NCBI RefSeq assembly: GCF_006715085.1
Contig: NZ_VFMM01000001.1
Location: forward strand, 1,054,001 to 1,118,000
Origin: Kribbella jejuensis
GTDB lineage: Bacteria; Actinomycetota; Actinomycetes; Propionibacteriales; Kribbellaceae
Reading direction: 5' to 3'
DNA length: 64,000 bases
The notes under the pieces were generated by a model that had not been told where the DNA came from, searched no databases, and was given only the letters and a program-made list of their open reading frames with translations. This document shows positions 1 to 64,000 of the stretch, one piece after another. Position numbers and translations under genes: made by a program. Numbering within the stretch: position 1 is the first letter of the stretch; every line of letters starts with the position of its first letter.

Positions 1-169
1 GGGTCGGTTGTTGGCGCCAGGCGGGTCCGGGCGAAGGAGCGGGACGCCCGGACCCGCGTAGTGCCCTGTGCTGGGATGCCGGCTGCTGAGAGCGGGCTGC
101 TGAGGCGCCGGAGCGGTTCACGGCGCCGGGTCGAGCAAGCTGGGCGAAGGAACGGCCAAGATACTGGGT

Positions 170-373
170 AGTGGCCGGTGCGGGAACTACGAGATCGGAG
201 TGCTGGCCGCGGGAGCGGCGGCCGGTGTGGCGGTCGAGCGGACGGTCATCGGCCGGCGCTCGGGGCAGCGCAAGCAGCTCGAGGCGGAGCCGTTCGGCTC
301 CGAGCCCGGTACGCCGTACATCTTCACCGCCGACGACGGCGTCGAGTTGTACGTCGAGGTCGACGAGCTGAAG
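170..373 (+). pseudogene. Probable 5' remnant of an alpha/beta-hydrolase gene
   Basis: Around 180-370 the plus strand reads a short Ala/Gly-rich hydrophobic segment, then AVERTVIGRR, then GTPYIFTADDGVELYVEVDE. This matches the style of the N-terminus of actinobacterial membrane-tethered alpha/beta-hydrolases, where an ADDGV-LHVEVDE-like strand precedes the catalytic fold. After about 373 the similarity stops and the frame turns into unrelated sequence ending near 442. No nucleophile elbow (GxSxG), aspartate or histidine region follows, so only the N-terminal tenth or so of such a protein is present. I infer a decayed or truncated gene. The family assignment rests on remembered sequence style, not a search. 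Confidence 0.4.
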
Positions 374-562
374 CGGTCCCACCGCGAGACGCGGGCGCCA
401 GGTACGGGCTGCCGAGGCGGGGCTACTGCGGGCGCCTGCTGAGGCAGTCTGTGGCGTACAGCCTGCTGAAGGCAGCGGACCGGCGCGGTTGATGGCACGA
501 GCCGTGGCGCGGGGCGAACGACCGCGGCCAGGTACGGCGCGGCGCCACGCGAAGGCTGACCA

Positions 563-611
563 GGTGCGGGCTACTGGTGCGGGCTACTGGTGCGGGCTAC
601 TCGTGCGGGCC
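563..611. repeat. 13-nt tandem repeat
   Basis: The unit GGTGCGGGCTACT occurs three times head to tail (563-575, 576-588, 589-601) and is followed by a partial diverged copy beginning CGTGCGGGCC. The period is not a multiple of 3, and no coding frame uses it convincingly. Confidence 0.85.
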
Positions 612-1004
612 AGTGGCGCGGACTGTTGGAGGCGACCTGCCAAGTGCGGACTGCCGGGACGCTGTAGCGAAGGGGTTGATGGCGTCAGACGAGCAAGGCC
701 GGTGAAGAGTGGGCGGGGTGAAGGTCGCGCTGGCCTCAAGCGACCAGGGAGAACGCGCGGGCGGGAACTGTCCGGGGGCGATCGTCCAGGCGGTGGGTGC
801 CGACAGCGCGGCAGTTGAGCAGCAGACAGGACTGCACTCAGCGCAGGTGCCGGCAGACAGAGCCGCACTCAGCGCGGGGTGCCGGCGGCCGGGAACCGTC
901 CAGGCGTCCGTGCCTACAGCCGAAGCCTCCGACGCCGGCGACCGCCAGTGGCCGGCGGCGGCCGAGCTCGATGCGATGCGGCCCGTGCAGTCCGGCCGTC
1001 CGCA

Positions 1005-1056
1005 GCGGGAAACCGTCAGGGCGGTCCGCGGCGGGAAACCGTCAGGGGCGGTCCGC
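1005..1056. repeat. 25-nt direct repeat, two adjacent copies
   Basis: GCGGGAAACCGTCAGGG followed by CGGTCCGC occurs at 1005-1029 and again at 1031-1056, the second copy carrying one extra G. The copies are nearly adjacent, which suggests slippage or recent duplication. No function is evident. Confidence 0.8.
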
Positions 1057-1096
1057 TGTCGGGATGTCTTCGGCGGTACAAAGCGTCTGGGGAAAT

Positions 1097-1130
1097 GTTA
1101 AGGGCCACCCCTTGTGGGGTGGCCCTTAAC
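1097..1130 (-). terminator. rRNA operon terminator hairpin
   Basis: A perfect inverted repeat with 15-bp arms (1097-1111 and 1116-1130) and a 4-nt loop lies 9 nt beyond the 3' end of 5S rRNA. Read on the minus strand the stem starts GTTAAGGGCCACCCC and is followed by ATTTCC, a very short U-rich tail. Strong hairpins with weak U tracts are common at actinobacterial operon ends. Confidence 0.85.
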
Positions 1131-1139
1131 AGTGTGAAT

Positions 1140-1257
1140 GTCCGGCGGCGTCCTACTCTCCCACGACCTCCCGGTCGCAGTACCATCGGCGCTGAAGGGC
1201 TTAACTTCCAGGTTCGGAATGGAGACTGGGTGTTTCCCCGACGCTATGGCCACCGAA
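1140..1257 (-). rRNA. rrf: 5S ribosomal RNA
   Basis: On the minus strand the sequence starts GTTTCGGTGGCCATAGCG and ends near CGCCGCCGGACA, about 118 nt, with the usual 5S internal segments (for example GGGAAACACCC and CCGAACCTGGAAGT). It is the last gene of the rRNA operon, about 140 nt after 23S, and is followed by the strong hairpin at 1097-1130. Ends are estimated to within a few nucleotides. Confidence 0.93.
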
Positions 1258-1394
1258 ACTCTATGAGAACACTATCAACCTGCCAAGCCACACACCCCTT
1301 GAGGGTGTGATTGCTGGGGGTGACCGTATCCTGGGAACCGTACAGCGAACGCGAACATCGTTACATAGCGCAAAATCAAGGCTTGAAGTTTAAG

Positions 1395-6517
<5,123 letters not shown>

Positions 6518-6744
6518 AAAATATAGACAACCGAAACCAAAGGCTCCGGACAGTCAACAACATCGAATGATCCTTTGAATCAGAAACAACCCTAAACTGG
6601 CTTGTTATCCGTATAAATTTCAAAGGAATCCGCCACAGACAAACAACCATCCACACCCACACCAGAAAACCCTGGGGGGCAAGGATCGTCATCTAATGCC
6701 TGTGAACGGGGTTAATGCATCTTTCGGCATTGACTTTCGGCACG

Positions 6745-6760
6745 CTGTTGAGTTCTCAAG
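6745..6760 (-). promoter_or_regulatory. rRNA leader boxA-type antitermination/processing element
   Basis: The minus strand reads CTTGAGAACTCAACAG, the conserved word found upstream of 16S in many actinobacterial rRNA operons and associated with Nus-factor antitermination and pre-16S processing. It lies downstream of both candidate promoters and would be transcribed from each. Confidence 0.5.
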
Positions 6761-6817
6761 AATCGGACGCACACCGCAGCTTGGCCTTGCAGCCAGGCTC
6801 CCGGGGCAACCTGCGTT

Positions 6818-6846
6818 ACTCTACCGGATCAGATCCACCGAGTCAA
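6818..6846 (-). promoter_or_regulatory. Candidate rRNA promoter (proximal)
   Basis: On the minus strand there is a -35 TTGACT (6841-6846), a 17-nt spacer and a -10 TAGAGT (6818-6823). This is an excellent fit to a housekeeping sigma-70-type promoter pointing at 16S, about 300 nt upstream of the mature 5' end. Confidence 0.65.
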
Positions 6847-6999
6847 GACCCGATTTTTCCCGATCCCCATCCCCTCTCAGGGAGGCCCGCGTCTCGCTGG
6901 CCGACCCGAGTCCGAAGACGCGTTCCGGCTGAGCTAGCCTTTGGGGGTTTTGGAAGGTCCGGCCGCTTTCGCGTCCCGCGCTCGCTTCCAACAAGAAGA

Positions 7000-7029
7000 A
7001 CATTACGTGGCTCCCAGGTGACCGGTCAA
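7000..7029 (-). promoter_or_regulatory. Candidate rRNA promoter (distal)
   Basis: On the minus strand there is a -35 TTGACC (7024-7029), an 18-nt spacer and a -10 TAATGT (7000-7005). Together with the site at 6818-6846 it would form a tandem promoter pair, the usual design of actinobacterial rrn operons. Confidence 0.55.
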
Positions 7030-7084
7030 ATCGGCTCCCGGTGGGCTGAATCACAGGCTTGTAATTTGCCTTCGGCAACCCGGA

Positions 7085-7109
7085 TGTGGGAGTGGAGACC
7101 ACTCCCACA
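7085..7109 (-). terminator. tyrS terminator hairpin
   Basis: A perfect inverted repeat, TGTGGGAGTGG / CCACTCCCACA, has 11-bp arms and a 3-nt loop and lies 20 nt past the tyrS stop. It has no U tract. It separates tyrS from the rRNA promoters. Confidence 0.7.
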
Positions 7110-7128
7110 CGCGACCGGCGACGAGCCG

Positions 7129-8421
7129 TCAGCCCTGCGCCGGCGAAGCCAGAACCCCTGCAAATGAACGCTTCCCGCGCCGCAGCACGAGCACGCCACC
7201 CGGCAGCAGGTCGTCCGCGGCCGGTACGTACTCCGCGTCCTTCACCTTCTCGTTGTTCAGGTACGCGCCGCCCTCGGCCACCGTGCGCCGGGCGGCCGAC
7301 TTGCTCGCGACCAGGCCTGACTTCACCAGCAGGTCGCCGTATGTCGGCATCTGTTCACCTGCGCCCAGCTCCACGTGCGGTGCTTCGCGGAGTGCGGCGA
7401 CGAGGGTGGAGCCATCCAGCGACGCCAACTCCCCCTGGCCGAACAGGGCCTTCGACGCTTCCTGCACTCGCCGCGTCTCCTCGGCGCCGTGCACCAGCGT
7501 CGTCACGTCCTCTGCGAGCACCCGTTGCGCTTCCCGCGCCTGGGGCCGTTCTGCGGTCGCCTGCTCGAGTGCAGCGATCTCCTCCGCAGTACGGAACGTG
7601 TAGAACCGCACCAGCTGCATCACGTCACGGTCGTCGCTGTTGAACCAGAACTGGTAGAACGCGTACGGCGTCGTCAGCTCACGGTCCAGCCAAACGGTCC
7701 CGGACTCCGTCTTGCCGAACTTGGTCCCGTCCGCCTTCGTGACCAGTGGTGTTGCCAAGGCATGCGCCTTGCCTTGATCAGTACGGCGGATGAGCTCCAC
7801 GCCCGCAGTCAGGTTTCCCCACTGGTCGCTACCACCCGTCTGCAGCGTGCAGTTGTGGCGCCGGTACAGCTCCAGGAAGTCCAGCGACTGCAGCAGCACG
7901 TAGCTGAACTCGGTGTAGCTGATCCCCTGCTCCAGCCGCGCCTTCACCACCTCGCGGCCGAGCATCCGGTTCACCGGGAAGTGCTTCCCGATGTCCCGGA
8001 GGAAGTCGAGCGTGTTGAGGTCCTTGGTCCAGTCGTAGTTGTTGACGATCCGGGCCGGGTTGGGGAGCGAGGGGTCGAAGTCGACGAACTTCTCCACCTG
8101 GGAGCGCACCCGCTCCACCCACTCGTGCACCACGTCCTTGGGGTTCAGCACCCGCTCGGACGTCTCCTTGGGGTCACCGATCAACCCGGTGGCGCCACCG
8201 ACCAGCCCGATCGGGTTGTGGCCGGCCAGCTGGAGCCGCCGCAGCGTCAGCAGCTGCAGCAGGTTCCCCATGTGCAGGCTGGGCGCGGTGGGGTCGAAAC
8301 CGACATAGGAGGTGATCGGCCCTGCCGCCATGGAGGCCCGGAGGGCGTCCGGATCGGTGGAGTGGGCGATCAGGCCACGGCTCTCCAGGTCGTCAAGCAC
8401 CTGAGTGCGGCGTTCGGTCAC
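7129..8421 (-). CDS. tyrS: Tyrosyl-tRNA synthetase
   Basis: This class I aminoacyl-tRNA synthetase charges tRNA-Tyr in the cytoplasm. The 430-residue protein is full length. It has the HIGH-type motif HMGN (residues 50-53), the tyrosine-binding GGSDQWGN segment (196-203), the KMSKS-type loop KFGKT (234-238) and a C-terminal S4 RNA-binding domain (about 360-425). The start is GTG, with GAGGAGAG about 7 nt upstream. The gene stands alone between its own terminator and a 60-nt gap to the App1-like gene. I looked for a T-box in that gap; it is far too short. Confidence 0.97.
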   Translation of the reverse strand: MTERRTQVLDDLESRGLIAHSTDPDALRASMAAGPITSYVGFDPTAPSLHMGNLLQLLTLRRLQLAGHNPIGLVGGATGLIGDPKETSERVLNPKDVVHEWVERVRSQVEKFVDFDPSLPNPARIVNNYDWTKDLNTLDFLRDIGKHFPVNRMLGREVVKARLEQGISYTEFSYVLLQSLDFLELYRRHNCTLQTGGSDQWGNLTAGVELIRRTDQGKAHALATPLVTKADGTKFGKTESGTVWLDRELTTPYAFYQFWFNSDDRDVMQLVRFYTFRTAEEIAALEQATAERPQAREAQRVLAEDVTTLVHGAEETRRVQEASKALFGQGELASLDGSTLVAALREAPHVELGAGEQMPTYGDLLVKSGLVASKSAARRTVAEGGAYLNNEKVKDAEYVPAADDLLPGGVLVLRRGKRSFAGVLASPAQG

Positions 8422-8481
8422 TAGTTCTCTCCTCGAGTACGTCGGTCACTACTAGTGTCCTGTACGACGAGAACGGGGCGC

Positions 8482-9519
8482 TCAGGTGGTCTCGGGATGT
8501 GCGAGCACCGCCCGCAGTTGCGGACGGAGGGCGTGTCCGTCAGGTCCCTGCACCGTGACCGCGGTCGGCCGGTGCGGGTCGTGGGCGCCAGGGTCGGTGT
8601 TGGGCACCGGCAGACCGTGGGAGAGCACCTGCTCGGCCGGGGTCAGCTGGCGGATGCCGATGGCGAGCACATGGTCCGGGTGGGTCTGTGCGAAGTCGCC
8701 GTATAGCTGGGGGTCGTGCTGGCCGTCGTCGCCGATCAGCACCCACCGCACGTTCGGGAACTCGCGGGCCAGCCGGCGTAGGGCCGTTCGCTTGTGCTCC
8801 TGGCCGCTCCGGAACCATCCGGTGTTCGTTGGGCCCCAGTCCGTCATCAGCAATGGCCCCGGCGGGTACCCGTGCCGCTCGAAGAAGCGTGTCAGTGTCG
8901 GAGCGGTGTTCCATGCGCCAGTCGACAGGTAGAACATCGGGGCACCCGGGTGGTCCGCCAGCAGCTCCTCATACAGAGCGGCCATTCCTGGTACGACGCG
9001 GCGCGCCTGCTCGTCACGTACGAACGTGTTCCAGGCCGCGATCAACGGCCGCGGCAGCATCGTCAGGATCACCGTGTCGTCGATGTCGCTGACAAGACCG
9101 AACGTCGCGTCCGGATCCGGGACGAAGATCCGCGCCCGTGCCTGGCGATCGCCGTGGACGCCCAGGAGGATCTCGTGCCAACCAGGCGGAAGCACGACCG
9201 GCACGGTGAGGTCGATGAAGCCACCGCGATCGGTGACGGCCTCGAACGTCTGCCCGCTGACTGTGACAGTCACAGGCACCTTCACTGCGGGCGCCGTGAC
9301 GAACACGCGCCAGCCGCGGATCACCTGGTCCTCGTCGTACCGCGGCTGATTGCGCGGGTCGCGCCCGAGCACCACCCGCGCGAGCACGCGGACGAACTCG
9401 GTGTTGCCGTACCCGACCTGCGGGATGATCCGCTCCTGCCAGCCGCGCCGCCGCAGTATCGCCTGCAACCCGACGTTGAACCAGTCCTCGAGACGGGACG
9501 AGTAGTGCGGACGGGCCAT
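8482..9519 (-). CDS. App1-family phosphatidate phosphatase-like protein (DUF2183)
   Basis: The 345-residue soluble protein has an N-terminal beta-rich segment (about 65-135, including VPVTVTVSGQ) followed by a HAD-type catalytic core. The core carries DIDDTV (145-150), the nucleophile/acid motif of App1 proteins, a Ser/Thr motif in FYLSTGAWN (about 195-203) and the distal acidic motif GDDGQHDP. Yeast App1 is a phosphatidate phosphatase; bacterial homologues are mostly untested, so the substrate here is inferred. The start ATG at 9519 is the first of the frame. It is transcribed away from the flavin oxidoreductase, with about 120 nt between the two genes. Confidence 0.8.
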   Translation of the reverse strand: MARPHYSSRLEDWFNVGLQAILRRRGWQERIIPQVGYGNTEFVRVLARVVLGRDPRNQPRYDEDQVIRGWRVFVTAPAVKVPVTVTVSGQTFEAVTDRGGFIDLTVPVVLPPGWHEILLGVHGDRQARARIFVPDPDATFGLVSDIDDTVILTMLPRPLIAAWNTFVRDEQARRVVPGMAALYEELLADHPGAPMFYLSTGAWNTAPTLTRFFERHGYPPGPLLMTDWGPTNTGWFRSGQEHKRTALRRLAREFPNVRWVLIGDDGQHDPQLYGDFAQTHPDHVLAIGIRQLTPAEQVLSHGLPVPNTDPGAHDPHRPTAVTVQGPDGHALRPQLRAVLAHPETT

Positions 9520-9639
9520 ACCAGAAACCTACCCGGAGCATGGGCCGCTAGTCGTCCTCCCCCGCGGTCCTCGGACAGTTGTTCCGCGAGTTCATCTGGT
9601 CTCGAGCGAACTGTCGGCGGCATCTTCTACGGTCTCCTC

Positions 9640-10587
9640 ATGACCGCTCTCGGAATGTGCTTCCCGCGTACCTACCCGGCCGCGCTCGTCACCGATGTCG
9701 CGCGGCGCCTCGACCGCGGCGGCGCGGACGGGCTGTGGATCATCGAGGACTGCTTCTACACCGCCGGTCCGTCGCTGGTGTCGGCCGCGCTGACGTCGAC
9801 CGAGCGGCTCACCGTCGGGCTCGGGATCGTGCCCGCGGTGGTCCGAACGGCAGCGGTGACCGCGATGGAGTTCGCGACGCTGGAGGCGCTCGGGCCGGGG
9901 CGCTTCCTGCCCGGGATCGGTCATGGGGTGCAGTCCTGGATGGGGCAGATGGGCGTCCGGCCGAAGTCTCCGCTGACGACGCTCGAGGAGGTCACGACGG
10001 CCGTCACCCGGTTGCTGCGGGGTGAAGAGGTGAGCTTCGAGGGCAAGGTGGTGTACCTCGACAAGGTTCAGCTCGATGCGCCGCCGGCCGACGTTCCGCC
10101 GATCCTGCTCGGTGTGCAGGGGCCGAAGTCGATGGCGCTCGCGGGGCGGGTCGCGGACGGGGTCGTGCTCGCGGAGCCGGCCACCGCGCCGTATGTGCGG
10201 CAGTCGGTGCAGTACGCCGGATCGCCCGAGGGGTTCGTGGTCGCGACGTTCACGGCGATGTGCATCCGGGCCGAGCGGAAGGCGGCGTACGAGTGGACCG
10301 CGCCGTGGCTCGGGTCGCGGATTGCCGATCGGGCGCCGCAGCTGACCGCGCTGCCGTTCTTCGAGGAGTTGCACAAGCTGTACGACGCGGGCGGTGAGGC
10401 CGCGCTGGTCGGTATGCCGCGCGACTGGTGGACCGCGATCGGCGCAGTCGGGACGCTCGACGACGCGGCCGCGCACCTCGACGGGCTGGAGGCGGCCGGG
10501 GTGAATCACGTCGGGCTGTTCCCGGATCCGGAGGTGGAGCACGGGCTGCCGCAGCTGGACTACGTGCTCGAGTTGGCGAAGCGTTAG
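9640..10587 (+). CDS. LLM-class flavin-dependent oxidoreductase
   Basis: This 315-residue protein belongs to the bacterial-luciferase-like TIM-barrel family, which uses FMN or F420. Supporting segments are the N-terminal barrel strand [12 protein letters not shown], the [10 protein letters not shown] strand with [10 protein letters not shown] following, [10 protein letters not shown], and the late strand [25 protein letters not shown]. The substrate cannot be told from sequence. The frame extends far upstream as non-coding reading, so I chose ATG 9640, which gives a family-typical length; ATG 9655 is an alternative. The 3' end overlaps the convergent glycosylase gene by 4 bp. Confidence 0.85.
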
Positions 10588-11249
10588 GAGCGTTTCTTCG
10601 GGACGTGCGGGCGGTACGGCGAGACCGTCGGGTCGTTCGGGATCCAGAAGCGCCACGCGCGGTCGGCGGCTTCGCGGAGACCGACGCGGGGGCCGGTGGA
10701 CGGTACGCCGTCGTACCCGGGGCCGTCGAGGAGCCGGATCGGTGAGTCCTTGGCCAGCAGGTCGGCGCCGTTACCCTCCCGACCGATGCCAAGGGCAACA
10801 CACAGGCGCGCCGGACCGCGCGCGAGGTCGCGGTCCGGGTCGGCGGCGGGTCGCTTGTTCACAGGACCCGGTCTCACCTGGTTGAGGACGGACTTCTGCG
10901 GGGCGGGTTGGCCGCGGCGGATGCGGGCCAGTTCGACGCCTTCGATGATCTCGCCGGCTCGGAGCAGCACCGCGGACGGTTTGTTCTCGGGGCCGACGAC
11001 AACGTTCATGCAGAAGTGCATGCCGTACGTGAAGTACACGTACAAGAACCCGGGCGGCCCGAACATCACCGCGTTCCGTGGAGTCTGCCCGCGGTAGGCA
11101 TGTGAGCCCGGATCGTTCGGCCCGTCGTACGCCTCGACCTCGGTCAGCCGCACCGCGACGGCCCCCTCGTCGCTGGTGCTGCGCAGCACCGTCCCGAGCA
11201 GCTTCGGCGCCACGTCGAGCACAGGACCAGCCAGAACTGAACGCCGCAT
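10584..11249 (-). CDS. 3-methyladenine DNA glycosylase (AAG/MPG family)
   Basis: The 221-residue protein would excise alkylated purines in base-excision repair. Family motifs are clear: APKLLGTVL near the N-terminus, [20 protein letters not shown] with the catalytic glutamate, [29 protein letters not shown], and the late [12 protein letters not shown] chose ATG 11249 because AAGGTG lies about 6 nt upstream; a GTG three codons earlier has no ribosome site. The gene begins about 10 nt after argH stops and is probably cotranscribed with it. Confidence 0.9.
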
Positions 11250-11259
11250 GCGCAGCACC

Positions 11260-15448
<4,189 letters not shown>

Positions 15449-15452
<4 letters not shown>

Positions 15453-16320
15453 GACGGGATCACCTGGGTTCCACTTCCGGCGTCGGTGAAGATCTCCAGC
15501 AGCAACGAGTGCGGCACGCGGCCGTCGATCACGGTGGCGCGGGACACACCCGACTCGACCGCGCGCAGGCAGGCCTCCATCTTCGGGACCATGCCGGAGG
15601 CCAGCGACGGCAGCAGCTCGGCAAGCTCGGCGGTATCGATCTGGGTGATGATCTCGTCGCTGTCCGGCCAGTTCCGGTACAGCCCGGCGACGTCGGTGAG
15701 TACGACGAGCTTCTCGGCCCCGAGCGCCGAGGCCAGCGCGGCCGCGGCGGTGTCTGCGTTCACGTTGTGCGCCAGGCCGTCCTCGTCCGGTGCGATCGTC
15801 GACACGACCGGGATCCGGCCCGCGTCGATCAGGTCGATCACCGCTTCCGGCCGGACCTCGACGACATCCCCGACCAGCCCGATGTCCACCTGCTCCCCGT
15901 CGACCAGCGCGGTACGGCGTTCCGCGGTGAACAGGCCCGCGTCCTCGCCGGACATGCCGACCGCGAACGGACCGTGCGCGTTCAGCAGCCCGACGAGCTC
16001 GCGGCCGACCTTGCCGACGAGCACCATGCCGACGACGTCCATCGCCTCGGGCGTGGTGACCCGGAGCCCGCCGCGGAACTCGCTGTCGATCCCGAGCCGG
16101 CCGAGCATGTCGCTGATCTGCGGTCCGCCACCGTGGACGACCACGACCCGGACCCCGGCGTACCGCAGGAACACGATGTCCTCGGCGAACGCGCGCTTGA
16201 GTTTCTCGTCGACCATCGCGTTCCCGCCGTACTTCACCACGACAGTCTTGCCGTGGAACTGCTTCAGCCACGGCAGCGCCTCGGTCAGTACGGCGGCCTT
16301 CTCGATCGCATCCGCCTGGA

Positions 16321-16324
<4 letters not shown>
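15449..16324 (-). CDS. argB: Acetylglutamate kinase
   Basis: It phosphorylates N-acetylglutamate, the committed and usually arginine-inhibited step. The 291-residue protein has VVKYGGNAM (N-terminal ATP-site lysine), [11 protein letters not shown] (glycine loop) and the late [25 protein letters not shown] region. ATG 16324 gives family length; the longer open frame runs into argJ and is rejected. It overlaps argJ and argD by 4-nt ATGA junctions. An N-terminal helix (about 1-20) precedes the core, as in arginine-sensitive hexameric kinases, so feedback inhibition is plausible. Confidence 0.97.
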
Positions 16325-18608
<2,284 letters not shown>

Positions 18609-18710
18609 CTACCCAATCACCGCCAGTGGAACCGGCTGTGACGCGGGTCATGTCACACCGTGGCGCCGGCGCGTGTCCGTGAGGGAGACGACGACCTGGA
18701 GGTGGGTTTG

Positions 18711-19265
18711 ATGGCGCGGATCGAGCTGGAGCACAAGCGGACCTGGTTCGTGCGGCTGGCGGAGTGGGGCAGCCGACGTAAATACGGCGAGGTGCTGGAT
18801 CCCGGGAAGGCTGCACTGCACAACCGGCGGGTGCTGACCACGATGCTGATGTTGGAGGGCTCCGCCGCGCGCTGGAACAAGCTCGATCCCGGCCTGAAGG
18901 CGCTCGCGGTGATGGCGACGTCGGCCCGGATCGGCTGCAGCTGGTGCATGGACTTCGGCTACTGGGAGTTCCATCACCAGGATGTCGACCAGGCGAAGCT
19001 TCGGGATGTGCCAGTGTGGCGGGACAGCTACGTCTACTCGGATCTGGAGCGCGCCGTGATGGACTACGCCGAAGCGATGACGGCGACCCCGCCGGAGGTC
19101 ACCGACGAACAGGCCGAGCGGTTGCGGGCAGACCTCACCGACGAACAACTGGTCGAACTCACGGCCGCCGTCTCGCTGGAGAACTACCGCTCCCGGACGA
19201 ACGCGGCGCTCGGGCTGACCAGCCAGGGCTTCAAGGAGTACTGCGACCTGAGGCCGGTGCAGTGA
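18711..19265 (+). CDS. Carboxymuconolactone decarboxylase / AhpD-like protein
   Basis: The 184-residue protein is an all-helical AhpD-fold protein. The redox motif is CSWC (C76, C79) in ARIGCSWCMDFGYW, followed by HH (residues 88-89), which may supply the relay histidine. ATG 18711 has GGAGGTG 7 nt upstream. The gene overlaps the next one, an ECF41-type sigma factor, by 4 nt (GTGA). ECF41 sigma factors are known to be encoded beside carboxymuconolactone decarboxylases, oxidoreductases or epimerases, so this is very probably the sigma factor's target or signal partner. The true substrate is unknown. Confidence 0.88.
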   Translation: MARIELEHKRTWFVRLAEWGSRRKYGEVLDPGKAALHNRRVLTTMLMLEGSAARWNKLDPGLKALAVMATSARIGCSWCMDFGYWEFHHQDVDQAKLRDVPVWRDSYVYSDLERAVMDYAEAMTATPPEVTDEQAERLRADLTDEQLVELTAAVSLENYRSRTNAALGLTSQGFKEYCDLRPVQ

Positions 19266-20137
19266 CCGAGGAAGAGCTGGCCGCGGAGTTCGCCGAGCAT
19301 CGTCAGGTGCTCGTCGGTGCGGCGTACCGCGTGGTCGGGAGCGTCAGCGACGCGGAGGACGTGGTCCAGGAGGCTTGGCTTCGCTGGGCTGCCGTAGACC
19401 ACGAGGAGATCCGCGACCCCAGGGCGTACCTGATCCGGATCACCACCCGTCTCGCGCTCAACAAGCTGCGCGAACAGAAGGCGCGCCGGGAGGCGTACGT
19501 CGGGCCGTGGCTGCCCGAACCGCTCGCCACCGATGACGACGACCCGGCGGCCGCGGTCGAGCTGGCGGATTCGGTCAGTATGGCGATGCTCGTCGTCCTC
19601 GAGACGCTATCGCCACTCGAGCGCGCGACGTTCGTACTGCGGGAGGTCTTCGAGCTGCCGTACGACGAGATCGCGGACACGCTCGGGCGGTCGGAGTCCG
19701 CCGTCCGGCAGCTCGCCCATCGCGCCCGCGAGCACGTCCACGCCCGGCAACCGCGGCACCGCGTGGACAAGGCCCGGCACGACGAGCTGACCATGCGGTT
19801 CATGCAGGCCGCCGGCAGCGGCGACTTCGACCAGGTGGTCGCGCTGCTCGCGCCGGACGCCGTACTGATCAGCGACGGCGGCGGCAAGAAGCGCGCCGCG
19901 CTGCGGCCGATCCAGGGCGCGGAGAAGATCGCCCGCTGGCTGTTCGCGGTGCTCGCGGACAACCCGGGCTTCGAGATCCGGGTGGCGTCGCTGAACGACG
20001 AGCTCGCTTACATCGCGTACTTCGACGACCAGCCGGACACGGTCACGTTCATGAAGAGCACGGACGGGCGGATCACCGAGCTGTACCTGATCCGGAACCC
20101 GGACAAGCTGAGCCACGTTCCCCTGCTGGAGCCGTAG
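19262..20137 (+). CDS. ECF41-family RNA polymerase sigma factor
   Basis: The 291-residue protein has sigma2 (about 8-75, with GSVSDAEDVVQEAWLRW), sigma4 (about 112-165, with LPYDEIADTLGRSESAVRQLAHRAR) and a SnoaL-like C-terminal extension (about 175-291). The extension carries both ECF41 hallmark motifs, DGGGK (205-209) and NPDKL (279-283). In studied ECF41 members this domain replaces an anti-sigma factor and modulates activity. The start is GTG 19262, overlapping the AhpD-like gene. No anti-sigma gene is adjacent, as expected. The signal is unknown. Confidence 0.93.
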   Translation: MTEEELAAEFAEHRQVLVGAAYRVVGSVSDAEDVVQEAWLRWAAVDHEEIRDPRAYLIRITTRLALNKLREQKARREAYVGPWLPEPLATDDDDPAAAVELADSVSMAMLVVLETLSPLERATFVLREVFELPYDEIADTLGRSESAVRQLAHRAREHVHARQPRHRVDKARHDELTMRFMQAAGSGDFDQVVALLAPDAVLISDGGGKKRAALRPIQGAEKIARWLFAVLADNPGFEIRVASLNDELAYIAYFDDQPDTVTFMKSTDGRITELYLIRNPDKLSHVPLLEP

Positions 20138-20183
20138 ACTATCTGCAACTCAGTCGCAGCTGGAAGAGCAGAAGACCAGAAGC

Positions 20184-20217
20184 TCCCGCCCCCTCGCTTC
20201 GCTCGGGGGCCGGGGGT
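20184..20217. terminator. GC-rich hairpin after the sigma factor gene
   Basis: Just past the sigma-factor stop there is a compact stem made of GCCCCC and GGGGGC flanking the loop TCGCTTCGCTC, with no T tract. Elements with a CTCGCTTCGCTCG core are frequent in actinobacterial intergenic DNA. It could be a terminator for the sigma-factor operon or a dispersed repeat. Confidence 0.4.
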
Positions 20218-20239
20218 ATTGAATCGAGCTGGAGGCGCG

Positions 20240-20758
20240 GTGAAGTATCTGGTGGCGGATCCGGACGAGGCACTCGATCCGGGGTTGCGGGCGGACCTGC
20301 TGGACACCTGGGTGGCCGCGACGAACGCGGGTGGCGCGGTCGGGTACACGCCGCCCGCGCCGGTGGACCTGGTCGCGGAGAACCTGGACGGCGCGCTCGG
20401 CCGGGTCGCGGCCGGGCTCGATCTACTCGGCGTGCTGCACAACGGCGAGCGGTACGTCGGCATGGGCATGCTGGTGTCGCGCGGGAGCGCGTTACAGGCG
20501 CACTGGCGGACGGTGCTGCGGGTGATGGTGCATCCGGAGTACCAGGGCAACGGCGCCGGACGGTTGCTGATGGAGGGTCTGCGCGGTTCCGCGGTCGACC
20601 TCGGCCTCGAGCAGTTGCAACTGACGATCCGCGGCGGGCTCGGCCTGGAGAACTTCTACGGACCGCTCGGCTACCGCGTCGTCGGCACCCATCCCCGCGC
20701 GATCCGGGTCGCCCCGGACGACTACCGCGACGAGATCATGCTGGTGAAGGACCTCTAG
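20240..20758 (+). CDS. GNAT-family N-acetyltransferase
   Basis: The 172-residue protein has the acetyl-CoA-binding core of the GNAT fold: the beta strand RTVLRVMVHPEYQGNGAGRLLMEGL carries the Q/R-x-x-G-x-G/A loop (QGNGAG), followed by LGLEQLQLTIRGG and ENFYGPLGYRVVG. The acceptor substrate cannot be inferred. I chose GTG 20240 because GGAGG lies 4 nt upstream; a TTG seven codons earlier is the alternative. Its stop codon TAG uses the TA target dinucleotide of the adjacent IS630 element plus the first base of the element. The ancestral site would also have read TAG, so the protein is unchanged. Confidence 0.85.
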   Translation: MKYLVADPDEALDPGLRADLLDTWVAATNAGGAVGYTPPAPVDLVAENLDGALGRVAAGLDLLGVLHNGERYVGMGMLVSRGSALQAHWRTVLRVMVHPEYQGNGAGRLLMEGLRGSAVDLGLEQLQLTIRGGLGLENFYGPLGYRVVGTHPRAIRVAPDDYRDEIMLVKDL

Positions 20759-21840
20759 TGTCGTGAGTCGTTAATCCTGGTGCAGTAGCGGGCGATGGAT
20801 TCGAGGATTTGATCGGCGGTTTTGGTCCACACGTAGGGTCGTGGATTGTCGTTCCAGGTGTTGATCCAGGCGCGGATGTCTGCGTTGAGTTCGCGGACGG
20901 AGCGGTGGGTGCCGCGGCGGAGTTTCTTGGTGGTCAGTTCACCGAACCAGCGCTCGACGAGGTTGAGCCAGGATGAGCTGGTGGGGGTGAAGTGCAGCAC
21001 GAAGCGTGGGTGCGCGGTGAGCCAGCGTTTCACCGCAGGTGTTTTGTGGGTGGAGGCGTTGTCGAGTACGACGTGCACGTCGTACTCGGCTGGTACTTCG
21101 CGGTCGATGGTGGCGAGGAATTTCTTGAACTCGATCGCGCGGTGCCGGGCGTGCAGGGAACCGATGACGGTGCCGGTGGCGATGTCGAGCGCCGCGTACA
21201 GGCTGGAGGTGCCGGCGCGTTTGTAGTCGTGACTGGCCCGGACCGGCGTGCCGGGCATCATTGGGAAGATCGGCGCGGTGCGGTCCAAGGCCTGGATCTG
21301 GGACTTCTCGTCCACACATAGCACCACCGCGGCCTCGGGCGGGTTCAGGTAGAGCCCGACCACGTCGTGGACCTTGTCGATGAACAACGGATCCTTGCTC
21401 AGCTTCCACGAATCCTGCCGGTGCGGCTGCAGCCCGAACGCCCGCCAGATCCGCGACACCGCCGACTGCGACAACCCCAACTCGGCCGCCAGCGACCGCG
21501 TCGACCAGTGCGTGGCATCCTTCGGAGCTGTCTCCAGCGTCGTGGTGATCACCGCCTCGACCTGCTCATCGCGCACCGTCCGCGGCCGGCCCGGCCGCGG
21601 CTCGTCCAGCAAACCGTCCAAGCCCTGCTCGACAAACCGCGCCCGCCACCGCCGCGCCGTCGCGACATGGACATCCAGCTTGCGGGCCACCGCGCTCGTA
21701 CTCAGCCCATCGGCCGCGGCCAGCACAATCCTCGACCGCACCGCCAGCCCGTTCGCCGACGTCGCACGCCGCGACCACGCCACCAACTGCGCACGCTGCT
21801 CATCGGACAACACCACCGCAGGAGCTACTGGATCCGGCAC
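20755..21840 (-). CDS. IS630-family transposase
   Basis: This 361-residue DDE transposase has an N-terminal helix-turn-helix pair (about 30-135: LSTSAVARKLDVHVATARRWRARF, then LGLSQSAVSRIWRAFGLQ) and a C-terminal RNase H-like core. The catalytic triad is apparently complete: D177 in CVDEKSQIQAL, D260 in VVLDNASTHK and E296 in WLNLVERWFG. The frame is unbroken and the element ends are well preserved, so it may still be active. The last codon of the element is CAC; the stop TAG is supplied by the target TA and the next host base, so the gene reads out of the element. Confidence 0.95.
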   Translation of the reverse strand: MPDPVAPAVVLSDEQRAQLVAWSRRATSANGLAVRSRIVLAAADGLSTSAVARKLDVHVATARRWRARFVEQGLDGLLDEPRPGRPRTVRDEQVEAVITTTLETAPKDATHWSTRSLAAELGLSQSAVSRIWRAFGLQPHRQDSWKLSKDPLFIDKVHDVVGLYLNPPEAAVVLCVDEKSQIQALDRTAPIFPMMPGTPVRASHDYKRAGTSSLYAALDIATGTVIGSLHARHRAIEFKKFLATIDREVPAEYDVHVVLDNASTHKTPAVKRWLTAHPRFVLHFTPTSSSWLNLVERWFGELTTKKLRRGTHRSVRELNADIRAWINTWNDNPRPYVWTKTADQILESIARYCTRINDSRH

Positions 21841-21885
21841 GAACCCACACTACCCAACTACCACTGAACTAATGACTCACGACAC
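20758..21885 (-). mobile_element. IS630-family insertion sequence (1,128 bp)
   Basis: The element is bounded by terminal inverted repeats starting GTGTCGTGAGTC and then TTA (one mismatch between), at 20758-20773 and 21870-21885. It is flanked on both sides by TA (20756-20757 and 21886-21887), the hallmark target duplication of IS630/Tc1-mariner elements. It carries a single intact transposase gene filling almost the whole length. It sits between the 3' ends of two convergent genes, the GNAT gene and the giant surface-protein gene, and damages neither. Confidence 0.93.
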
Positions 21886-21889
21886 TAGT

Positions 21890-24800
21890 TCACCGTCGGC
21901 TGCGAGCCAGCCCCACGAGAGTTGCGCCGAGTGCCACCAGTAGGGCGGCCAGGGTGAGGACCACCGGTGGCGGGCCACCGGTCGGGGGGCGCTCCACCGA
22001 TTCTGCGGTCACGTTGGCCGGCGCCGCGGTCGCAGACGTCATCGTTGAGGTTCCGATGAATGCCGCGACCGGCTTGAGCGTGACCGTACCGCCGGTGCCC
22101 GCGCTGTTCGGTTCTGCAGTCACCATCAGCGGGCCGGCGACAGTCACCGCGAGCAGCGCGGTGTCCGAAGTACCGTTCGCGTCGGTCACCCGGTATGCGA
22201 GCGCCCGCGTCGTACCGGCGAAGCCCTTCGCCGGGGTGTAGGTGACCGCACCATCCTCCACGACGAACGTGCCCTCGCCCGGAGCCGTGACCGACTTCTT
22301 CTGCTGCCCGTCGGAAGGATCGCGCAGTACGACGGAATCCGTGCGCAGCGGCGCCGACTGGTCCCCCGGCTTGTCGTTCTTCAGGACATTGACGGTCACC
22401 GGCGTATCGAACGGAGTCTCGGCGCTGTCGTCGGCGATCACCGGCCGGACCGGATCGACCGTGACGGTGATCGTCGAGCGGGCCGCGTTGTGGTTCGAGT
22501 CCTTCACCTCGTACGCGACCGGCCGCGCCGTACCGGAGAACGTCGCTTCCGGCGTGAACGTGACCTTGCCGTTGGCAACGACGTACGTCCCCTCGCCCTC
22601 ACTGACCTGATTGACCAGCACGCCGTCCGTACCCAGGAGCAGGAGTGAGTCGGGCTCGAGCTGAGCTCCGGGGCCGGGTCTGTCGTTCGCGAGCGGGTCG
22701 ATGGTCACCGCGACGTGCTGCTTGGTCCGGGCGTCGTCCGGCAGCGCGACCGGCCGCGCCTGCACGGTCACCGTCAACACACCGGACCCGAGCGTGCCGT
22801 TGCGGTCGGCAACCTGGTACCCCACCGGGACCGCGACGCCCGCGTACCCGTCGATCGGCGCGAACCGGATCGCACCCGTCGGCTGCACCGTGAACGTCCC
22901 CTCCCCCGGGACGACGAGCGACGGCAGCGGGTCGCCGTTCACCGGGTCGACCAGCCGGACGCCGCCGGCTGTCAGCGGTGCGCTCGGGTCGCCGGGCTGG
23001 TCGTTCGCCAGTACGTCAACGGTGATCGCGGTCGCGTACGGCGTCGTCGCGGTGTCGTCCTTGATCACCGGGACGATCGGCGCGACGCTCACCGTGACGG
23101 ACGAGCTCGCGAGGTTCCCGGTCGAGTCCTTGACCCGGTACGCGACCGAGACGGCGCCGCGGTACGCCGGTTCCGGGTCGAAGGTGATCTTTCCGGACTT
23201 CACGGTGAAGCTGCCCTGCCCCGGGACGACTGCAGTCGGGCCCCAAGTCGTGCCGTACACCTGCAGCGACGCCGGATCGAGCCGAGCGCCGGTCCCGGGC
23301 TCGTCGTTCGCGAGCGGGTCGACGGTGACCGTGACGTTCTGCTTGGTGTCGATCGGGTCCGCGACGGCCTTCGGTCCACTTCCGACCGTCAACAGCAGCA
23401 AGCCTTCCGCTGTGGTCCCGTTGGCGTCCGCGATCCGGTACGTCGTCGGCGTCGTCACGCCCTGGAACCCCTTGGCCGGCGTGAACTTCACGCCGCCGTA
23501 CGCGTCGACGGCGTATGTCCCCTCGCCGGTCCGCGTCAGCGTCTTGCTGTACTTGCCGTTCGCGTCCTTCAGCTCGACGCCGGCGGGCTGCAGCGGCGCC
23601 GACGGGTCGCCGGGCTTGTCGTTCGCGAGCACGTTGACGGTGATCGCATGTCCGTACGGCGTGATCGCGGAGTCGTCGACGGCCACCGGGTCGACCGGTA
23701 CGACGGTCACCGTCAGCGTCGCGCCGGCGTAGTTGCCGTCGGAGTCGGCGACGCGGTACGCGACCGGTTGCGCCGTGCCGCGGAACGCGGGCACCGGGTC
23801 GAACCGGATCGCCCCGCTCGGCAGGACCGTGTACGTGCCCTCGCGCGGAGCCGTCACCTTCTTCGCGGACCCGATCAGCTCGACCGATCCGCTGTTCAGC
23901 GTCGCATCAGTACCGGGACGGTCGTTGGACAGCACGTTGATCGTCACGGTCACGTTCTGCAGCGTGGAGCCGGTGTCGGCGACGGCGATCGGCGGCTGGC
24001 CGACGGTGACGGTCAACCGGGCGGTCGTCGTGGTCCCGTTCGTATCGGCGACCTGGTACGTCAGCGGCGTACCCGGCCCGCGGAATGTCGCCGCCGGATC
24101 GAACCGGACAGCTCCCCCGTCTACGGTGTACGTTCCCTCGTTCAGGATCCGTACCACCTCCTTCGCCAGCCCGTCCGCCGGATCGATCAGCTGCAGACTG
24201 CCCGGTACGAGCGGGGCTGCCGGGTCGCCCGCCTTGTCGTTGACGAGCACGCTCACGGTGACGGTCCTGTCGTACGGCGTCCGCGCGGTGTCGTCGGCGG
24301 CGATCGGGGTGATCGGCGCGATCGTGACCGTGATCGTCGAGCGCGCGGTCTGCCCGAACTCGTCGGAGACCTGATACGTCACCTTGGCCGCCGTACCGGT
24401 GAACGTCGGCAGCGGATCGACGGTGACCGTGCCGTCCGGGTTGGCCTGGTACACGGCCTGGCCAGGGATGTTCACCAGCTTCTTCAGCGCGCCGTCGGCC
24501 GGGGCGACGAGCGTGAGGCTGTGTGGATCGAGCACGGTGCCGACGCCGGGGACGTCGTTGGTCAGTGGACTCAGCCGGACAGGGACGTTCTGCTTGCCGG
24601 TCACGGTGTCGGGTTCGGCGGTCGGCGGCGCGGGCTTCGCGACGGTCACGGTCAGCGTTGCGGTGGTCGTCGTACCGTTCACGTCCGCGACGCTGTAGGT
24701 GACCGGCGTCGCGACGCCGGCGAACTTCGGCTCCGGGTCGACCTCGATCGTGCCGTCAGCCTTCGTCGTGTACTTCGCCTGCCCGGGCACTACGAGCGTC

Positions 24801-27409
24801 GCCGCCGGGCCGACCAGCCGTACGGTTCTCGGCACCAGAGGGGTCGACGGGTCGCCGGCCTTGTCGTTAGCGAGCACCGGCACGGTGACGTCGGTGTCGT
24901 ACGCCGTACTCGCGGTGTCGTCAGCGGCCTCCGGCTGCACCTTCGTCACGCGCACCGTCAGCGTCGACTTCCCGATCGCACCGTTGCCGTCGGCAACCTG
25001 GTAGCCGACCGGGGTCGCCGTCCCGCTGAAGGACGGCAGCGGATCGAAGGCCACCGTGCCGTCGGGTTTGACCACGTACTTCCCCTGGCCGGCGACCACG
25101 AGTGAGAGCGCCGGATGGGTCGCGGCCAGCAGACGTACGCTGCCGGGCGTCAACGGTGCGCCGGTCGGGCCGGGCTTGTCGTTGTCGAGGACGGACGCGA
25201 CCACGTTCCGTCCTTGCAGCGTGGTGATCGTGTCCGGGTTCGCGACCGGCGGGCCCGGCGCCGCGACCGAGACGGTGAGCTGAGCGCGGGCCGCCGTGCC
25301 GTTCTTGTCGAGCACTTGGTAGGTGATCGGCGTACCGACACCGGTGAAGCCGTGCAGCGGGTCGAAGGTGATCCTGCCGGCGGCCGCGACATACGTGCCC
25401 TGGTGCGCGATCGTCAGCTTGTCGAGCAGCTGCTTGGTGACAGGGTCGATGAGCCGCAGCGTCGACGGGATGAGCGGTGCGTCCGGCGAACCGGGCAGGT
25501 CGTTGTCGAGGACTGGTACGACGACGGCGGTGTCGAACGCGGTCGAGACCGAGTCACCGTTGGCGACCGGCGTCACTGGGGTGACCGTGACGGTGAGCGT
25601 GGACTCGGCGGTCTGGTGCGTGCTGTCGGTGACGCGGTAGCCGATCGACGGACCGACGCCGGTGAACTGCGGTACGGGGACGAAGTCGACGCCGCCGTCG
25701 GGCTTCACGACGTACTCGCCCTCGCCCGCGATCACGATCTCCTTCTTGAACGTCGCGTCCGCCGGATCACGCAGTAGGACCGAACCCGGAACAAGCTGCA
25801 CTCCGGTGGCCGCGTGGTCGTTGGCGAGCGGCTTCACGCTCACGCTGGTGTTCTGCGGCGTGGACGCGGTGTCAGGGGTGGCGACCGGGCGGTCCGGGAG
25901 GGCCACGGTGACAGTCAGCTTCGCGGTCGCCGTCGTACCGTTGCTATCGGCAACGCGATAGCCGACCGGTTTCGCCGTACCGACGAAGCCTGGGACCGGC
26001 TCGACGCGGACGGTGCCGTCGGTTCCGGCGACGTACTTCGCCTGGCCGACGACGTTGACCATCTGGCCGCACGTCTGATTGTCGACAATGCACAACGTGT
26101 TGGGGACGAGCTGCGCGGTCGGATCGCCCGGCTTGTCGTTCGCGAGCACGTTCACGATCACGGGAGCATTGAAGGCGGTCGTCGCGCTGTCGTCGGCCAG
26201 CAGCGGCGGAGGCGGCGGCGTGATCGCGAACGGGTAGTCCTCGACCTCGCCCGCATCGGCCGCACCGGTCGGCTCCTCGACCTGCGCGTTGTTGTACCCG
26301 ACCCGCATCCGCGCGTACGACGCACCGGCCTTCGGCGCGATCTCGCTCCACCGCAACGTCACCGTCGTCTGCCCGGCAGCGAACGAGCTGCACGCCCGCT
26401 CCCCCGGATCGAACGTCCCGTTGACGTTGAGGTCGATCCACCCACAAGCACGCCCGGCCTTCGACGCACCGGCCAACTGCAGGTCGGCGGAGTACGACGT
26501 CTTGCCGGTGTGCAGCGGTGCGAAGACGGCACCGTCATCGCCCTGATCCGGCACCGCCGGGCCAGTCGCCGCGTTGGCAACGGTCGCGTTGTCCTCGGTG
26601 ACGCTCTTGCCGAGTTGTACGTCGCTCAGCACCGACCACGCAGCGCCGTACGACGCGGGCGCATCGCCGAAGTCCTCCGGCGTCGACGCGACGATCGAGA
26701 ACGCGTCGCCGGACGAGCCGTTGTTCAGCGCGGGCAGCTTCGGGTGCTTGGTGAACAGCGCGCTGACGTCGAAGCTGACCTTCGTGACCACGCCGTTCAC
26801 CCGGATCGAGCCGCAGGCGGCGGTTGCCGAGGTATCGAGGCCGGACGGGGACTTGGTGTTGACGCAGTTCGGGCCGGTGTCGTGGTTCGCGGCCGTGATC
26901 GTGTCACTGGTGACGGCGAGGTTGTTGCCCTGGCCGAGCTTCGTGAGGCTGACACCTGGCGTGGTGAGCTTCAGGACCGCGTGCAGTTCGGACTGCGCGA
27001 CCGTCTGGCCGCTCACGGTCCGGGTGACCGAACCGCCGAGACCGCCGACGTGCAGGACCGGATTGCGCACCGGCTGCGAGAACGCGATCGTCAGCGTGCC
27101 GCGGTCGTCGCACCCGCCGGTGGACGCACAGTCGCCGGTGTTCACCACGACGTCCTGCGCAGGCGTCTTCGTCCCGATCGCCGGCTGGTATGTCGTCGGC
27201 GTACTCCCGAGGAAACCTGCCGTCGACGGATCGCCGAGCGCGGTCAACCCGCTCGTGCTGATCGTCTGCCGCAGTCCGGAGCCTGGCATCACGGTGGTCG
27301 CCGCATCGGTGAACGACGCGGTCGGGACCTCGTAGGCACCGGCAGTGATGCTGCTGAGGCTCAGCAGGCAGGCGGTAAGAAGAATGGCCCCCGGTCGGGT
27401 TGCCCGCAT
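21890..27409 (-). CDS. Giant secreted surface protein with 13 CshA-type repeats
   Basis: The 1,839-residue protein starts with a signal peptide (about 1-25, cleavage near TAGA). Next come an N-terminal beta domain (about 30-240), a DFGDAP...GEVEDY module (about 245-400), thirteen repeats of about 95-110 residues (about 405-1770), and a C-terminal hydrophobic segment ending RSRR. Repeats share an ND(K/R/Q)PG turn and end in an LTVTV-type strand, matching CshA fibril repeats of bacterial adhesins. RPPTG before the hydrophobic segment resembles a variant sortase motif. ATG 27409 has GGGAGGG upstream; a TTG seven codons earlier is rejected. It is probably a cell-wall or membrane-anchored fibril; adhesion is inferred. 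It follows two glycosylation-type genes on the same strand. Confidence 0.85.
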   Translation of the reverse strand: MRATRPGAILLTACLLSLSSITAGAYEVPTASFTDAATTVMPGSGLRQTISTSGLTALGDPSTAGFLGSTPTTYQPAIGTKTPAQDVVVNTGDCASTGGCDDRGTLTIAFSQPVRNPVLHVGGLGGSVTRTVSGQTVAQSELHAVLKLTTPGVSLTKLGQGNNLAVTSDTITAANHDTGPNCVNTKSPSGLDTSATAACGSIRVNGVVTKVSFDVSALFTKHPKLPALNNGSSGDAFSIVASTPEDFGDAPASYGAAWSVLSDVQLGKSVTEDNATVANAATGPAVPDQGDDGAVFAPLHTGKTSYSADLQLAGASKAGRACGWIDLNVNGTFDPGERACSSFAAGQTTVTLRWSEIAPKAGASYARMRVGYNNAQVEEPTGAADAGEVEDYPFAITPPPPPLLADDSATTAFNAPVIVNVLANDKPGDPTAQLVPNTLCIVDNQTCGQMVNVVGQAKYVAGTDGTVRVEPVPGFVGTAKPVGYRVADSNGTTATAKLTVTVALPDRPVATPDTASTPQNTSVSVKPLANDHAATGVQLVPGSVLLRDPADATFKKEIVIAGEGEYVVKPDGGVDFVPVPQFTGVGPSIGYRVTDSTHQTAESTLTVTVTPVTPVANGDSVSTAFDTAVVVPVLDNDLPGSPDAPLIPSTLRLIDPVTKQLLDKLTIAHQGTYVAAAGRITFDPLHGFTGVGTPITYQVLDKNGTAARAQLTVSVAAPGPPVANPDTITTLQGRNVVASVLDNDKPGPTGAPLTPGSVRLLAATHPALSLVVAGQGKYVVKPDGTVAFDPLPSFSGTATPVGYQVADGNGAIGKSTLTVRVTKVQPEAADDTASTAYDTDVTVPVLANDKAGDPSTPLVPRTVRLVGPAATLVVPGQAKYTTKADGTIEVDPEPKFAGVATPVTYSVADVNGTTTTATLTVTVAKPAPPTAEPDTVTGKQNVPVRLSPLTNDVPGVGTVLDPHSLTLVAPADGALKKLVNIPGQAVYQANPDGTVTVDPLPTFTGTAAKVTYQVSDEFGQTARSTITVTIAPITPIAADDTARTPYDRTVTVSVLVNDKAGDPAAPLVPGSLQLIDPADGLAKEVVRILNEGTYTVDGGAVRFDPAATFRGPGTPLTYQVADTNGTTTTARLTVTVGQPPIAVADTGSTLQNVTVTINVLSNDRPGTDATLNSGSVELIGSAKKVTAPREGTYTVLPSGAIRFDPVPAFRGTAQPVAYRVADSDGNYAGATLTVTVVPVDPVAVDDSAITPYGHAITVNVLANDKPGDPSAPLQPAGVELKDANGKYSKTLTRTGEGTYAVDAYGGVKFTPAKGFQGVTTPTTYRIADANGTTAEGLLLLTVGSGPKAVADPIDTKQNVTVTVDPLANDEPGTGARLDPASLQVYGTTWGPTAVVPGQGSFTVKSGKITFDPEPAYRGAVSVAYRVKDSTGNLASSSVTVSVAPIVPVIKDDTATTPYATAITVDVLANDQPGDPSAPLTAGGVRLVDPVNGDPLPSLVVPGEGTFTVQPTGAIRFAPIDGYAGVAVPVGYQVADRNGTLGSGVLTVTVQARPVALPDDARTKQHVAVTIDPLANDRPGPGAQLEPDSLLLLGTDGVLVNQVSEGEGTYVVANGKVTFTPEATFSGTARPVAYEVKDSNHNAARSTITVTVDPVRPVIADDSAETPFDTPVTVNVLKNDKPGDQSAPLRTDSVVLRDPSDGQQKKSVTAPGEGTFVVEDGAVTYTPAKGFAGTTRALAYRVTDANGTSDTALLAVTVAGPLMVTAEPNSAGTGGTVTLKPVAAFIGTSTMTSATAAPANVTAESVERPPTGGPPPVVLTLAALLVALGATLVGLARSRR

Positions 27410-27484
27410 GTGTCCAGCCCTCCCGAGCAATCACAAAAGACGGCCGCGGGCGGGCGAACCTTGCCACGTCATGTTACGGGACAA

Positions 27485-29695
27485 TCACTGTCCGAGTTCG
27501 TAGATCCTGACCTTGCCGATGCTGTGTCGCAGGACGGCCAACTGGTCGAGCGCGGGCGCCACGGGTCCGTTGCGGGCGTCGGCGTACAGCCAGCGGACGC
27601 CGTACTCGCCGTGCAGTTTCCGTAGGGCTGCCGGGGTCGGTGCAGTGAGTGCCTGCTCGGTGAGCGCGTAGCGGTCCGGCCACGGCGACGGCTGTTCGGT
27701 GTAGCGGTGACCGCCCTGGCCCTGCTTGGCCATCGCCTGGTTGGTGTACGCCCAGCCTTCGAGGAAGGTACGGCGGCCGGCGATCCCACTGACCAGGTAG
27801 CCGCGAGCGTCGCAGCCTGACGCGATCGAGCCCGCCGGGCGGCACCACGTGTTGGTGGCGACCACGTCGGTTGTCGCCGAATTCTGGCCGAGCCACAACG
27901 CCGCCTCGGCCTCGTCCGGGTACACCCACCAGTGCGCAGCCCGGTACGTCGGTGCCTTCTCGGTGTCCCCGCGGACCGCGCTCTGCAGGAACGAGCTGAT
28001 CGGTGCGGTGGAGAGCAGTACGAGTACGACGAGCATGCCGCCGCCGGCTTGCCGCAACGTCAGACGCCAGACGAGCAGCAGGAAGAGCGTGATGCCGAGG
28101 ACAACCAGCAGCATCCGCGTGCTGAGCCACAGTTGGCGACCGGTCGAGGCCGCTGGAACACCGCGTGCCCAGACGAGCAGACCGGCGTACCCGATCGACA
28201 GGACGAAGGCCGCGATCGCGATCGGGATCGGTCGCCCCGACGCACGTGCACTGGTCGCGGCGAACCAGCCCGCTCCGGCCAGGCTGAACGGTGCGGCTGT
28301 GTAGACGAAGTACGACTCGCTCACCGAGGGGTGGTCGACCAGGAGATAGCCGGCCCAGCCCGCGATCATCGCGCCGAGCAGGAACCACGCGATCGGGTCC
28401 TTCCGGCCCATGACGCCGAAGCCGGCCCAGGACATCGCCTGCAGAGTCAGCAGCAGGCCTAGCAGCAGGCTGAGTGTTCCGAGCACCTCCCCGTGCATGA
28501 GAGCCGGGAGAATCAGGCCGCCGTCACCTGGTTGCGTCTTATCGCCCGTGGCAGCTGTGTAGACGGGCAGTGACTTTAGTACGGCCAGGAACTGTAAGCG
28601 GGAACCACTGGTACTGCCGGCAACGCTCAGGAAGGTGATGGCGCCGACAACGAGCAGTACGGCAGTCGTACCGATCAGGCGCCAAGGGAGGCGTCGCGTT
28701 GTCACCAGTACATAGAGGGCAGCCAGGCCGACGGCTCCTACGAGAAGCGGGAGCACTGTGGGCTTAGAGCCGCCACCTACTAGCACTACGGGCACTATCA
28801 ACAGCCAGAGCCACCGGGTGCCGTTTCTGAACAGCAGTTCGATCAAGAACACCGCTACGGCAACAGCCGCGACCATGCCGAAGGTCTGCGACGGGCTGAG
28901 CAGGCTGACGGGCGGTGCGAGGTTCACGCTGGTGTCGACCAACAAGAACAGCTGCGGCGCGGCCAGGGCGAGTGCCGCGAGTACGCCGGTCCACCACGTG
29001 CGGCTGACGGTTCTGGCGAGGGTTGCGCAGACGAGCAGCGAGACGACCAGCCATGGGAGGACCCAGAGTCGGAACAGTACGACGAGCGGTGTGAGCCGCG
29101 TCGTGTCCACGGCCGCGGCCATGTCGGCGTTGGCGAACCAGTGGTAGTCGAGGCGCTCCCCCACGACCTGCGGAAGCTGGGGCGGCACCGAGCGCGTCAG
29201 CTCGTGCACCATCGACAGGTGGTAGAGCAGGTCCGGGTAGTACGCCTTACCGTCGGGGGGCATCGCGTGGTACGCCATCACGCCGAACGTGGTCGCACCG
29301 ATCATCACCGCCGCGGACACGGCCAAGCAGACGGTCCATGCGAACGGCAACGGCTTGGGCTCGGCGATCCGGAAGTATCGCCGCCCCGCGATCGCGAACC
29401 CGATCAGCAGCAGCGCCGGCCAGACGATCAACCACCGTTGCCAGCCGAGCGCGGTGAAGATCGCCCAGCCGATCAACTGCCAGGTCGCGCCGACGACCGA
29501 CCCGAGCCCGAGATCCTCCGCCCAGTTACCGGTACTGCGCCAGACCGCCCGCAGGATCAGCGTGCCGGGCAGCGCGATCGCGCCCGCGAAGTACGCGGCG
29601 TACTTGAGCACCGGCCCGGGGCCGACGTCCCCGAGCGCAACGAACCCGCCGACCGCCACCAGAATCGGCAGCAGCCACGGGACAGCCCGCTTCAT
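27485..29695 (-). CDS. Polytopic membrane protein, GT-C glycosyltransferase-like
   Basis: The 736-residue protein has many hydrophobic segments from its first residues to about residue 570, followed by a soluble C-terminal portion with TNTWCRP, RRTFLEGWAYTNQ and YGVRWLYADARNGP. That layout (multi-pass N-terminus plus an extracytoplasmic tail) is like lipid-linked-sugar GT-C enzymes. A long loop with PPDGKAYYPDLLYHLSMVHEL (about 175-195) could hold catalytic acids. I do not recognise a named family. It overlaps the upstream GT2 gene by 4 nt (ATGA) and lies 75 nt before the giant surface-protein gene, which suggests it modifies or exports that surface structure. Confidence 0.6.
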   Translation of the reverse strand: MKRAVPWLLPILVAVGGFVALGDVGPGPVLKYAAYFAGAIALPGTLILRAVWRSTGNWAEDLGLGSVVGATWQLIGWAIFTALGWQRWLIVWPALLLIGFAIAGRRYFRIAEPKPLPFAWTVCLAVSAAVMIGATTFGVMAYHAMPPDGKAYYPDLLYHLSMVHELTRSVPPQLPQVVGERLDYHWFANADMAAAVDTTRLTPLVVLFRLWVLPWLVVSLLVCATLARTVSRTWWTGVLAALALAAPQLFLLVDTSVNLAPPVSLLSPSQTFGMVAAVAVAVFLIELLFRNGTRWLWLLIVPVVLVGGGSKPTVLPLLVGAVGLAALYVLVTTRRLPWRLIGTTAVLLVVGAITFLSVAGSTSGSRLQFLAVLKSLPVYTAATGDKTQPGDGGLILPALMHGEVLGTLSLLLGLLLTLQAMSWAGFGVMGRKDPIAWFLLGAMIAGWAGYLLVDHPSVSESYFVYTAAPFSLAGAGWFAATSARASGRPIPIAIAAFVLSIGYAGLLVWARGVPAASTGRQLWLSTRMLLVVLGITLFLLLVWRLTLRQAGGGMLVVLVLLSTAPISSFLQSAVRGDTEKAPTYRAAHWWVYPDEAEAALWLGQNSATTDVVATNTWCRPAGSIASGCDARGYLVSGIAGRRTFLEGWAYTNQAMAKQGQGGHRYTEQPSPWPDRYALTEQALTAPTPAALRKLHGEYGVRWLYADARNGPVAPALDQLAVLRHSIGKVRIYELGQ

Positions 29696-30678
29696 CTCTG
29701 AGAGGGCGTCTTGGTTTCGTGGACCGGCTCCTGGTGGCCGTGGTCCTCCAGGCTGTCGTAGCCGACGAGGAACTGCGGCCTCCGCTGGCTCGACTGGAAC
29801 AAGCGCGCCACGTACTCACCGAGCAGACCGAGACAGAGCAGCTGGATCGCGCCGATCACGCTGACCGCGAGCACCGTCGACGTCCAACCGGGAATGCTGC
29901 GGCCGGTCAGCTTGATCACCAGCGCGCCGATCACGAACACGCCGGACATCGCGCCACCGAGCAGCCCGAGCCAGGTCGCCAGCCGCAACGGCGCCGCCGA
30001 GAACGCGGTCACGCTGTCGAACGCCAGCCGGATCATCTTCGAGACGCTGTACTTCGTGGTGCCGGCTGCGCGCTCCGCCCGGACGTACCTCACCTCGGTG
30101 CTCGGGAAGCCGAGCCACGGGATCACAAGCCGGAACACCCGGCCGTCGTCGGGCAGCGCGTTCACCGCGTCCACCACCCGGCGCGTCACCAGCCGGAAGT
30201 CGGCCGCGTCGAACGGGATCTCCTTGCCGACCAGGCGGCACATCAACCGGTAGTACAGCCGGGCGCTGGTCCGCTTCGCCCACGAGTCGCTCGAGCGGTC
30301 GGAGCGGACGCCGTACACGACGTCGACGTCCTCTTCTTCGACGGCGCGCAGGAACTCGGCGATCACCTCGGGCGGATCCTGCAGGTCGGCGTCGATCGTG
30401 ACGACGTACCGGCCGCGGGCGCGGCGGAAACCGGCCGACTGCGCGGCCTGGTGACCACTGTTGCGGAGCAGCCTGATGACGCGCAGCTGCGGCCAGTCCT
30501 TCGCGGCGTCGAGCAGCAGCGCGGCGGTCCTGTCCCGGCTGCCGTCGTCGACGACGAGCAGTTCGTACGCGATCCCGAGCCCGTCGAGCAACGGGTGCAT
30601 CCGCTGGAAGAAGATCGGCAGCACCTCTTCCTCGTCGTACATCGGTACGACGACGGAGAGCTCGGGCTTGTCCCGCAT
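29692..30678 (-). CDS. Family 2 glycosyltransferase, polyprenyl-phosphate sugar synthase type
   Basis: The 328-residue protein has a GT-A domain (about 5-230): LSVVVPMYDEEEVL at the N-terminus, VVDDGSRDRT, and the metal-binding TIDADLQDPPE. Two transmembrane segments follow (about 235-255 and 270-292), with a C-terminal cytoplasmic tail. This is the DPM1/GtrB arrangement, in which a nucleotide sugar is used to glycosylate polyprenyl phosphate. The product would feed a membrane GT-C enzyme, and such a candidate is encoded immediately downstream with overlapping start and stop. AAAGGC precedes the ATG. The sugar is unknown. Confidence 0.88.
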   Translation of the reverse strand: MRDKPELSVVVPMYDEEEVLPIFFQRMHPLLDGLGIAYELLVVDDGSRDRTAALLLDAAKDWPQLRVIRLLRNSGHQAAQSAGFRRARGRYVVTIDADLQDPPEVIAEFLRAVEEEDVDVVYGVRSDRSSDSWAKRTSARLYYRLMCRLVGKEIPFDAADFRLVTRRVVDAVNALPDDGRVFRLVIPWLGFPSTEVRYVRAERAAGTTKYSVSKMIRLAFDSVTAFSAAPLRLATWLGLLGGAMSGVFVIGALVIKLTGRSIPGWTSTVLAVSVIGAIQLLCLGLLGEYVARLFQSSQRRPQFLVGYDSLEDHGHQEPVHETKTPSQR

Positions 30679-30721
30679 CGGCTGCCTTTCGGATCAGATC
30701 AGAGGTTGACCTTAGCGTGCC

Positions 30722-32266
30722 CTAGGTCGGCGAGATCGCCACCGCTCCGGTGCGGCGCGGGTCGCCGACCGCCAGCAGGCCGTCGGCCGGATCCCAGAAC
30801 GCGGCCGCGACACCGCCGAAGTACATCGAGTGCGGCGGCATCGGGCGGGTCGGCAACGCGGTCGAACCGGACACCGGCAGGTCGTCCTCGTAGTCGACGA
30901 CGACATCCTCGCGGACGCGGACGTGCAGCCGCGGATGCTCGACGGCCTCGCGGAGGCTGAGCCCGCCGTGCGTGTACAGGGCGTAGACCTGGGCGATCGC
31001 AGTGGGGATCCGGTCCGAACCGGGCGAGCTGATCGCGAGCACGGCGCCGTCGCTGTCGCGTCGGGCGACGCTCGGCGCCATGTTCGAGGTGAGCCGGGTG
31101 CCCGGGGCGAGGCTGTGCGGGCCGCCGTGCAGGAGCTCCTGCTCACCGAGCGCGTTGTTCAGCCAGATGCCGGTGCCCGGGGTGAGTACGCCGGAGCCGT
31201 AGCCCGAGGAGACCGTGATCGCGCACGCGTCGCCCTCGTCGTCGACGACCGACACCGTCGCCGTACTCGGGGAGGTCAGCGCGCGCAGGTCACCGGCCGC
31301 GGCCAGGTCGAGCAGCTTCTGCCCTTCGAGCTTCCGTGCGTCCTCCGCATCGAGCTCTGCGAGCCGGCGGCCCAGTACGGCGTGCTGCACGTCGATCAGG
31401 CGCTCCAGCTCCGACTGCCGCCAGCTCCCGTCGGTCGGTACGCCATCGAGCAGCGCGAGCATCGCCGCCGCCGCGACTCCACCGACCGCGGGCGGCGGGT
31501 TCGTGGCGAGCCGCCAGCCGTTCTGCTTCACGACCAGGGCCGGACGGACGACGGCCTCGTACGCCGCGAGGTCCTCGGCGGTGAGGATGCCGTCGTTCGC
31601 GGCCATGTCCTGGATCAGGAGCTGGGCGAGCTGGCCGGTGTACATGGTCTCGGCGCCGTCGCGGCCGATCAGCTCGAGCGCCTCGGCCAACTCCGGGATC
31701 ACGACCGTACTGCCGGCCTTGATCACCTCGCCGTCCGCGTCGTGTACGACACCGTGGCTGGGTTGGTGCCAGCCGAAGATGATCTCGTGGGTGAAGCCGA
31801 GGTAGTACCCCGAGGTGCGGCTCAGCGGGAAACCGTTGCGGGCGACGTCGATCGCGGGCTGGACGACCTCACGCCACGGCGCCTTCCCGGATCGGCGATG
31901 GGCCAGGTCGAGCGCCTTCATCCCGCCCGGTGTGGCGACCGATCCGTGGCCGACGGTGGTCGTCGTACCGCCGCCGTAGTCGGTGGTGATGTCCCAGACG
32001 CCGCGCCCGAAGCTGTCCGTCGACAGGCCGCGGCCGGGCATCTCCACCCAGCCGTCGATCGTGACCGGCTCACCGCCGGCCACCTGCAGCGTGACGAACC
32101 CACCGGACGCCGGCGACACCACACCGATCTCGTTCACCATCGTGACGAGCGTGGCCGCGATCGCGGCATCCACCGCATTGCCGCCCTCGGCCGCCACCCG
32201 CACACCGGCATCGGCAGCCGCCACATTCGGCGCCGCCACCGCCACCCGCGGATGCCTGCCGCTCAT
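30722..32266 (-). CDS. Gamma-glutamyltransferase family protein
   Basis: The 514-residue Ntn-hydrolase has the N-terminal GGNAVDAAIAATL segment (28-40), GVVSPASGGF and, after the cleavage point, the nucleophile threonine T335 in STATVSVVDDEG. SGYGSGVLTPGTGIWLNNALGE and SSPGSDRIPTAIAQ complete the gamma-glutamyl pocket. The precursor would self-process into large and small subunits. There is no signal peptide, so it is predicted cytoplasmic, unlike classical periplasmic GGT. The substrate (glutathione, mycothiol-related or another gamma-glutamyl compound) is not decided by the sequence. It is the first gene downstream of pheT, 64 nt away. Confidence 0.88.
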   Translation of the reverse strand: MSGRHPRVAVAAPNVAAADAGVRVAAEGGNAVDAAIAATLVTMVNEIGVVSPASGGFVTLQVAGGEPVTIDGWVEMPGRGLSTDSFGRGVWDITTDYGGGTTTTVGHGSVATPGGMKALDLAHRRSGKAPWREVVQPAIDVARNGFPLSRTSGYYLGFTHEIIFGWHQPSHGVVHDADGEVIKAGSTVVIPELAEALELIGRDGAETMYTGQLAQLLIQDMAANDGILTAEDLAAYEAVVRPALVVKQNGWRLATNPPPAVGGVAAAAMLALLDGVPTDGSWRQSELERLIDVQHAVLGRRLAELDAEDARKLEGQKLLDLAAAGDLRALTSPSTATVSVVDDEGDACAITVSSGYGSGVLTPGTGIWLNNALGEQELLHGGPHSLAPGTRLTSNMAPSVARRDSDGAVLAISSPGSDRIPTAIAQVYALYTHGGLSLREAVEHPRLHVRVREDVVVDYEDDLPVSGSTALPTRPMPPHSMYFGGVAAAFWDPADGLLAVGDPRRTGAVAISPT

Positions 32267-32330
32267 CGCAACCGACCCGCCCGGTCGGGGGTGACCGGGG
32301 GACTCGTGCGGGCGCCCGTGGGCATGGTGG

Positions 32331-34907
32331 TCAGCCGACCCGTTGGACGGCGTTGAAGCGGTCGACCGTCACCTGGACCGCGGCCTGGCGGGCATCGGCG
32401 ACCTCGTTCTCCTTCAGCGTGCGGTCCGGGGCCCGGAATCGCAGCGCGAACGCCAGCGACTTCTTGCCCTCGCCGATCTGCTCGCCCGTGTACACGTCGA
32501 ACAGCCGCACCGACTCCAGCAGCTCGCCCGCACCTTCGGCCAGCGCATCCTGTACGTCGGCCGCCGGGACGTCCGCCGCCACGATCAGCGCGACATCCTC
32601 CTTCGCGACCGGGTACGACGAGAACGGGTGCGCGGTGATCGACTCCGGGCCCGCCGCGATCAGCGCGTCCAGGTCCAGCTCGAGCGCACTCGACCGGGCC
32701 GGCAACCCGAACGCCTGGCACACCTTCGGGTGCAGTTCGCCCGCGTGACCGACGACCGTGCCGTCTTCGAGCGAGAACTCCGCACACCGGCCCGGGTGCC
32801 ACGGCGCGAGCTCCGCGTTCTTCACCACCGGCTCGACGCCGACCGCGGACGCGATCAGCCGAGCGATCTGCACCGCGTCGGCCCAGCCGGCCGGACGGCC
32901 CTTGCCCCACCAGCCGGTCGGCGTCAGCGAACCGGTCAGCACCGCGCCGACGTGGAGCGGCTGGTCCGGGAGGGCGTCGTACAGCGCCTGGATCTCGTCG
33001 TCGCTCGGGCGATGCGCCACCGACGGCAGCGGCGCGGGCTTCGTCTCGGCCTTGGGCAGGAAGACCAGGCCGGTCTGGAAGATCGCCAGGTCCGTGGCGC
33101 CGCGGCCGACGTTCCGCTCGGCGGTCCGGAGCAGGGTCGCGAGCAGGGTCGTCTGCATCGACGGCTCTTCGTCGGACAGCGGGTTGACCAGCTTGACCGT
33201 CGTACGCCGGGAATCGTCGGCCGGAATAGCCATCGCGTCGAAGTCGGCGTCACCCGTGAACGGATAGGACACCACCTCGGTCAGCCCGGCACCGACCAGC
33301 GCGGTCGCCACCCGACGCCGCCGCCGCTGCGACACCGTGAGCCCCTGCCCACCCGGCGCCGCCGGCAACACCGAAGGCACGTTGTCGTACCCGAACAGCC
33401 GAATGACTTCCTCGGCAAAGTCGTTCGGATCCCGCAAATCCGGCCGCCAGGACGGCGGGGTCACCGCCAACAGATCATCACCAACCAGCCTGGACGATCC
33501 AAGGGTGGTGGTACCGACGGTCTCGAGCGCGGGGGCGTGTGCACCCGCCGCCAACGGAGCGGCGACCGCGTCAGCCGCGGCAGCCTCGACCGTACAGCCG
33601 ACGGACTGCAGGTGCTTCAGAGTCTCGTCCAAGGTGATGACCGCGCCGGCGACTCGGGCTGCGTGGTCGGCGCGGAGGTTGACCGGGGACGGGGCCGGGT
33701 GTGTGTCGACGACGGTCTCGTCCGGGAGGATCGTGCCGCCGGCGTGTTCGGCGAGCAGGTCCGCGACGCGCTGGGCGGCGTACCGCGGGAGGGCCGGGTC
33801 GACCTCGCGTTCGAAGCGCCGCGATGCCTCCGACGACAACTTGTGCCGGCGCGACGCGCGCGCGATCACGATCGGGTCGAAGTGCGCGGCCTCGATCACG
33901 ACATCGGTGGTCGCATCGGAGATCTCGGTCGACGCACCACCCATCACGCCCGCGATACCGATCGGCCCGGAGTCGTCGGTGATCAGCAGGTCCTCGGCGT
34001 CCAGCTCGCGGGTCTGGTCGTCGAGCGTCATCAGCTTCTCGCCGGCGTTCGCCCGCCGGACGACGATCCCGCCGGACAGCCGCGCCTCGTCGTAGGTGTG
34101 GATCGGCTGCCCGAGCTCGAGCATCACGTAGTTCGCGACGTCGACCCCGATCGAGATCGGCCGCATCCCGGACGCGAGCAGCCGCTTCTGCATCCACCGC
34201 GGCGACAACGCCTGCGGGTCGATCCCGGTCACCGTCCGCGTCACGAACACGCTGCACGCGCCAGCATCGTCGACGCGCACCGGATACCCATTCGCACCCG
34301 AACCGTTCAACGCGAGCTCGGCCGGATCCTTGAGCGGTACGCCGTACGCCGTCGCCGCCTCGCGCGCGACGCCGCGGATCGACAGGCAGTACCCGCGGTC
34401 GGGCGTCACCGCGATGTCCAGCACGTCGTCCCGCAGCGAGAGCAGCTCGATCGCGTCGTCACCCGGCTTCGCCTCGCCGGGCTCGAGCACCACGATCCCG
34501 TGCGTGCCGTCGTCGCCGAGGCCGAGCTCCGTGCTCGAGCAGATCATGCCGTTCGACACGTGCCCGTACGTCTTCCGCGCGGCGATCGCGAACCCGCCGG
34601 GCAGCACCGCACCCGGCAGCACGACGACCACGAGATCTCCGACCTCGAAGTTGTGGGCGCCACAAACCACCCACTGCGGCTCGTCCTTGCCGATGTCGAG
34701 CGAACACCAGCGGATCGTCTTGCCGTTCTTCTGCGGCTCGTTCTCGTACGTCAGCACCTTGCCGACCACGAGCGGCCCGGTCAGGTCGGACTCCTCGACG
34801 GTCTCCACCTCGAGGCCGGCCCGGATCAGCTGCTCCGCGACCTGGCGGCCGGTGACGTCAGCCGGGAGGTCGACGTACTCACGAAGCCATGACAGTGGGA
34901 CCCGCAT
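32331..34907 (-). CDS. pheT: Phenylalanyl-tRNA synthetase beta subunit
   Basis: The 858-residue beta chain pairs with PheS to charge tRNA-Phe. Domains in order are: an N-terminal OB-fold tRNA-binding module (about 40-155, [13 protein letters not shown]), the B3/B4 editing domain (about 210-385), the B5 domain (about 405-515), the catalytic-like core, and the C-terminal FDX-ACB anticodon-binding domain (about 765-858, with [15 protein letters not shown] and [14 protein letters not shown]). The ATG overlaps the pheS stop by one base (TGATG), so the two subunits are translationally coupled. Confidence 0.97.
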
Positions 34908-36016
34908 CAGATCTCCATCCCGAACTGGCGGCTGAACCGCACGTCACCCTCGACCATGTCCCGCATGTCCTCGACGCCGTTGCGGAACATCAGCGTCCGC
35001 TCCAGGCCCATGCCGAAGGCGAAGCCCGAGTACCGCTCGGTGTCGATGCCGTTGGCCTGCAGCACCCGCGGGTTCACCACGCCGCAGCCGCCCCACTCGA
35101 TCCAGCCCTCGCTGCCACAGGTACGGCACGGGCGGTCCGGGTTGCCGACGGACGCGCCGCGGCAGACGAAGCACTTCAGGTCGACCTCGGCCGACGGCTC
35201 GGTGAACGGGAAGAAGTTCGGCCGGAGCCGCGCCTCCAGGCCCTCGCCGAACATCGACACGACGAAGTGGTCCAGGGTGCCCTTGAGGTGGGCGAGCGTG
35301 ATGCCTTCGTCCACCACGAGGCCCTCGACCTGGTAGAAGACCGGCGTGTGCGTCGCGTCCAGCTCGTCGGTGCGGAACACCCGGCCCGGGCAGATCACGT
35401 AGATCGGCGGCTTGCGGCTCAGCATCGACCGCGACTGCACCGGCGACGTGTGCGTCCGCAGCACCTTGCCGGAGCCGGCCGGCTCGACGAAGAAGGTGTC
35501 CTGCATCTGCCGCGCCGGGTGGTCGGGCTGGAAGTTCAGCGCGTCGAAGTTGAGCCACTCGGCCTCGACCTCGGGACCCTCGGCGACATCCCAGCCGAGC
35601 GCAGTGAACACGTCCGCGACCTGTTCGGAGATCAGCGACAGCGGGTGCCGCGCGCCCAGCTCGGGGGTGTGCCACGGCAGCGTCACGTCGACACGCTCGG
35701 TGGCGAGCATCTGCTCCTCGTGCTCGGCCTCGAGCACCGCGAGCCGGGCCGCGAACGCCTCGTTGATCGCCTTCCGGGCGGCGCCGATCCGCTGACCGGC
35801 CTCCTTGCGGGCCTGCGGCGGCAGCGCGCCGATCTCCCGGTTGGCCAGCACGATCGGCGACTTGTCGCCCAGATGCGCCGACTTCGCCTCCTGCAGGGCA
35901 GCCAGATCGGCCGCCCCGGTAAACGCCGTCAAGGCCTCGTCACGGGTCCGCTCCACCTCTTCGGCATGCAGCGGCGTCACTTCGACCGGGTCGTAATCAG
36001 TGTTGGGACCGGACAT
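34907..36016 (-). CDS. pheS: Phenylalanyl-tRNA synthetase alpha subunit
   Basis: The 369-residue catalytic chain has an N-terminal helical coiled-coil (about 20-110). Its class II core carries motif 2 ([19 protein letters not shown]) and motif 3 ([10 protein letters not shown]). A CxxC / CxxC insertion (CFVCRG...CRTCGSEGW) is typical of bacterial PheS. ATG 36014-36016 is the first in frame. About 90 nt separate it from the small membrane-protein gene upstream. I see no phenylalanine-rich leader peptide or T-box. Confidence 0.97.
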
Positions 36017-36106
36017 GGCTCGCTCTCGGGTTGGTACGTCTGCGGATTGCAGTCTAGAAACCCCAACCCCAAGACCGTGAATCGGCCGTCCACAACCCCG
36101 CGCGGA

Positions 36107-36451
36107 TCACCCCAGTTTGTGCCGGGCGCGGATCGTTCCGATCAGGAGGCCGAGGGCCGCGAGGAAGGCTCCCATGCCGATCGGGAGGTAGAAGTACGGG
36201 TACTTCGTGGCCAAGCCCGGGTCGTTCCACGGCTCGTGGCCGGGCGGTGGCTCCACGAGGATGAGGCACACTGCCCCGGTCAGGTCGTATCCGGCCGCGA
36301 GAACCAGGGTGAGTATGGCGAGGCCGCGTGACCATGCGAGCACGCGGCGCTTGCCACGGGAGCGGCCGTTGAGCATGGTGCCCAGGCCGAACGGCAGGAG
36401 AATCAGCATCGACATCAGGACCAAGTTGGCGAGTTGCTGATGGTCAGGCAC
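36107..36451 (-). CDS. Small membrane protein, unknown function
   Basis: The 114-residue protein has about three transmembrane segments (about 8-26, 42-66 and 88-106), with an Arg/Lys-rich loop GRSRGKRRVL between the first two. I do not recognise a family. The start is GTG 36451, the only plausible one. It sits between the efflux gene and pheS on the same strand and may be read from the efflux promoter, 15 nt after that gene ends. The 3' end of the ORF is close to the pheS upstream region. Confidence 0.65.
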   Translation of the reverse strand: MPDHQQLANLVLMSMLILLPFGLGTMLNGRSRGKRRVLAWSRGLAILTLVLAAGYDLTGAVCLILVEPPPGHEPWNDPGLATKYPYFYLPIGMGAFLAALGLLIGTIRARHKLG

Positions 36452-36465
36452 AACTCGGCATCCTG

Positions 36466-37983
36466 TCAGTGCACCGGGTCGTCCACGGTCGCGGTGTCCT
36501 GGACCTTGGCCTGACCCTTCGGGAGGACTGCGAGGGCGACGACGGCACCAGCGAGCGCGCCCGCGGCGCCGACCGTCATCGCGATCGACATGGCGTCGAC
36601 GAAGGCGTGCTTTGCGGCGAGGAAGAAGTCCGGGCCCAGGGCGAGGGTGTCGGCGATCGACTTACGCGCCGCCTCGGGGACCGAGTCCGGAAGGGCCGAC
36701 GAGTACGCCGCCGCCAACACACTGCCCAGTACGGCGACCGACAGCGCGGCGCCCGTCTGCTGGACGGTGTCGTTCATCGCGGAGCCGACGCCACGGTGGT
36801 CCGGCGGCACGGCCTGCATCAGCAAGGTGTACGCGGCCGGACCGGCCAGGCCGCCGCCGACGCCCATCACGAGCAGGCCGACGATCAGCAGTCCGTACCC
36901 GCTGGTGTCCGACACCTGCGTCAGGATCGCGAAGCTGCCCGCGATGATCAGCAGCCCGAGGGAAATCAGTGTCCGGTCGGCGATCTTCTTTCCGAGCGTC
37001 GCGCCCAGACCGTTGAACAGCGCTGCCGACAACGCGTACGGGATCAGCGCCAGCCCGGCCTTCAACGGCGTGTACCCGAGCGCGAACTGCAGGTACTGCG
37101 TCAGCGCCAGCAGCAGGCCACCCGCGGTGAACGACAGCAGCACGATCGAGAAACTCGTACCGCTGAACCGCCGGTCCTTGAACAACGCGAGCGGCACCAT
37201 CGGATGCTCACTCCGCTTCTCCCACAGCGCGAACGCCGTCAGCGCGACCACGCCGACCGCCAGCCCGCCGAGCACCCGGGCCGATCCCCAGCCGTGCAGC
37301 GGGATCGAGACGATCGCCCACACGATCGACGCCATCCCGACCATCGTCAGCACCGCACCCACCGGGTCGACGTCGCGCGCCGGGCCCTTCGACTCCGGGA
37401 TCAGCGCGAGCGTGCCGATGATCGCGAGCACCGCGATCGGCACGTTCAGCAGGAAGATCGAACCCCACCAGAAGTGGTTCAGCAGGACGCCGCCGACCGT
37501 CGGGCCGGCCACCACGCCGACCATCGCGACCATCGACCAGCCGGCCATCGCCTTGCGCTGCTCCTCCGGCGGGAACACCGTGAACAGCAGCGACAGCGTG
37601 CTCGGCATCAGCAGCGAGCCACCGACGCCCATCAGCCCGCGGCAGGCGATGAGTTGCCACGGGTTCTCGGCGAGGGTGGCGAGCAGCGAGGCGGCGCCGA
37701 AGATCACCAGGCCGAACAGCAGCATCTTCCGTCGCCCGTACCGGTCGGACAGGCTTCCGGCGGTCAGCAAGAGCCCGGCGAACGCCAGGATGTAGGCGTC
37801 GATCACCCACTGGATATCGGCAGGAGTCGCGTCCAGGTCGCGCATCAGCGACGGGATGGCCAGGTTCAGCACGGTGTTGTCGACGACCAGAACCAGCAGG
37901 CTCAGGCACAGGATCAGCAGGATCCACCAGCGCCGGGGGTGCCCGGTCGCGGTTTCCGAAGACTCGAACGGTGTACTAGTCAC
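36466..37983 (-). CDS. DHA2-family MFS multidrug efflux transporter (EmrB/QacA type)
   Basis: The 505-residue integral membrane protein probably has 14 transmembrane helices. It carries MFS motif A (GSLSDRYGRRKML) in the first cytoplasmic loop, the antiporter motif C region (MVAMVGVVAGPTVGGVLL) and the DHA2 N-terminal helix with VVDNTVLNLAIPSL. It would export drugs using the proton gradient. The frame stays open far upstream, but homology begins at GTG 37983. That start lies inside a nested palindrome shared with the divergent TetR gene 38039-38743, so this regulator almost certainly represses the transporter. Confidence 0.92.
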   Translation of the reverse strand: MTSTPFESSETATGHPRRWWILLILCLSLLVLVVDNTVLNLAIPSLMRDLDATPADIQWVIDAYILAFAGLLLTAGSLSDRYGRRKMLLFGLVIFGAASLLATLAENPWQLIACRGLMGVGGSLLMPSTLSLLFTVFPPEEQRKAMAGWSMVAMVGVVAGPTVGGVLLNHFWWGSIFLLNVPIAVLAIIGTLALIPESKGPARDVDPVGAVLTMVGMASIVWAIVSIPLHGWGSARVLGGLAVGVVALTAFALWEKRSEHPMVPLALFKDRRFSGTSFSIVLLSFTAGGLLLALTQYLQFALGYTPLKAGLALIPYALSAALFNGLGATLGKKIADRTLISLGLLIIAGSFAILTQVSDTSGYGLLIVGLLVMGVGGGLAGPAAYTLLMQAVPPDHRGVGSAMNDTVQQTGAALSVAVLGSVLAAAYSSALPDSVPEAARKSIADTLALGPDFFLAAKHAFVDAMSIAMTVGAAGALAGAVVALAVLPKGQAKVQDTATVDDPVH

Positions 37984-38020
37984 TCGCACACTGTACGACG
38001 AACTCGTACGCCGTGCGAGT
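37982..38020. promoter_or_regulatory. Nested palindromic operator between efflux and TetR genes
   Basis: Two perfect inverted repeats share one centre at 38001. The inner is GTACGA / TCGTAC (37993-37998 and 38004-38009); the outer is ACTCGCAC / GTGCGAGT (37982-37989 and 38013-38020). The 39-bp site fills most of the 55-nt divergent intergenic region and overlaps the transporter start codon. Size and symmetry suit one or two TetR dimers. Confidence 0.8.
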
Positions 38021-38038
38021 CCTTTGTAGGATGGCGGC

Positions 38039-38743
38039 ATGAAGGACACGATCTGGACCAGGGAACGCAAGGCGTCCCCCGCTCGCGAGACGCTCAGCCG
38101 GGACCAGATCGTGGCCACCGCGATGAAGCTCCTCGACACCGAGGGCCTGACCGGCCTGAGCATGCGCAAGCTGGCCGCGAAGCTCGACTCCGGCGCGACC
38201 AGCCTGTACTGGCACGTCCCGACCAAGGACGACCTGATCGACCTGCTGATCGACGAGGTCTGGGGCGAGATCGACGTACCCGAACCGGAGCTGGCCGGCT
38301 GGCGGAGCGGGGCACTGCTGTTCGGGCACAGCCTGCGGTCCGCCGTACTGCGCCATCCCTGGCTGCCCGAGGTGATGTACACCCGGCCGAGCATCGGGCC
38401 GAAGGCGATGGGACTCGGCGCCCGCGGCATGGTGCTGTTCGGCGCGGCCGGGTTCTCCGACCGCGAGGTCGACCTGGCGATGGGCAGCGTGATGTCGTAC
38501 GTCCTGGGTACGGCCAGCGCCGAGGTCGCCACCCGCGAGATGCGCCGCAAGTCCGGACAGTCCGAGCACGAGTGGGTCGCCGACCTGCTCGAGCAGGCCC
38601 AGTCCGCGGCCGGCGACTACCCCGAGATGCAGGCGTCCGTACGCCGCCGGACCGCGACCGACCTCGACACCGCCCTCACCGAGTCCTTCGTCTACGGCCT
38701 CGACGCGTTGCTCGACGGCCTCCAGACACGCGTCAAGAAGTAA
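38039..38743 (+). CDS. TetR-family transcriptional regulator
   Basis: The 234-residue protein has an N-terminal TetR helix-turn-helix (about 20-70; SRDQIVATAMKLLDTEGLTGLSMRKLAAKLDSG is the typical entry, with TSLYWHVPTKDDL after the recognition helix). A TetR_C-like ligand domain (about 75-225) follows, as in TetR(class)/TetR_C regulators of efflux pumps. It is divergent from the MFS gene with a nested palindrome between. The ATG is preceded by GTAGGATG. Its 3' end overlaps the convergent hypothetical gene by 11 bp. Confidence 0.92.
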   Translation: MKDTIWTRERKASPARETLSRDQIVATAMKLLDTEGLTGLSMRKLAAKLDSGATSLYWHVPTKDDLIDLLIDEVWGEIDVPEPELAGWRSGALLFGHSLRSAVLRHPWLPEVMYTRPSIGPKAMGLGARGMVLFGAAGFSDREVDLAMGSVMSYVLGTASAEVATREMRRKSGQSEHEWVADLLEQAQSAAGDYPEMQASVRRRTATDLDTALTESFVYGLDALLDGLQTRVKK

Positions 38744-39440
38744 GGCCGAACCAGGGCTCCTTCGCGAGCTCCTCGCGCAGCACCTCCCGGTCCCGTTCGT
38801 CAGAGATCGTGTCCATCAGCTCCTGGACCCGCTGAAGCTCGTGGCGGGCCCAATTGGTGTCCCCGGCCGCCGCCAGCGCACGGGCGAGCGCCTCCCGGGC
38901 GAACGGTTCGTCCCAGTCCCCCATCCGCTCCGGGTGCGCCAGGACGAGTTCGAGGCAGCGACGTGCATGGTGCAGGCCGAGCTCGACGCGGCCGATCCGG
39001 AGTGCGACCCGGGCGATCAGGTGCTCGCCGCGGGCGTGGTTCGCCTCGTTCCCGGCCTCCAGCCAGTGCAGGCAGGCGGCGTACGCGCCGTACAGCATCC
39101 GCTCCTGGTCCACGAGCGGGCTGGTCTCGTCGATCTGCTCGAGCAGATCCCAGGTCTCGTTGTTGAGCTCGACCCCGAAGTACCGGTGCAGCTCTCGCCC
39201 TTCGACGAACTCGGTCGCGACCTTCTGCATGAGCTCCGGCCAGCTGGCCAGCCCGTACTCGCGGGCGATCGTCAACTGCGCGTCCCGCAACGTGAAGCCG
39301 GCCGGATCGAAAGCAGGGTGGTAGGCGCGCGCCAGCCCGATCGCATCGGGGCGCCCCTTGACGACGGCCTTACGCAACTCCTTCGCCCGGGCGCGCAACT
39401 GGCTGAGACTCGCCTTCGCAGGCAGCGGTGTAGCAGACAT
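38733..39440 (-). CDS. Uncharacterised protein with ankyrin-associated N-terminus and helical repeats
   Basis: The 235-residue soluble protein begins with LSQLRARAKELRKAVVKGR and then FTLRDAQLTIAREYGLASWPELM (about 50-72). That segment is often found ahead of ankyrin repeats or in small stress proteins in actinobacteria. The rest (about 80-225) is helical with TPR-like pairs (GRVELGLHHARRCLELVLAHPERM, REALARALAAAGDTNWARHELQRVQELM). The function is unknown. ATG 39440 is chosen because the recognisable N-terminal motif starts soon after; the upstream open frame is low-complexity. Confidence 0.7.
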   Translation of the reverse strand: MSATPLPAKASLSQLRARAKELRKAVVKGRPDAIGLARAYHPAFDPAGFTLRDAQLTIAREYGLASWPELMQKVATEFVEGRELHRYFGVELNNETWDLLEQIDETSPLVDQERMLYGAYAACLHWLEAGNEANHARGEHLIARVALRIGRVELGLHHARRCLELVLAHPERMGDWDEPFAREALARALAAAGDTNWARHELQRVQELMDTISDERDREVLREELAKEPWFGLTS

Positions 39441-39682
39441 TCGACAGTCCTCCCAGACAGCCCGCTCCGCTGACCAGGCCGTCCCGAAGGGTCGATCGGC
39501 CGTCATGCAAGGTCCAACAGTCCAGGTGCACTCAGTGCTTGCCGCGAAGAGGAGGCGCCCTGACACGCGCTCCCCCAACGCTGACACGCGCGCCGATGCA
39601 GCGTCAACTTGGGAGCGCACGAGGTCAGCCACGGACGCGCGCGGCTTCGGCCGCACGCACAGCCGGGTCGCCGTCGCCACCG

Positions 39683-40432
39683 TCAGGAACGTGGTGATCG
39701 CTTACTGTGCCCTTCGGGCTGCGCCGGCGCCGCGTCCAGTGAGCCGTCGATCACGGCGGCGGCGACCACACTGAGCTTGCGTCCGTTGCGACGCGCGTAA
39801 GAGCGCAGCGTGGTGAAAGCCGCGTCGACGCCGATGCCGGCACGCTCGGCCAGCACTCCTTTGGCCTGTTCGATCACGATGCGGCTGTTCAGCGCCGCCT
39901 GCAGTTGTTCGGCGACGATCTCGCCGTGTCGCACGGTCCGTTCCTGCAACAGGCCGATGGTGGCGACGTCGGAGAGTGCTTGACCGACCACGATGTCGTC
40001 GTCGCTCAGGTTGGACTCGGTCCGGCAGAACAGATTTATCGCTCCGATGACCTGTCGGCGCAGCCGCAGCGGCAAGGCATGCACGGAGTGGAAGCCGGCC
40101 GCGGCCGTCGCCGCGTGGAAGCGCGGCCAGCGGGCCTTGACCTCGGCCAGGTCGAGGTTCACGACCGGTTGCCCGGTGGTGAAGCACTCCAGACAGGGTC
40201 CTCCGGACTCCTGCAGCTCGAACAGCTCCAGCAAGCGGGCCTGGTCGCTGGTGGAGGCCAGCACATGCAGTTGCCCTTGCGGGTCGGCCAGGAGGAGACC
40301 GGCCGCGTCGGCCTGGAGCAGTTCGACGCTGCGCTCGGTCAGGGTGTGCAGGAAGTCGATCACGTCGAAATCGGCGACGAGGGTATCGGCAAGCTCGACG
40401 AACACGCCTGCCAGTTGCTGCTGCCTGCTCAT
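39683..40432 (-). CDS. GAF-ANTAR transcription antitermination regulator
   Basis: The 249-residue protein has a GAF domain (about 10-165, with the GGPCLECF motif and QVIGAINLFCR) followed by an ANTAR RNA-binding domain (about 170-230: LNSRIVIEQAKGVLAERAGIGVDAAFTTLRSYAR). ANTAR proteins bind paired RNA hairpins and prevent premature termination. The cysteine in GPC is a candidate redox or ligand site. It is one of three related GAF-ANTAR genes in a row on the same strand. A Ser/Arg-rich tail follows the ANTAR domain. Confidence 0.88.
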   Translation of the reverse strand: MSRQQQLAGVFVELADTLVADFDVIDFLHTLTERSVELLQADAAGLLLADPQGQLHVLASTSDQARLLELFELQESGGPCLECFTTGQPVVNLDLAEVKARWPRFHAATAAAGFHSVHALPLRLRRQVIGAINLFCRTESNLSDDDIVVGQALSDVATIGLLQERTVRHGEIVAEQLQAALNSRIVIEQAKGVLAERAGIGVDAAFTTLRSYARRNGRKLSVVAAAVIDGSLDAAPAQPEGHSKRSPRS

Positions 40433-40474
40433 GGCATTCTCTTTCCTGACGTGATCGCTATATCCGGGTCGTAG

Positions 40475-41212
40475 CTATTCATGATGATCGTCCTCGGGCC
40501 CGAAACGTAATTTCCGGGTGACCACGTCCTTGGCCACATCGATCAGTGGACGTTGGCTGCTGTACGCGTGGGCCTGCAGGCGCAACAGAGCCTCGGCAAG
40601 GCTGATCCCGGCCTGCGCCGTGATCATGCCGGTCGCCTGATGAATCTCACGGCGGCTGTCGACGGCCTCGGCCAGCTCAGGATGCAGCGGCCGGCCCGGC
40701 GCGGCGTCGTCCTGCAGATGCAACAGGATCGTCGTGGCTGCCTCGGCGAATGCCAGCGCCCCGGCCAGCTGAGGACTGTCCAGCGGACCGGTCGTGTCAC
40801 GGTACAGGTCGAGGGTTCCGAGCCGGATCGCACCGACCTGCAGCGGGAACGCGAACACGGCAGCGATACCTGTCTCGAGGGCGGCGGCGGTGAAGCCCGG
40901 CCACCGCGAGGCTCCCGTGGCGGCCAGGTCCGGCTGCAGCACCGGCCGCCCATCTGACGACGCGTCCACGCACGGGCCCTCGCCGAGGGTCGCCTGGAGG
41001 TCTTCCATCACCGCGGCCGGCCCGTCCGTGGCAGTGATCGTGCCGCCGTGGCCGGCAGCCGTCAGCAACGCCAGCCCCACTCCGGTGACCGGTATCGCCA
41101 CCACACAGGCACGGCAAAGGCGCTCCGGGAGCCCCGCTGTCCCACCGGCTGTGATATCGGCCAGGATCCGCCGAACCCGCAAGGATGACACCTGACCAGA
41201 CCGCCCTCCCAC
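40475..41212 (-). CDS. GAF-ANTAR transcription antitermination regulator
   Basis: This 245-residue paralogue has a GAF domain (about 20-165, GEGPCVDASSDG and GASRWPGFTAAALE) and an ANTAR domain (about 170-235: AVDSRREIHQATGMITAQAGISLAEALLRLQAHA). The GAF and ANTAR pattern matches the neighbours, but sequence divergence suggests distinct signals. The start is GTG 41212; an internal GTG seven codons later (41191) is possible and its Shine-Dalgarno relation is equally weak. The C-terminus ends acidic (FGPEDDHHE). It lies 42 nt upstream of the preceding paralogue. Confidence 0.85.
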   Translation of the reverse strand: MGGRSGQVSSLRVRRILADITAGGTAGLPERLCRACVVAIPVTGVGLALLTAAGHGGTITATDGPAAVMEDLQATLGEGPCVDASSDGRPVLQPDLAATGASRWPGFTAAALETGIAAVFAFPLQVGAIRLGTLDLYRDTTGPLDSPQLAGALAFAEAATTILLHLQDDAAPGRPLHPELAEAVDSRREIHQATGMITAQAGISLAEALLRLQAHAYSSQRPLIDVAKDVVTRKLRFGPEDDHHE

Positions 41213-41242
41213 ACCATGTCGTCGACCGAAGCCCGCCCCCGA

Positions 41243-42016
41243 TCATCCGGCACGCACAGAGACCGCGGCGATTCTGGTGGGAGGCCGACGGGTGCTGACC
41301 AACTCGTCCACCACGACGCGGAGCTTGTTGTTGTCCTGCGAACAGCGGCGCAACACTGCGAACGCCTGGTCGGCGTCGATTGCGTAGCGTTCCATCAGCC
41401 GCCCCTGAGCCTGACCGATGGTCGAGCTGGCCTCTGCCACCTGCGCCAGCATCGATGTCCGCTGCACGGTGTCGACCGCGACTGAGGCGTGCCGGGCCAG
41501 CACGCTCGCGATGACCTCGTCTGCGGCAGTGAACTGGCCCGGGTGGGCCTGGTAGAGATTGAGCGCGCCGAGAGGCGACCGGGTGGTGAACAGCCGGACT
41601 GTGAGCACGTTGCGCAGCCCCAGCTCGGCCACCGCTGGACTCCACCGCGGCCACCGCGGATCACTGACTGTGTCGCCGACCAGGACGTCGTAGTGCTCGC
41701 TGCCCACCGGGACACAGGGTCCCTCACCGTACTCCAGTTGGAGCTGATCAGCGTGCTCCACCCGCAGGTCCGTGACACCGGCCGTCTGCAAATGGTTCCC
41801 GCGCTGCATCAGGATCAGCCCGGCGCAATCGCATCCGGGGAGGCGCAGCGCGCAGTCCAGCACCAGGTCCACCGTCTCGGCCATGGTTGCCGCGCTGTAC
41901 AACTCGACCGCCAACTCCCCGAACGCGGCGGCCACCAAGCCTGTCGGCCGTGAACCTGCACTGCGGTGGTGACTGCTCTTGGACAGCTGATGGTCCACAG
42001 GTTGTGTGAGAAACAT
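41243..42016 (-). CDS. GAF-ANTAR transcription antitermination regulator
   Basis: The 257-residue protein has a GAF domain (about 40-170, GEGPCVPVGSEHYD, SPLGALNLYQ) and an ANTAR domain (about 195-245: QAQGRLMERYAIDADQAFAVLRRCSQDNNKL). ATG 42016 has AGGGAG 7 nt upstream. Its leader carries the 18-nt element CCGGGTCCAGGGCAGCCG (plus-strand sense) also found before the desaturase gene, and that element can pair with this Shine-Dalgarno region. It is the first gene of the three-paralogue run, about 225 nt downstream of the desaturase stop. Confidence 0.87.
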   Translation of the reverse strand: MFLTQPVDHQLSKSSHHRSAGSRPTGLVAAAFGELAVELYSAATMAETVDLVLDCALRLPGCDCAGLILMQRGNHLQTAGVTDLRVEHADQLQLEYGEGPCVPVGSEHYDVLVGDTVSDPRWPRWSPAVAELGLRNVLTVRLFTTRSPLGALNLYQAHPGQFTAADEVIASVLARHASVAVDTVQRTSMLAQVAEASSTIGQAQGRLMERYAIDADQAFAVLRRCSQDNNKLRVVVDELVSTRRPPTRIAAVSVRAG

Positions 42017-42055
42017 GGGCCGACTCCCTGCAACGAACACCCCGATGGAGGGCAG

Positions 42056-42073
42056 CCGGGTCCAGGGCAGCCG
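42056..42073 (-). promoter_or_regulatory. Shared leader element, copy upstream of the GAF-ANTAR gene
   Basis: The 18-nt word CCGGGTCCAGGGCAGCCG lies 40-57 nt before ATG 42016, and an identical copy lies before the desaturase gene. In the minus-strand RNA, GGCUG and CCCU of the element can pair with AGGGAGUCGGCC, which contains the ribosome site, with a 3-nt bulge. Confidence 0.5.
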
Positions 42074-42241
42074 AATACCGCTTCGAATTTCAGCGATGTG
42101 ATGCCTCGAACATACCGCCATTTCGCGCCCACAGCACTACTGAAGTCCTTGCTTGCGGACGTCGAAGGTCCAGTCGTGCCGCGATCCCGGGCCGAACTCC
42201 GACGAATCGGACCACCGCGGTGTCCGCGGGCCGGAATTTCG

Positions 42242-43288
42242 TCATCCGGCGGCGATCGTCCGGGCCCGGCGCAACTCGGCCCCGACATCACGGAGGTGGC
42301 GGAGCACCGCGCCGTACGACGCGGACGCCGAGGCCTCCACGTAGGGCACCTGGTGCGACTCACAGAAGCGCCGAACCACCGGCTGCGCCACCCGGAGATT
42401 GGGCCGCGGCATGCTCGGGAACAGATGGTGCTCGATCTGGTAGTTGAGGCCACCCAGCACGAAGTCGAGGACCGGCCCGCCACGCACGTTGCGAGACGTG
42501 ATCACCTGCCGCAACAACGGGTCAGCGGCCTGCTCGGCGGACAGAACCGGCATCCCCTTGTGATTGGGGGCGAACGAGCAACCGAGATATACCCCGAGCA
42601 ACCCCTGGTGGATCACGAGAAAGACGCCCGCCTGCAGCCAGGTCATGGTGCTCAACAGCAGGACGACATAACCGCAGAAATGGACCCCGAGCAGAGTTAA
42701 CTCTGTGGTTCTCGACCGGATGCCCGGCTTCAGCAGGGCACGGACGCTGGAGACGTGCAGGTTGAGTGCCTCGAGCAACAACAGGGGAAAGAACAACGAG
42801 GCTTGGTGACGCGTCAGCCATCCGGCTGCCCCCTTCCTCGCGGACGCCTGCGCCGCGTCGAACACCAGGATGCCGGGGAGGACGTCGGGATCTTCCTCGA
42901 GGTCGTTCGGGTGGGCGTGGTGAGCGTTGTGCTTGTCGATCCACCACCCGTAGCTCAGTCCGTTCAGCACGTTGGCGTTCAGCAATCCGAGCAGCATGGT
43001 CGGCACCCGCTTGCGGGCGACCTGGTGGTGACCCACGTCGTGACCCAAGAAGCCGATCTGCGCGGACACGATTGCCAACGCGACCGCGAGCAGCATCAGC
43101 CACCAGGAGTTCCGCAGCAGCACCATCGCGGTGACAACGCCACCGAGCCCGATCAGGTTGGCGATCAGCAGGACGGCGTAGAACCCCGGGCGTCGACGCT
43201 GCAAGCCGAGGCTACGGATCTCCCGGGCCAGTTCGGCGTAACCGCTGGCGGGCGGGGTGGCATTGGTACTTCGCGTGCTGATGGACAT
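42242..43288 (-). CDS. Membrane fatty-acid desaturase
   Basis: The 348-residue integral membrane di-iron enzyme has three histidine boxes in canonical order: GHDVGHH (about 89-95), HNAHHAH (about 125-131) and NYQIEHHLF (about 286-294). Hydrophobic segments lie at about 40-62, 66-85, 160-180 and 210-245. It introduces a double bond into acyl-lipid or acyl-CoA chains using O2 and an electron donor, likely adjusting membrane fluidity. The N-terminus has a short Ser/Thr-rich stretch. Three ANTAR regulators follow on the same strand, and its leader carries the shared element plus a hairpin beside the start codon. Confidence 0.92.
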   Translation of the reverse strand: MSISTRSTNATPPASGYAELAREIRSLGLQRRRPGFYAVLLIANLIGLGGVVTAMVLLRNSWWLMLLAVALAIVSAQIGFLGHDVGHHQVARKRVPTMLLGLLNANVLNGLSYGWWIDKHNAHHAHPNDLEEDPDVLPGILVFDAAQASARKGAAGWLTRHQASLFFPLLLLEALNLHVSSVRALLKPGIRSRTTELTLLGVHFCGYVVLLLSTMTWLQAGVFLVIHQGLLGVYLGCSFAPNHKGMPVLSAEQAADPLLRQVITSRNVRGGPVLDFVLGGLNYQIEHHLFPSMPRPNLRVAQPVVRRFCESHQVPYVEASASASYGAVLRHLRDVGAELRRARTIAAG

Positions 43289-43337
43289 CCCTGGACTCCA
43301 ATGTGTCGCGTCCTCGCCACCGGGTCCAGGGCAGCCG
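43289..43337 (-). promoter_or_regulatory. Desaturase leader hairpin containing the shared 18-nt element
   Basis: The shared 18-nt element lies at 43320-43337. Its inner portion GTCCAGGG (43324-43331) forms a perfect 8-bp inverted repeat with CCCTGGAC at 43289-43296, which directly abuts the ATG. The GGAG ribosome site (43296-43299) is at the stem edge, so the fold could block translation initiation. Confidence 0.5.
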
Positions 43338-43452
43338 CTCTCAGCTCAGCATACGCCGAGTAGCGCAAAGTGCAGGCTGTCCATTCTTGTCGATCCGCGG
43401 TCATGGCAGGTCCCTCGCCACAACCGGCCCGGCAGATCGAACGGCAGGCCGG

Positions 43453-44256
43453 TCATCGGCGGTGTTCCCGGGCGGACGCGTACAGGCAGATGGCGGCGGC
43501 GGTGGCCAGGTTGAGGGACTCGGCGCGGCCGTAGATCGGGACTTTCACTGAGTGGTCTACGAGGGCGTTGATGCCGTCGGGGAGGCCGTGGGCCTCGTTG
43601 CCGAAGAGCCAGACGGTCGGCTTCGCGAGCGTGCCGTCGTCGATGCAGGTGTCCAGGTCGGTGGCGCCGTACCCGTCCGCGGCGAGCACCTGCAGGCCTT
43701 GCTCACGCCACGACGCCACGGCGGCGACGATGTCGACGTCGGTGCTGACCGGGACGTGGAAGATGCTGCCGACGCTGGCCCGCACCGCCTTCGGGTTGTG
43801 CGGGTCGACGGACTCGGCCGACAGTACGACGGCATCCGCGCCGGCAGCGTCCGCCGTACGGATCAAGGTGCCGACGTTGCCCGGATCGCGGACCTGGACC
43901 CCGGCCGCGACGAGCTTGATCGCATCGGTCCGCAGCGGAACCGTCACCAGCGTGCAGACGGCGACCACGCCCTGCGAGGTGACGGTCTCGCTCAGCGTCT
44001 CGATCGCGGCCCGGTCCACCTCGAACCATGGCACACCGGCCGCGGCGGCCAGGTCGTACAGGTCACGGTGCCGAGCGGCGACGGCGGGTTCGGCGTACAC
44101 CTCGACGACCAGTTCGCGGTGCTCGAGCGCCTCCCGGACGGCCTGCGGACCCTCGACCAGGAATCGGCCGGCCTTGCGCCGGAACGCGCGAGTGGCGAGC
44201 CTCCGGGCCTGTTTGATCCGCGCGGACTGCGCGGTCAACAGACCAGGGCTCGCCAC
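43453..44256 (-). CDS. TrmH/SpoU-family rRNA or tRNA 2'-O-methyltransferase
   Basis: The 267-residue SPOUT enzyme has an N-terminal substrate-binding domain (about 1-95, with ARRLATRAFRRKAGRFLVEG) and the knotted AdoMet domain (about 105-265). The SPOUT motifs are VRDPGNVGTLIRTADAAGAD, WLFGNEAHGLP and IYGRAESLNLATAAAICLY. It is commonly encoded just after rplT in actinobacteria, as here (20 nt downstream), which fits a ribosome-modification role; the target nucleotide is unknown. GTG 44256 gives family length, though no Shine-Dalgarno is seen. Confidence 0.9.
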   Translation of the reverse strand: MASPGLLTAQSARIKQARRLATRAFRRKAGRFLVEGPQAVREALEHRELVVEVYAEPAVAARHRDLYDLAAAAGVPWFEVDRAAIETLSETVTSQGVVAVCTLVTVPLRTDAIKLVAAGVQVRDPGNVGTLIRTADAAGADAVVLSAESVDPHNPKAVRASVGSIFHVPVSTDVDIVAAVASWREQGLQVLAADGYGATDLDTCIDDGTLAKPTVWLFGNEAHGLPDGINALVDHSVKVPIYGRAESLNLATAAAICLYASAREHRR

Positions 44257-44276
44257 TTGTGGAGTGCGGGTGGAAC

Positions 44277-44669
44277 TCAGGCTGCGGCGTCGGACTTCGG
44301 CGCGTTCACGTCCGCCGGCAGGGCGGCCTTGGCCACCTGCACGAGCGCGGAGAACGCCGCCGGGTCGTTGACGGCGAGGTCGGCGAGGATCTTGCGGTCC
44401 ACCTCGACCTCGGCCAGGCGCAGGCCCTGGATGAAGCGGTTGTAGGTCAGGTCCTCGGCGCGGACCGCGGCGTTGATGCGCTGGATCCACAGCTTGCGGA
44501 AGTCGCCCTTGCGCGCCTTGCGGTCACGGTAGGCGTACACGAGCGAGTGGGTGACCTGCTCCTTGGCCTTGCGGTACAGCCGCGAGCGCTGGCCGCGGTA
44601 ACCGCTGGCCTGCTCGAGTACGACCCGGCGCTTCTTGTGGGCGTTGACTGCCCGCTTCACGCGTGCCAT
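44277..44669 (-). CDS. rplT: 50S ribosomal protein L20
   Basis: The 130-residue protein is the L20 primary-binding 23S protein. It has the basic N-terminus [34 protein letters not shown], and the conserved [23 protein letters not shown] core. It is the last ribosomal gene of the infC-rpmI-rplT operon; L20 usually represses its own operon in some bacteria. The C-terminus carries a short extension ([12 protein letters not shown]) not essential to the family. Confidence 0.98.
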
Positions 44670-44748
44670 GAGGTGTTACTCCTTGTATTTCTGCGCCGGA
44701 GCCGGACGGATGCCCACTCGGCGGGGGATGTGCTGGGGGTGGGGGTGC

Positions 44749-44943
44749 TCAGATGCCGAGCAGCTTCTTGGCCTTCTTCACGTACGCCGGGGCGACCTCG
44801 ACGGTGCCGGACAGGCGGCGCTTGCGCTTCGACGACTTCGCCTCGGCGAGGTGCCGGATACCGGTCTGCTCACGACGGATCTTGCCCGACCCGGTGACCC
44901 GGACCCGCTTCTTCATCCCCGAGTGGGTCTTCATCTTCGGCAT
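44749..44943 (-). CDS. rpmI: 50S ribosomal protein L35
   Basis: The 64-residue basic protein starts [20 protein letters not shown], the universal L35 N-terminus, and ends [10 protein letters not shown] longer open frame upstream is an artefact; the ATG at 44943 has CAGGAGCAG upstream. It lies between infC (about 84 nt upstream) and rplT. Confidence 0.98.
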
Positions 44944-45027
44944 GGCTGTTCTGCTCCTGAACTTTCTTCGTTGACTCGATCTTCGGTGTGACGGCTCCGG
45001 CTGCCTCGGGCGGCCGGAGCGCAACAG

Positions 45028-45717
45028 TCACTCCGGGTCGAGGTTGTCGGCCGGACCCTTCGGCTTCTTGGTGACACCGGCGGCGCGCTCGGCCTCGTGA
45101 GCCTGGGCCTGCTCGGCGCGTTCCTTGCGCTCCGCTTCCTCCTCGGCCTCCCGCTCGGCCTTCCGCTGCGCCTTCTCGGCTTCCACGTCCACGCGCGCTT
45201 CGGACTTCTTCTTGTGCGGTCCGAGCACCATGATCATGTTCCGGCCGTCCTGGCGTGGCGAGGACTCGACGAAGCCGAGCTCGTTCACGTCCTCGGCCAG
45301 CCGCTGCAGCAACCGGAACCCGAGCTCGGGCCGGGACTGCTCACGTCCGCGGAACATGATGGTGATCTTGACCTTGTCCCCGGCCTTCAGGAACCGCACC
45401 ACGTGACCCTTCTTGGTCTCGTAGTCGTGCGGGTCGATCTTCGGCCGCAGCTTCATCTCTTTGATGATGGTGTTGGTCTGGTTCCGGCGGGACTCGCGCG
45501 CCTTCTGCGCGGTCTCGTACTTGTACTTGCCGAAATCCATCAACTTGCAGACCGGAGGCCGTGCGGTCGCCGCGACCTCGACCAGGTCGAGGTCGGCCTC
45601 CTGGGCCAGCCGCAGTGCGTCCTCGATCCGGACGATGCCTACCTGCTCACCGTTCGGTCCGACCAGCCGCACCTCGGGAACGCGGATGCGCTCGTTGACG
45701 CGCAAATCAGTGGTGAT
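45028..45717 (-). CDS. infC: Translation initiation factor IF-3
   Basis: IF-3 discriminates the initiator codon and prevents subunit joining. The 229-residue protein has the N-terminal domain (about 5-75, [24 protein letters not shown]) and the C-terminal 30S-binding domain (about 85-175, [35 protein letters not shown]). A charged Glu/Ala/Lys-rich tail (about 180-229) follows. I start it at ATC 45715-45717: AGGAGG lies 4 nt before, and [11 protein letters not shown] matches the family N-terminus. A TTG four codons later (45703-45705) is the alternative, but lies about 16 nt from the ribosome site. Rare infC starts are a known autoregulatory feature. Confidence 0.95.
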
Positions 45718-45774
45718 GGGTCCTCCTGGGTTGAACTCGTACTGGATGCCACCTCGTGATCGGAGCGCCTCCTG

Positions 45775-45812
45775 AAAAACACGAAGGCCCTCGTGCGATC
45801 ACACGAAGGCCC
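45775..45812 (-). promoter_or_regulatory. infC leader attenuator-like hairpin with T tract
   Basis: In the infC leader the minus strand has GGCCTTCGTG pairing with CACGAGGGCC (45786-45811: 10 bp with one G-U, 6-nt loop). TTCGTG and a run of five T (45775-45779) follow, so it looks like an intrinsic terminator. The 12-nt word GGGCCTTCGTGT occurs twice, once on each side of the CACGA strand, so CACGA can pair with either copy. That gives two mutually exclusive folds about 60 nt before the start codon. Confidence 0.6.
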
Positions 45813-45999
45813 AATTCCCAGTTGTACGACGTCCCAACCCTGAGCGGGAGGTACGCCGTACGTTGACCGGGACCCGCCGACTGTCCATCGACTGGGTGGG
45901 AGGTGGCCCTCCGCTTAGACTTGAACCGTTGGCTCGCCCGTCGTATTCCACTCAGGGGTCACCAGCGGACCAGGTCGGTCGCCGTGCAAGAGTAGCAGC

Positions 46000-46374
46000 A
46001 TGAGCGACGCAGATGCCACTTCGCAGCCCGACCCCCTGGCGACCGCCTCCCGCGACATCGCCGAGGTCCCTGCCGTGGAGATCATCTCCACCGCCGCACT
46101 CCACCTGATGAGTGCGGCCGCGGTCAACCTCGGCCTGGCCGCCGACCTGCCCGAGCACAAGGACCTCGACGAGGCCCGCTCGCTGATCGACTCGCTGGCC
46201 GGCCTGCTCGACGCTGCCGCCCCCTCGCTCGGCCACCACCACGCCGCACCGCTGCGGGACGGCCTCCGCTCGCTGCAGCTCGCGTTCCGCGAGGCCAGCT
46301 CGATCCAGGACGAGCCCGGCCAAGGCCCCGGCGAGAAGTACACCGGAGCGGTCTACCCCGCCGCCACCAAGTAA
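46000..46374 (+). CDS. DUF1844 domain protein
   Basis: The 124-residue protein carries DUF1844 (about 20-110): VPAVEIISTAALHLMSAAAVNLGLA, then DLDEARSLIDSLAGLLDA, then LRDGLRSLQLAFREAS. It is predicted helical and soluble. It is divergent from infC, a conserved actinobacterial pairing, but its role is unknown. The N-terminal 15 residues are polar and acidic. The stop lies 16 nt before the end of the convergent permease gene. Confidence 0.85.
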   Translation: MSDADATSQPDPLATASRDIAEVPAVEIISTAALHLMSAAAVNLGLAADLPEHKDLDEARSLIDSLAGLLDAAAPSLGHHHAAPLRDGLRSLQLAFREASSIQDEPGQGPGEKYTGAVYPAATK

Positions 46375-46389
46375 CTCCTCCGAGCCCGT

Positions 46390-48888
46390 TCAGTCGGCAC
46401 GGCATACCAGCTCCAGCCGGGAGCGAGTCAGCAGGTAAGGAACCGCGCCGGCGAAGAGCGGCACCAGTAGAGCCACCCCTGCGATCACGGCCCATGGCAC
46501 GACAACCGTTGGGGAACCGACCACGGTGTGGGCGGTGAACCCGTACAGGGTGCCGACAGCGACCCCGAGCACGCACCCCAGCTGCCCGAGGAACCAGCCC
46601 TGCGCCGCCGCCAGCCCGCGGCGCAGCCGGGGCGGTGCGCCAACGGCTGCCAGCGTCGCGAAGTCTGTACGTCCCTCGGACATCGAGAGCGCGACAGACA
46701 TGGCAACGCCCAGCAGCGTCGCTGTCAGCCCCGCGAGCAACAGTCCGATCGAGGCTTTGCGTACGGGACTCTGGTAGCCGTGCTCGACCTTCAACACGTC
46801 CTCGTGACCGAGCAGCTTCGCCACTGCGGCCAGCTGAGCATCGCTCGGTTGCTCCCGCAGGCTGAAGTGGACGGAATCCACGTCGGCCCTTCCGAGACGC
46901 CGTGCTGCCTCCGTGCTGACCAAGGCCGACCTGGGAAGCACGCCTGCACGCGGTGGTGAGGTCACGACCGCGGCTGGATACGCGAAGGCACTCCGCCCTT
47001 CTATGTCGTCCCCGCGGGCCAGCTTCACCGTGCCGTCGTGCGCCATCGTCGCCAGCGGTACGACGACCTTGCCCTGGCGTAGCGCGGCCGCAGCACGACG
47101 CCCCCAGTCGAGGAACCGAGCCACGTACGCCGGGTCGACGGCCGTGAGCGAGTAGCCGCTCCCGAGAACGCTGCCGTTCGCGACGTAACCGTCGGTCGCC
47201 TTGGTGCCGTTCAGTACGACGGTGCCGATCTCGTACCGGTGCTCGACCGGCAGCAGGCTCTGTACGCGGTCCACGAGCTGGGGTGAATACGGGACGGAGC
47301 CGTCGAACTGCAGCACCGCGTCGCCGATCCGCCCGGCCGGCTCGTAGTTCTGCGCCTTGGCGGCCGACTGGTTCACCAGTGCGAACGCGAGTGCCGTCGT
47401 TCCGGCGACCGCGATCATGATCGCGGTCGTGACCGGGCCCGTGCGGTGGCGGTGGCGCGACGCGTCCCGCAGCGCGAGCCGCATGCTCAGCGGGACGCGC
47501 CGCACACTGCCCGCGAGCTTGCCGACCAGTGCGGGGAGCATCCAGACGAGGCCGGCGACAATCAGAGTGATACCGACGACAACCACGGCGACCGGGAACG
47601 TCGGTGACGCCGACGCGACGCGGGAGATCTGCGCCGGGTCTGCCGCGGCCCGCTCCGCCCGCGCGGTGTCGAGCGCTGCGGCCAGTTGGACGTTGCCGAT
47701 CACCGACAGAACCAGGCCGACAGCAACTAGCACCACTGCGACCAGTCGCAGTCTGGTCGCCCCGGCGACCCCCGCAAACCGGGCCGCCAGTGCTGCGAGT
47801 GGCGGGCGGCGGGCCGCACCGATCGCCGGCACCAGGGCTGATGCGAGACCTGCAGCCAGTCCGATGGCAACCACTCCGAGCAACTGCAGCCAGGGGATCT
47901 GCCACTGGACGATCAGCCGCGACGCCGCGTTCTCCCACCAGGACCTCCCAAGCAGCGCGGTCACCACGCCGAGTACCAGTCCCCCGGCGGCGCCGAGCAC
48001 GCCGGCGTACAAGCCCTGCGCCAGCACGACCCGCCGTACGTCGGCCGTCGTACCGCCGACAGCTGTGACGAGCCCGAGCTCTCGTGTCTGCCGGCGGGCG
48101 ACGACCGCGAACGCAGTGCCGGCGAGCAGGACGAGCTCCAGTACGGCGAAGCCGATGATCAGCACCCGCGCCGCCATGCCGCCCAACGGATCGCGTGGCG
48201 TCGGAGGCGGGTCGATGACGGCCGCCCGGGAAACCAACGTCAGGTGCTGCTGGGCGAGCTTGTCCGCGAGCGCGTCGACATCGGTTCCCGACGGCAGATC
48301 GACGAGGTATTGCGCCTCGGAATCATCCGCGACCGGTGGAGCGAATACCTGCCGGTCGTTCGGCAGGTCGAGCGTCCGCGCGATGCCGACGATCCGGTAC
48401 TGGCGTCCGTCCGCGCCCGTCAGCACTCCGCCGGAACGCACCTGCAGGTGCTCCGCCAGCGCGGGCGACAACGCGACCTCGTCACGCCTGGCCGGCATCC
48501 GCCCCTGGTCGAGTCGATACGTACCTGCCGCCAGTGGCGTGAAGTTGCCCGTCACCAGCCCCACAGTCAGGTCGGCGGCACTCCCCCGGAGCTCCATGTC
48601 CCCGTTGAGCGTGGTCGCCCGCGCGACGACCGATCCGCGCGGCAGCGCCCGCCGTACGTCGGTCCGCCCCGAGGGCGCTGTGAGCTTCGCGTCCGCCGAC
48701 CCGAGCACGGTCCGTGCGAGCACCTCACCGGTCGGATTCGTTCCGCGGTGCACCACGCTGAACCAGCTCCCGGCCAGTACGGGCAACCCGACGAGCGCAG
48801 CGATCAGCAGCGTCCGCCCCAGCGTGCGCCGCGCGGACCGTCGGGCCAGCCGCAGCGCGAGCACCCAGTCAGTGAGAACCTTCGACAT
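46390..48888 (-). CDS. FtsX/MacB-type ABC transporter permease (orphan)
   Basis: The 832-residue membrane protein has the architecture of FtsX-like permeases: an N-terminal helix (about 15-40), a large extracytoplasmic domain (about 45-235), a three-helix FtsX block (about 245-400), a central membrane segment, a second extracytoplasmic domain (about 490-690) and a final FtsX block (about 720-825). Its N-terminus is MSKVLTDWVLALRLARR at ATG 48888. The much longer open frame reads into the opposite-strand gene and is rejected. No ATPase gene is adjacent. Two tandem ATAC-N3-GTAT dyads lie immediately upstream of the start codon, suggesting its own repressor. Confidence 0.85.
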   Translation of the reverse strand: MSKVLTDWVLALRLARRSARRTLGRTLLIAALVGLPVLAGSWFSVVHRGTNPTGEVLARTVLGSADAKLTAPSGRTDVRRALPRGSVVARATTLNGDMELRGSAADLTVGLVTGNFTPLAAGTYRLDQGRMPARRDEVALSPALAEHLQVRSGGVLTGADGRQYRIVGIARTLDLPNDRQVFAPPVADDSEAQYLVDLPSGTDVDALADKLAQQHLTLVSRAAVIDPPPTPRDPLGGMAARVLIIGFAVLELVLLAGTAFAVVARRQTRELGLVTAVGGTTADVRRVVLAQGLYAGVLGAAGGLVLGVVTALLGRSWWENAASRLIVQWQIPWLQLLGVVAIGLAAGLASALVPAIGAARRPPLAALAARFAGVAGATRLRLVAVVLVAVGLVLSVIGNVQLAAALDTARAERAAADPAQISRVASASPTFPVAVVVVGITLIVAGLVWMLPALVGKLAGSVRRVPLSMRLALRDASRHRHRTGPVTTAIMIAVAGTTALAFALVNQSAAKAQNYEPAGRIGDAVLQFDGSVPYSPQLVDRVQSLLPVEHRYEIGTVVLNGTKATDGYVANGSVLGSGYSLTAVDPAYVARFLDWGRRAAAALRQGKVVVPLATMAHDGTVKLARGDDIEGRSAFAYPAAVVTSPPRAGVLPRSALVSTEAARRLGRADVDSVHFSLREQPSDAQLAAVAKLLGHEDVLKVEHGYQSPVRKASIGLLLAGLTATLLGVAMSVALSMSEGRTDFATLAAVGAPPRLRRGLAAAQGWFLGQLGCVLGVAVGTLYGFTAHTVVGSPTVVVPWAVIAGVALLVPLFAGAVPYLLTRSRLELVCRAD

Positions 48889-48890
48889 GG

Positions 48891-48914
48891 ATACTGAGTA
48901 TGCATACCCGGTAT
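48891..48914. promoter_or_regulatory. Tandem ATAC-N3-GTAT dyads at the permease promoter
   Basis: ATACTGAGTAT (48891-48901) and ATACCCGGTAT (48904-48914) are separated by GC, so the inner halves also form the perfect palindrome GTATGCATAC (48898-48907) centred on the same point. The 24-bp site lies 3 nt upstream of the permease ATG and about 45 nt before the divergent phosphotransferase start. The cognate regulator is not encoded beside it. Confidence 0.65.
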
Positions 48915-48958
48915 CTACTGCGCAAACTTGATTGACCGAGCAGCTAGGGTCGGACGCT

Positions 48959-49807
48959 GTGCTCGACCTGCCGCCGCCAGTCCCGAAGCTCGACGCCCAG
49001 CAGTTGCTGGAGGACGTGAACCGGATCACCGGCGCCGGGCTCCAGTTCGTGGGGCAGCCGGCCGGTGGCGAGGTGGGGGCCGCGTTCGTGCGCTGGCCCG
49101 ATGGGCGGGACGCGGTGCTGACGCGTGGCGCCGGTGGGTTGAGCGAATTACGGCGTACGGCGGAGGCGCTCGAGGCGGCGCGCGGACAGGGGTTGCCGGT
49201 GCCGCAGTACCAACTGCTGGCCGAGGTGCCGGACGGCGTCGGCGTGGTGCAGGAGCGACTGCCCGGCCGAGCGCCGGAACAGGTCGACCGGAAGTTGCTC
49301 GAGGCCATGATCGAGCTGGCCGAGCTGTTCGCCGGGATCGCACCTGACCTACCGGTGCCGTCGCTGCATCTGCTGGAGAGCGGCCCGGGCTTTTGCCTGC
49401 ACGAGTCGCTCGAGCGGTACGACAACCGCACGCGCAAACTGCTCGCCTGGATCCACGAGGTCGGCCGCAGCGCACCGGGCGAGATGACCGGCGACGACCT
49501 CGTCCATCCCGACTTCCACACCGGCAACGTCCTCGTCGACGACACCGGCGCGATCGCCGGCATCATCGACTGGGACGGCATCGGCCGCGGCGACCGGCAC
49601 TTCGGCCTGGTCACGTTGCGCTTCGACGCCCACGTACGGACAACCGACCTCGCCTGGTTCGACGAACTCCTGCACGACCTCCTCGACCCTGCCGTACTAC
49701 GCCTCTACTGGGCGCACATGGCCTTACGCATGGTCGACTGGTCGATCCGCCATCACACGGCCGCCGACGTCACTCACTGGCTGGAGTTCGCCGCGGCTAT
49801 CCCTTGA
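48959..49807 (+). CDS. Aminoglycoside phosphotransferase-like (APH) family protein
   Basis: The 282-residue kinase-fold protein has the catalytic loop HPDFHTGN (183-190, catalytic Asp 185) and the metal-binding IDWDGIG motif (203-209), typical of APH/choline-kinase-like phosphotransferases. The N-lobe is short, with no clear Walker-type loop. The substrate could be a sugar, aminoglycoside or other small molecule; resistance should not be assumed. I use GTG 48959; a TTG 27 nt upstream is an alternative. Neither has a strong ribosome site. The 3' end overlaps the convergent sugar permease gene by 11 bp. Confidence 0.8.
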   Translation: MLDLPPPVPKLDAQQLLEDVNRITGAGLQFVGQPAGGEVGAAFVRWPDGRDAVLTRGAGGLSELRRTAEALEAARGQGLPVPQYQLLAEVPDGVGVVQERLPGRAPEQVDRKLLEAMIELAELFAGIAPDLPVPSLHLLESGPGFCLHESLERYDNRTRKLLAWIHEVGRSAPGEMTGDDLVHPDFHTGNVLVDDTGAIAGIIDWDGIGRGDRHFGLVTLRFDAHVRTTDLAWFDELLHDLLDPAVLRLYWAHMALRMVDWSIRHHTAADVTHWLEFAAAIP

Positions 49808-50702
49808 CAGCGCCTTCCTCGACGCCCTTGAAGAAGAAGCGTTGCAGGGTGGCGAAGACGATCACGATCGGGATGAACGCGATCATCGTGCCGGCCGCGA
49901 TCAGCCGTGGGTTGTTGCTGAAGGTGCCGGACAGGTACTGCAGGCCGACCGTCAACGTGTACTTGTTCGGGTCGGTCAGCACGATCAGTGGCCAGAGGAA
50001 GTCGTCCCAGGCGCCGATGAAGGCGAAGATCGCGATCACGCTGATCGTCCCGCGCACCGACGGCAGGCCGATGTACACGAACCGCTGCCAGGCGTTCGCG
50101 CCGTCCACGATCGCGGCCTGGTCGACCTCCAGCGGCAGGGCACGGAAGGCGTTGTACATCAGCAGTACGTTGAGCGCGCCGATCATGCCGGGCAGCGCGA
50201 CGCCGAGCAGCGTGTTCGCCAGTCCGAACTCCCGGACCGTGACGTACTGCGAGATGATCGTGACCTCCCCCGGCAGCACCAGCGTCGCGAGGAAGAGGCC
50301 GAGGACGATCTTGCGGCCGCGGAACTGCAGCCGGGAGATCGCGAAGCCGGCCAGCGAGGCACCGATGACGTTGCCGCCGACAACCAGTACGGCGACCACG
50401 AGCGAGTTCCGCGCATAGTCGAGCACCGGGATGGTGTCGGTGACCTCCTTGTAGTGGCTGAACGTCGGTTGCGCCGGCAGCAGCCGCGGGATCCGGGTGT
50501 AGATGTCCTCGCCGGATCCCTTCAGCGATGTCGACAGTTGCCAGAGGAACGGCCCGATCGTGATCAGCAGCACGAACACCAGCAGGATGTACCGCACGAC
50601 CTTCTCCCGCGGTGACACCGAATTGAACCCGAAGGCTCGGCTGCGCTTCCGGGACGGAACAGCCAGCGGCGCCTCGGTGGGCCGGTCGGTCACAGTCGTC
50701 AT
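49797..50702 (-). CDS. Carbohydrate ABC transporter permease (MalG type)
   Basis: The 301-residue protein has six predicted transmembrane segments and the EAA-type coupling loop EVDQAAIVDGANAWQRFVYIGLPSVRG (about 200-226), which docks an ATPase. The N-terminus is cytoplasmic and Arg-rich (VPSRKRSRAFG). It forms the inner-membrane heterodimer with the permease encoded just upstream, whose stop overlaps this start by 4 nt. With the lipoprotein upstream it makes a sugar importer lacking its own ATPase. Confidence 0.93.
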   Translation of the reverse strand: MTTVTDRPTEAPLAVPSRKRSRAFGFNSVSPREKVVRYILLVFVLLITIGPFLWQLSTSLKGSGEDIYTRIPRLLPAQPTFSHYKEVTDTIPVLDYARNSLVVAVLVVGGNVIGASLAGFAISRLQFRGRKIVLGLFLATLVLPGEVTIISQYVTVREFGLANTLLGVALPGMIGALNVLLMYNAFRALPLEVDQAAIVDGANAWQRFVYIGLPSVRGTISVIAIFAFIGAWDDFLWPLIVLTDPNKYTLTVGLQYLSGTFSNNPRLIAAGTMIAFIPIVIVFATLQRFFFKGVEEGAVKG

Positions 50703-51577
50703 GCCTCGGCTCCTCGACGGTTGAGACGGGCAAGTACCAGCATCGGTACGACGGTGACGAAGAACAGCACGATCGACAGCGCGGACGCGTACCCGAGGTT
50801 GCCCTCGAAGCCCTGGCTGTACTGCTGGATCAGCATCACCACCGAGTTGTCCCGGCCGCCCGGTCCGCCCTTGCCACCGCTCAGAATGAACAGCTCGGAG
50901 AACACCCGCAGCGCGGACACCGAGATCAGGATCGAGATCAGGATCATCGTGCCGCGGACGCCGGGGATCGTCACATGGATGAACCGGCGAAGCGGCGAAG
51001 CACCGTCGACCGCCGCCGCCTCATGCAGCTCACGCCCGACGTTCCCGAGGGCGGCCAGGTAGATGATCATGTAGTACCCGAGGCCCTTCCAGACGGTCAG
51101 GCTGATTGCGCTGAGCAACAACAGCCACTGGTCGGACAGGAAGGGCAGCGGCCCGGAGATCACCCCGAGCTTCTCGGCCAGCCCGTTGACCAGGCCCCGG
51201 TCGTCGAGGATCCACTGCCAGATCAGCGCCACCACGACCGCGGACGCCACCACCGGTGTGTAGAACGCCGTCCGGAAGAAGGTGATACCCGGCAACTTCT
51301 TCTCGACCAGTACGGCGAGCAGCAGCGGCAGGACCGTGAGGAACGGCAGACAGACCACCATGTAGATGACGCTGTTCAGCAAGGCCCAGCGCAACTGCTC
51401 GTCGTGCAGCAGGGTCTCGAAGTTCTTCAGCCCGACGAAGTGGCCGCCGCCGATCGGCCTGGCGTTCGTGAACGACAGGATGACGGTGTTGATCGACGGC
51501 CACAGGTTGAACACCAGCAACCACGTGAGTGCCGGTATCACCAGCACCCACGGGGTGAACCACCGGTTGGATCGCAT
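50699..51577 (-). CDS. Carbohydrate ABC transporter permease (MalF type)
   Basis: The 292-residue protein has six transmembrane helices and the coupling loop HEAAAVDGASPLRRFIHVTIPGVRG (about 191-215). The first helix starts at about residue 8 (FTPWVLVIPALTWLLVFNLW). It is encoded between the substrate-binding lipoprotein, with which it shares one base at the start (TGATG), and the MalG-type permease (ATGA overlap). No ATP-binding gene is present; a shared MsiK-type ATPase elsewhere would be needed, as in many actinobacteria. Confidence 0.93.
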   Translation of the reverse strand: MRSNRWFTPWVLVIPALTWLLVFNLWPSINTVILSFTNARPIGGGHFVGLKNFETLLHDEQLRWALLNSVIYMVVCLPFLTVLPLLLAVLVEKKLPGITFFRTAFYTPVVASAVVVALIWQWILDDRGLVNGLAEKLGVISGPLPFLSDQWLLLLSAISLTVWKGLGYYMIIYLAALGNVGRELHEAAAVDGASPLRRFIHVTIPGVRGTMILISILISVSALRVFSELFILSGGKGGPGGRDNSVVMLIQQYSQGFEGNLGYASALSIVLFFVTVVPMLVLARLNRRGAEA

Positions 51578-52872
51578 CAGGAGGTCAGCAGCTGGTTGGC
51601 CTTCGCCACCGCGGCGTCGAGCGCCGCCTGCGACGAGATCTTGCCGGAGATCGCCAGCGAGATCTGCTGACCGATGAAGTCATTGGTCGCACCACTGATC
51701 ACCGGCGGCTGCAGGTTCTTCGCCTTCGCCAGCGACTGGAACGCCAGGACCTTGGCGTCGCTCTCCGGCGTGCCGTCGGACTTGGAGAAGTACGGGTCCT
51801 GGGCGGAGGCCTTGGTGGAGGGGAAGATGTTCACGATCTTCGCGAACGCGGCCTGGTTCTCGGCGTTGGTGACGAACCGGGCGAGTGCGATCGCGGCCGC
51901 CTGGTTCTTGGTCTTGGCCGAGACCGACAGGCCCTGCACGTACAGCGGCGGGGTGTCCAGCGCCGGCGACGGGACGACCTTGCCCTTCAGCGACGGGTTG
52001 TCCTTGACGAAGTCCTGGATCGCGTTGCCACCGCCGGTGGTCCAGGCGACCTTGCCCTGGGTGAACAGCTTCGAGTTGCCCAGGTACTCGTTGGTCAGGA
52101 TGTCGCGCGGCATGTACCCGGCCTTGTAGGCGTCGCGGTACTTGTCCAGCAGCGCGGCCGCCGCAGGAGTGTTGAAGACGAACTTCTTGCCGTCGTCGGA
52201 GATGATCTTGACCCCGGCGTTGGTGAAGTCGCCGATCCCAGGCAGCCGGCTCATCAGGTATTCCTTGCCGCCGGTCTTGTCGTGCATCACCTTGGCGGCG
52301 GCGAGCAGTTCGTCGAAGGTCTTCGGCGGGTTCTTCACGTCCAGGCCGGCCGCGGCGAACTTGGTCGCGTTCCAGTAGTCGATGTCGGTGTTCAGGTACC
52401 ACGGGTAGCCGAAGGTGCCGCTCATCCCCTGGTACTGGTACGCCTGCACGCCACCCGCGACGTACTCGTCGTTCAGCTTCGGGTCCGCGGCGGCGACGTC
52501 GAGCAGCATGTTCTGCTTGGCCAGGCTGAGCGCGAAGTCCGGCGGCAGGTTGGTCACGTCCGGCAGCTGGCCGGCCGACGCCTGGCTCAGCACCTTCTTG
52601 TCGTAGCCGTCGCCGGGCTGGTCCAGCCAGGTGACGTGCGTGCCCGGGTACTTCGCCTCGAACGCCTTGATCACGCCTTCGACGTACGAGGTGAACTTGG
52701 GCTTCAGCGCCCAGGTCTGGAAGCTGACCTCACCGGTCACCTGGGCGTTCGCGTCCACGGTCGGCTTGGCCCCGCTGCTGCCGCCGGAGTCCTCGGAACC
52801 GAGGCCGCAGCCGGCGAGGGTAAGGGCGGCGGCGACAAGACTTGCCATCAGCGCCGGACGGCGTCTACGCAT
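51577..52872 (-). CDS. Sugar ABC transporter substrate-binding lipoprotein
   Basis: The 431-residue protein has a Sec lipoprotein signal: MRRRRPALMASL start, hydrophobic core, and lipobox LAGC with the acylated Cys at residue 22. A Ser/Gly-rich linker and a two-lobe family 1 solute-binding fold follow (GTHVTWLDQPGDGYDKKVL, TFGYPWYLNTDIDYWNATKF, PKTFDELLAAAKVM). It is the first gene of the importer operon, with AGGAGATCCC before the ATG, and starts about 15 nt from a LacI-like operator. The sugar is not identified; the neighbouring glycoside hydrolase hints at an oligosaccharide. Confidence 0.93.
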   Translation of the reverse strand: MRRRRPALMASLVAAALTLAGCGLGSEDSGGSSGAKPTVDANAQVTGEVSFQTWALKPKFTSYVEGVIKAFEAKYPGTHVTWLDQPGDGYDKKVLSQASAGQLPDVTNLPPDFALSLAKQNMLLDVAAADPKLNDEYVAGGVQAYQYQGMSGTFGYPWYLNTDIDYWNATKFAAAGLDVKNPPKTFDELLAAAKVMHDKTGGKEYLMSRLPGIGDFTNAGVKIISDDGKKFVFNTPAAAALLDKYRDAYKAGYMPRDILTNEYLGNSKLFTQGKVAWTTGGGNAIQDFVKDNPSLKGKVVPSPALDTPPLYVQGLSVSAKTKNQAAAIALARFVTNAENQAAFAKIVNIFPSTKASAQDPYFSKSDGTPESDAKVLAFQSLAKAKNLQPPVISGATNDFIGQQISLAISGKISSQAALDAAVAKANQLLTS

Positions 52873-52888
52873 GGGATCTCCTGGATTT

Positions 52889-52904
52889 GATAAACCGGTA
52901 TAGC
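52889..52904. promoter_or_regulatory. LacI-type operator before the importer operon
   Basis: GATAAACCGGTATAGC, centred on CCGG, lies 17 nt upstream of the lipoprotein start. It shares the TAAACCG half-site with the site before the glycoside hydrolase gene. The even spacing with central CG is the LacI/GalR pattern. The divergent LacI-family gene starts about 50 nt away. Confidence 0.6.
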
Positions 52905-52956
52905 TCCCGAACTATCCACATCGTAGAATCCGCTGTCAAGGGCAGGAGGTATCACG

Positions 52957-53973
52957 ATGGCGAGACCCACGATCGCGGACATCGCGACCAGGGCCGGGGT
53001 GTCGAAGGGTGCGGTGTCGTTCGCGCTGAACGGGCGGCCGGGGGTGAGCGACGCGACCCGGGAGCGGATCCTGAAGATCGCCGAGCAGATGAGCTGGCGG
53101 CCGCACAGCGCGGCCCGGGCGCTCGGCGCGTCCCGGGTGGACTCGGTCGGCATGGTGATCGCCCGGCCGGCCCGGACGCTCGGCGTCGAGCCGTTCTTCG
53201 CGCACCTGCTGTCCGGCGTCCAGTCCGGGCTGTCCGCCGAGTCGATCTCGCTGCAACTGCTGATCGTCGAGGACACCGCCGCCGAGATCGAGGTGTACCG
53301 GCGCTGGGCGTCGGAGCACCGCGTCGACGGCGTGATCCTCGTCGACCTGACCGTGAAAGACCCGCGCGTCGACGAGCTGAAGGCGCTGGAGCTGCCGGCC
53401 GTGGTGATCGGCGGTCGCGGCGGCAAAGGCGCGCTCGCCTCCGTCTGGGCCGACGACCGGGACGCCATGCTGGCGATCGTCGAGTACCTGGCCGCCCTCG
53501 GTCACCGCCGGATCGCGCACATCGCCGGTACGCCGAACTTCCAGCACACGCAGCGCCGGATCCGCGCGGTCCGGGACGCCGCGCCCCGGCTCGGGCTGGT
53601 CGACGCGCCGTCGCTGACCACGGACTTCAGCGACGCCGAGGGCGCCGCGATCACCCGCAAGCTGCTCTCCCAGCCGAAGCGCCCGACCGCGATCGTCTAC
53701 GACAGCGACGTGATGGCCGTCGCCGGGCTCGGGGTCGCGATGGAGATGGGCGTCGCGGTGCCGGGCGAGCTGTCGATCGTCGCGTTCGACGACTCGATCC
53801 TGACCCAGCTGATGCACCCGGCGCTGACCGCGCTGTCCCGGGACACCTTCGACTTCGGCCGCCAGGCCGCCGAGGTGCTGCTCGACACGATCGCCGACCC
53901 GAGCACGGTGATCAACCGCCGGACCGCCGACCCGGTGCTGACCGTCCGCGAGTCGACCGCGCCACCAGGGTAA
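52957..53973 (+). CDS. LacI-family transcriptional regulator
   Basis: The 338-residue repressor has the N-terminal LacI helix-turn-helix (about 3-25: TIADIATRAGVSKGAVSFALNGRPGVS) with the hinge helix (about 48-58), then a periplasmic-binding-like sensor domain (about 60-335, including VDGVILVDLTVKDPRVDEL, PAVVIGGRGG and SIVAFDDSILTQLMHP). It lies between the importer operon and the glycoside hydrolase gene, both with matching operators. AGGAGG precedes the ATG. It likely represses both until the imported sugar binds. Confidence 0.93.
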   Translation: MARPTIADIATRAGVSKGAVSFALNGRPGVSDATRERILKIAEQMSWRPHSAARALGASRVDSVGMVIARPARTLGVEPFFAHLLSGVQSGLSAESISLQLLIVEDTAAEIEVYRRWASEHRVDGVILVDLTVKDPRVDELKALELPAVVIGGRGGKGALASVWADDRDAMLAIVEYLAALGHRRIAHIAGTPNFQHTQRRIRAVRDAAPRLGLVDAPSLTTDFSDAEGAAITRKLLSQPKRPTAIVYDSDVMAVAGLGVAMEMGVAVPGELSIVAFDDSILTQLMHPALTALSRDTFDFGRQAAEVLLDTIADPSTVINRRTADPVLTVRESTAPPG

Positions 53974-53989
53974 TGTTTGCACTACCGGC

Positions 53990-54003
53990 CTAAACCGATT
54001 TAG
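53990..54003. promoter_or_regulatory. LacI-type operator before the glycoside hydrolase gene
   Basis: CTAAACCGATTTAG is a near-perfect palindrome (5-bp arms CTAAA / TTTAG around CCGA), 10 nt upstream of the ATG at 54014. It matches the TAAACCG half of the site before the importer operon, so one regulator probably controls both. Confidence 0.65.
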
Positions 54004-54013
54004 CATCCTCGCC

Positions 54014-55177
54014 ATGGCTGCGCAGACCACCACACCGCGATTCGGTGCGAACTACGTTCCCTCGGCGGGGTGGTTCTACAGCTGGCTCGACTACGACGGC
54101 GACGCGGTGCGGCGGGACTTCGCGGACCTGGCCGGGATGGGTCTGGACCACGTCCGGGTGTTCCCGGTGTGGCCGTGGATCCAGCCGAACCGGGCGATCA
54201 TCCGCGAGCGCGCGATCGCCGACCTGCTGGACACGATCGACGCCGCCGCGGAGCACGGCCTGACAGTCGCGGTCGACCTGATCCAGGGCCACCTGTCGAG
54301 CTTCGACTTCCTGCCGTCGTGGATGCTGACCTGGCACAAGAGCAGCGTGTTCGAGGACCGCACGGTCCGCGACGGGCTCACGGCGTACGTCGACACAGTC
54401 GCGCGGGCGGTGGCGACGAAGCCGAACGTCTTCGCGATCACGCTCGGGAACGAGGTCAACAACCTCTGGCCGGACAGCTCGACGACTCCGGAGGCGTCGA
54501 CGGCCTGGGCCCAGGAACTGCTGGCCACGCTCAAGAAGGCCGCGCCCGAGGTGCTGGCGCTGCACTCGATCTTCGACGACGCCTGGTACGCGTCCGACCA
54601 TCCGTTCCACCCGGCCGACGCGGTGGATCTCGGCGATCTGACCACCGTCCACTCGTGGGTCTTCAACGGGGTCTCTCGAGTGGACGGCCCGCTCGGCCCG
54701 GCGACGCTCACGCACGCCGACTACCTGATCGAGCTGGCGCGATCGCTGGCACCCGAGCGGCCCGTCTGGTTGCAGGAGGTCGGCGTACCGGGGCCGGACA
54801 TCCCGGTCGAGCTGCAGGCCGAGTTCACCCGGCGGACCGTCTCGAACGTGCTCACGAATCCGGCGTTGTACGGCGTGACATGGTGGTCGTCGCACGACAT
54901 CGACCGGCGGCTGCTCGACTTCCCGGACCGCGAGTACGATCTCGGCCTGTTCACCGTCGACCACCAGCGCAAGCCGGCCGCGCAGGCGCTGTCGGAGCTG
55001 ATCGCCGACGTCCGGCTGAACGGCGTACCGCAGAAGACGCCGGTGACCACGCTCACCGCTCCGATCAACCTCCGCACACAGCCGGAGCGGCGCGCGGAAG
55101 TTGCCCCCGGCAGCGAATTCCACCTGCAGTGGGTCACCGCCCGCGCGGCCGGCCCGGTCCGGATCGCTTCAGCTTAA
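54014..55177 (+). CDS. GH5-like glycoside hydrolase, cytoplasmic
   Basis: The 387-residue TIM-barrel protein has the clan A pattern of paired glutamates: acid/base E147 in ITLGNEVNNLW and probable nucleophile E255 in VWLQEVGVPG, with strands such as DHVRVFPVWPW and HGLTVAVDLIQG. It has no signal peptide, so it should act on sugars after import, consistent with the adjacent importer and LacI-type operator. The substrate (for example a beta-manno- or gluco-oligosaccharide) is inferred only from context. The stop codon overlaps the convergent TetR gene by 4 bp. Confidence 0.85.
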   Translation: MAAQTTTPRFGANYVPSAGWFYSWLDYDGDAVRRDFADLAGMGLDHVRVFPVWPWIQPNRAIIRERAIADLLDTIDAAAEHGLTVAVDLIQGHLSSFDFLPSWMLTWHKSSVFEDRTVRDGLTAYVDTVARAVATKPNVFAITLGNEVNNLWPDSSTTPEASTAWAQELLATLKKAAPEVLALHSIFDDAWYASDHPFHPADAVDLGDLTTVHSWVFNGVSRVDGPLGPATLTHADYLIELARSLAPERPVWLQEVGVPGPDIPVELQAEFTRRTVSNVLTNPALYGVTWWSSHDIDRRLLDFPDREYDLGLFTVDHQRKPAAQALSELIADVRLNGVPQKTPVTTLTAPINLRTQPERRAEVAPGSEFHLQWVTARAAGPVRIASA

Positions 55178-55890
55178 GGACGCTTCGCGATCAGGACTTC
55201 GATGCCGTCGAGGATGCGGGCCAGGCCGAACTCGAGGTCGTCGTCAAGTTCGTCCTGGTACTCCGCGTTCAGGTAGAGCGAGGCCACCGTCGGGTAGTCG
55301 CCCGCCAGCAGCCGCGGTACCAGGAAGCGGCCGACCTGCTCGGCCTGTACCGGTGCGTTGTCGCTGTTGCCGAGTTGCCGCGCGAGACTCGCGTAGTTGC
55401 GCGCCCAGCCGTCGAGCAGCACCAGGCAGCCGAGGTTGTCGTGCTGGCTCAGCCCGGTCTGGTCGAGCGCCGCCAGCATCACCTCGACCCAGCGCAGCAC
55501 GTTCGGCGTGAACGGCGCGCCACGGATCGGTACGTCCAGCAGCCACGGACGTTCGGCGTACTGCTTGACCAGGGCATCGACCCACGCGATCGCGGCCGCC
55601 CGCCAGCCGTCCGGCAGCTCCGGCGGCGTGCCGACGGCCTTGTCGTGGACGAGCACGATCAGCTCTTCCTTGGACCGGACGTAGCGGTACATCGCGTTCG
55701 TGGTGACGCCGAGCCGGCCGGCGATCCGCTGCAGCGAGATCGCCTCGAACCCGTACCGGTCGCCGAACTCGATGCCGGTGGCCACGATCTGCTCGATCGT
55801 CAGAGCCGGCTTCGGCCCGCGCCGCTGCACCGGCTGGACGCCCCAGGACAGCGCGAGACCCGGCGGCAGCTCGTCGGGGTCCTCGGTCAT
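55174..55890 (-). CDS. TetR-family transcriptional regulator
   Basis: The 238-residue protein has an N-terminal extension (about 1-28), a TetR helix-turn-helix (about 30-75: TIEQIVATGIEFGDRYGFEAISLQRIAGRLGVTTNAMYRYVRSKEEL) and a C-terminal TetR_C-like ligand domain (about 85-235). It is encoded on the minus strand opposite the glycoside hydrolase and 140 nt upstream of a divergent DUF1707-ABC operon, which it may regulate. ATG 55890 is used; ATG 55899 is equally possible. Confidence 0.88.
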   Translation of the reverse strand: MTEDPDELPPGLALSWGVQPVQRRGPKPALTIEQIVATGIEFGDRYGFEAISLQRIAGRLGVTTNAMYRYVRSKEELIVLVHDKAVGTPPELPDGWRAAAIAWVDALVKQYAERPWLLDVPIRGAPFTPNVLRWVEVMLAALDQTGLSQHDNLGCLVLLDGWARNYASLARQLGNSDNAPVQAEQVGRFLVPRLLAGDYPTVASLYLNAEYQDELDDDLEFGLARILDGIEVLIAKRP

Positions 55891-56032
55891 GGTTCCCATC
55901 CTGTCGTACGCCGGGCGCCGCCGAACAGGGGTGTTAACACCACCTCGAAACGGGTCTTGCACCCCGCGCCGCCGAAACTGTTCAACCCATACGCTTTTTC
56001 ACATCGGAACCTACCTGAAAGGACCCACTCCC

Positions 56033-56458
56033 ATGAACAACGTGCTCGAGGGCCTCCTCACTCCCGACCAGGTGCAGCTCACCGACGCCGACCGCCGGGC
56101 CGCGATCAGCAAGCTCGACAGCGCGGTACGCCAGGCCGCCCTCACCCCCTCGCAGGCCGCCGACCGGCACGAACAGGTCCTCGCGGCCCGGACCCGCGGC
56201 GAGCTCCGGAACATCCTGTCCACGGTGGTGAACGCAGCCCCGCCGCGCGGGCTGACAGTGGCGCTCCAGGCGGTCAGTGGTGCTTGGCTCGTCGCCTGCG
56301 TGGTCCAGTTCGTGGTCTGGCTGGCGCTGGCAGTCTTCGGCCACTTCGACGGGCCGTGGTGGCTGTGGTCCGATCTCGGCCTCGGTGCGATCGTTGCGAT
56401 GCTGTGGTGGACGAACGAGTCCTATCACCGCAAGAACGACGTCCTGGTCGCCGCATGA
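56033..56458 (+). CDS. DUF1707 membrane protein
   Basis: The 141-residue protein begins with a DUF1707 module (about 12-65; VQLTDADRRAAISKLDSAVRQAALTPSQAADRHEQVLAARTRGEL) followed by two transmembrane segments (about 80-100 and 108-125). DUF1707 is a short helical domain common in actinobacterial membrane proteins; its function is unknown. It overlaps the next gene, an ABC ATPase, by 4 nt (ATGA), and is the first gene of that operon. AAAGG lies a little upstream of the ATG. Confidence 0.85.
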   Translation: MNNVLEGLLTPDQVQLTDADRRAAISKLDSAVRQAALTPSQAADRHEQVLAARTRGELRNILSTVVNAAPPRGLTVALQAVSGAWLVACVVQFVVWLALAVFGHFDGPWWLWSDLGLGAIVAMLWWTNESYHRKNDVLVAA

Positions 56459-57207
56459 ACGCGCCGGTGCAACTCACCGACGTACGGAAGGTCTACGGCA
56501 ACGGTCCCGGAGCAGTCGACGCACTGGCCGGGGTGACCTACGGCTTCGCGGCCGGCACCTTCACCGCGGTGATGGGACCATCCGGATCAGGCAAGAGCAC
56601 GCTGTTGCACTGTGCGGCCGGGCTCGATACACCGACGGCCGGCTCGGTGCAGTTGGCCGGACAGTCGTTGCAGGGGCTCGACGAGACCGCGCTGACTCGG
56701 CTGCGGCGGGAGCATGTCGCGTTCGTGTTCCAGTCGTTCAACCTGATGCCGGCGCTGACCGTGTGGCAGAACGTCGTACTCGCGATGACGCTGGCCGGGA
56801 AGCAGCCCGACGACGCCTGGGTGAGCGAGGTGATCCGGCGGGTCGGGCTCGGCGATCGGATCCGGCACCGGCCGGGTGAACTGTCCGGCGGGCAGCAGCA
56901 ACGGGTGGCGATCGCCCGGGCGCTGGCCGGCCGCACCGCGATCACCTTCGCCGACGAGCCGACCGGCGCGCTCGACACGACCACCGCCCTGGAGGTCCTG
57001 ACCCTCCTCCGCGACCAGTCCCGGCAACTCGGCCAGACCATCGTCATGGTCACCCACGACCCGGTCGCCGCGTCGTACGCCGACCGCGTCGTGTTCCTGG
57101 TCGACGGCCAGATCGTCTCCGAATCCTCCAGCCCGACGCCGGAAACAGTCGCCGCCGAGCTGGCCCGCCTCAGCACCACCCGCCGCGCCCGTACGACCGC
57201 CGGCTGA
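56455..57207 (+). CDS. ABC transporter ATP-binding protein (LolD/MacB type)
   Basis: The 250-residue ATPase has Walker A GPSGSGKST (41-49), a Q-loop in VFQSFNLMPALT, signature LSGGQQQR (143-150), Walker B ITFADEP (163-169) and the H-loop VTHDP. It resembles the MacB/LolD group that pairs with FtsX permeases, and the next gene is one. The C-terminal 30 residues are Ser/Thr/Pro/Arg rich. It would energise the neighbouring permease, possibly in antibiotic or peptide resistance. Confidence 0.94.
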   Translation: MNAPVQLTDVRKVYGNGPGAVDALAGVTYGFAAGTFTAVMGPSGSGKSTLLHCAAGLDTPTAGSVQLAGQSLQGLDETALTRLRREHVAFVFQSFNLMPALTVWQNVVLAMTLAGKQPDDAWVSEVIRRVGLGDRIRHRPGELSGGQQQRVAIARALAGRTAITFADEPTGALDTTTALEVLTLLRDQSRQLGQTIVMVTHDPVAASYADRVVFLVDGQIVSESSSPTPETVAAELARLSTTRRARTTAG

Positions 57208-57260
57208 CGTCCGCGCTCCCAGCTACCCGGCCTCGTCCTACCTTCTCCGAGGGAGATCCC

Positions 57261-59726
57261 ATGTTCCGCCTCGCCGTCACCACCCTGCGGTACCGGACCG
57301 CCGCCTTCTTCGCGATCTTCGTCGCGGTGCTGCTCGGCGGGGCCCTGCTCAGCGCCGCCGGAGGTCTGCTCGAAACCGGCCTCCGCCTGAACGCCCCGCC
57401 GCAGCGCCTCGCCGCCGCCCCGATCGTCGTCACCGGCGACCCTGCGTACCACCCACCGAACGGCAGCGGCTCGGCCGCGTTCCCGGAACGCCACCGGGTG
57501 GAGGCCGCCCTCGTCACCGAACTCGCGCACACTCCAGGCGTGGGAAAAGCAGTCGCCGACAGGTCGTTCCCAGCAGTCCTCAGCACCTCGCAGGCCGGTG
57601 AGCTTGCTGGGCATGCGTGGACATCGGCTGGGTTGACGCCGTACCGGCTGGTCGCCGGCCAGGCGCCGCGGGGTGGGCAGGTGGTGGTGGACGAGCGGTT
57701 GGCCGGAGCAACCAGGCCCGGTCAGCGGGTGACGATCGTTGTCGGCGGTGAGCCGCGGGAGTTCGTGGTGGCCGGCGTTGCGGTTGCCCAACATCAGGTT
57801 GACGTGCCGGCCGTGTTCTTCGCGGATGCGGACGTGCCGGCCGGGGTGGACGCGATCGGTGTGTTCCCGGCCGGTGGTACGTCGGCGCGCGACCTCGCGA
57901 AGCGTCTCGAGTTGCCGGCCGGCGTGAAGGCGTACACAGGCGACGACCGCGGTGTCGCCGAGTTCGACGGGATTGCGACCAGCCTCCCGCTGATCATCAT
58001 GGCGGGTGTGTTCGGCGGGATGGTCGCTGTGGTTATGGCGCTCGTCGTCTCGGCGACGATCGGCCTCTCGGTCCGCCAGCGCCGCCGCGAGCTCGCCCTG
58101 CTCCGCGCCAGCGGCGCCACCCCGCGTCAGGTCGCCAGGATGGTGATCGCCGAGACCATGGTGGTCGGCGTCCTCGGCCTCGTTCTCGGCCTGCTCTGCG
58201 GGCGGATCGCCGGCAGCTGGATCTTCGGGATGCTGGCCGACGGCGGCGTCGTCCCGCCGCAGCTGCGCTTCGACCAGGGCCCGCTTCCTTTCGCCGGCGC
58301 CGCCGTGCTCACGTTCGCCGTTCTACGCATCACCGTCGGGTTCGCCGCTGCCCGCGCATCCCGCATCCGCCCGATCCAAGCGCTCGCCGAAGCCGCCGTA
58401 CCGAACGTCGCACTGAGCCGGGTCCGGATTCTCATCGGCCTGGTGTTCGCCGGCGCGACCGTGGCGATCGCGCTCTCCACTCCGTTCATGGGTCCGGCCA
58501 ACGCTGCGGCGATCGGTGGACCGGCGGCGCTGACCGGCTCGATCGCGGTCGCCGTACTCGCGCCGCTCGTCATTCGGCGCGCATTGCTCCCCCGCATCAC
58601 CAGGGTGGTCGAAAAACGCGGTACCGGCGGCGTCCTGGCCGTGATCAACCTGCGCGTCCGCGCGGTGCAGTTCGGCGCGGTCCTGGTCCCGATCACGATC
58701 GCCACGGCGATTGCCATCGGCAACATCTACTCGCAGAGCACCCAGCAGAAGGCGGCCGAGGACGCGTTCACGAACATCCTGTCCGGCGACGTCGTGATCA
58801 CATCCACCGCGGGCGGCGTCCCGGCGTCGCTCACCGAGGCGGCCCGCTCCTTCGCCGGCGTCACCGCCGTGTCCGAGCTGGTCCGGAGCAAGGGCTGGAT
58901 CGAGGAGCCGTACGACACGTCGCACACCAGCGACGCGTGGCCGCTGCTCGGTCTGAGCGGCCCGGTCTACAAGGGCAAGGTGACGAAGGGCTCGCTCGGC
59001 CGCCTGACCGGCGACACGATCGCGATCCCGCCCGGTATGGCGAAGAAGCTGAAGGTCGACGTCGGTTCGGAGCTGGGCGTACGACTCGGCGACGGCGCGC
59101 TGGTCAGGCTCAAGGTGGTCGCACTGGCCGAAGGGCCGTCCGGCTACGAATCCCTGCTGCTCCCCGCGCGGCTGCTGGCCGCCCACACCACGTCCGGCCT
59201 CCCCAGCCAACTGCTGCTGACGACGGACAAGAGCAGGGCCGCGCTCAGGACCGACCTGTCCAAGTGGCCCGGTACGTCGATCAGCGGCCGGAGCGTGCTC
59301 GCCGACGGACTGGACACTGGGCTCGGCGTGGACGCGTGGATCGGCTACCTGCTCGCGGCGATCGCGGTGGCGTACACGGCGATCGCCTCGATCAACACGA
59401 TCGCGGTCGCGGTCCTGGACCGGCGGCGCGAGTTCGGGCTGCAGCGGCTGACCGGGTCGACCCGGCGCGAGGTGTCCCGGATGCTCGGCCTGGAGGGGCT
59501 GCTGATCGCGGCGCTCGGGCTGCTCGCCGGGCTGGTCACGGCCGCGTTCACGGTGGTCCCGATCGCCGGCGCGACCCGCGGGTGGCCGATCCCGTCCGGT
59601 CCGGCGTGGATCCTGCCGGCCTGGGTGGCCGTGGTCCTGCTGCTGGTCCTGCCGACGACCGCGATCACCGGCCGGATCGCGATGCGCGCCAAGCCGATGG
59701 ACGCGCTGAGCTCACCGGTCGGCTGA
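57261..59726 (+). CDS. FtsX-family ABC transporter permease
   Basis: The 821-residue protein has an N-terminal transmembrane helix (about 10-30), an extracytoplasmic domain (about 35-225), a FtsX membrane block (about 235-370), a central membrane stretch and a second extracytoplasmic domain (about 465-665), ending in a C-terminal FtsX block (about 680-815). This is the two-repeat MacB-like permease plan. It follows its ATPase after 53 nt. GAGGGAG precedes the ATG. It has the same layout as the orphan permease at 46390-48888 but is not closely similar. Confidence 0.9.
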   Translation: MFRLAVTTLRYRTAAFFAIFVAVLLGGALLSAAGGLLETGLRLNAPPQRLAAAPIVVTGDPAYHPPNGSGSAAFPERHRVEAALVTELAHTPGVGKAVADRSFPAVLSTSQAGELAGHAWTSAGLTPYRLVAGQAPRGGQVVVDERLAGATRPGQRVTIVVGGEPREFVVAGVAVAQHQVDVPAVFFADADVPAGVDAIGVFPAGGTSARDLAKRLELPAGVKAYTGDDRGVAEFDGIATSLPLIIMAGVFGGMVAVVMALVVSATIGLSVRQRRRELALLRASGATPRQVARMVIAETMVVGVLGLVLGLLCGRIAGSWIFGMLADGGVVPPQLRFDQGPLPFAGAAVLTFAVLRITVGFAAARASRIRPIQALAEAAVPNVALSRVRILIGLVFAGATVAIALSTPFMGPANAAAIGGPAALTGSIAVAVLAPLVIRRALLPRITRVVEKRGTGGVLAVINLRVRAVQFGAVLVPITIATAIAIGNIYSQSTQQKAAEDAFTNILSGDVVITSTAGGVPASLTEAARSFAGVTAVSELVRSKGWIEEPYDTSHTSDAWPLLGLSGPVYKGKVTKGSLGRLTGDTIAIPPGMAKKLKVDVGSELGVRLGDGALVRLKVVALAEGPSGYESLLLPARLLAAHTTSGLPSQLLLTTDKSRAALRTDLSKWPGTSISGRSVLADGLDTGLGVDAWIGYLLAAIAVAYTAIASINTIAVAVLDRRREFGLQRLTGSTRREVSRMLGLEGLLIAALGLLAGLVTAAFTVVPIAGATRGWPIPSGPAWILPAWVAVVLLLVLPTTAITGRIAMRAKPMDALSSPVG

Positions 59727-59728
59727 GG

Positions 59729-59773
59729 TTTCCGGAAAGAAATCGTCGCCTGGCGCGAAATTCTTTCCGGAAA
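59729..59773. terminator. Bidirectional terminator between permease and SseB-like gene
   Basis: A 13-bp perfect inverted repeat, TTTCCGGAAAGAA / TTCTTTCCGGAAA (59729-59741 and 59761-59773), begins 2 nt after the permease stop and ends 5 nt before the SseB-like stop. Each arm contains the palindrome TTTCCGGAAA. Confidence 0.75.
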
Positions 59774-59778
59774 GCGGG

Positions 59779-60270
59779 TCAGTCCGCCGGTTCGATCCAG
59801 GCGTAGCCGCCGTCTTCCAGGCGTACGACCTGGAGGCCGGCGGCCAAGCGCCGTACGTCGTCGGTCTCGATCACGCCGGTCGCCGGGCCGGCGATGTCCA
59901 GCACGATCGCGGCCGCGCCTTCCTGGACCGCCGCGGTCGCGACCAGCTGCGTGCGCTGCGGCATCGGGCGGGCCGCCGGATCCCAGCGGGCCAGGCTCTC
60001 GCTGCCGGTGAACGCGAGCAGCGCGTTCCGGCCGTCCTGGCCCTTGAGCAGGACCACCGCCATGTCCGACGTCTTGTCGTGCGCGAGCCCGTTCTCGTCG
60101 TACTCGACGTCGCCGAGCATCGCGACCACCGGGACGAGCAGCCGGGCCCGGGTGAGCGCCGCGAGTACCGCGCCGTCGTCGCCCGCGGCCAGTGCCGCGG
60201 CGAGCGCCGGATCGGCCGAGCCGTCGTCGTTGCCGAACCCGGTGAAAGCCAAACGCCGCTCTGGTTGCAC
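59779..60270 (-). CDS. SseB-like domain protein
   Basis: The 163-residue protein resembles the N-terminal SseB domain: LAALTRARLLVPVVAML near residue 38-55, then VVLLKGQDGRNALLAFTGSESLARW, then AAAIVLDIAGPATGVIE. Such proteins are widespread in actinobacteria with unclear function, so none is assigned. The start is GTG 60270 with GGGGAG 9 nt upstream. It is read toward the convergent permease, ending just short of the terminator. Confidence 0.8.
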   Translation of the reverse strand: MQPERRLAFTGFGNDDGSADPALAAALAAGDDGAVLAALTRARLLVPVVAMLGDVEYDENGLAHDKTSDMAVVLLKGQDGRNALLAFTGSESLARWDPAARPMPQRTQLVATAAVQEGAAAIVLDIAGPATGVIETDDVRRLAAGLQVVRLEDGGYAWIEPAD

Positions 60271-60357
60271 GAACGTATTCTCCCCGACAGCTGTTTCAGG
60301 GGTACGTCAGGGCTGTTCCCCCCTTGGTTCGCGGGCCATCTGTGCGAGCCTGGACAT

Positions 60358-60861
60358 GTGCCTACTTACGACGCTTCGACGCTCCTGCCGCTCTGCGCAG
60401 GCTTGACGCTGCTCGGACTGATCGGCTCGTGGTTCGCGTGGCGACGCCGCGGGCTCGCGGCCGGGACGCGCGGGGTAGCCTGGTCGCTGCTGCCGGTGTC
60501 GCTGTACATGACCGGCCTGCTCAAGGTGCTGTGGGAGGTCGTGCGCTCGGTGGTGAGCTGGGCCGCTCACCTGATCTTCTCGCCGACCGTCTGGGCCGGC
60601 GTCGCGCTGTTCGGTGTCTCTGTGGTGCTGTACGTCGTGTCCGGCGTCGCCCGCGGCCGGAGCCCGAAGGAGAAGGCCCAGAAGGAGAAGGCACAGAAGA
60701 AGCCCGCCTCGCCCGCGGGTCAGCTGACGACCACAGGCCCCGCGCCGGCGTCAGCCACGACCGCCAAAGCTGCCAAGCCGTCAAAGGGGAAGGCGAAGCA
60801 GCAGGAATCGTCGGAGTTCGACGAGATCGAGGACATCCTGAAGCGCCATGGAATCAACTGA
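60358..60861 (+). CDS. Membrane protein with basic, Ala-rich tail, unknown function
   Basis: The 167-residue protein has about three to four hydrophobic segments (about 8-24, 40-55, 65-95) and a long, charged C-terminal tail (about 100-155) rich in Lys, Ala and Pro (KEKAQKEKAQKKPAS), ending DEIEDILKRHGIN. Function is not recognised. The start is GTG 60358. The stop overlaps the downstream kinase gene by 14 nt, so the two are probably cotranscribed. Confidence 0.7.
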   Translation: MPTYDASTLLPLCAGLTLLGLIGSWFAWRRRGLAAGTRGVAWSLLPVSLYMTGLLKVLWEVVRSVVSWAAHLIFSPTVWAGVALFGVSVVLYVVSGVARGRSPKEKAQKEKAQKKPASPAGQLTTTGPAPASATTAKAAKPSKGKAKQQESSEFDEIEDILKRHGIN

Positions 60862-61507
60862 GAAGGCCTCGCCGCTGACCATCGACTCGCTGCTGGACAA
60901 CGTTCAGGCCGGCCCCCCGCGCCTGGGCCGGACCAGACTGATCGGCATCGACGGACCGGCCGGCTCCGGGAAGACGACGCTGGCCGCCCGCCTCGAAGCC
61001 CGCGCGAAACTGCGCGACCTCAACACGTACGTCATCCACATGGACGACCTGTACGACGGCTGGACCGGAGCCGAGCGCGGCTTCGCCCTGCTCCGCGACC
61101 ACGTCCTGCAGCGACTGGCGGACGGCCGCGAGGGCCGCTACCGCCGCTACGACTGGTACCAGGGCGCGTACGCCGAGCTGCACGTCGTACCGAACACCGT
61201 CGACCTGCTGATCGTCGAGGGCGTCACCGCCTGCGACCGGGACGCGGCGCACTGGCAGTCGCTGCGGTTGTGGGTCGAGACGTCCAACCAGGTCCGCCTG
61301 GACCGCGGGATCGAGCGGGACGGCGAGGCGCTCCGCGACCACTGGCTCGAGTGGATGCGCTGGGAGCGCGACCACTTCGCCGAGCAGGGCACCCGGTCCC
61401 GCGCCCACGTGATCGTCGACGGCGACCCGTCGACGCCGTACGACTCCTCGCTGGAACTGGTCGCGACCTCGGTCGCGTTACCGCCTCACGACTCCGCGGC
61501 GTCCTGA
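60848..61507 (+). CDS. Uridine kinase-like P-loop protein
   Basis: The 219-residue protein has Walker A GPAGSGKT (36-43) and an acidic second motif near VIHMDDLYDGWTGAE (about 60-75). Later segments include VDLLIVEGVTACDRDA and LWVETSNQVRLDRGIERDG. The fold and segments match the uridine kinase/phosphoribulokinase-like P-loop family, although the substrate is uncertain. The ATG overlaps the previous gene by 14 nt. Its 3' end overlaps the convergent sigma-globin gene by 22 bp. Confidence 0.85.
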   Translation: MESTEKASPLTIDSLLDNVQAGPPRLGRTRLIGIDGPAGSGKTTLAARLEARAKLRDLNTYVIHMDDLYDGWTGAERGFALLRDHVLQRLADGREGRYRRYDWYQGAYAELHVVPNTVDLLIVEGVTACDRDAAHWQSLRLWVETSNQVRLDRGIERDGEALRDHWLEWMRWERDHFAEQGTRSRAHVIVDGDPSTPYDSSLELVATSVALPPHDSAAS

Positions 61508-63159
61508 AGCCCGTCCCACGACCACCGGGTCACGGCCTGATCGTCGTCGATGTCCTCGGTGCGATGCCGGTACATCGTGTTGAAGGTGGCCCAGGCGAAG
61601 TAGTCGTGCAGGACCTGCCGTAGCCGCGAGTCGGTGAGGTCCGCGTCGGTCATCGCCTGGTCGAAGCACGCGATCGCGAGCCGGTTCATCTCGTCGTGCT
61701 CGCCGTTCCCGGCGTGCCGGCGCTGCACCTCGGCCTCGGTGCCGTACGTCGTCGTGTACGCCGGCGGGCCGCCGAGCGCTTCACCCCAGTACGTCGCCAG
61801 CCGCTCGACGTGATCGGGCTTCGCCCCGCCGTGGAACGCGTGGCTGACCACCTCGTCGGCCATCACCCGCTCGTGCCACGCGGCCGCGAGCCGCTGCATG
61901 CCTTCCGCCCCACCCGCCGCTTCGTAAACGGTCTCCATGCGGGCAGTCTGCACCACGGCGGCGAGCTGGTCACGGGCCTGCGCACGTTCCGGTTCGGAGC
62001 CGGCCTTCGCGATCGCCTGCTCGTACGCGGTGATTGCCTCAGGCAAACGCCCGAGGCGGCGGAGGAGATCGGCACGAGCCAGCGCGTACGGATAGTAGTC
62101 CTGCAGGCGCGGGTCGCTCTTCAGGTCGTCGATGAGCGCCAGCCCTTCGGCGGGGCCGTCGCGGAAGGCAATCGCCGCGGCCCGGTTCAGCGCGATCACC
62201 GGCGACGGTTCGAGCCGCAGGAGTACGTCGTACAGCTGGACGATCTGCGGCCAGTCGGTGCTCGCGAAGTCGGGGGCCTCGTCGTGGACGGCGTTGATCG
62301 CGGCCTGGACCGCGTAGGGGCCGGCGTCGGCGAGGGCCGTGACCACGAGGTCGCGTCCTTCGGCGATCATCTCGTGGTCCCAGCGCGAGCGGTCCTGATC
62401 CTCGAGCAGGACCGGTTTGCCGTCCGGATCGCTGCGCGCGTCGCGGCGGGCGTGGACGAGGAGCATGAGCGCGAGCAGGCCCGTGACCTCGCGTGCGTCC
62501 GCGAGCAGGCGGTGCAGGATCCGGGCCAGGCGGATCGCTTCCTCCGCGAGGTCCAGGCGTTGCAGGTACGGCCCGGAGCTGGCGGCGTACCCCTCGGTGA
62601 AGACCGAGTAGATCACCTGCAGTACGCCGGGCAGCCGCTCGGGCAGCTCGTCCGGACCGGGCACGCGGAACGGGATCCGTGCCTCGCGGATCTTCTTCTT
62701 CGCGCGGACGATCCGTTTCGCCATCGTCGCGGTCGGGACCAGGAACGCGCGGGCGACCTCCGGTGTGGTCAGCCCGGCGAGGCAGCGCAGCGTCAGCGCG
62801 CCGCGGTCCTCAGGTGCCAGCGCGGGATGGGCGCAGGTGAAGAACAGCTGGAGCCGTTCGTCGGGGAGCTCGTCGCCGGCGGCTTGCGGCGCGGAGCGAT
62901 CCGCCTCGACCTGGAGGACCGCGAGCTTCGCGGCGTACACCTGGTCACGCCGGAGCCGGTCGACCGCCTTGCGCCGGGCCGTGGTCATCAGCCAGCCGCC
63001 CGGGTTCGGCGGTACGCCGTCGACCGGCCAGCGGGTCAGCGCCGCCTCGATCGCCTCCGACGTGACCTCCTCGGCCAGGTCGAGATCGCCGAACCGCCGG
63101 GCGAGCGCGGCCAGCAACCGGCCGCGCTCCTCCCGGAAGACCTCCTCGACCTGCCGCAT
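61486..63159 (-). CDS. ECF42-type sigma factor fused to a truncated haemoglobin domain
   Basis: One 557-residue frame combines two complete proteins. Residues 1-407 are an ECF42-type sigma factor: sigma2 (about 1-75, ending ARRKAVDRLRR), sigma4 (about 104-163, with LTTPEVARAFLVPTATMAKRIVRAKKK), then a DUF6596/TPR-like extension (about 175-400). Residues 408-557 are a truncated haemoglobin of the GlbO-like kind: AAAWHERVMADEVVSHAF, LATYWGEALGGPPAYTTTYG, and RRHAGNGEH with the likely proximal haem histidine H482. The junction (QTAR then METVY) has an internal ATG (61938) but no ribosome site before it, so a real fusion is favoured over two genes. A YCII-domain gene precedes it (TGA-G-ATG junction), the usual ECF42 partner. 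A sequencing error that removed a stop cannot be excluded. Confidence 0.88.
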   Translation of the reverse strand: MRQVEEVFREERGRLLAALARRFGDLDLAEEVTSEAIEAALTRWPVDGVPPNPGGWLMTTARRKAVDRLRRDQVYAAKLAVLQVEADRSAPQAAGDELPDERLQLFFTCAHPALAPEDRGALTLRCLAGLTTPEVARAFLVPTATMAKRIVRAKKKIREARIPFRVPGPDELPERLPGVLQVIYSVFTEGYAASSGPYLQRLDLAEEAIRLARILHRLLADAREVTGLLALMLLVHARRDARSDPDGKPVLLEDQDRSRWDHEMIAEGRDLVVTALADAGPYAVQAAINAVHDEAPDFASTDWPQIVQLYDVLLRLEPSPVIALNRAAAIAFRDGPAEGLALIDDLKSDPRLQDYYPYALARADLLRRLGRLPEAITAYEQAIAKAGSEPERAQARDQLAAVVQTARMETVYEAAGGAEGMQRLAAAWHERVMADEVVSHAFHGGAKPDHVERLATYWGEALGGPPAYTTTYGTEAEVQRRHAGNGEHDEMNRLAIACFDQAMTDADLTDSRLRQVLHDYFAWATFNTMYRHRTEDIDDDQAVTRWSWDGLQDAAES

Positions 63160-63160
63160 C

Positions 63161-63505
63161 TCAGAAGTCGGCGACCGGCCGGACGTCGACCGATCCGCCG
63201 CCCCGCGACCCCGGGCACTTCGCGGCCCAATCGAGCGCGACGTCCAGATCCGGTACGTCGATCACGTAGAACCCGCCGAGCACCTCCCGGGTCTCCGCGA
63301 ACGGGCCGTCCACCACGGTCCGCTTCCCGTCGTTGGCGACCTGGACGCGGGTCGAGGTGACCAGGTCGGCCAGCGACTCGGACGCGACCACCACGCCGGC
63401 GTCCTGGATCTCCTTGTCGAACCGCATCCAGTCCTCCGGCTCACACCCCACCGGCGCGTTGTCCGGGTCGAGCTCACCGGCGTTGATCAGCAGCACGTAC
63501 TTCAC
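63161..63505 (-). CDS. YCII (DGPF) domain protein
   Basis: The 114-residue protein has the YCII/DGPF fold: KYVLLINAG at the N-terminus, VVDGPFAETREVLGGFYVID (about 65-84) with the namesake DGPF, and a final strand DLDVALDWAAKCPG. Such proteins are the standard neighbours of ECF42 sigma factors, probably enzymes or sensors of unknown function. GTG 63505 has GGAGG 7 nt upstream. The stop (TGA) is separated from the sigma-globin ATG by one base, so the two are cotranscribed and probably translationally coupled. Confidence 0.92.
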   Translation of the reverse strand: MKYVLLINAGELDPDNAPVGCEPEDWMRFDKEIQDAGVVVASESLADLVTSTRVQVANDGKRTVVDGPFAETREVLGGFYVIDVPDLDVALDWAAKCPGSRGGGSVDVRPVADF

Positions 63506-63587
63506 GTCGTACCTCCTCGGCAGCCTGTCTACAGCATCACCACGAACGGGCTCGCCTCCGATGGACATGCTGGGTGAGGATTGGCGC

Positions 63588-64000
63588 ATGAGTGTCTTGC
63601 CTTCGGGCGAACAATGGATCCTGCGCGGCGGCGGGTACGAGGCGACCGTGGTGAGCGTCGGCGGTGGGTTGCGCGGGCTCACGTACGACGGGCGGCCGGT
63701 TCTGCTCGCCTACGGGGAGGACGAACTGGCGCACGCCGGCATCGGGCAGCACCTGTTCCCGTGGCCGAACCGGATCACCGACGGCGAGTACACGTTCAAC
63801 GGCGTCACGCAGCACCTGTCGCTGAGCGAGCCGGCCCGGCGGAACGCGATCCACGGCCTGACCCGGTGGGCCAACTGGGAACGCCTCGACGACGGCTCCG
63901 ACGAGTCGACGGCCACCGTCACCCACCGCCTCCACGGCGAGCCGGGCTACCCCCACCAACTCGACCTCCGGGTCACCTACCACCTGACAGATCAGCTGCA
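63588..64000 (+). CDS. Aldose 1-epimerase family protein (partial, runs off the window)
   Basis: The first 137 residues of a galactose-mutarotase-fold protein are present: ATVVSVGGGLRGLTYDGRPVLLAY, then GQHLFPWPNRITDGEYTFNGV, then the family histidine region RRNAIHGLTRWANWE (His in NAIHG). The ATG at 63588 has GTGAGGA about 8 nt upstream. The C-terminal half, with the catalytic Glu and second His, lies beyond 64000. It is divergent from the YCII gene. Confidence 0.9.
   Translation, partial: MSVLPSGEQWILRGGGYEATVVSVGGGLRGLTYDGRPVLLAYGEDELAHAGIGQHLFPWPNRITDGEYTFNGVTQHLSLSEPARRNAIHGLTRWANWERLDDGSDESTATVTHRLHGEPGYPHQLDLRVTYHLTDQL

Follow-up and report, generated by a model that had tools for sequence, protein, structure and literature searches.

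A leader element kept ahead of desaturase and stress-regulator genes in relatives of Kribbella jejuensis looks like an undescribed RNA switch for translation

Introduction

SD-sequestering riboswitches and RNA thermometers adopt two mutually exclusive folds, one of which masks the ribosome-binding region. ANTAR-target RNAs are the second system with which the locus described here can be compared; Mehta and Ramesh 2021 (PMC8164766) define them by two stem-loops of at least 3 bp with hexanucleotide loops carrying A at position 1 and G at position 4 and a linker of 2-25 nt, state that actinobacterial examples often overlap the RBS, and report translation control for a mycobacterial case.

The element analyzed in this study resembles the SD-sequestering systems in having two exclusive predicted folds, one of them masking the ribosome-binding region, and differs from them in lacking an Rfam match and in that its credible matches, within the material scanned and inspected, come from a single genus plus one genome of a neighbouring family. 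Like the ANTAR-target RNAs, it is a leader RNA located close to the RBS, in genomes that encode many ANTAR proteins; unlike them, it has one hairpin with an 8-9 nt loop (CNRGACCY) and no excess of tandem A1/G4 hexaloops. Literature searches found no work on ANTAR with desaturase in actinobacteria and, judged by title, nothing on such an element for ANTAR/GAF with STAS and sigma factor in Streptomyces; for candidate structured RNAs and riboswitches, desaturase was not named among the matches listed. By their titles, PMC8164766, PMC3369931 and PMC8934654 come close to the subject.

This study followed up an earlier note on a 64,000-nt stretch of the Kribbella jejuensis genome (the window), which had been made from the letters alone. 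We favor, with a probability of about 0.52, the reading that the element is the core of a lineage-restricted, cis-acting 5'-leader RNA controlling translation initiation of desaturase and stress-regulator genes, with two exclusive folds between which a trans factor or condition chooses.

Results and Discussion

Two identical copies in neighbouring leaders

The part of the window under study carries the following genes.

39683-40432, minus strand: GAF-ANTAR gene ANTAR1, in a cluster with ANTAR2 and ANTAR3
40475-41212, minus strand: GAF-ANTAR gene ANTAR2, in a cluster with ANTAR1 and ANTAR3
41243-42016, minus strand: GAF-ANTAR gene ANTAR3, 257 aa, ATG at 42016 (Pfam)
42242-43288, minus strand: gene for a fatty-acid desaturase of 348 aa (PF00487, E 1e-37), whose best homologue among the other genomes of the genus stands at 51%

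The 18-mer CCGGGTCCAGGGCAGCCG occurs twice in the window, at 42056-42073 and 43320-43337, and reads CGGCTGCCCTGGACCCGG in the sense (minus-strand) direction; the copies are exact, as the earlier note had reported, and a full-length scan found no third site in the window with up to 3 mismatches. The element lies 39 nt from the start codon of the GAF-ANTAR gene (42014-42016) and 31 nt from that of the desaturase gene (43286-43288), both on the minus strand and both within the 30-60 nt previously given. The features of the two leaders are as follows.

42020-42029, minus strand: ribosome-binding region AGGGAGTCGG of the GAF-ANTAR gene, the element's partner in the predicted sequestering fold
42056-42073, minus strand: element copy 1, CGGCTGCCCTGGACCCGG, in the GAF-ANTAR leader, as 5' arm and loop of the predicted hairpin P1; seen as TGCCCNNGACCC in four orthologue leaders
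42110-42119, minus strand: promoter-like block GGCGGTATGT (GTAYNGTTC in orthologues), proposed from its sequence pattern alone
43289-43299, minus strand: desaturase ribosome-binding region GGAGTCCAGGG, able to pair with the element apart from one bulged A, and abutting the AUG
43303-43318, minus strand: GUG-GCG-AGGA-CGC-GA-CAC, a possible inner hairpin that was read from the desaturase leader sequence and whose position corresponds to that of the covarying inner hairpin of the 27-leader family below
43316-43335, minus strand: possible P1 of the desaturase leader, GCUGCC-CUGGACCC-GGUGGC, made of the element and 43316-43319
43320-43337, minus strand: element copy 2, the identical 18 nt, in the desaturase leader
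43345-43357, minus strand: weak promoter-like block GGCGTATGCTGAG 5' of the desaturase element, by analogy with other leaders

RNA folding bore out the suggested stem abutting the desaturase ATG: CCCUGGAC pairs with GUCCAGGG, which abuts the AUG (-31.3 kcal/mol, z -2.0, with 6 of 200 shuffles equal or better), and the predicted fold contains GCG-AGGA-CGC as an inner hairpin. In the regulator leader the element is likewise able to pair with AGGGAGUCGG, as the earlier note said; the fold of this leader, however, is no better than shuffles (z -0.1), and the element's pairing with its own SD is unremarkable; P1 in this leader would span 42052-42071 with one U-U mismatch. The description of the flanks as unrelated also holds partly: a single covariance model matches both leaders (57.1 bits over 60 nt and 37.5 bits over 52 nt, the sole matches in the window at E<=5), both having belonged to the sequences used for building that model.

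Dispersed exact 18-mer repeats within 2 kb number 2 in the window vs. 0.02-0.05 per Markov simulation, and 5 vs. 0.37-0.78 window-wide. Because real sequence repeats more than Markov simulation, the repeat alone is weak evidence. A chance or gene-conversion repeat that is functionless in the window would fit these further repeated 18-mers, the lack of enrichment of the 18-mer in its own whole genome (10 sites with up to 2 mismatches vs. 11 for the reversed pattern) and the absence of special pairing between the window regulator leader and its own SD, whereas the core is kept in four orthologous leaders and recurs in 32 of 40 desaturase leaders; we regard such a repeat as very improbable. Conservation in relatives, as judged by sequence comparison, decides the case, and the repeat by itself would not carry the claim.

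Conservation in relatives

ANTAR3 orthologues in four genomes of the genus have 58-67% protein identity. In each of their leaders TGCCCNNGACCC occupies the same place, and a promoter-like GTAY block lies 5' of it. The earlier proposal depended on the element being present in relatives, where it was found in these four leaders and in further ones. The three-gene GAF-ANTAR cluster (39683-42016) is kept in G031, G025, G023 and G027 and, more distantly, in G004. Reading the element as coding sequence (a 292-aa frame from ATG 42121) is disfavored, as the G031 orthologue has a TAG within the element in the same frame, counted by hand.

Duplication of a gene start is likewise disfavored, in agreement with the earlier note: the four orthologues keep the ANTAR3 leader with no desaturase match within the 12-kb stretches around their ANTAR clusters, and the window desaturase leader resembles those of other desaturase genes. 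That the two window copies are exactly identical probably reflects constraint on the motif rather than duplication. Separately, the closest desaturase to that of the window (51%) lies divergently beside the ANTAR cluster of G004 (L127 = G004:C144, about 4400-6440), a locus at which the covariance model finds no element; a desaturase gene and a GAF-ANTAR gene are near neighbours in G035 too (L128).

For five ANTAR3 leaders, RNAalifold predicts a helix between GCCC-NN-GAC-CC and GG-A-GUC-GGGC of the ribosome-binding region, and the window desaturase leader has the same arrangement with its two middle bases paired too. By eye, the ANTAR3 leaders L132-L135 and L137 may carry a second hairpin 5' of the element, which reads CCGCT/AGCGG, CGCCG/CGGCG or CCCGG/CCGGG among species.

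The 18-mer with up to 1 mismatch occurs in 16 of 38 genus genomes, by eye mostly in contexts other than leaders of these genes; the site G011:C7:279277 was subsequently scored as one. When the pattern was loosened to a 23-mer, suggested by the leaders of G031 and G027 and also matching them, it found leaders in G010 (two), G002, G017 and G027:C52 plus many other sites. A 20-mer found 150 sites vs. 103 for its reversed control, so its single-mismatch sites are mostly background; the 12 perfect matches comprise nine known leaders, one site before a 46-aa frame (G006) and two in long open frames.

A covariance-model family of 27 leaders

A first covariance model from eight leaders was searched against 38 genus genomes, refined (R1, R2) and rerun on the genus and on 293 genomes of the order; its E-values are rough and too optimistic, with R2 giving 1 to 15 matches at E<=1 in every genus genome. 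The alignment used here (A7) holds 27 rows at E<=0.003 over 21 chosen loci, with downstream genes inspected and compared with Pfam, while a 13-row alignment (A6) omitted L140, L155 and weaker secondary matches; a further alignment of 20 rows (A5) was set aside. Model matches discarded by eye as chance were G028:6180950, G007:C75, G204, G115, G246, G175 and G046, together with coding-looking sites.

The 27 leaders comprise 25 from 14 genus genomes and two from G050, a genome of another family of the order. They precede 10 GAF(-ANTAR) genes (two of which, at L159 and L204, were recognized by eye), eight sigma-like genes, three STAS genes, one ECF sigma gene, one SigB-type sigma gene (start uncertain, roughly 90-300 nt beyond its leader) and two desaturase genes; two rows have no clear gene (L192 minus and L193:2635). 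The sigma-like label rests on Pfam matches below cut-off for four proteins and on by-eye similarity for three, and also covers a short G017 frame with no Pfam match. The two desaturase genes are that of the window and one in G021 (PF00487, E 5e-17), whose leader is a weak model match (21 bits with R1, E 0.7; 25 bits with R2). The element, tied to ANTAR in the earlier note, is not confined to ANTAR genes; it also stands ahead of STAS, sigma-like and sigma genes and of many desaturase genes.

Several features of gene arrangement were observed in passing. The small protein behind the element at L138, L142, L188, L192, L195, L197, L200 and L204 shows a C-D-x-H-type motif and weakly resembles sigma region 4, and in G017 a frameshift joins the sigma-like small protein to the GAF-ANTAR protein. 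Leaders face each other divergently at three places (G017, G011 and G010), and element-bearing STAS, sigma-like and GAF-ANTAR leaders cluster within about 30 kb at L194, L195 and L122 (G010:C1, 2.80-2.83 Mb) and at L192 and L193 (G011:C7).

In 12 of the 27 leaders GTAYNGT is found no more than 60 nt upstream of the element, vs. 0.9 in shuffles (at most 5 in 500); the pattern was picked post hoc in an alignment whose rows are in part orthologous and share it partly by descent. Transcription probably starts upstream of the element, to judge from the GTAY block within about 60 nt, and if the block GGCGGTATGT is a promoter, the element would lie in the GAF-ANTAR 5' UTR.

Pairing with the ribosome-binding region

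In the 27-leader alignment 83.2% of cells pair vs. 78.5% with shuffled partners, a value that none of 500 shuffles reaches; sliding lowers it to 34-47%. As to the covariation in relatives called for by the earlier note, there are 18 double-change cells vs. 6.1 in shuffles (0 of 500), of which 15 fall in the inner hairpin and three in the element:SD helix, one of the latter in G050, where GUCC pairs with GGAC. Pairs with double changes number seven, a count reached in 6 of 500 shuffles. These statistics lean toward structure, since the alignment was fitted to the model, holds the sequences from which the model was built and includes orthologous rows. Conserved pairing with the ribosome-binding region, the mark of an SD-sequestering leader RNA, is present in both leader sets, the element:SD helix (helix 1) being paired in 81.5% of cells in the 27-leader alignment, with little covariation, and the GCCC:GGGC pairing with the SD side being kept in 93.4% of cells in the 34 desaturase leaders described below; in that uniform set no covariation was found for this fold or for P1.

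When SD regions were swapped among 26 of the 27 rows (L193:2635 was dropped), the elements paired better on average with their own SD (mean -15.1 vs. -13.4 kcal/mol, with 7 of 20000 permutations as low), but in 12 of the 26 leaders the own SD was matched by half or more of the swapped ones. The window desaturase leader beats every swap (own -24.6, swapped mean -12.7). The window GAF-ANTAR leader, by contrast, reaches -11.1 with its own SD against a swapped mean of -14.0; for its element 0.76 of the swaps, and 60% of 148 unrelated SD regions, are as good a partner. The accessibility predicted for the SD is lower than in shuffles in 21 of the 27 leaders, and in 17 of the 34 desaturase leaders, the latter count being what chance would give. 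In the two window leaders the predicted accessibility is 0.12 and 0.14, compared with 0.31 and 0.44 in shuffles, and on these folding predictions masking of the SD is credible for both window genes.

Desaturase leaders and the hairpin P1

Once the model had picked out the desaturase leaders L222 and L223, 40 others were chosen by protein match, one upstream stretch per gene with second copies of tandem pairs mostly left out: 35 of a distant type and five of a nearer type, the labels type 1 and type 2 having been assigned from identity and leader without a tree. GTG(G/A)CGCTG(C/T)CC followed by the core is present in 32 of the 40 and missing from eight (all five of the nearer type, plus L236, L239 and L242). 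These 32 together with L222 and L223 form the 34-leader alignment (A9). Of these core-bearing leaders, 32 of 34 match R3 at E<=1; the exceptions are L244 and L261, the latter belonging to the window genome's own second-type desaturase gene and having a degenerate core. The 21-mer GCTGCCCTGGACCCGGTGGCG of the window desaturase leader is repeated ahead of five desaturase genes from other species. In addition, a conserved block, (A/G)TGGTTCNGTTG, stands 30-33 nt 5' of GTG(G/A)CGCTG in 30 of the 34 leaders (L222-L257), often followed by GCCAC...GTGGC; it may be a promoter or a further RNA part.

RNAalifold on the 34 leaders favors a local hairpin, CGCUGCC-[CYRGACCY]-GGURGCG, in which P1 is paired in 34 of 34 rows, though a count limited to loops of 8-10 nt scores the P1 of L261 at 4 of 7. 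Over 61 leaders, 94.1% of P1 cells are paired, a value reached by 1 of 2000 shuffles, the score taking the best of three loop lengths per leader; within the 27-leader alignment alone the pairing of P1 does not stand out from that with shuffled partners (316 of 2000). Most of its changes involve G-U pairs, a pattern more in keeping with RNA than with a DNA palindrome. The hairpin loop holds GGA in 31 of the 61 leaders, as CsrA/RsmA sites do, and AGA in its place in 22.

The main alternative at this point is a DNA operator, with the core as a transcription-factor site just 3' of a stress-type promoter and the RNA pairing incidental. The core is more constant in sequence than its pairing with the SD, a promoter-like block lies 5' of it and the P1 arms form an imperfect palindrome, all as such an operator would have it. 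The 3' arm, however, mostly starts GGTAG, GGTGG or GGCGG, which keeps G-U pairs, and the perfect-palindrome GGCAG appears in 1 of 61 leaders; the inner hairpin also varies in sequence with its pairing retained. A DNA operator is somewhat unlikely in our judgment.

The suggested ANTAR link

The earlier note had found attractive a shared RNA element controlling an ANTAR regulator and its target. The shared, conserved leader element stood up, while recognition as an ANTAR RNA did not, hexaloops being no commoner than in shuffles. The strict two-hexaloop arrangement is present in 1 of the 27 and 0 of the 34 leaders (shuffles give 0.64 and 0.73); both window leaders lack it. With 3 of 4 loop letters required the counts are 4 of 27 and 6 of 34 vs. 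6.4 and 8.5, and with 2 of 4 letters 14 of 27 and 19 of 34 vs. 17.1 and 22.2; the window GAF-ANTAR leader passes just this loosest form. Rfam 15 gave only sR28 for window positions 40200-43600 (17 bits vs. a cut-off of 39), no match at gathering score for 10 loci and none at E<=1 for 16 desaturase-leader loci.

An ANTAR-target RNA, bound by a GAF-ANTAR protein that regulates its own operon and the desaturase, is not supported by these results, and many leaders stand ahead of other genes. It is kept as a minority reading, and quite an unlikely one, through the GAF(-ANTAR) genes behind 10 of the 27 leaders and the frequent overlap of actinobacterial examples with the RBS mentioned in PMC8164766.

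Distribution and proposed mechanism

The order-wide scan gave a match at E<=0.05 in 119 of 293 genomes; of seven matches inspected outside the genus, just the two of G050 looked real, and these stand before STAS and sigma-like genes. Seven other genomes of the family of G050 gave no match at E<=0.01, and a class-wide sample of 393 other genomes, under stricter filters, gave none at E<=1e-5. Locus by locus, the element is present at 6 of 30 best GAF-ANTAR loci per genome (24 of 30 without it) and at 1 of 30 best desaturase matches per genome, that of the window (29 of 30 without it). Among what was searched and inspected, the element is best read as lineage-restricted, with credible matches in the genus itself and in G050 from a neighbouring family. 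Sequence comparison supports a shared leader element that is kept in relatives, able to pair with the ribosome-binding region and placed ahead of regulators and desaturases.

Conserved, placed just 5' of start codons, associated with desaturase and stress-regulator genes and capable of both pairings, the element as a translational switch would work as follows. Transcription would begin at a promoter 5' of it. In one fold the core would close on itself as P1, GCUGCC-[CNRGACCY]-GGYRGC, and leave the ribosome-binding region free; in the other, GCCC..GACCC of the core would pair with GG-A-GUC-GGGC (GG-A-GUC-CA-GGG in the window desaturase) and mask that region. Because both use GCCC, P1 and the SD stem are mutually exclusive in full, and which of the two forms would be set by a trans factor or by a condition, for instance temperature. 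We infer translation control and the switching itself. If this reading is true, it would describe an unrecorded regulatory RNA family tying membrane-lipid desaturation to stress regulators in a large-genome actinobacterial genus, and would offer a concrete leader for asking what role the many GAF-ANTAR proteins play in these bacteria; the identical 18-mer pair would then be the visible tip of a genus-wide motif.

A more far-reaching version, which we put forward as speculation and think improbable, is that one trans RNA-binding factor, possibly a GAF-ANTAR protein with a non-canonical single-hairpin target, sets translation of desaturases and of a STAS/sigma/GAF-ANTAR network that includes its own operon, the element being a new RNA family.

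Elsewhere in the window, at 563-601, the 13-nt unit GGTGCGGGCTACT is present in three tandem copies, with an approximate phase taken from exact repeats.
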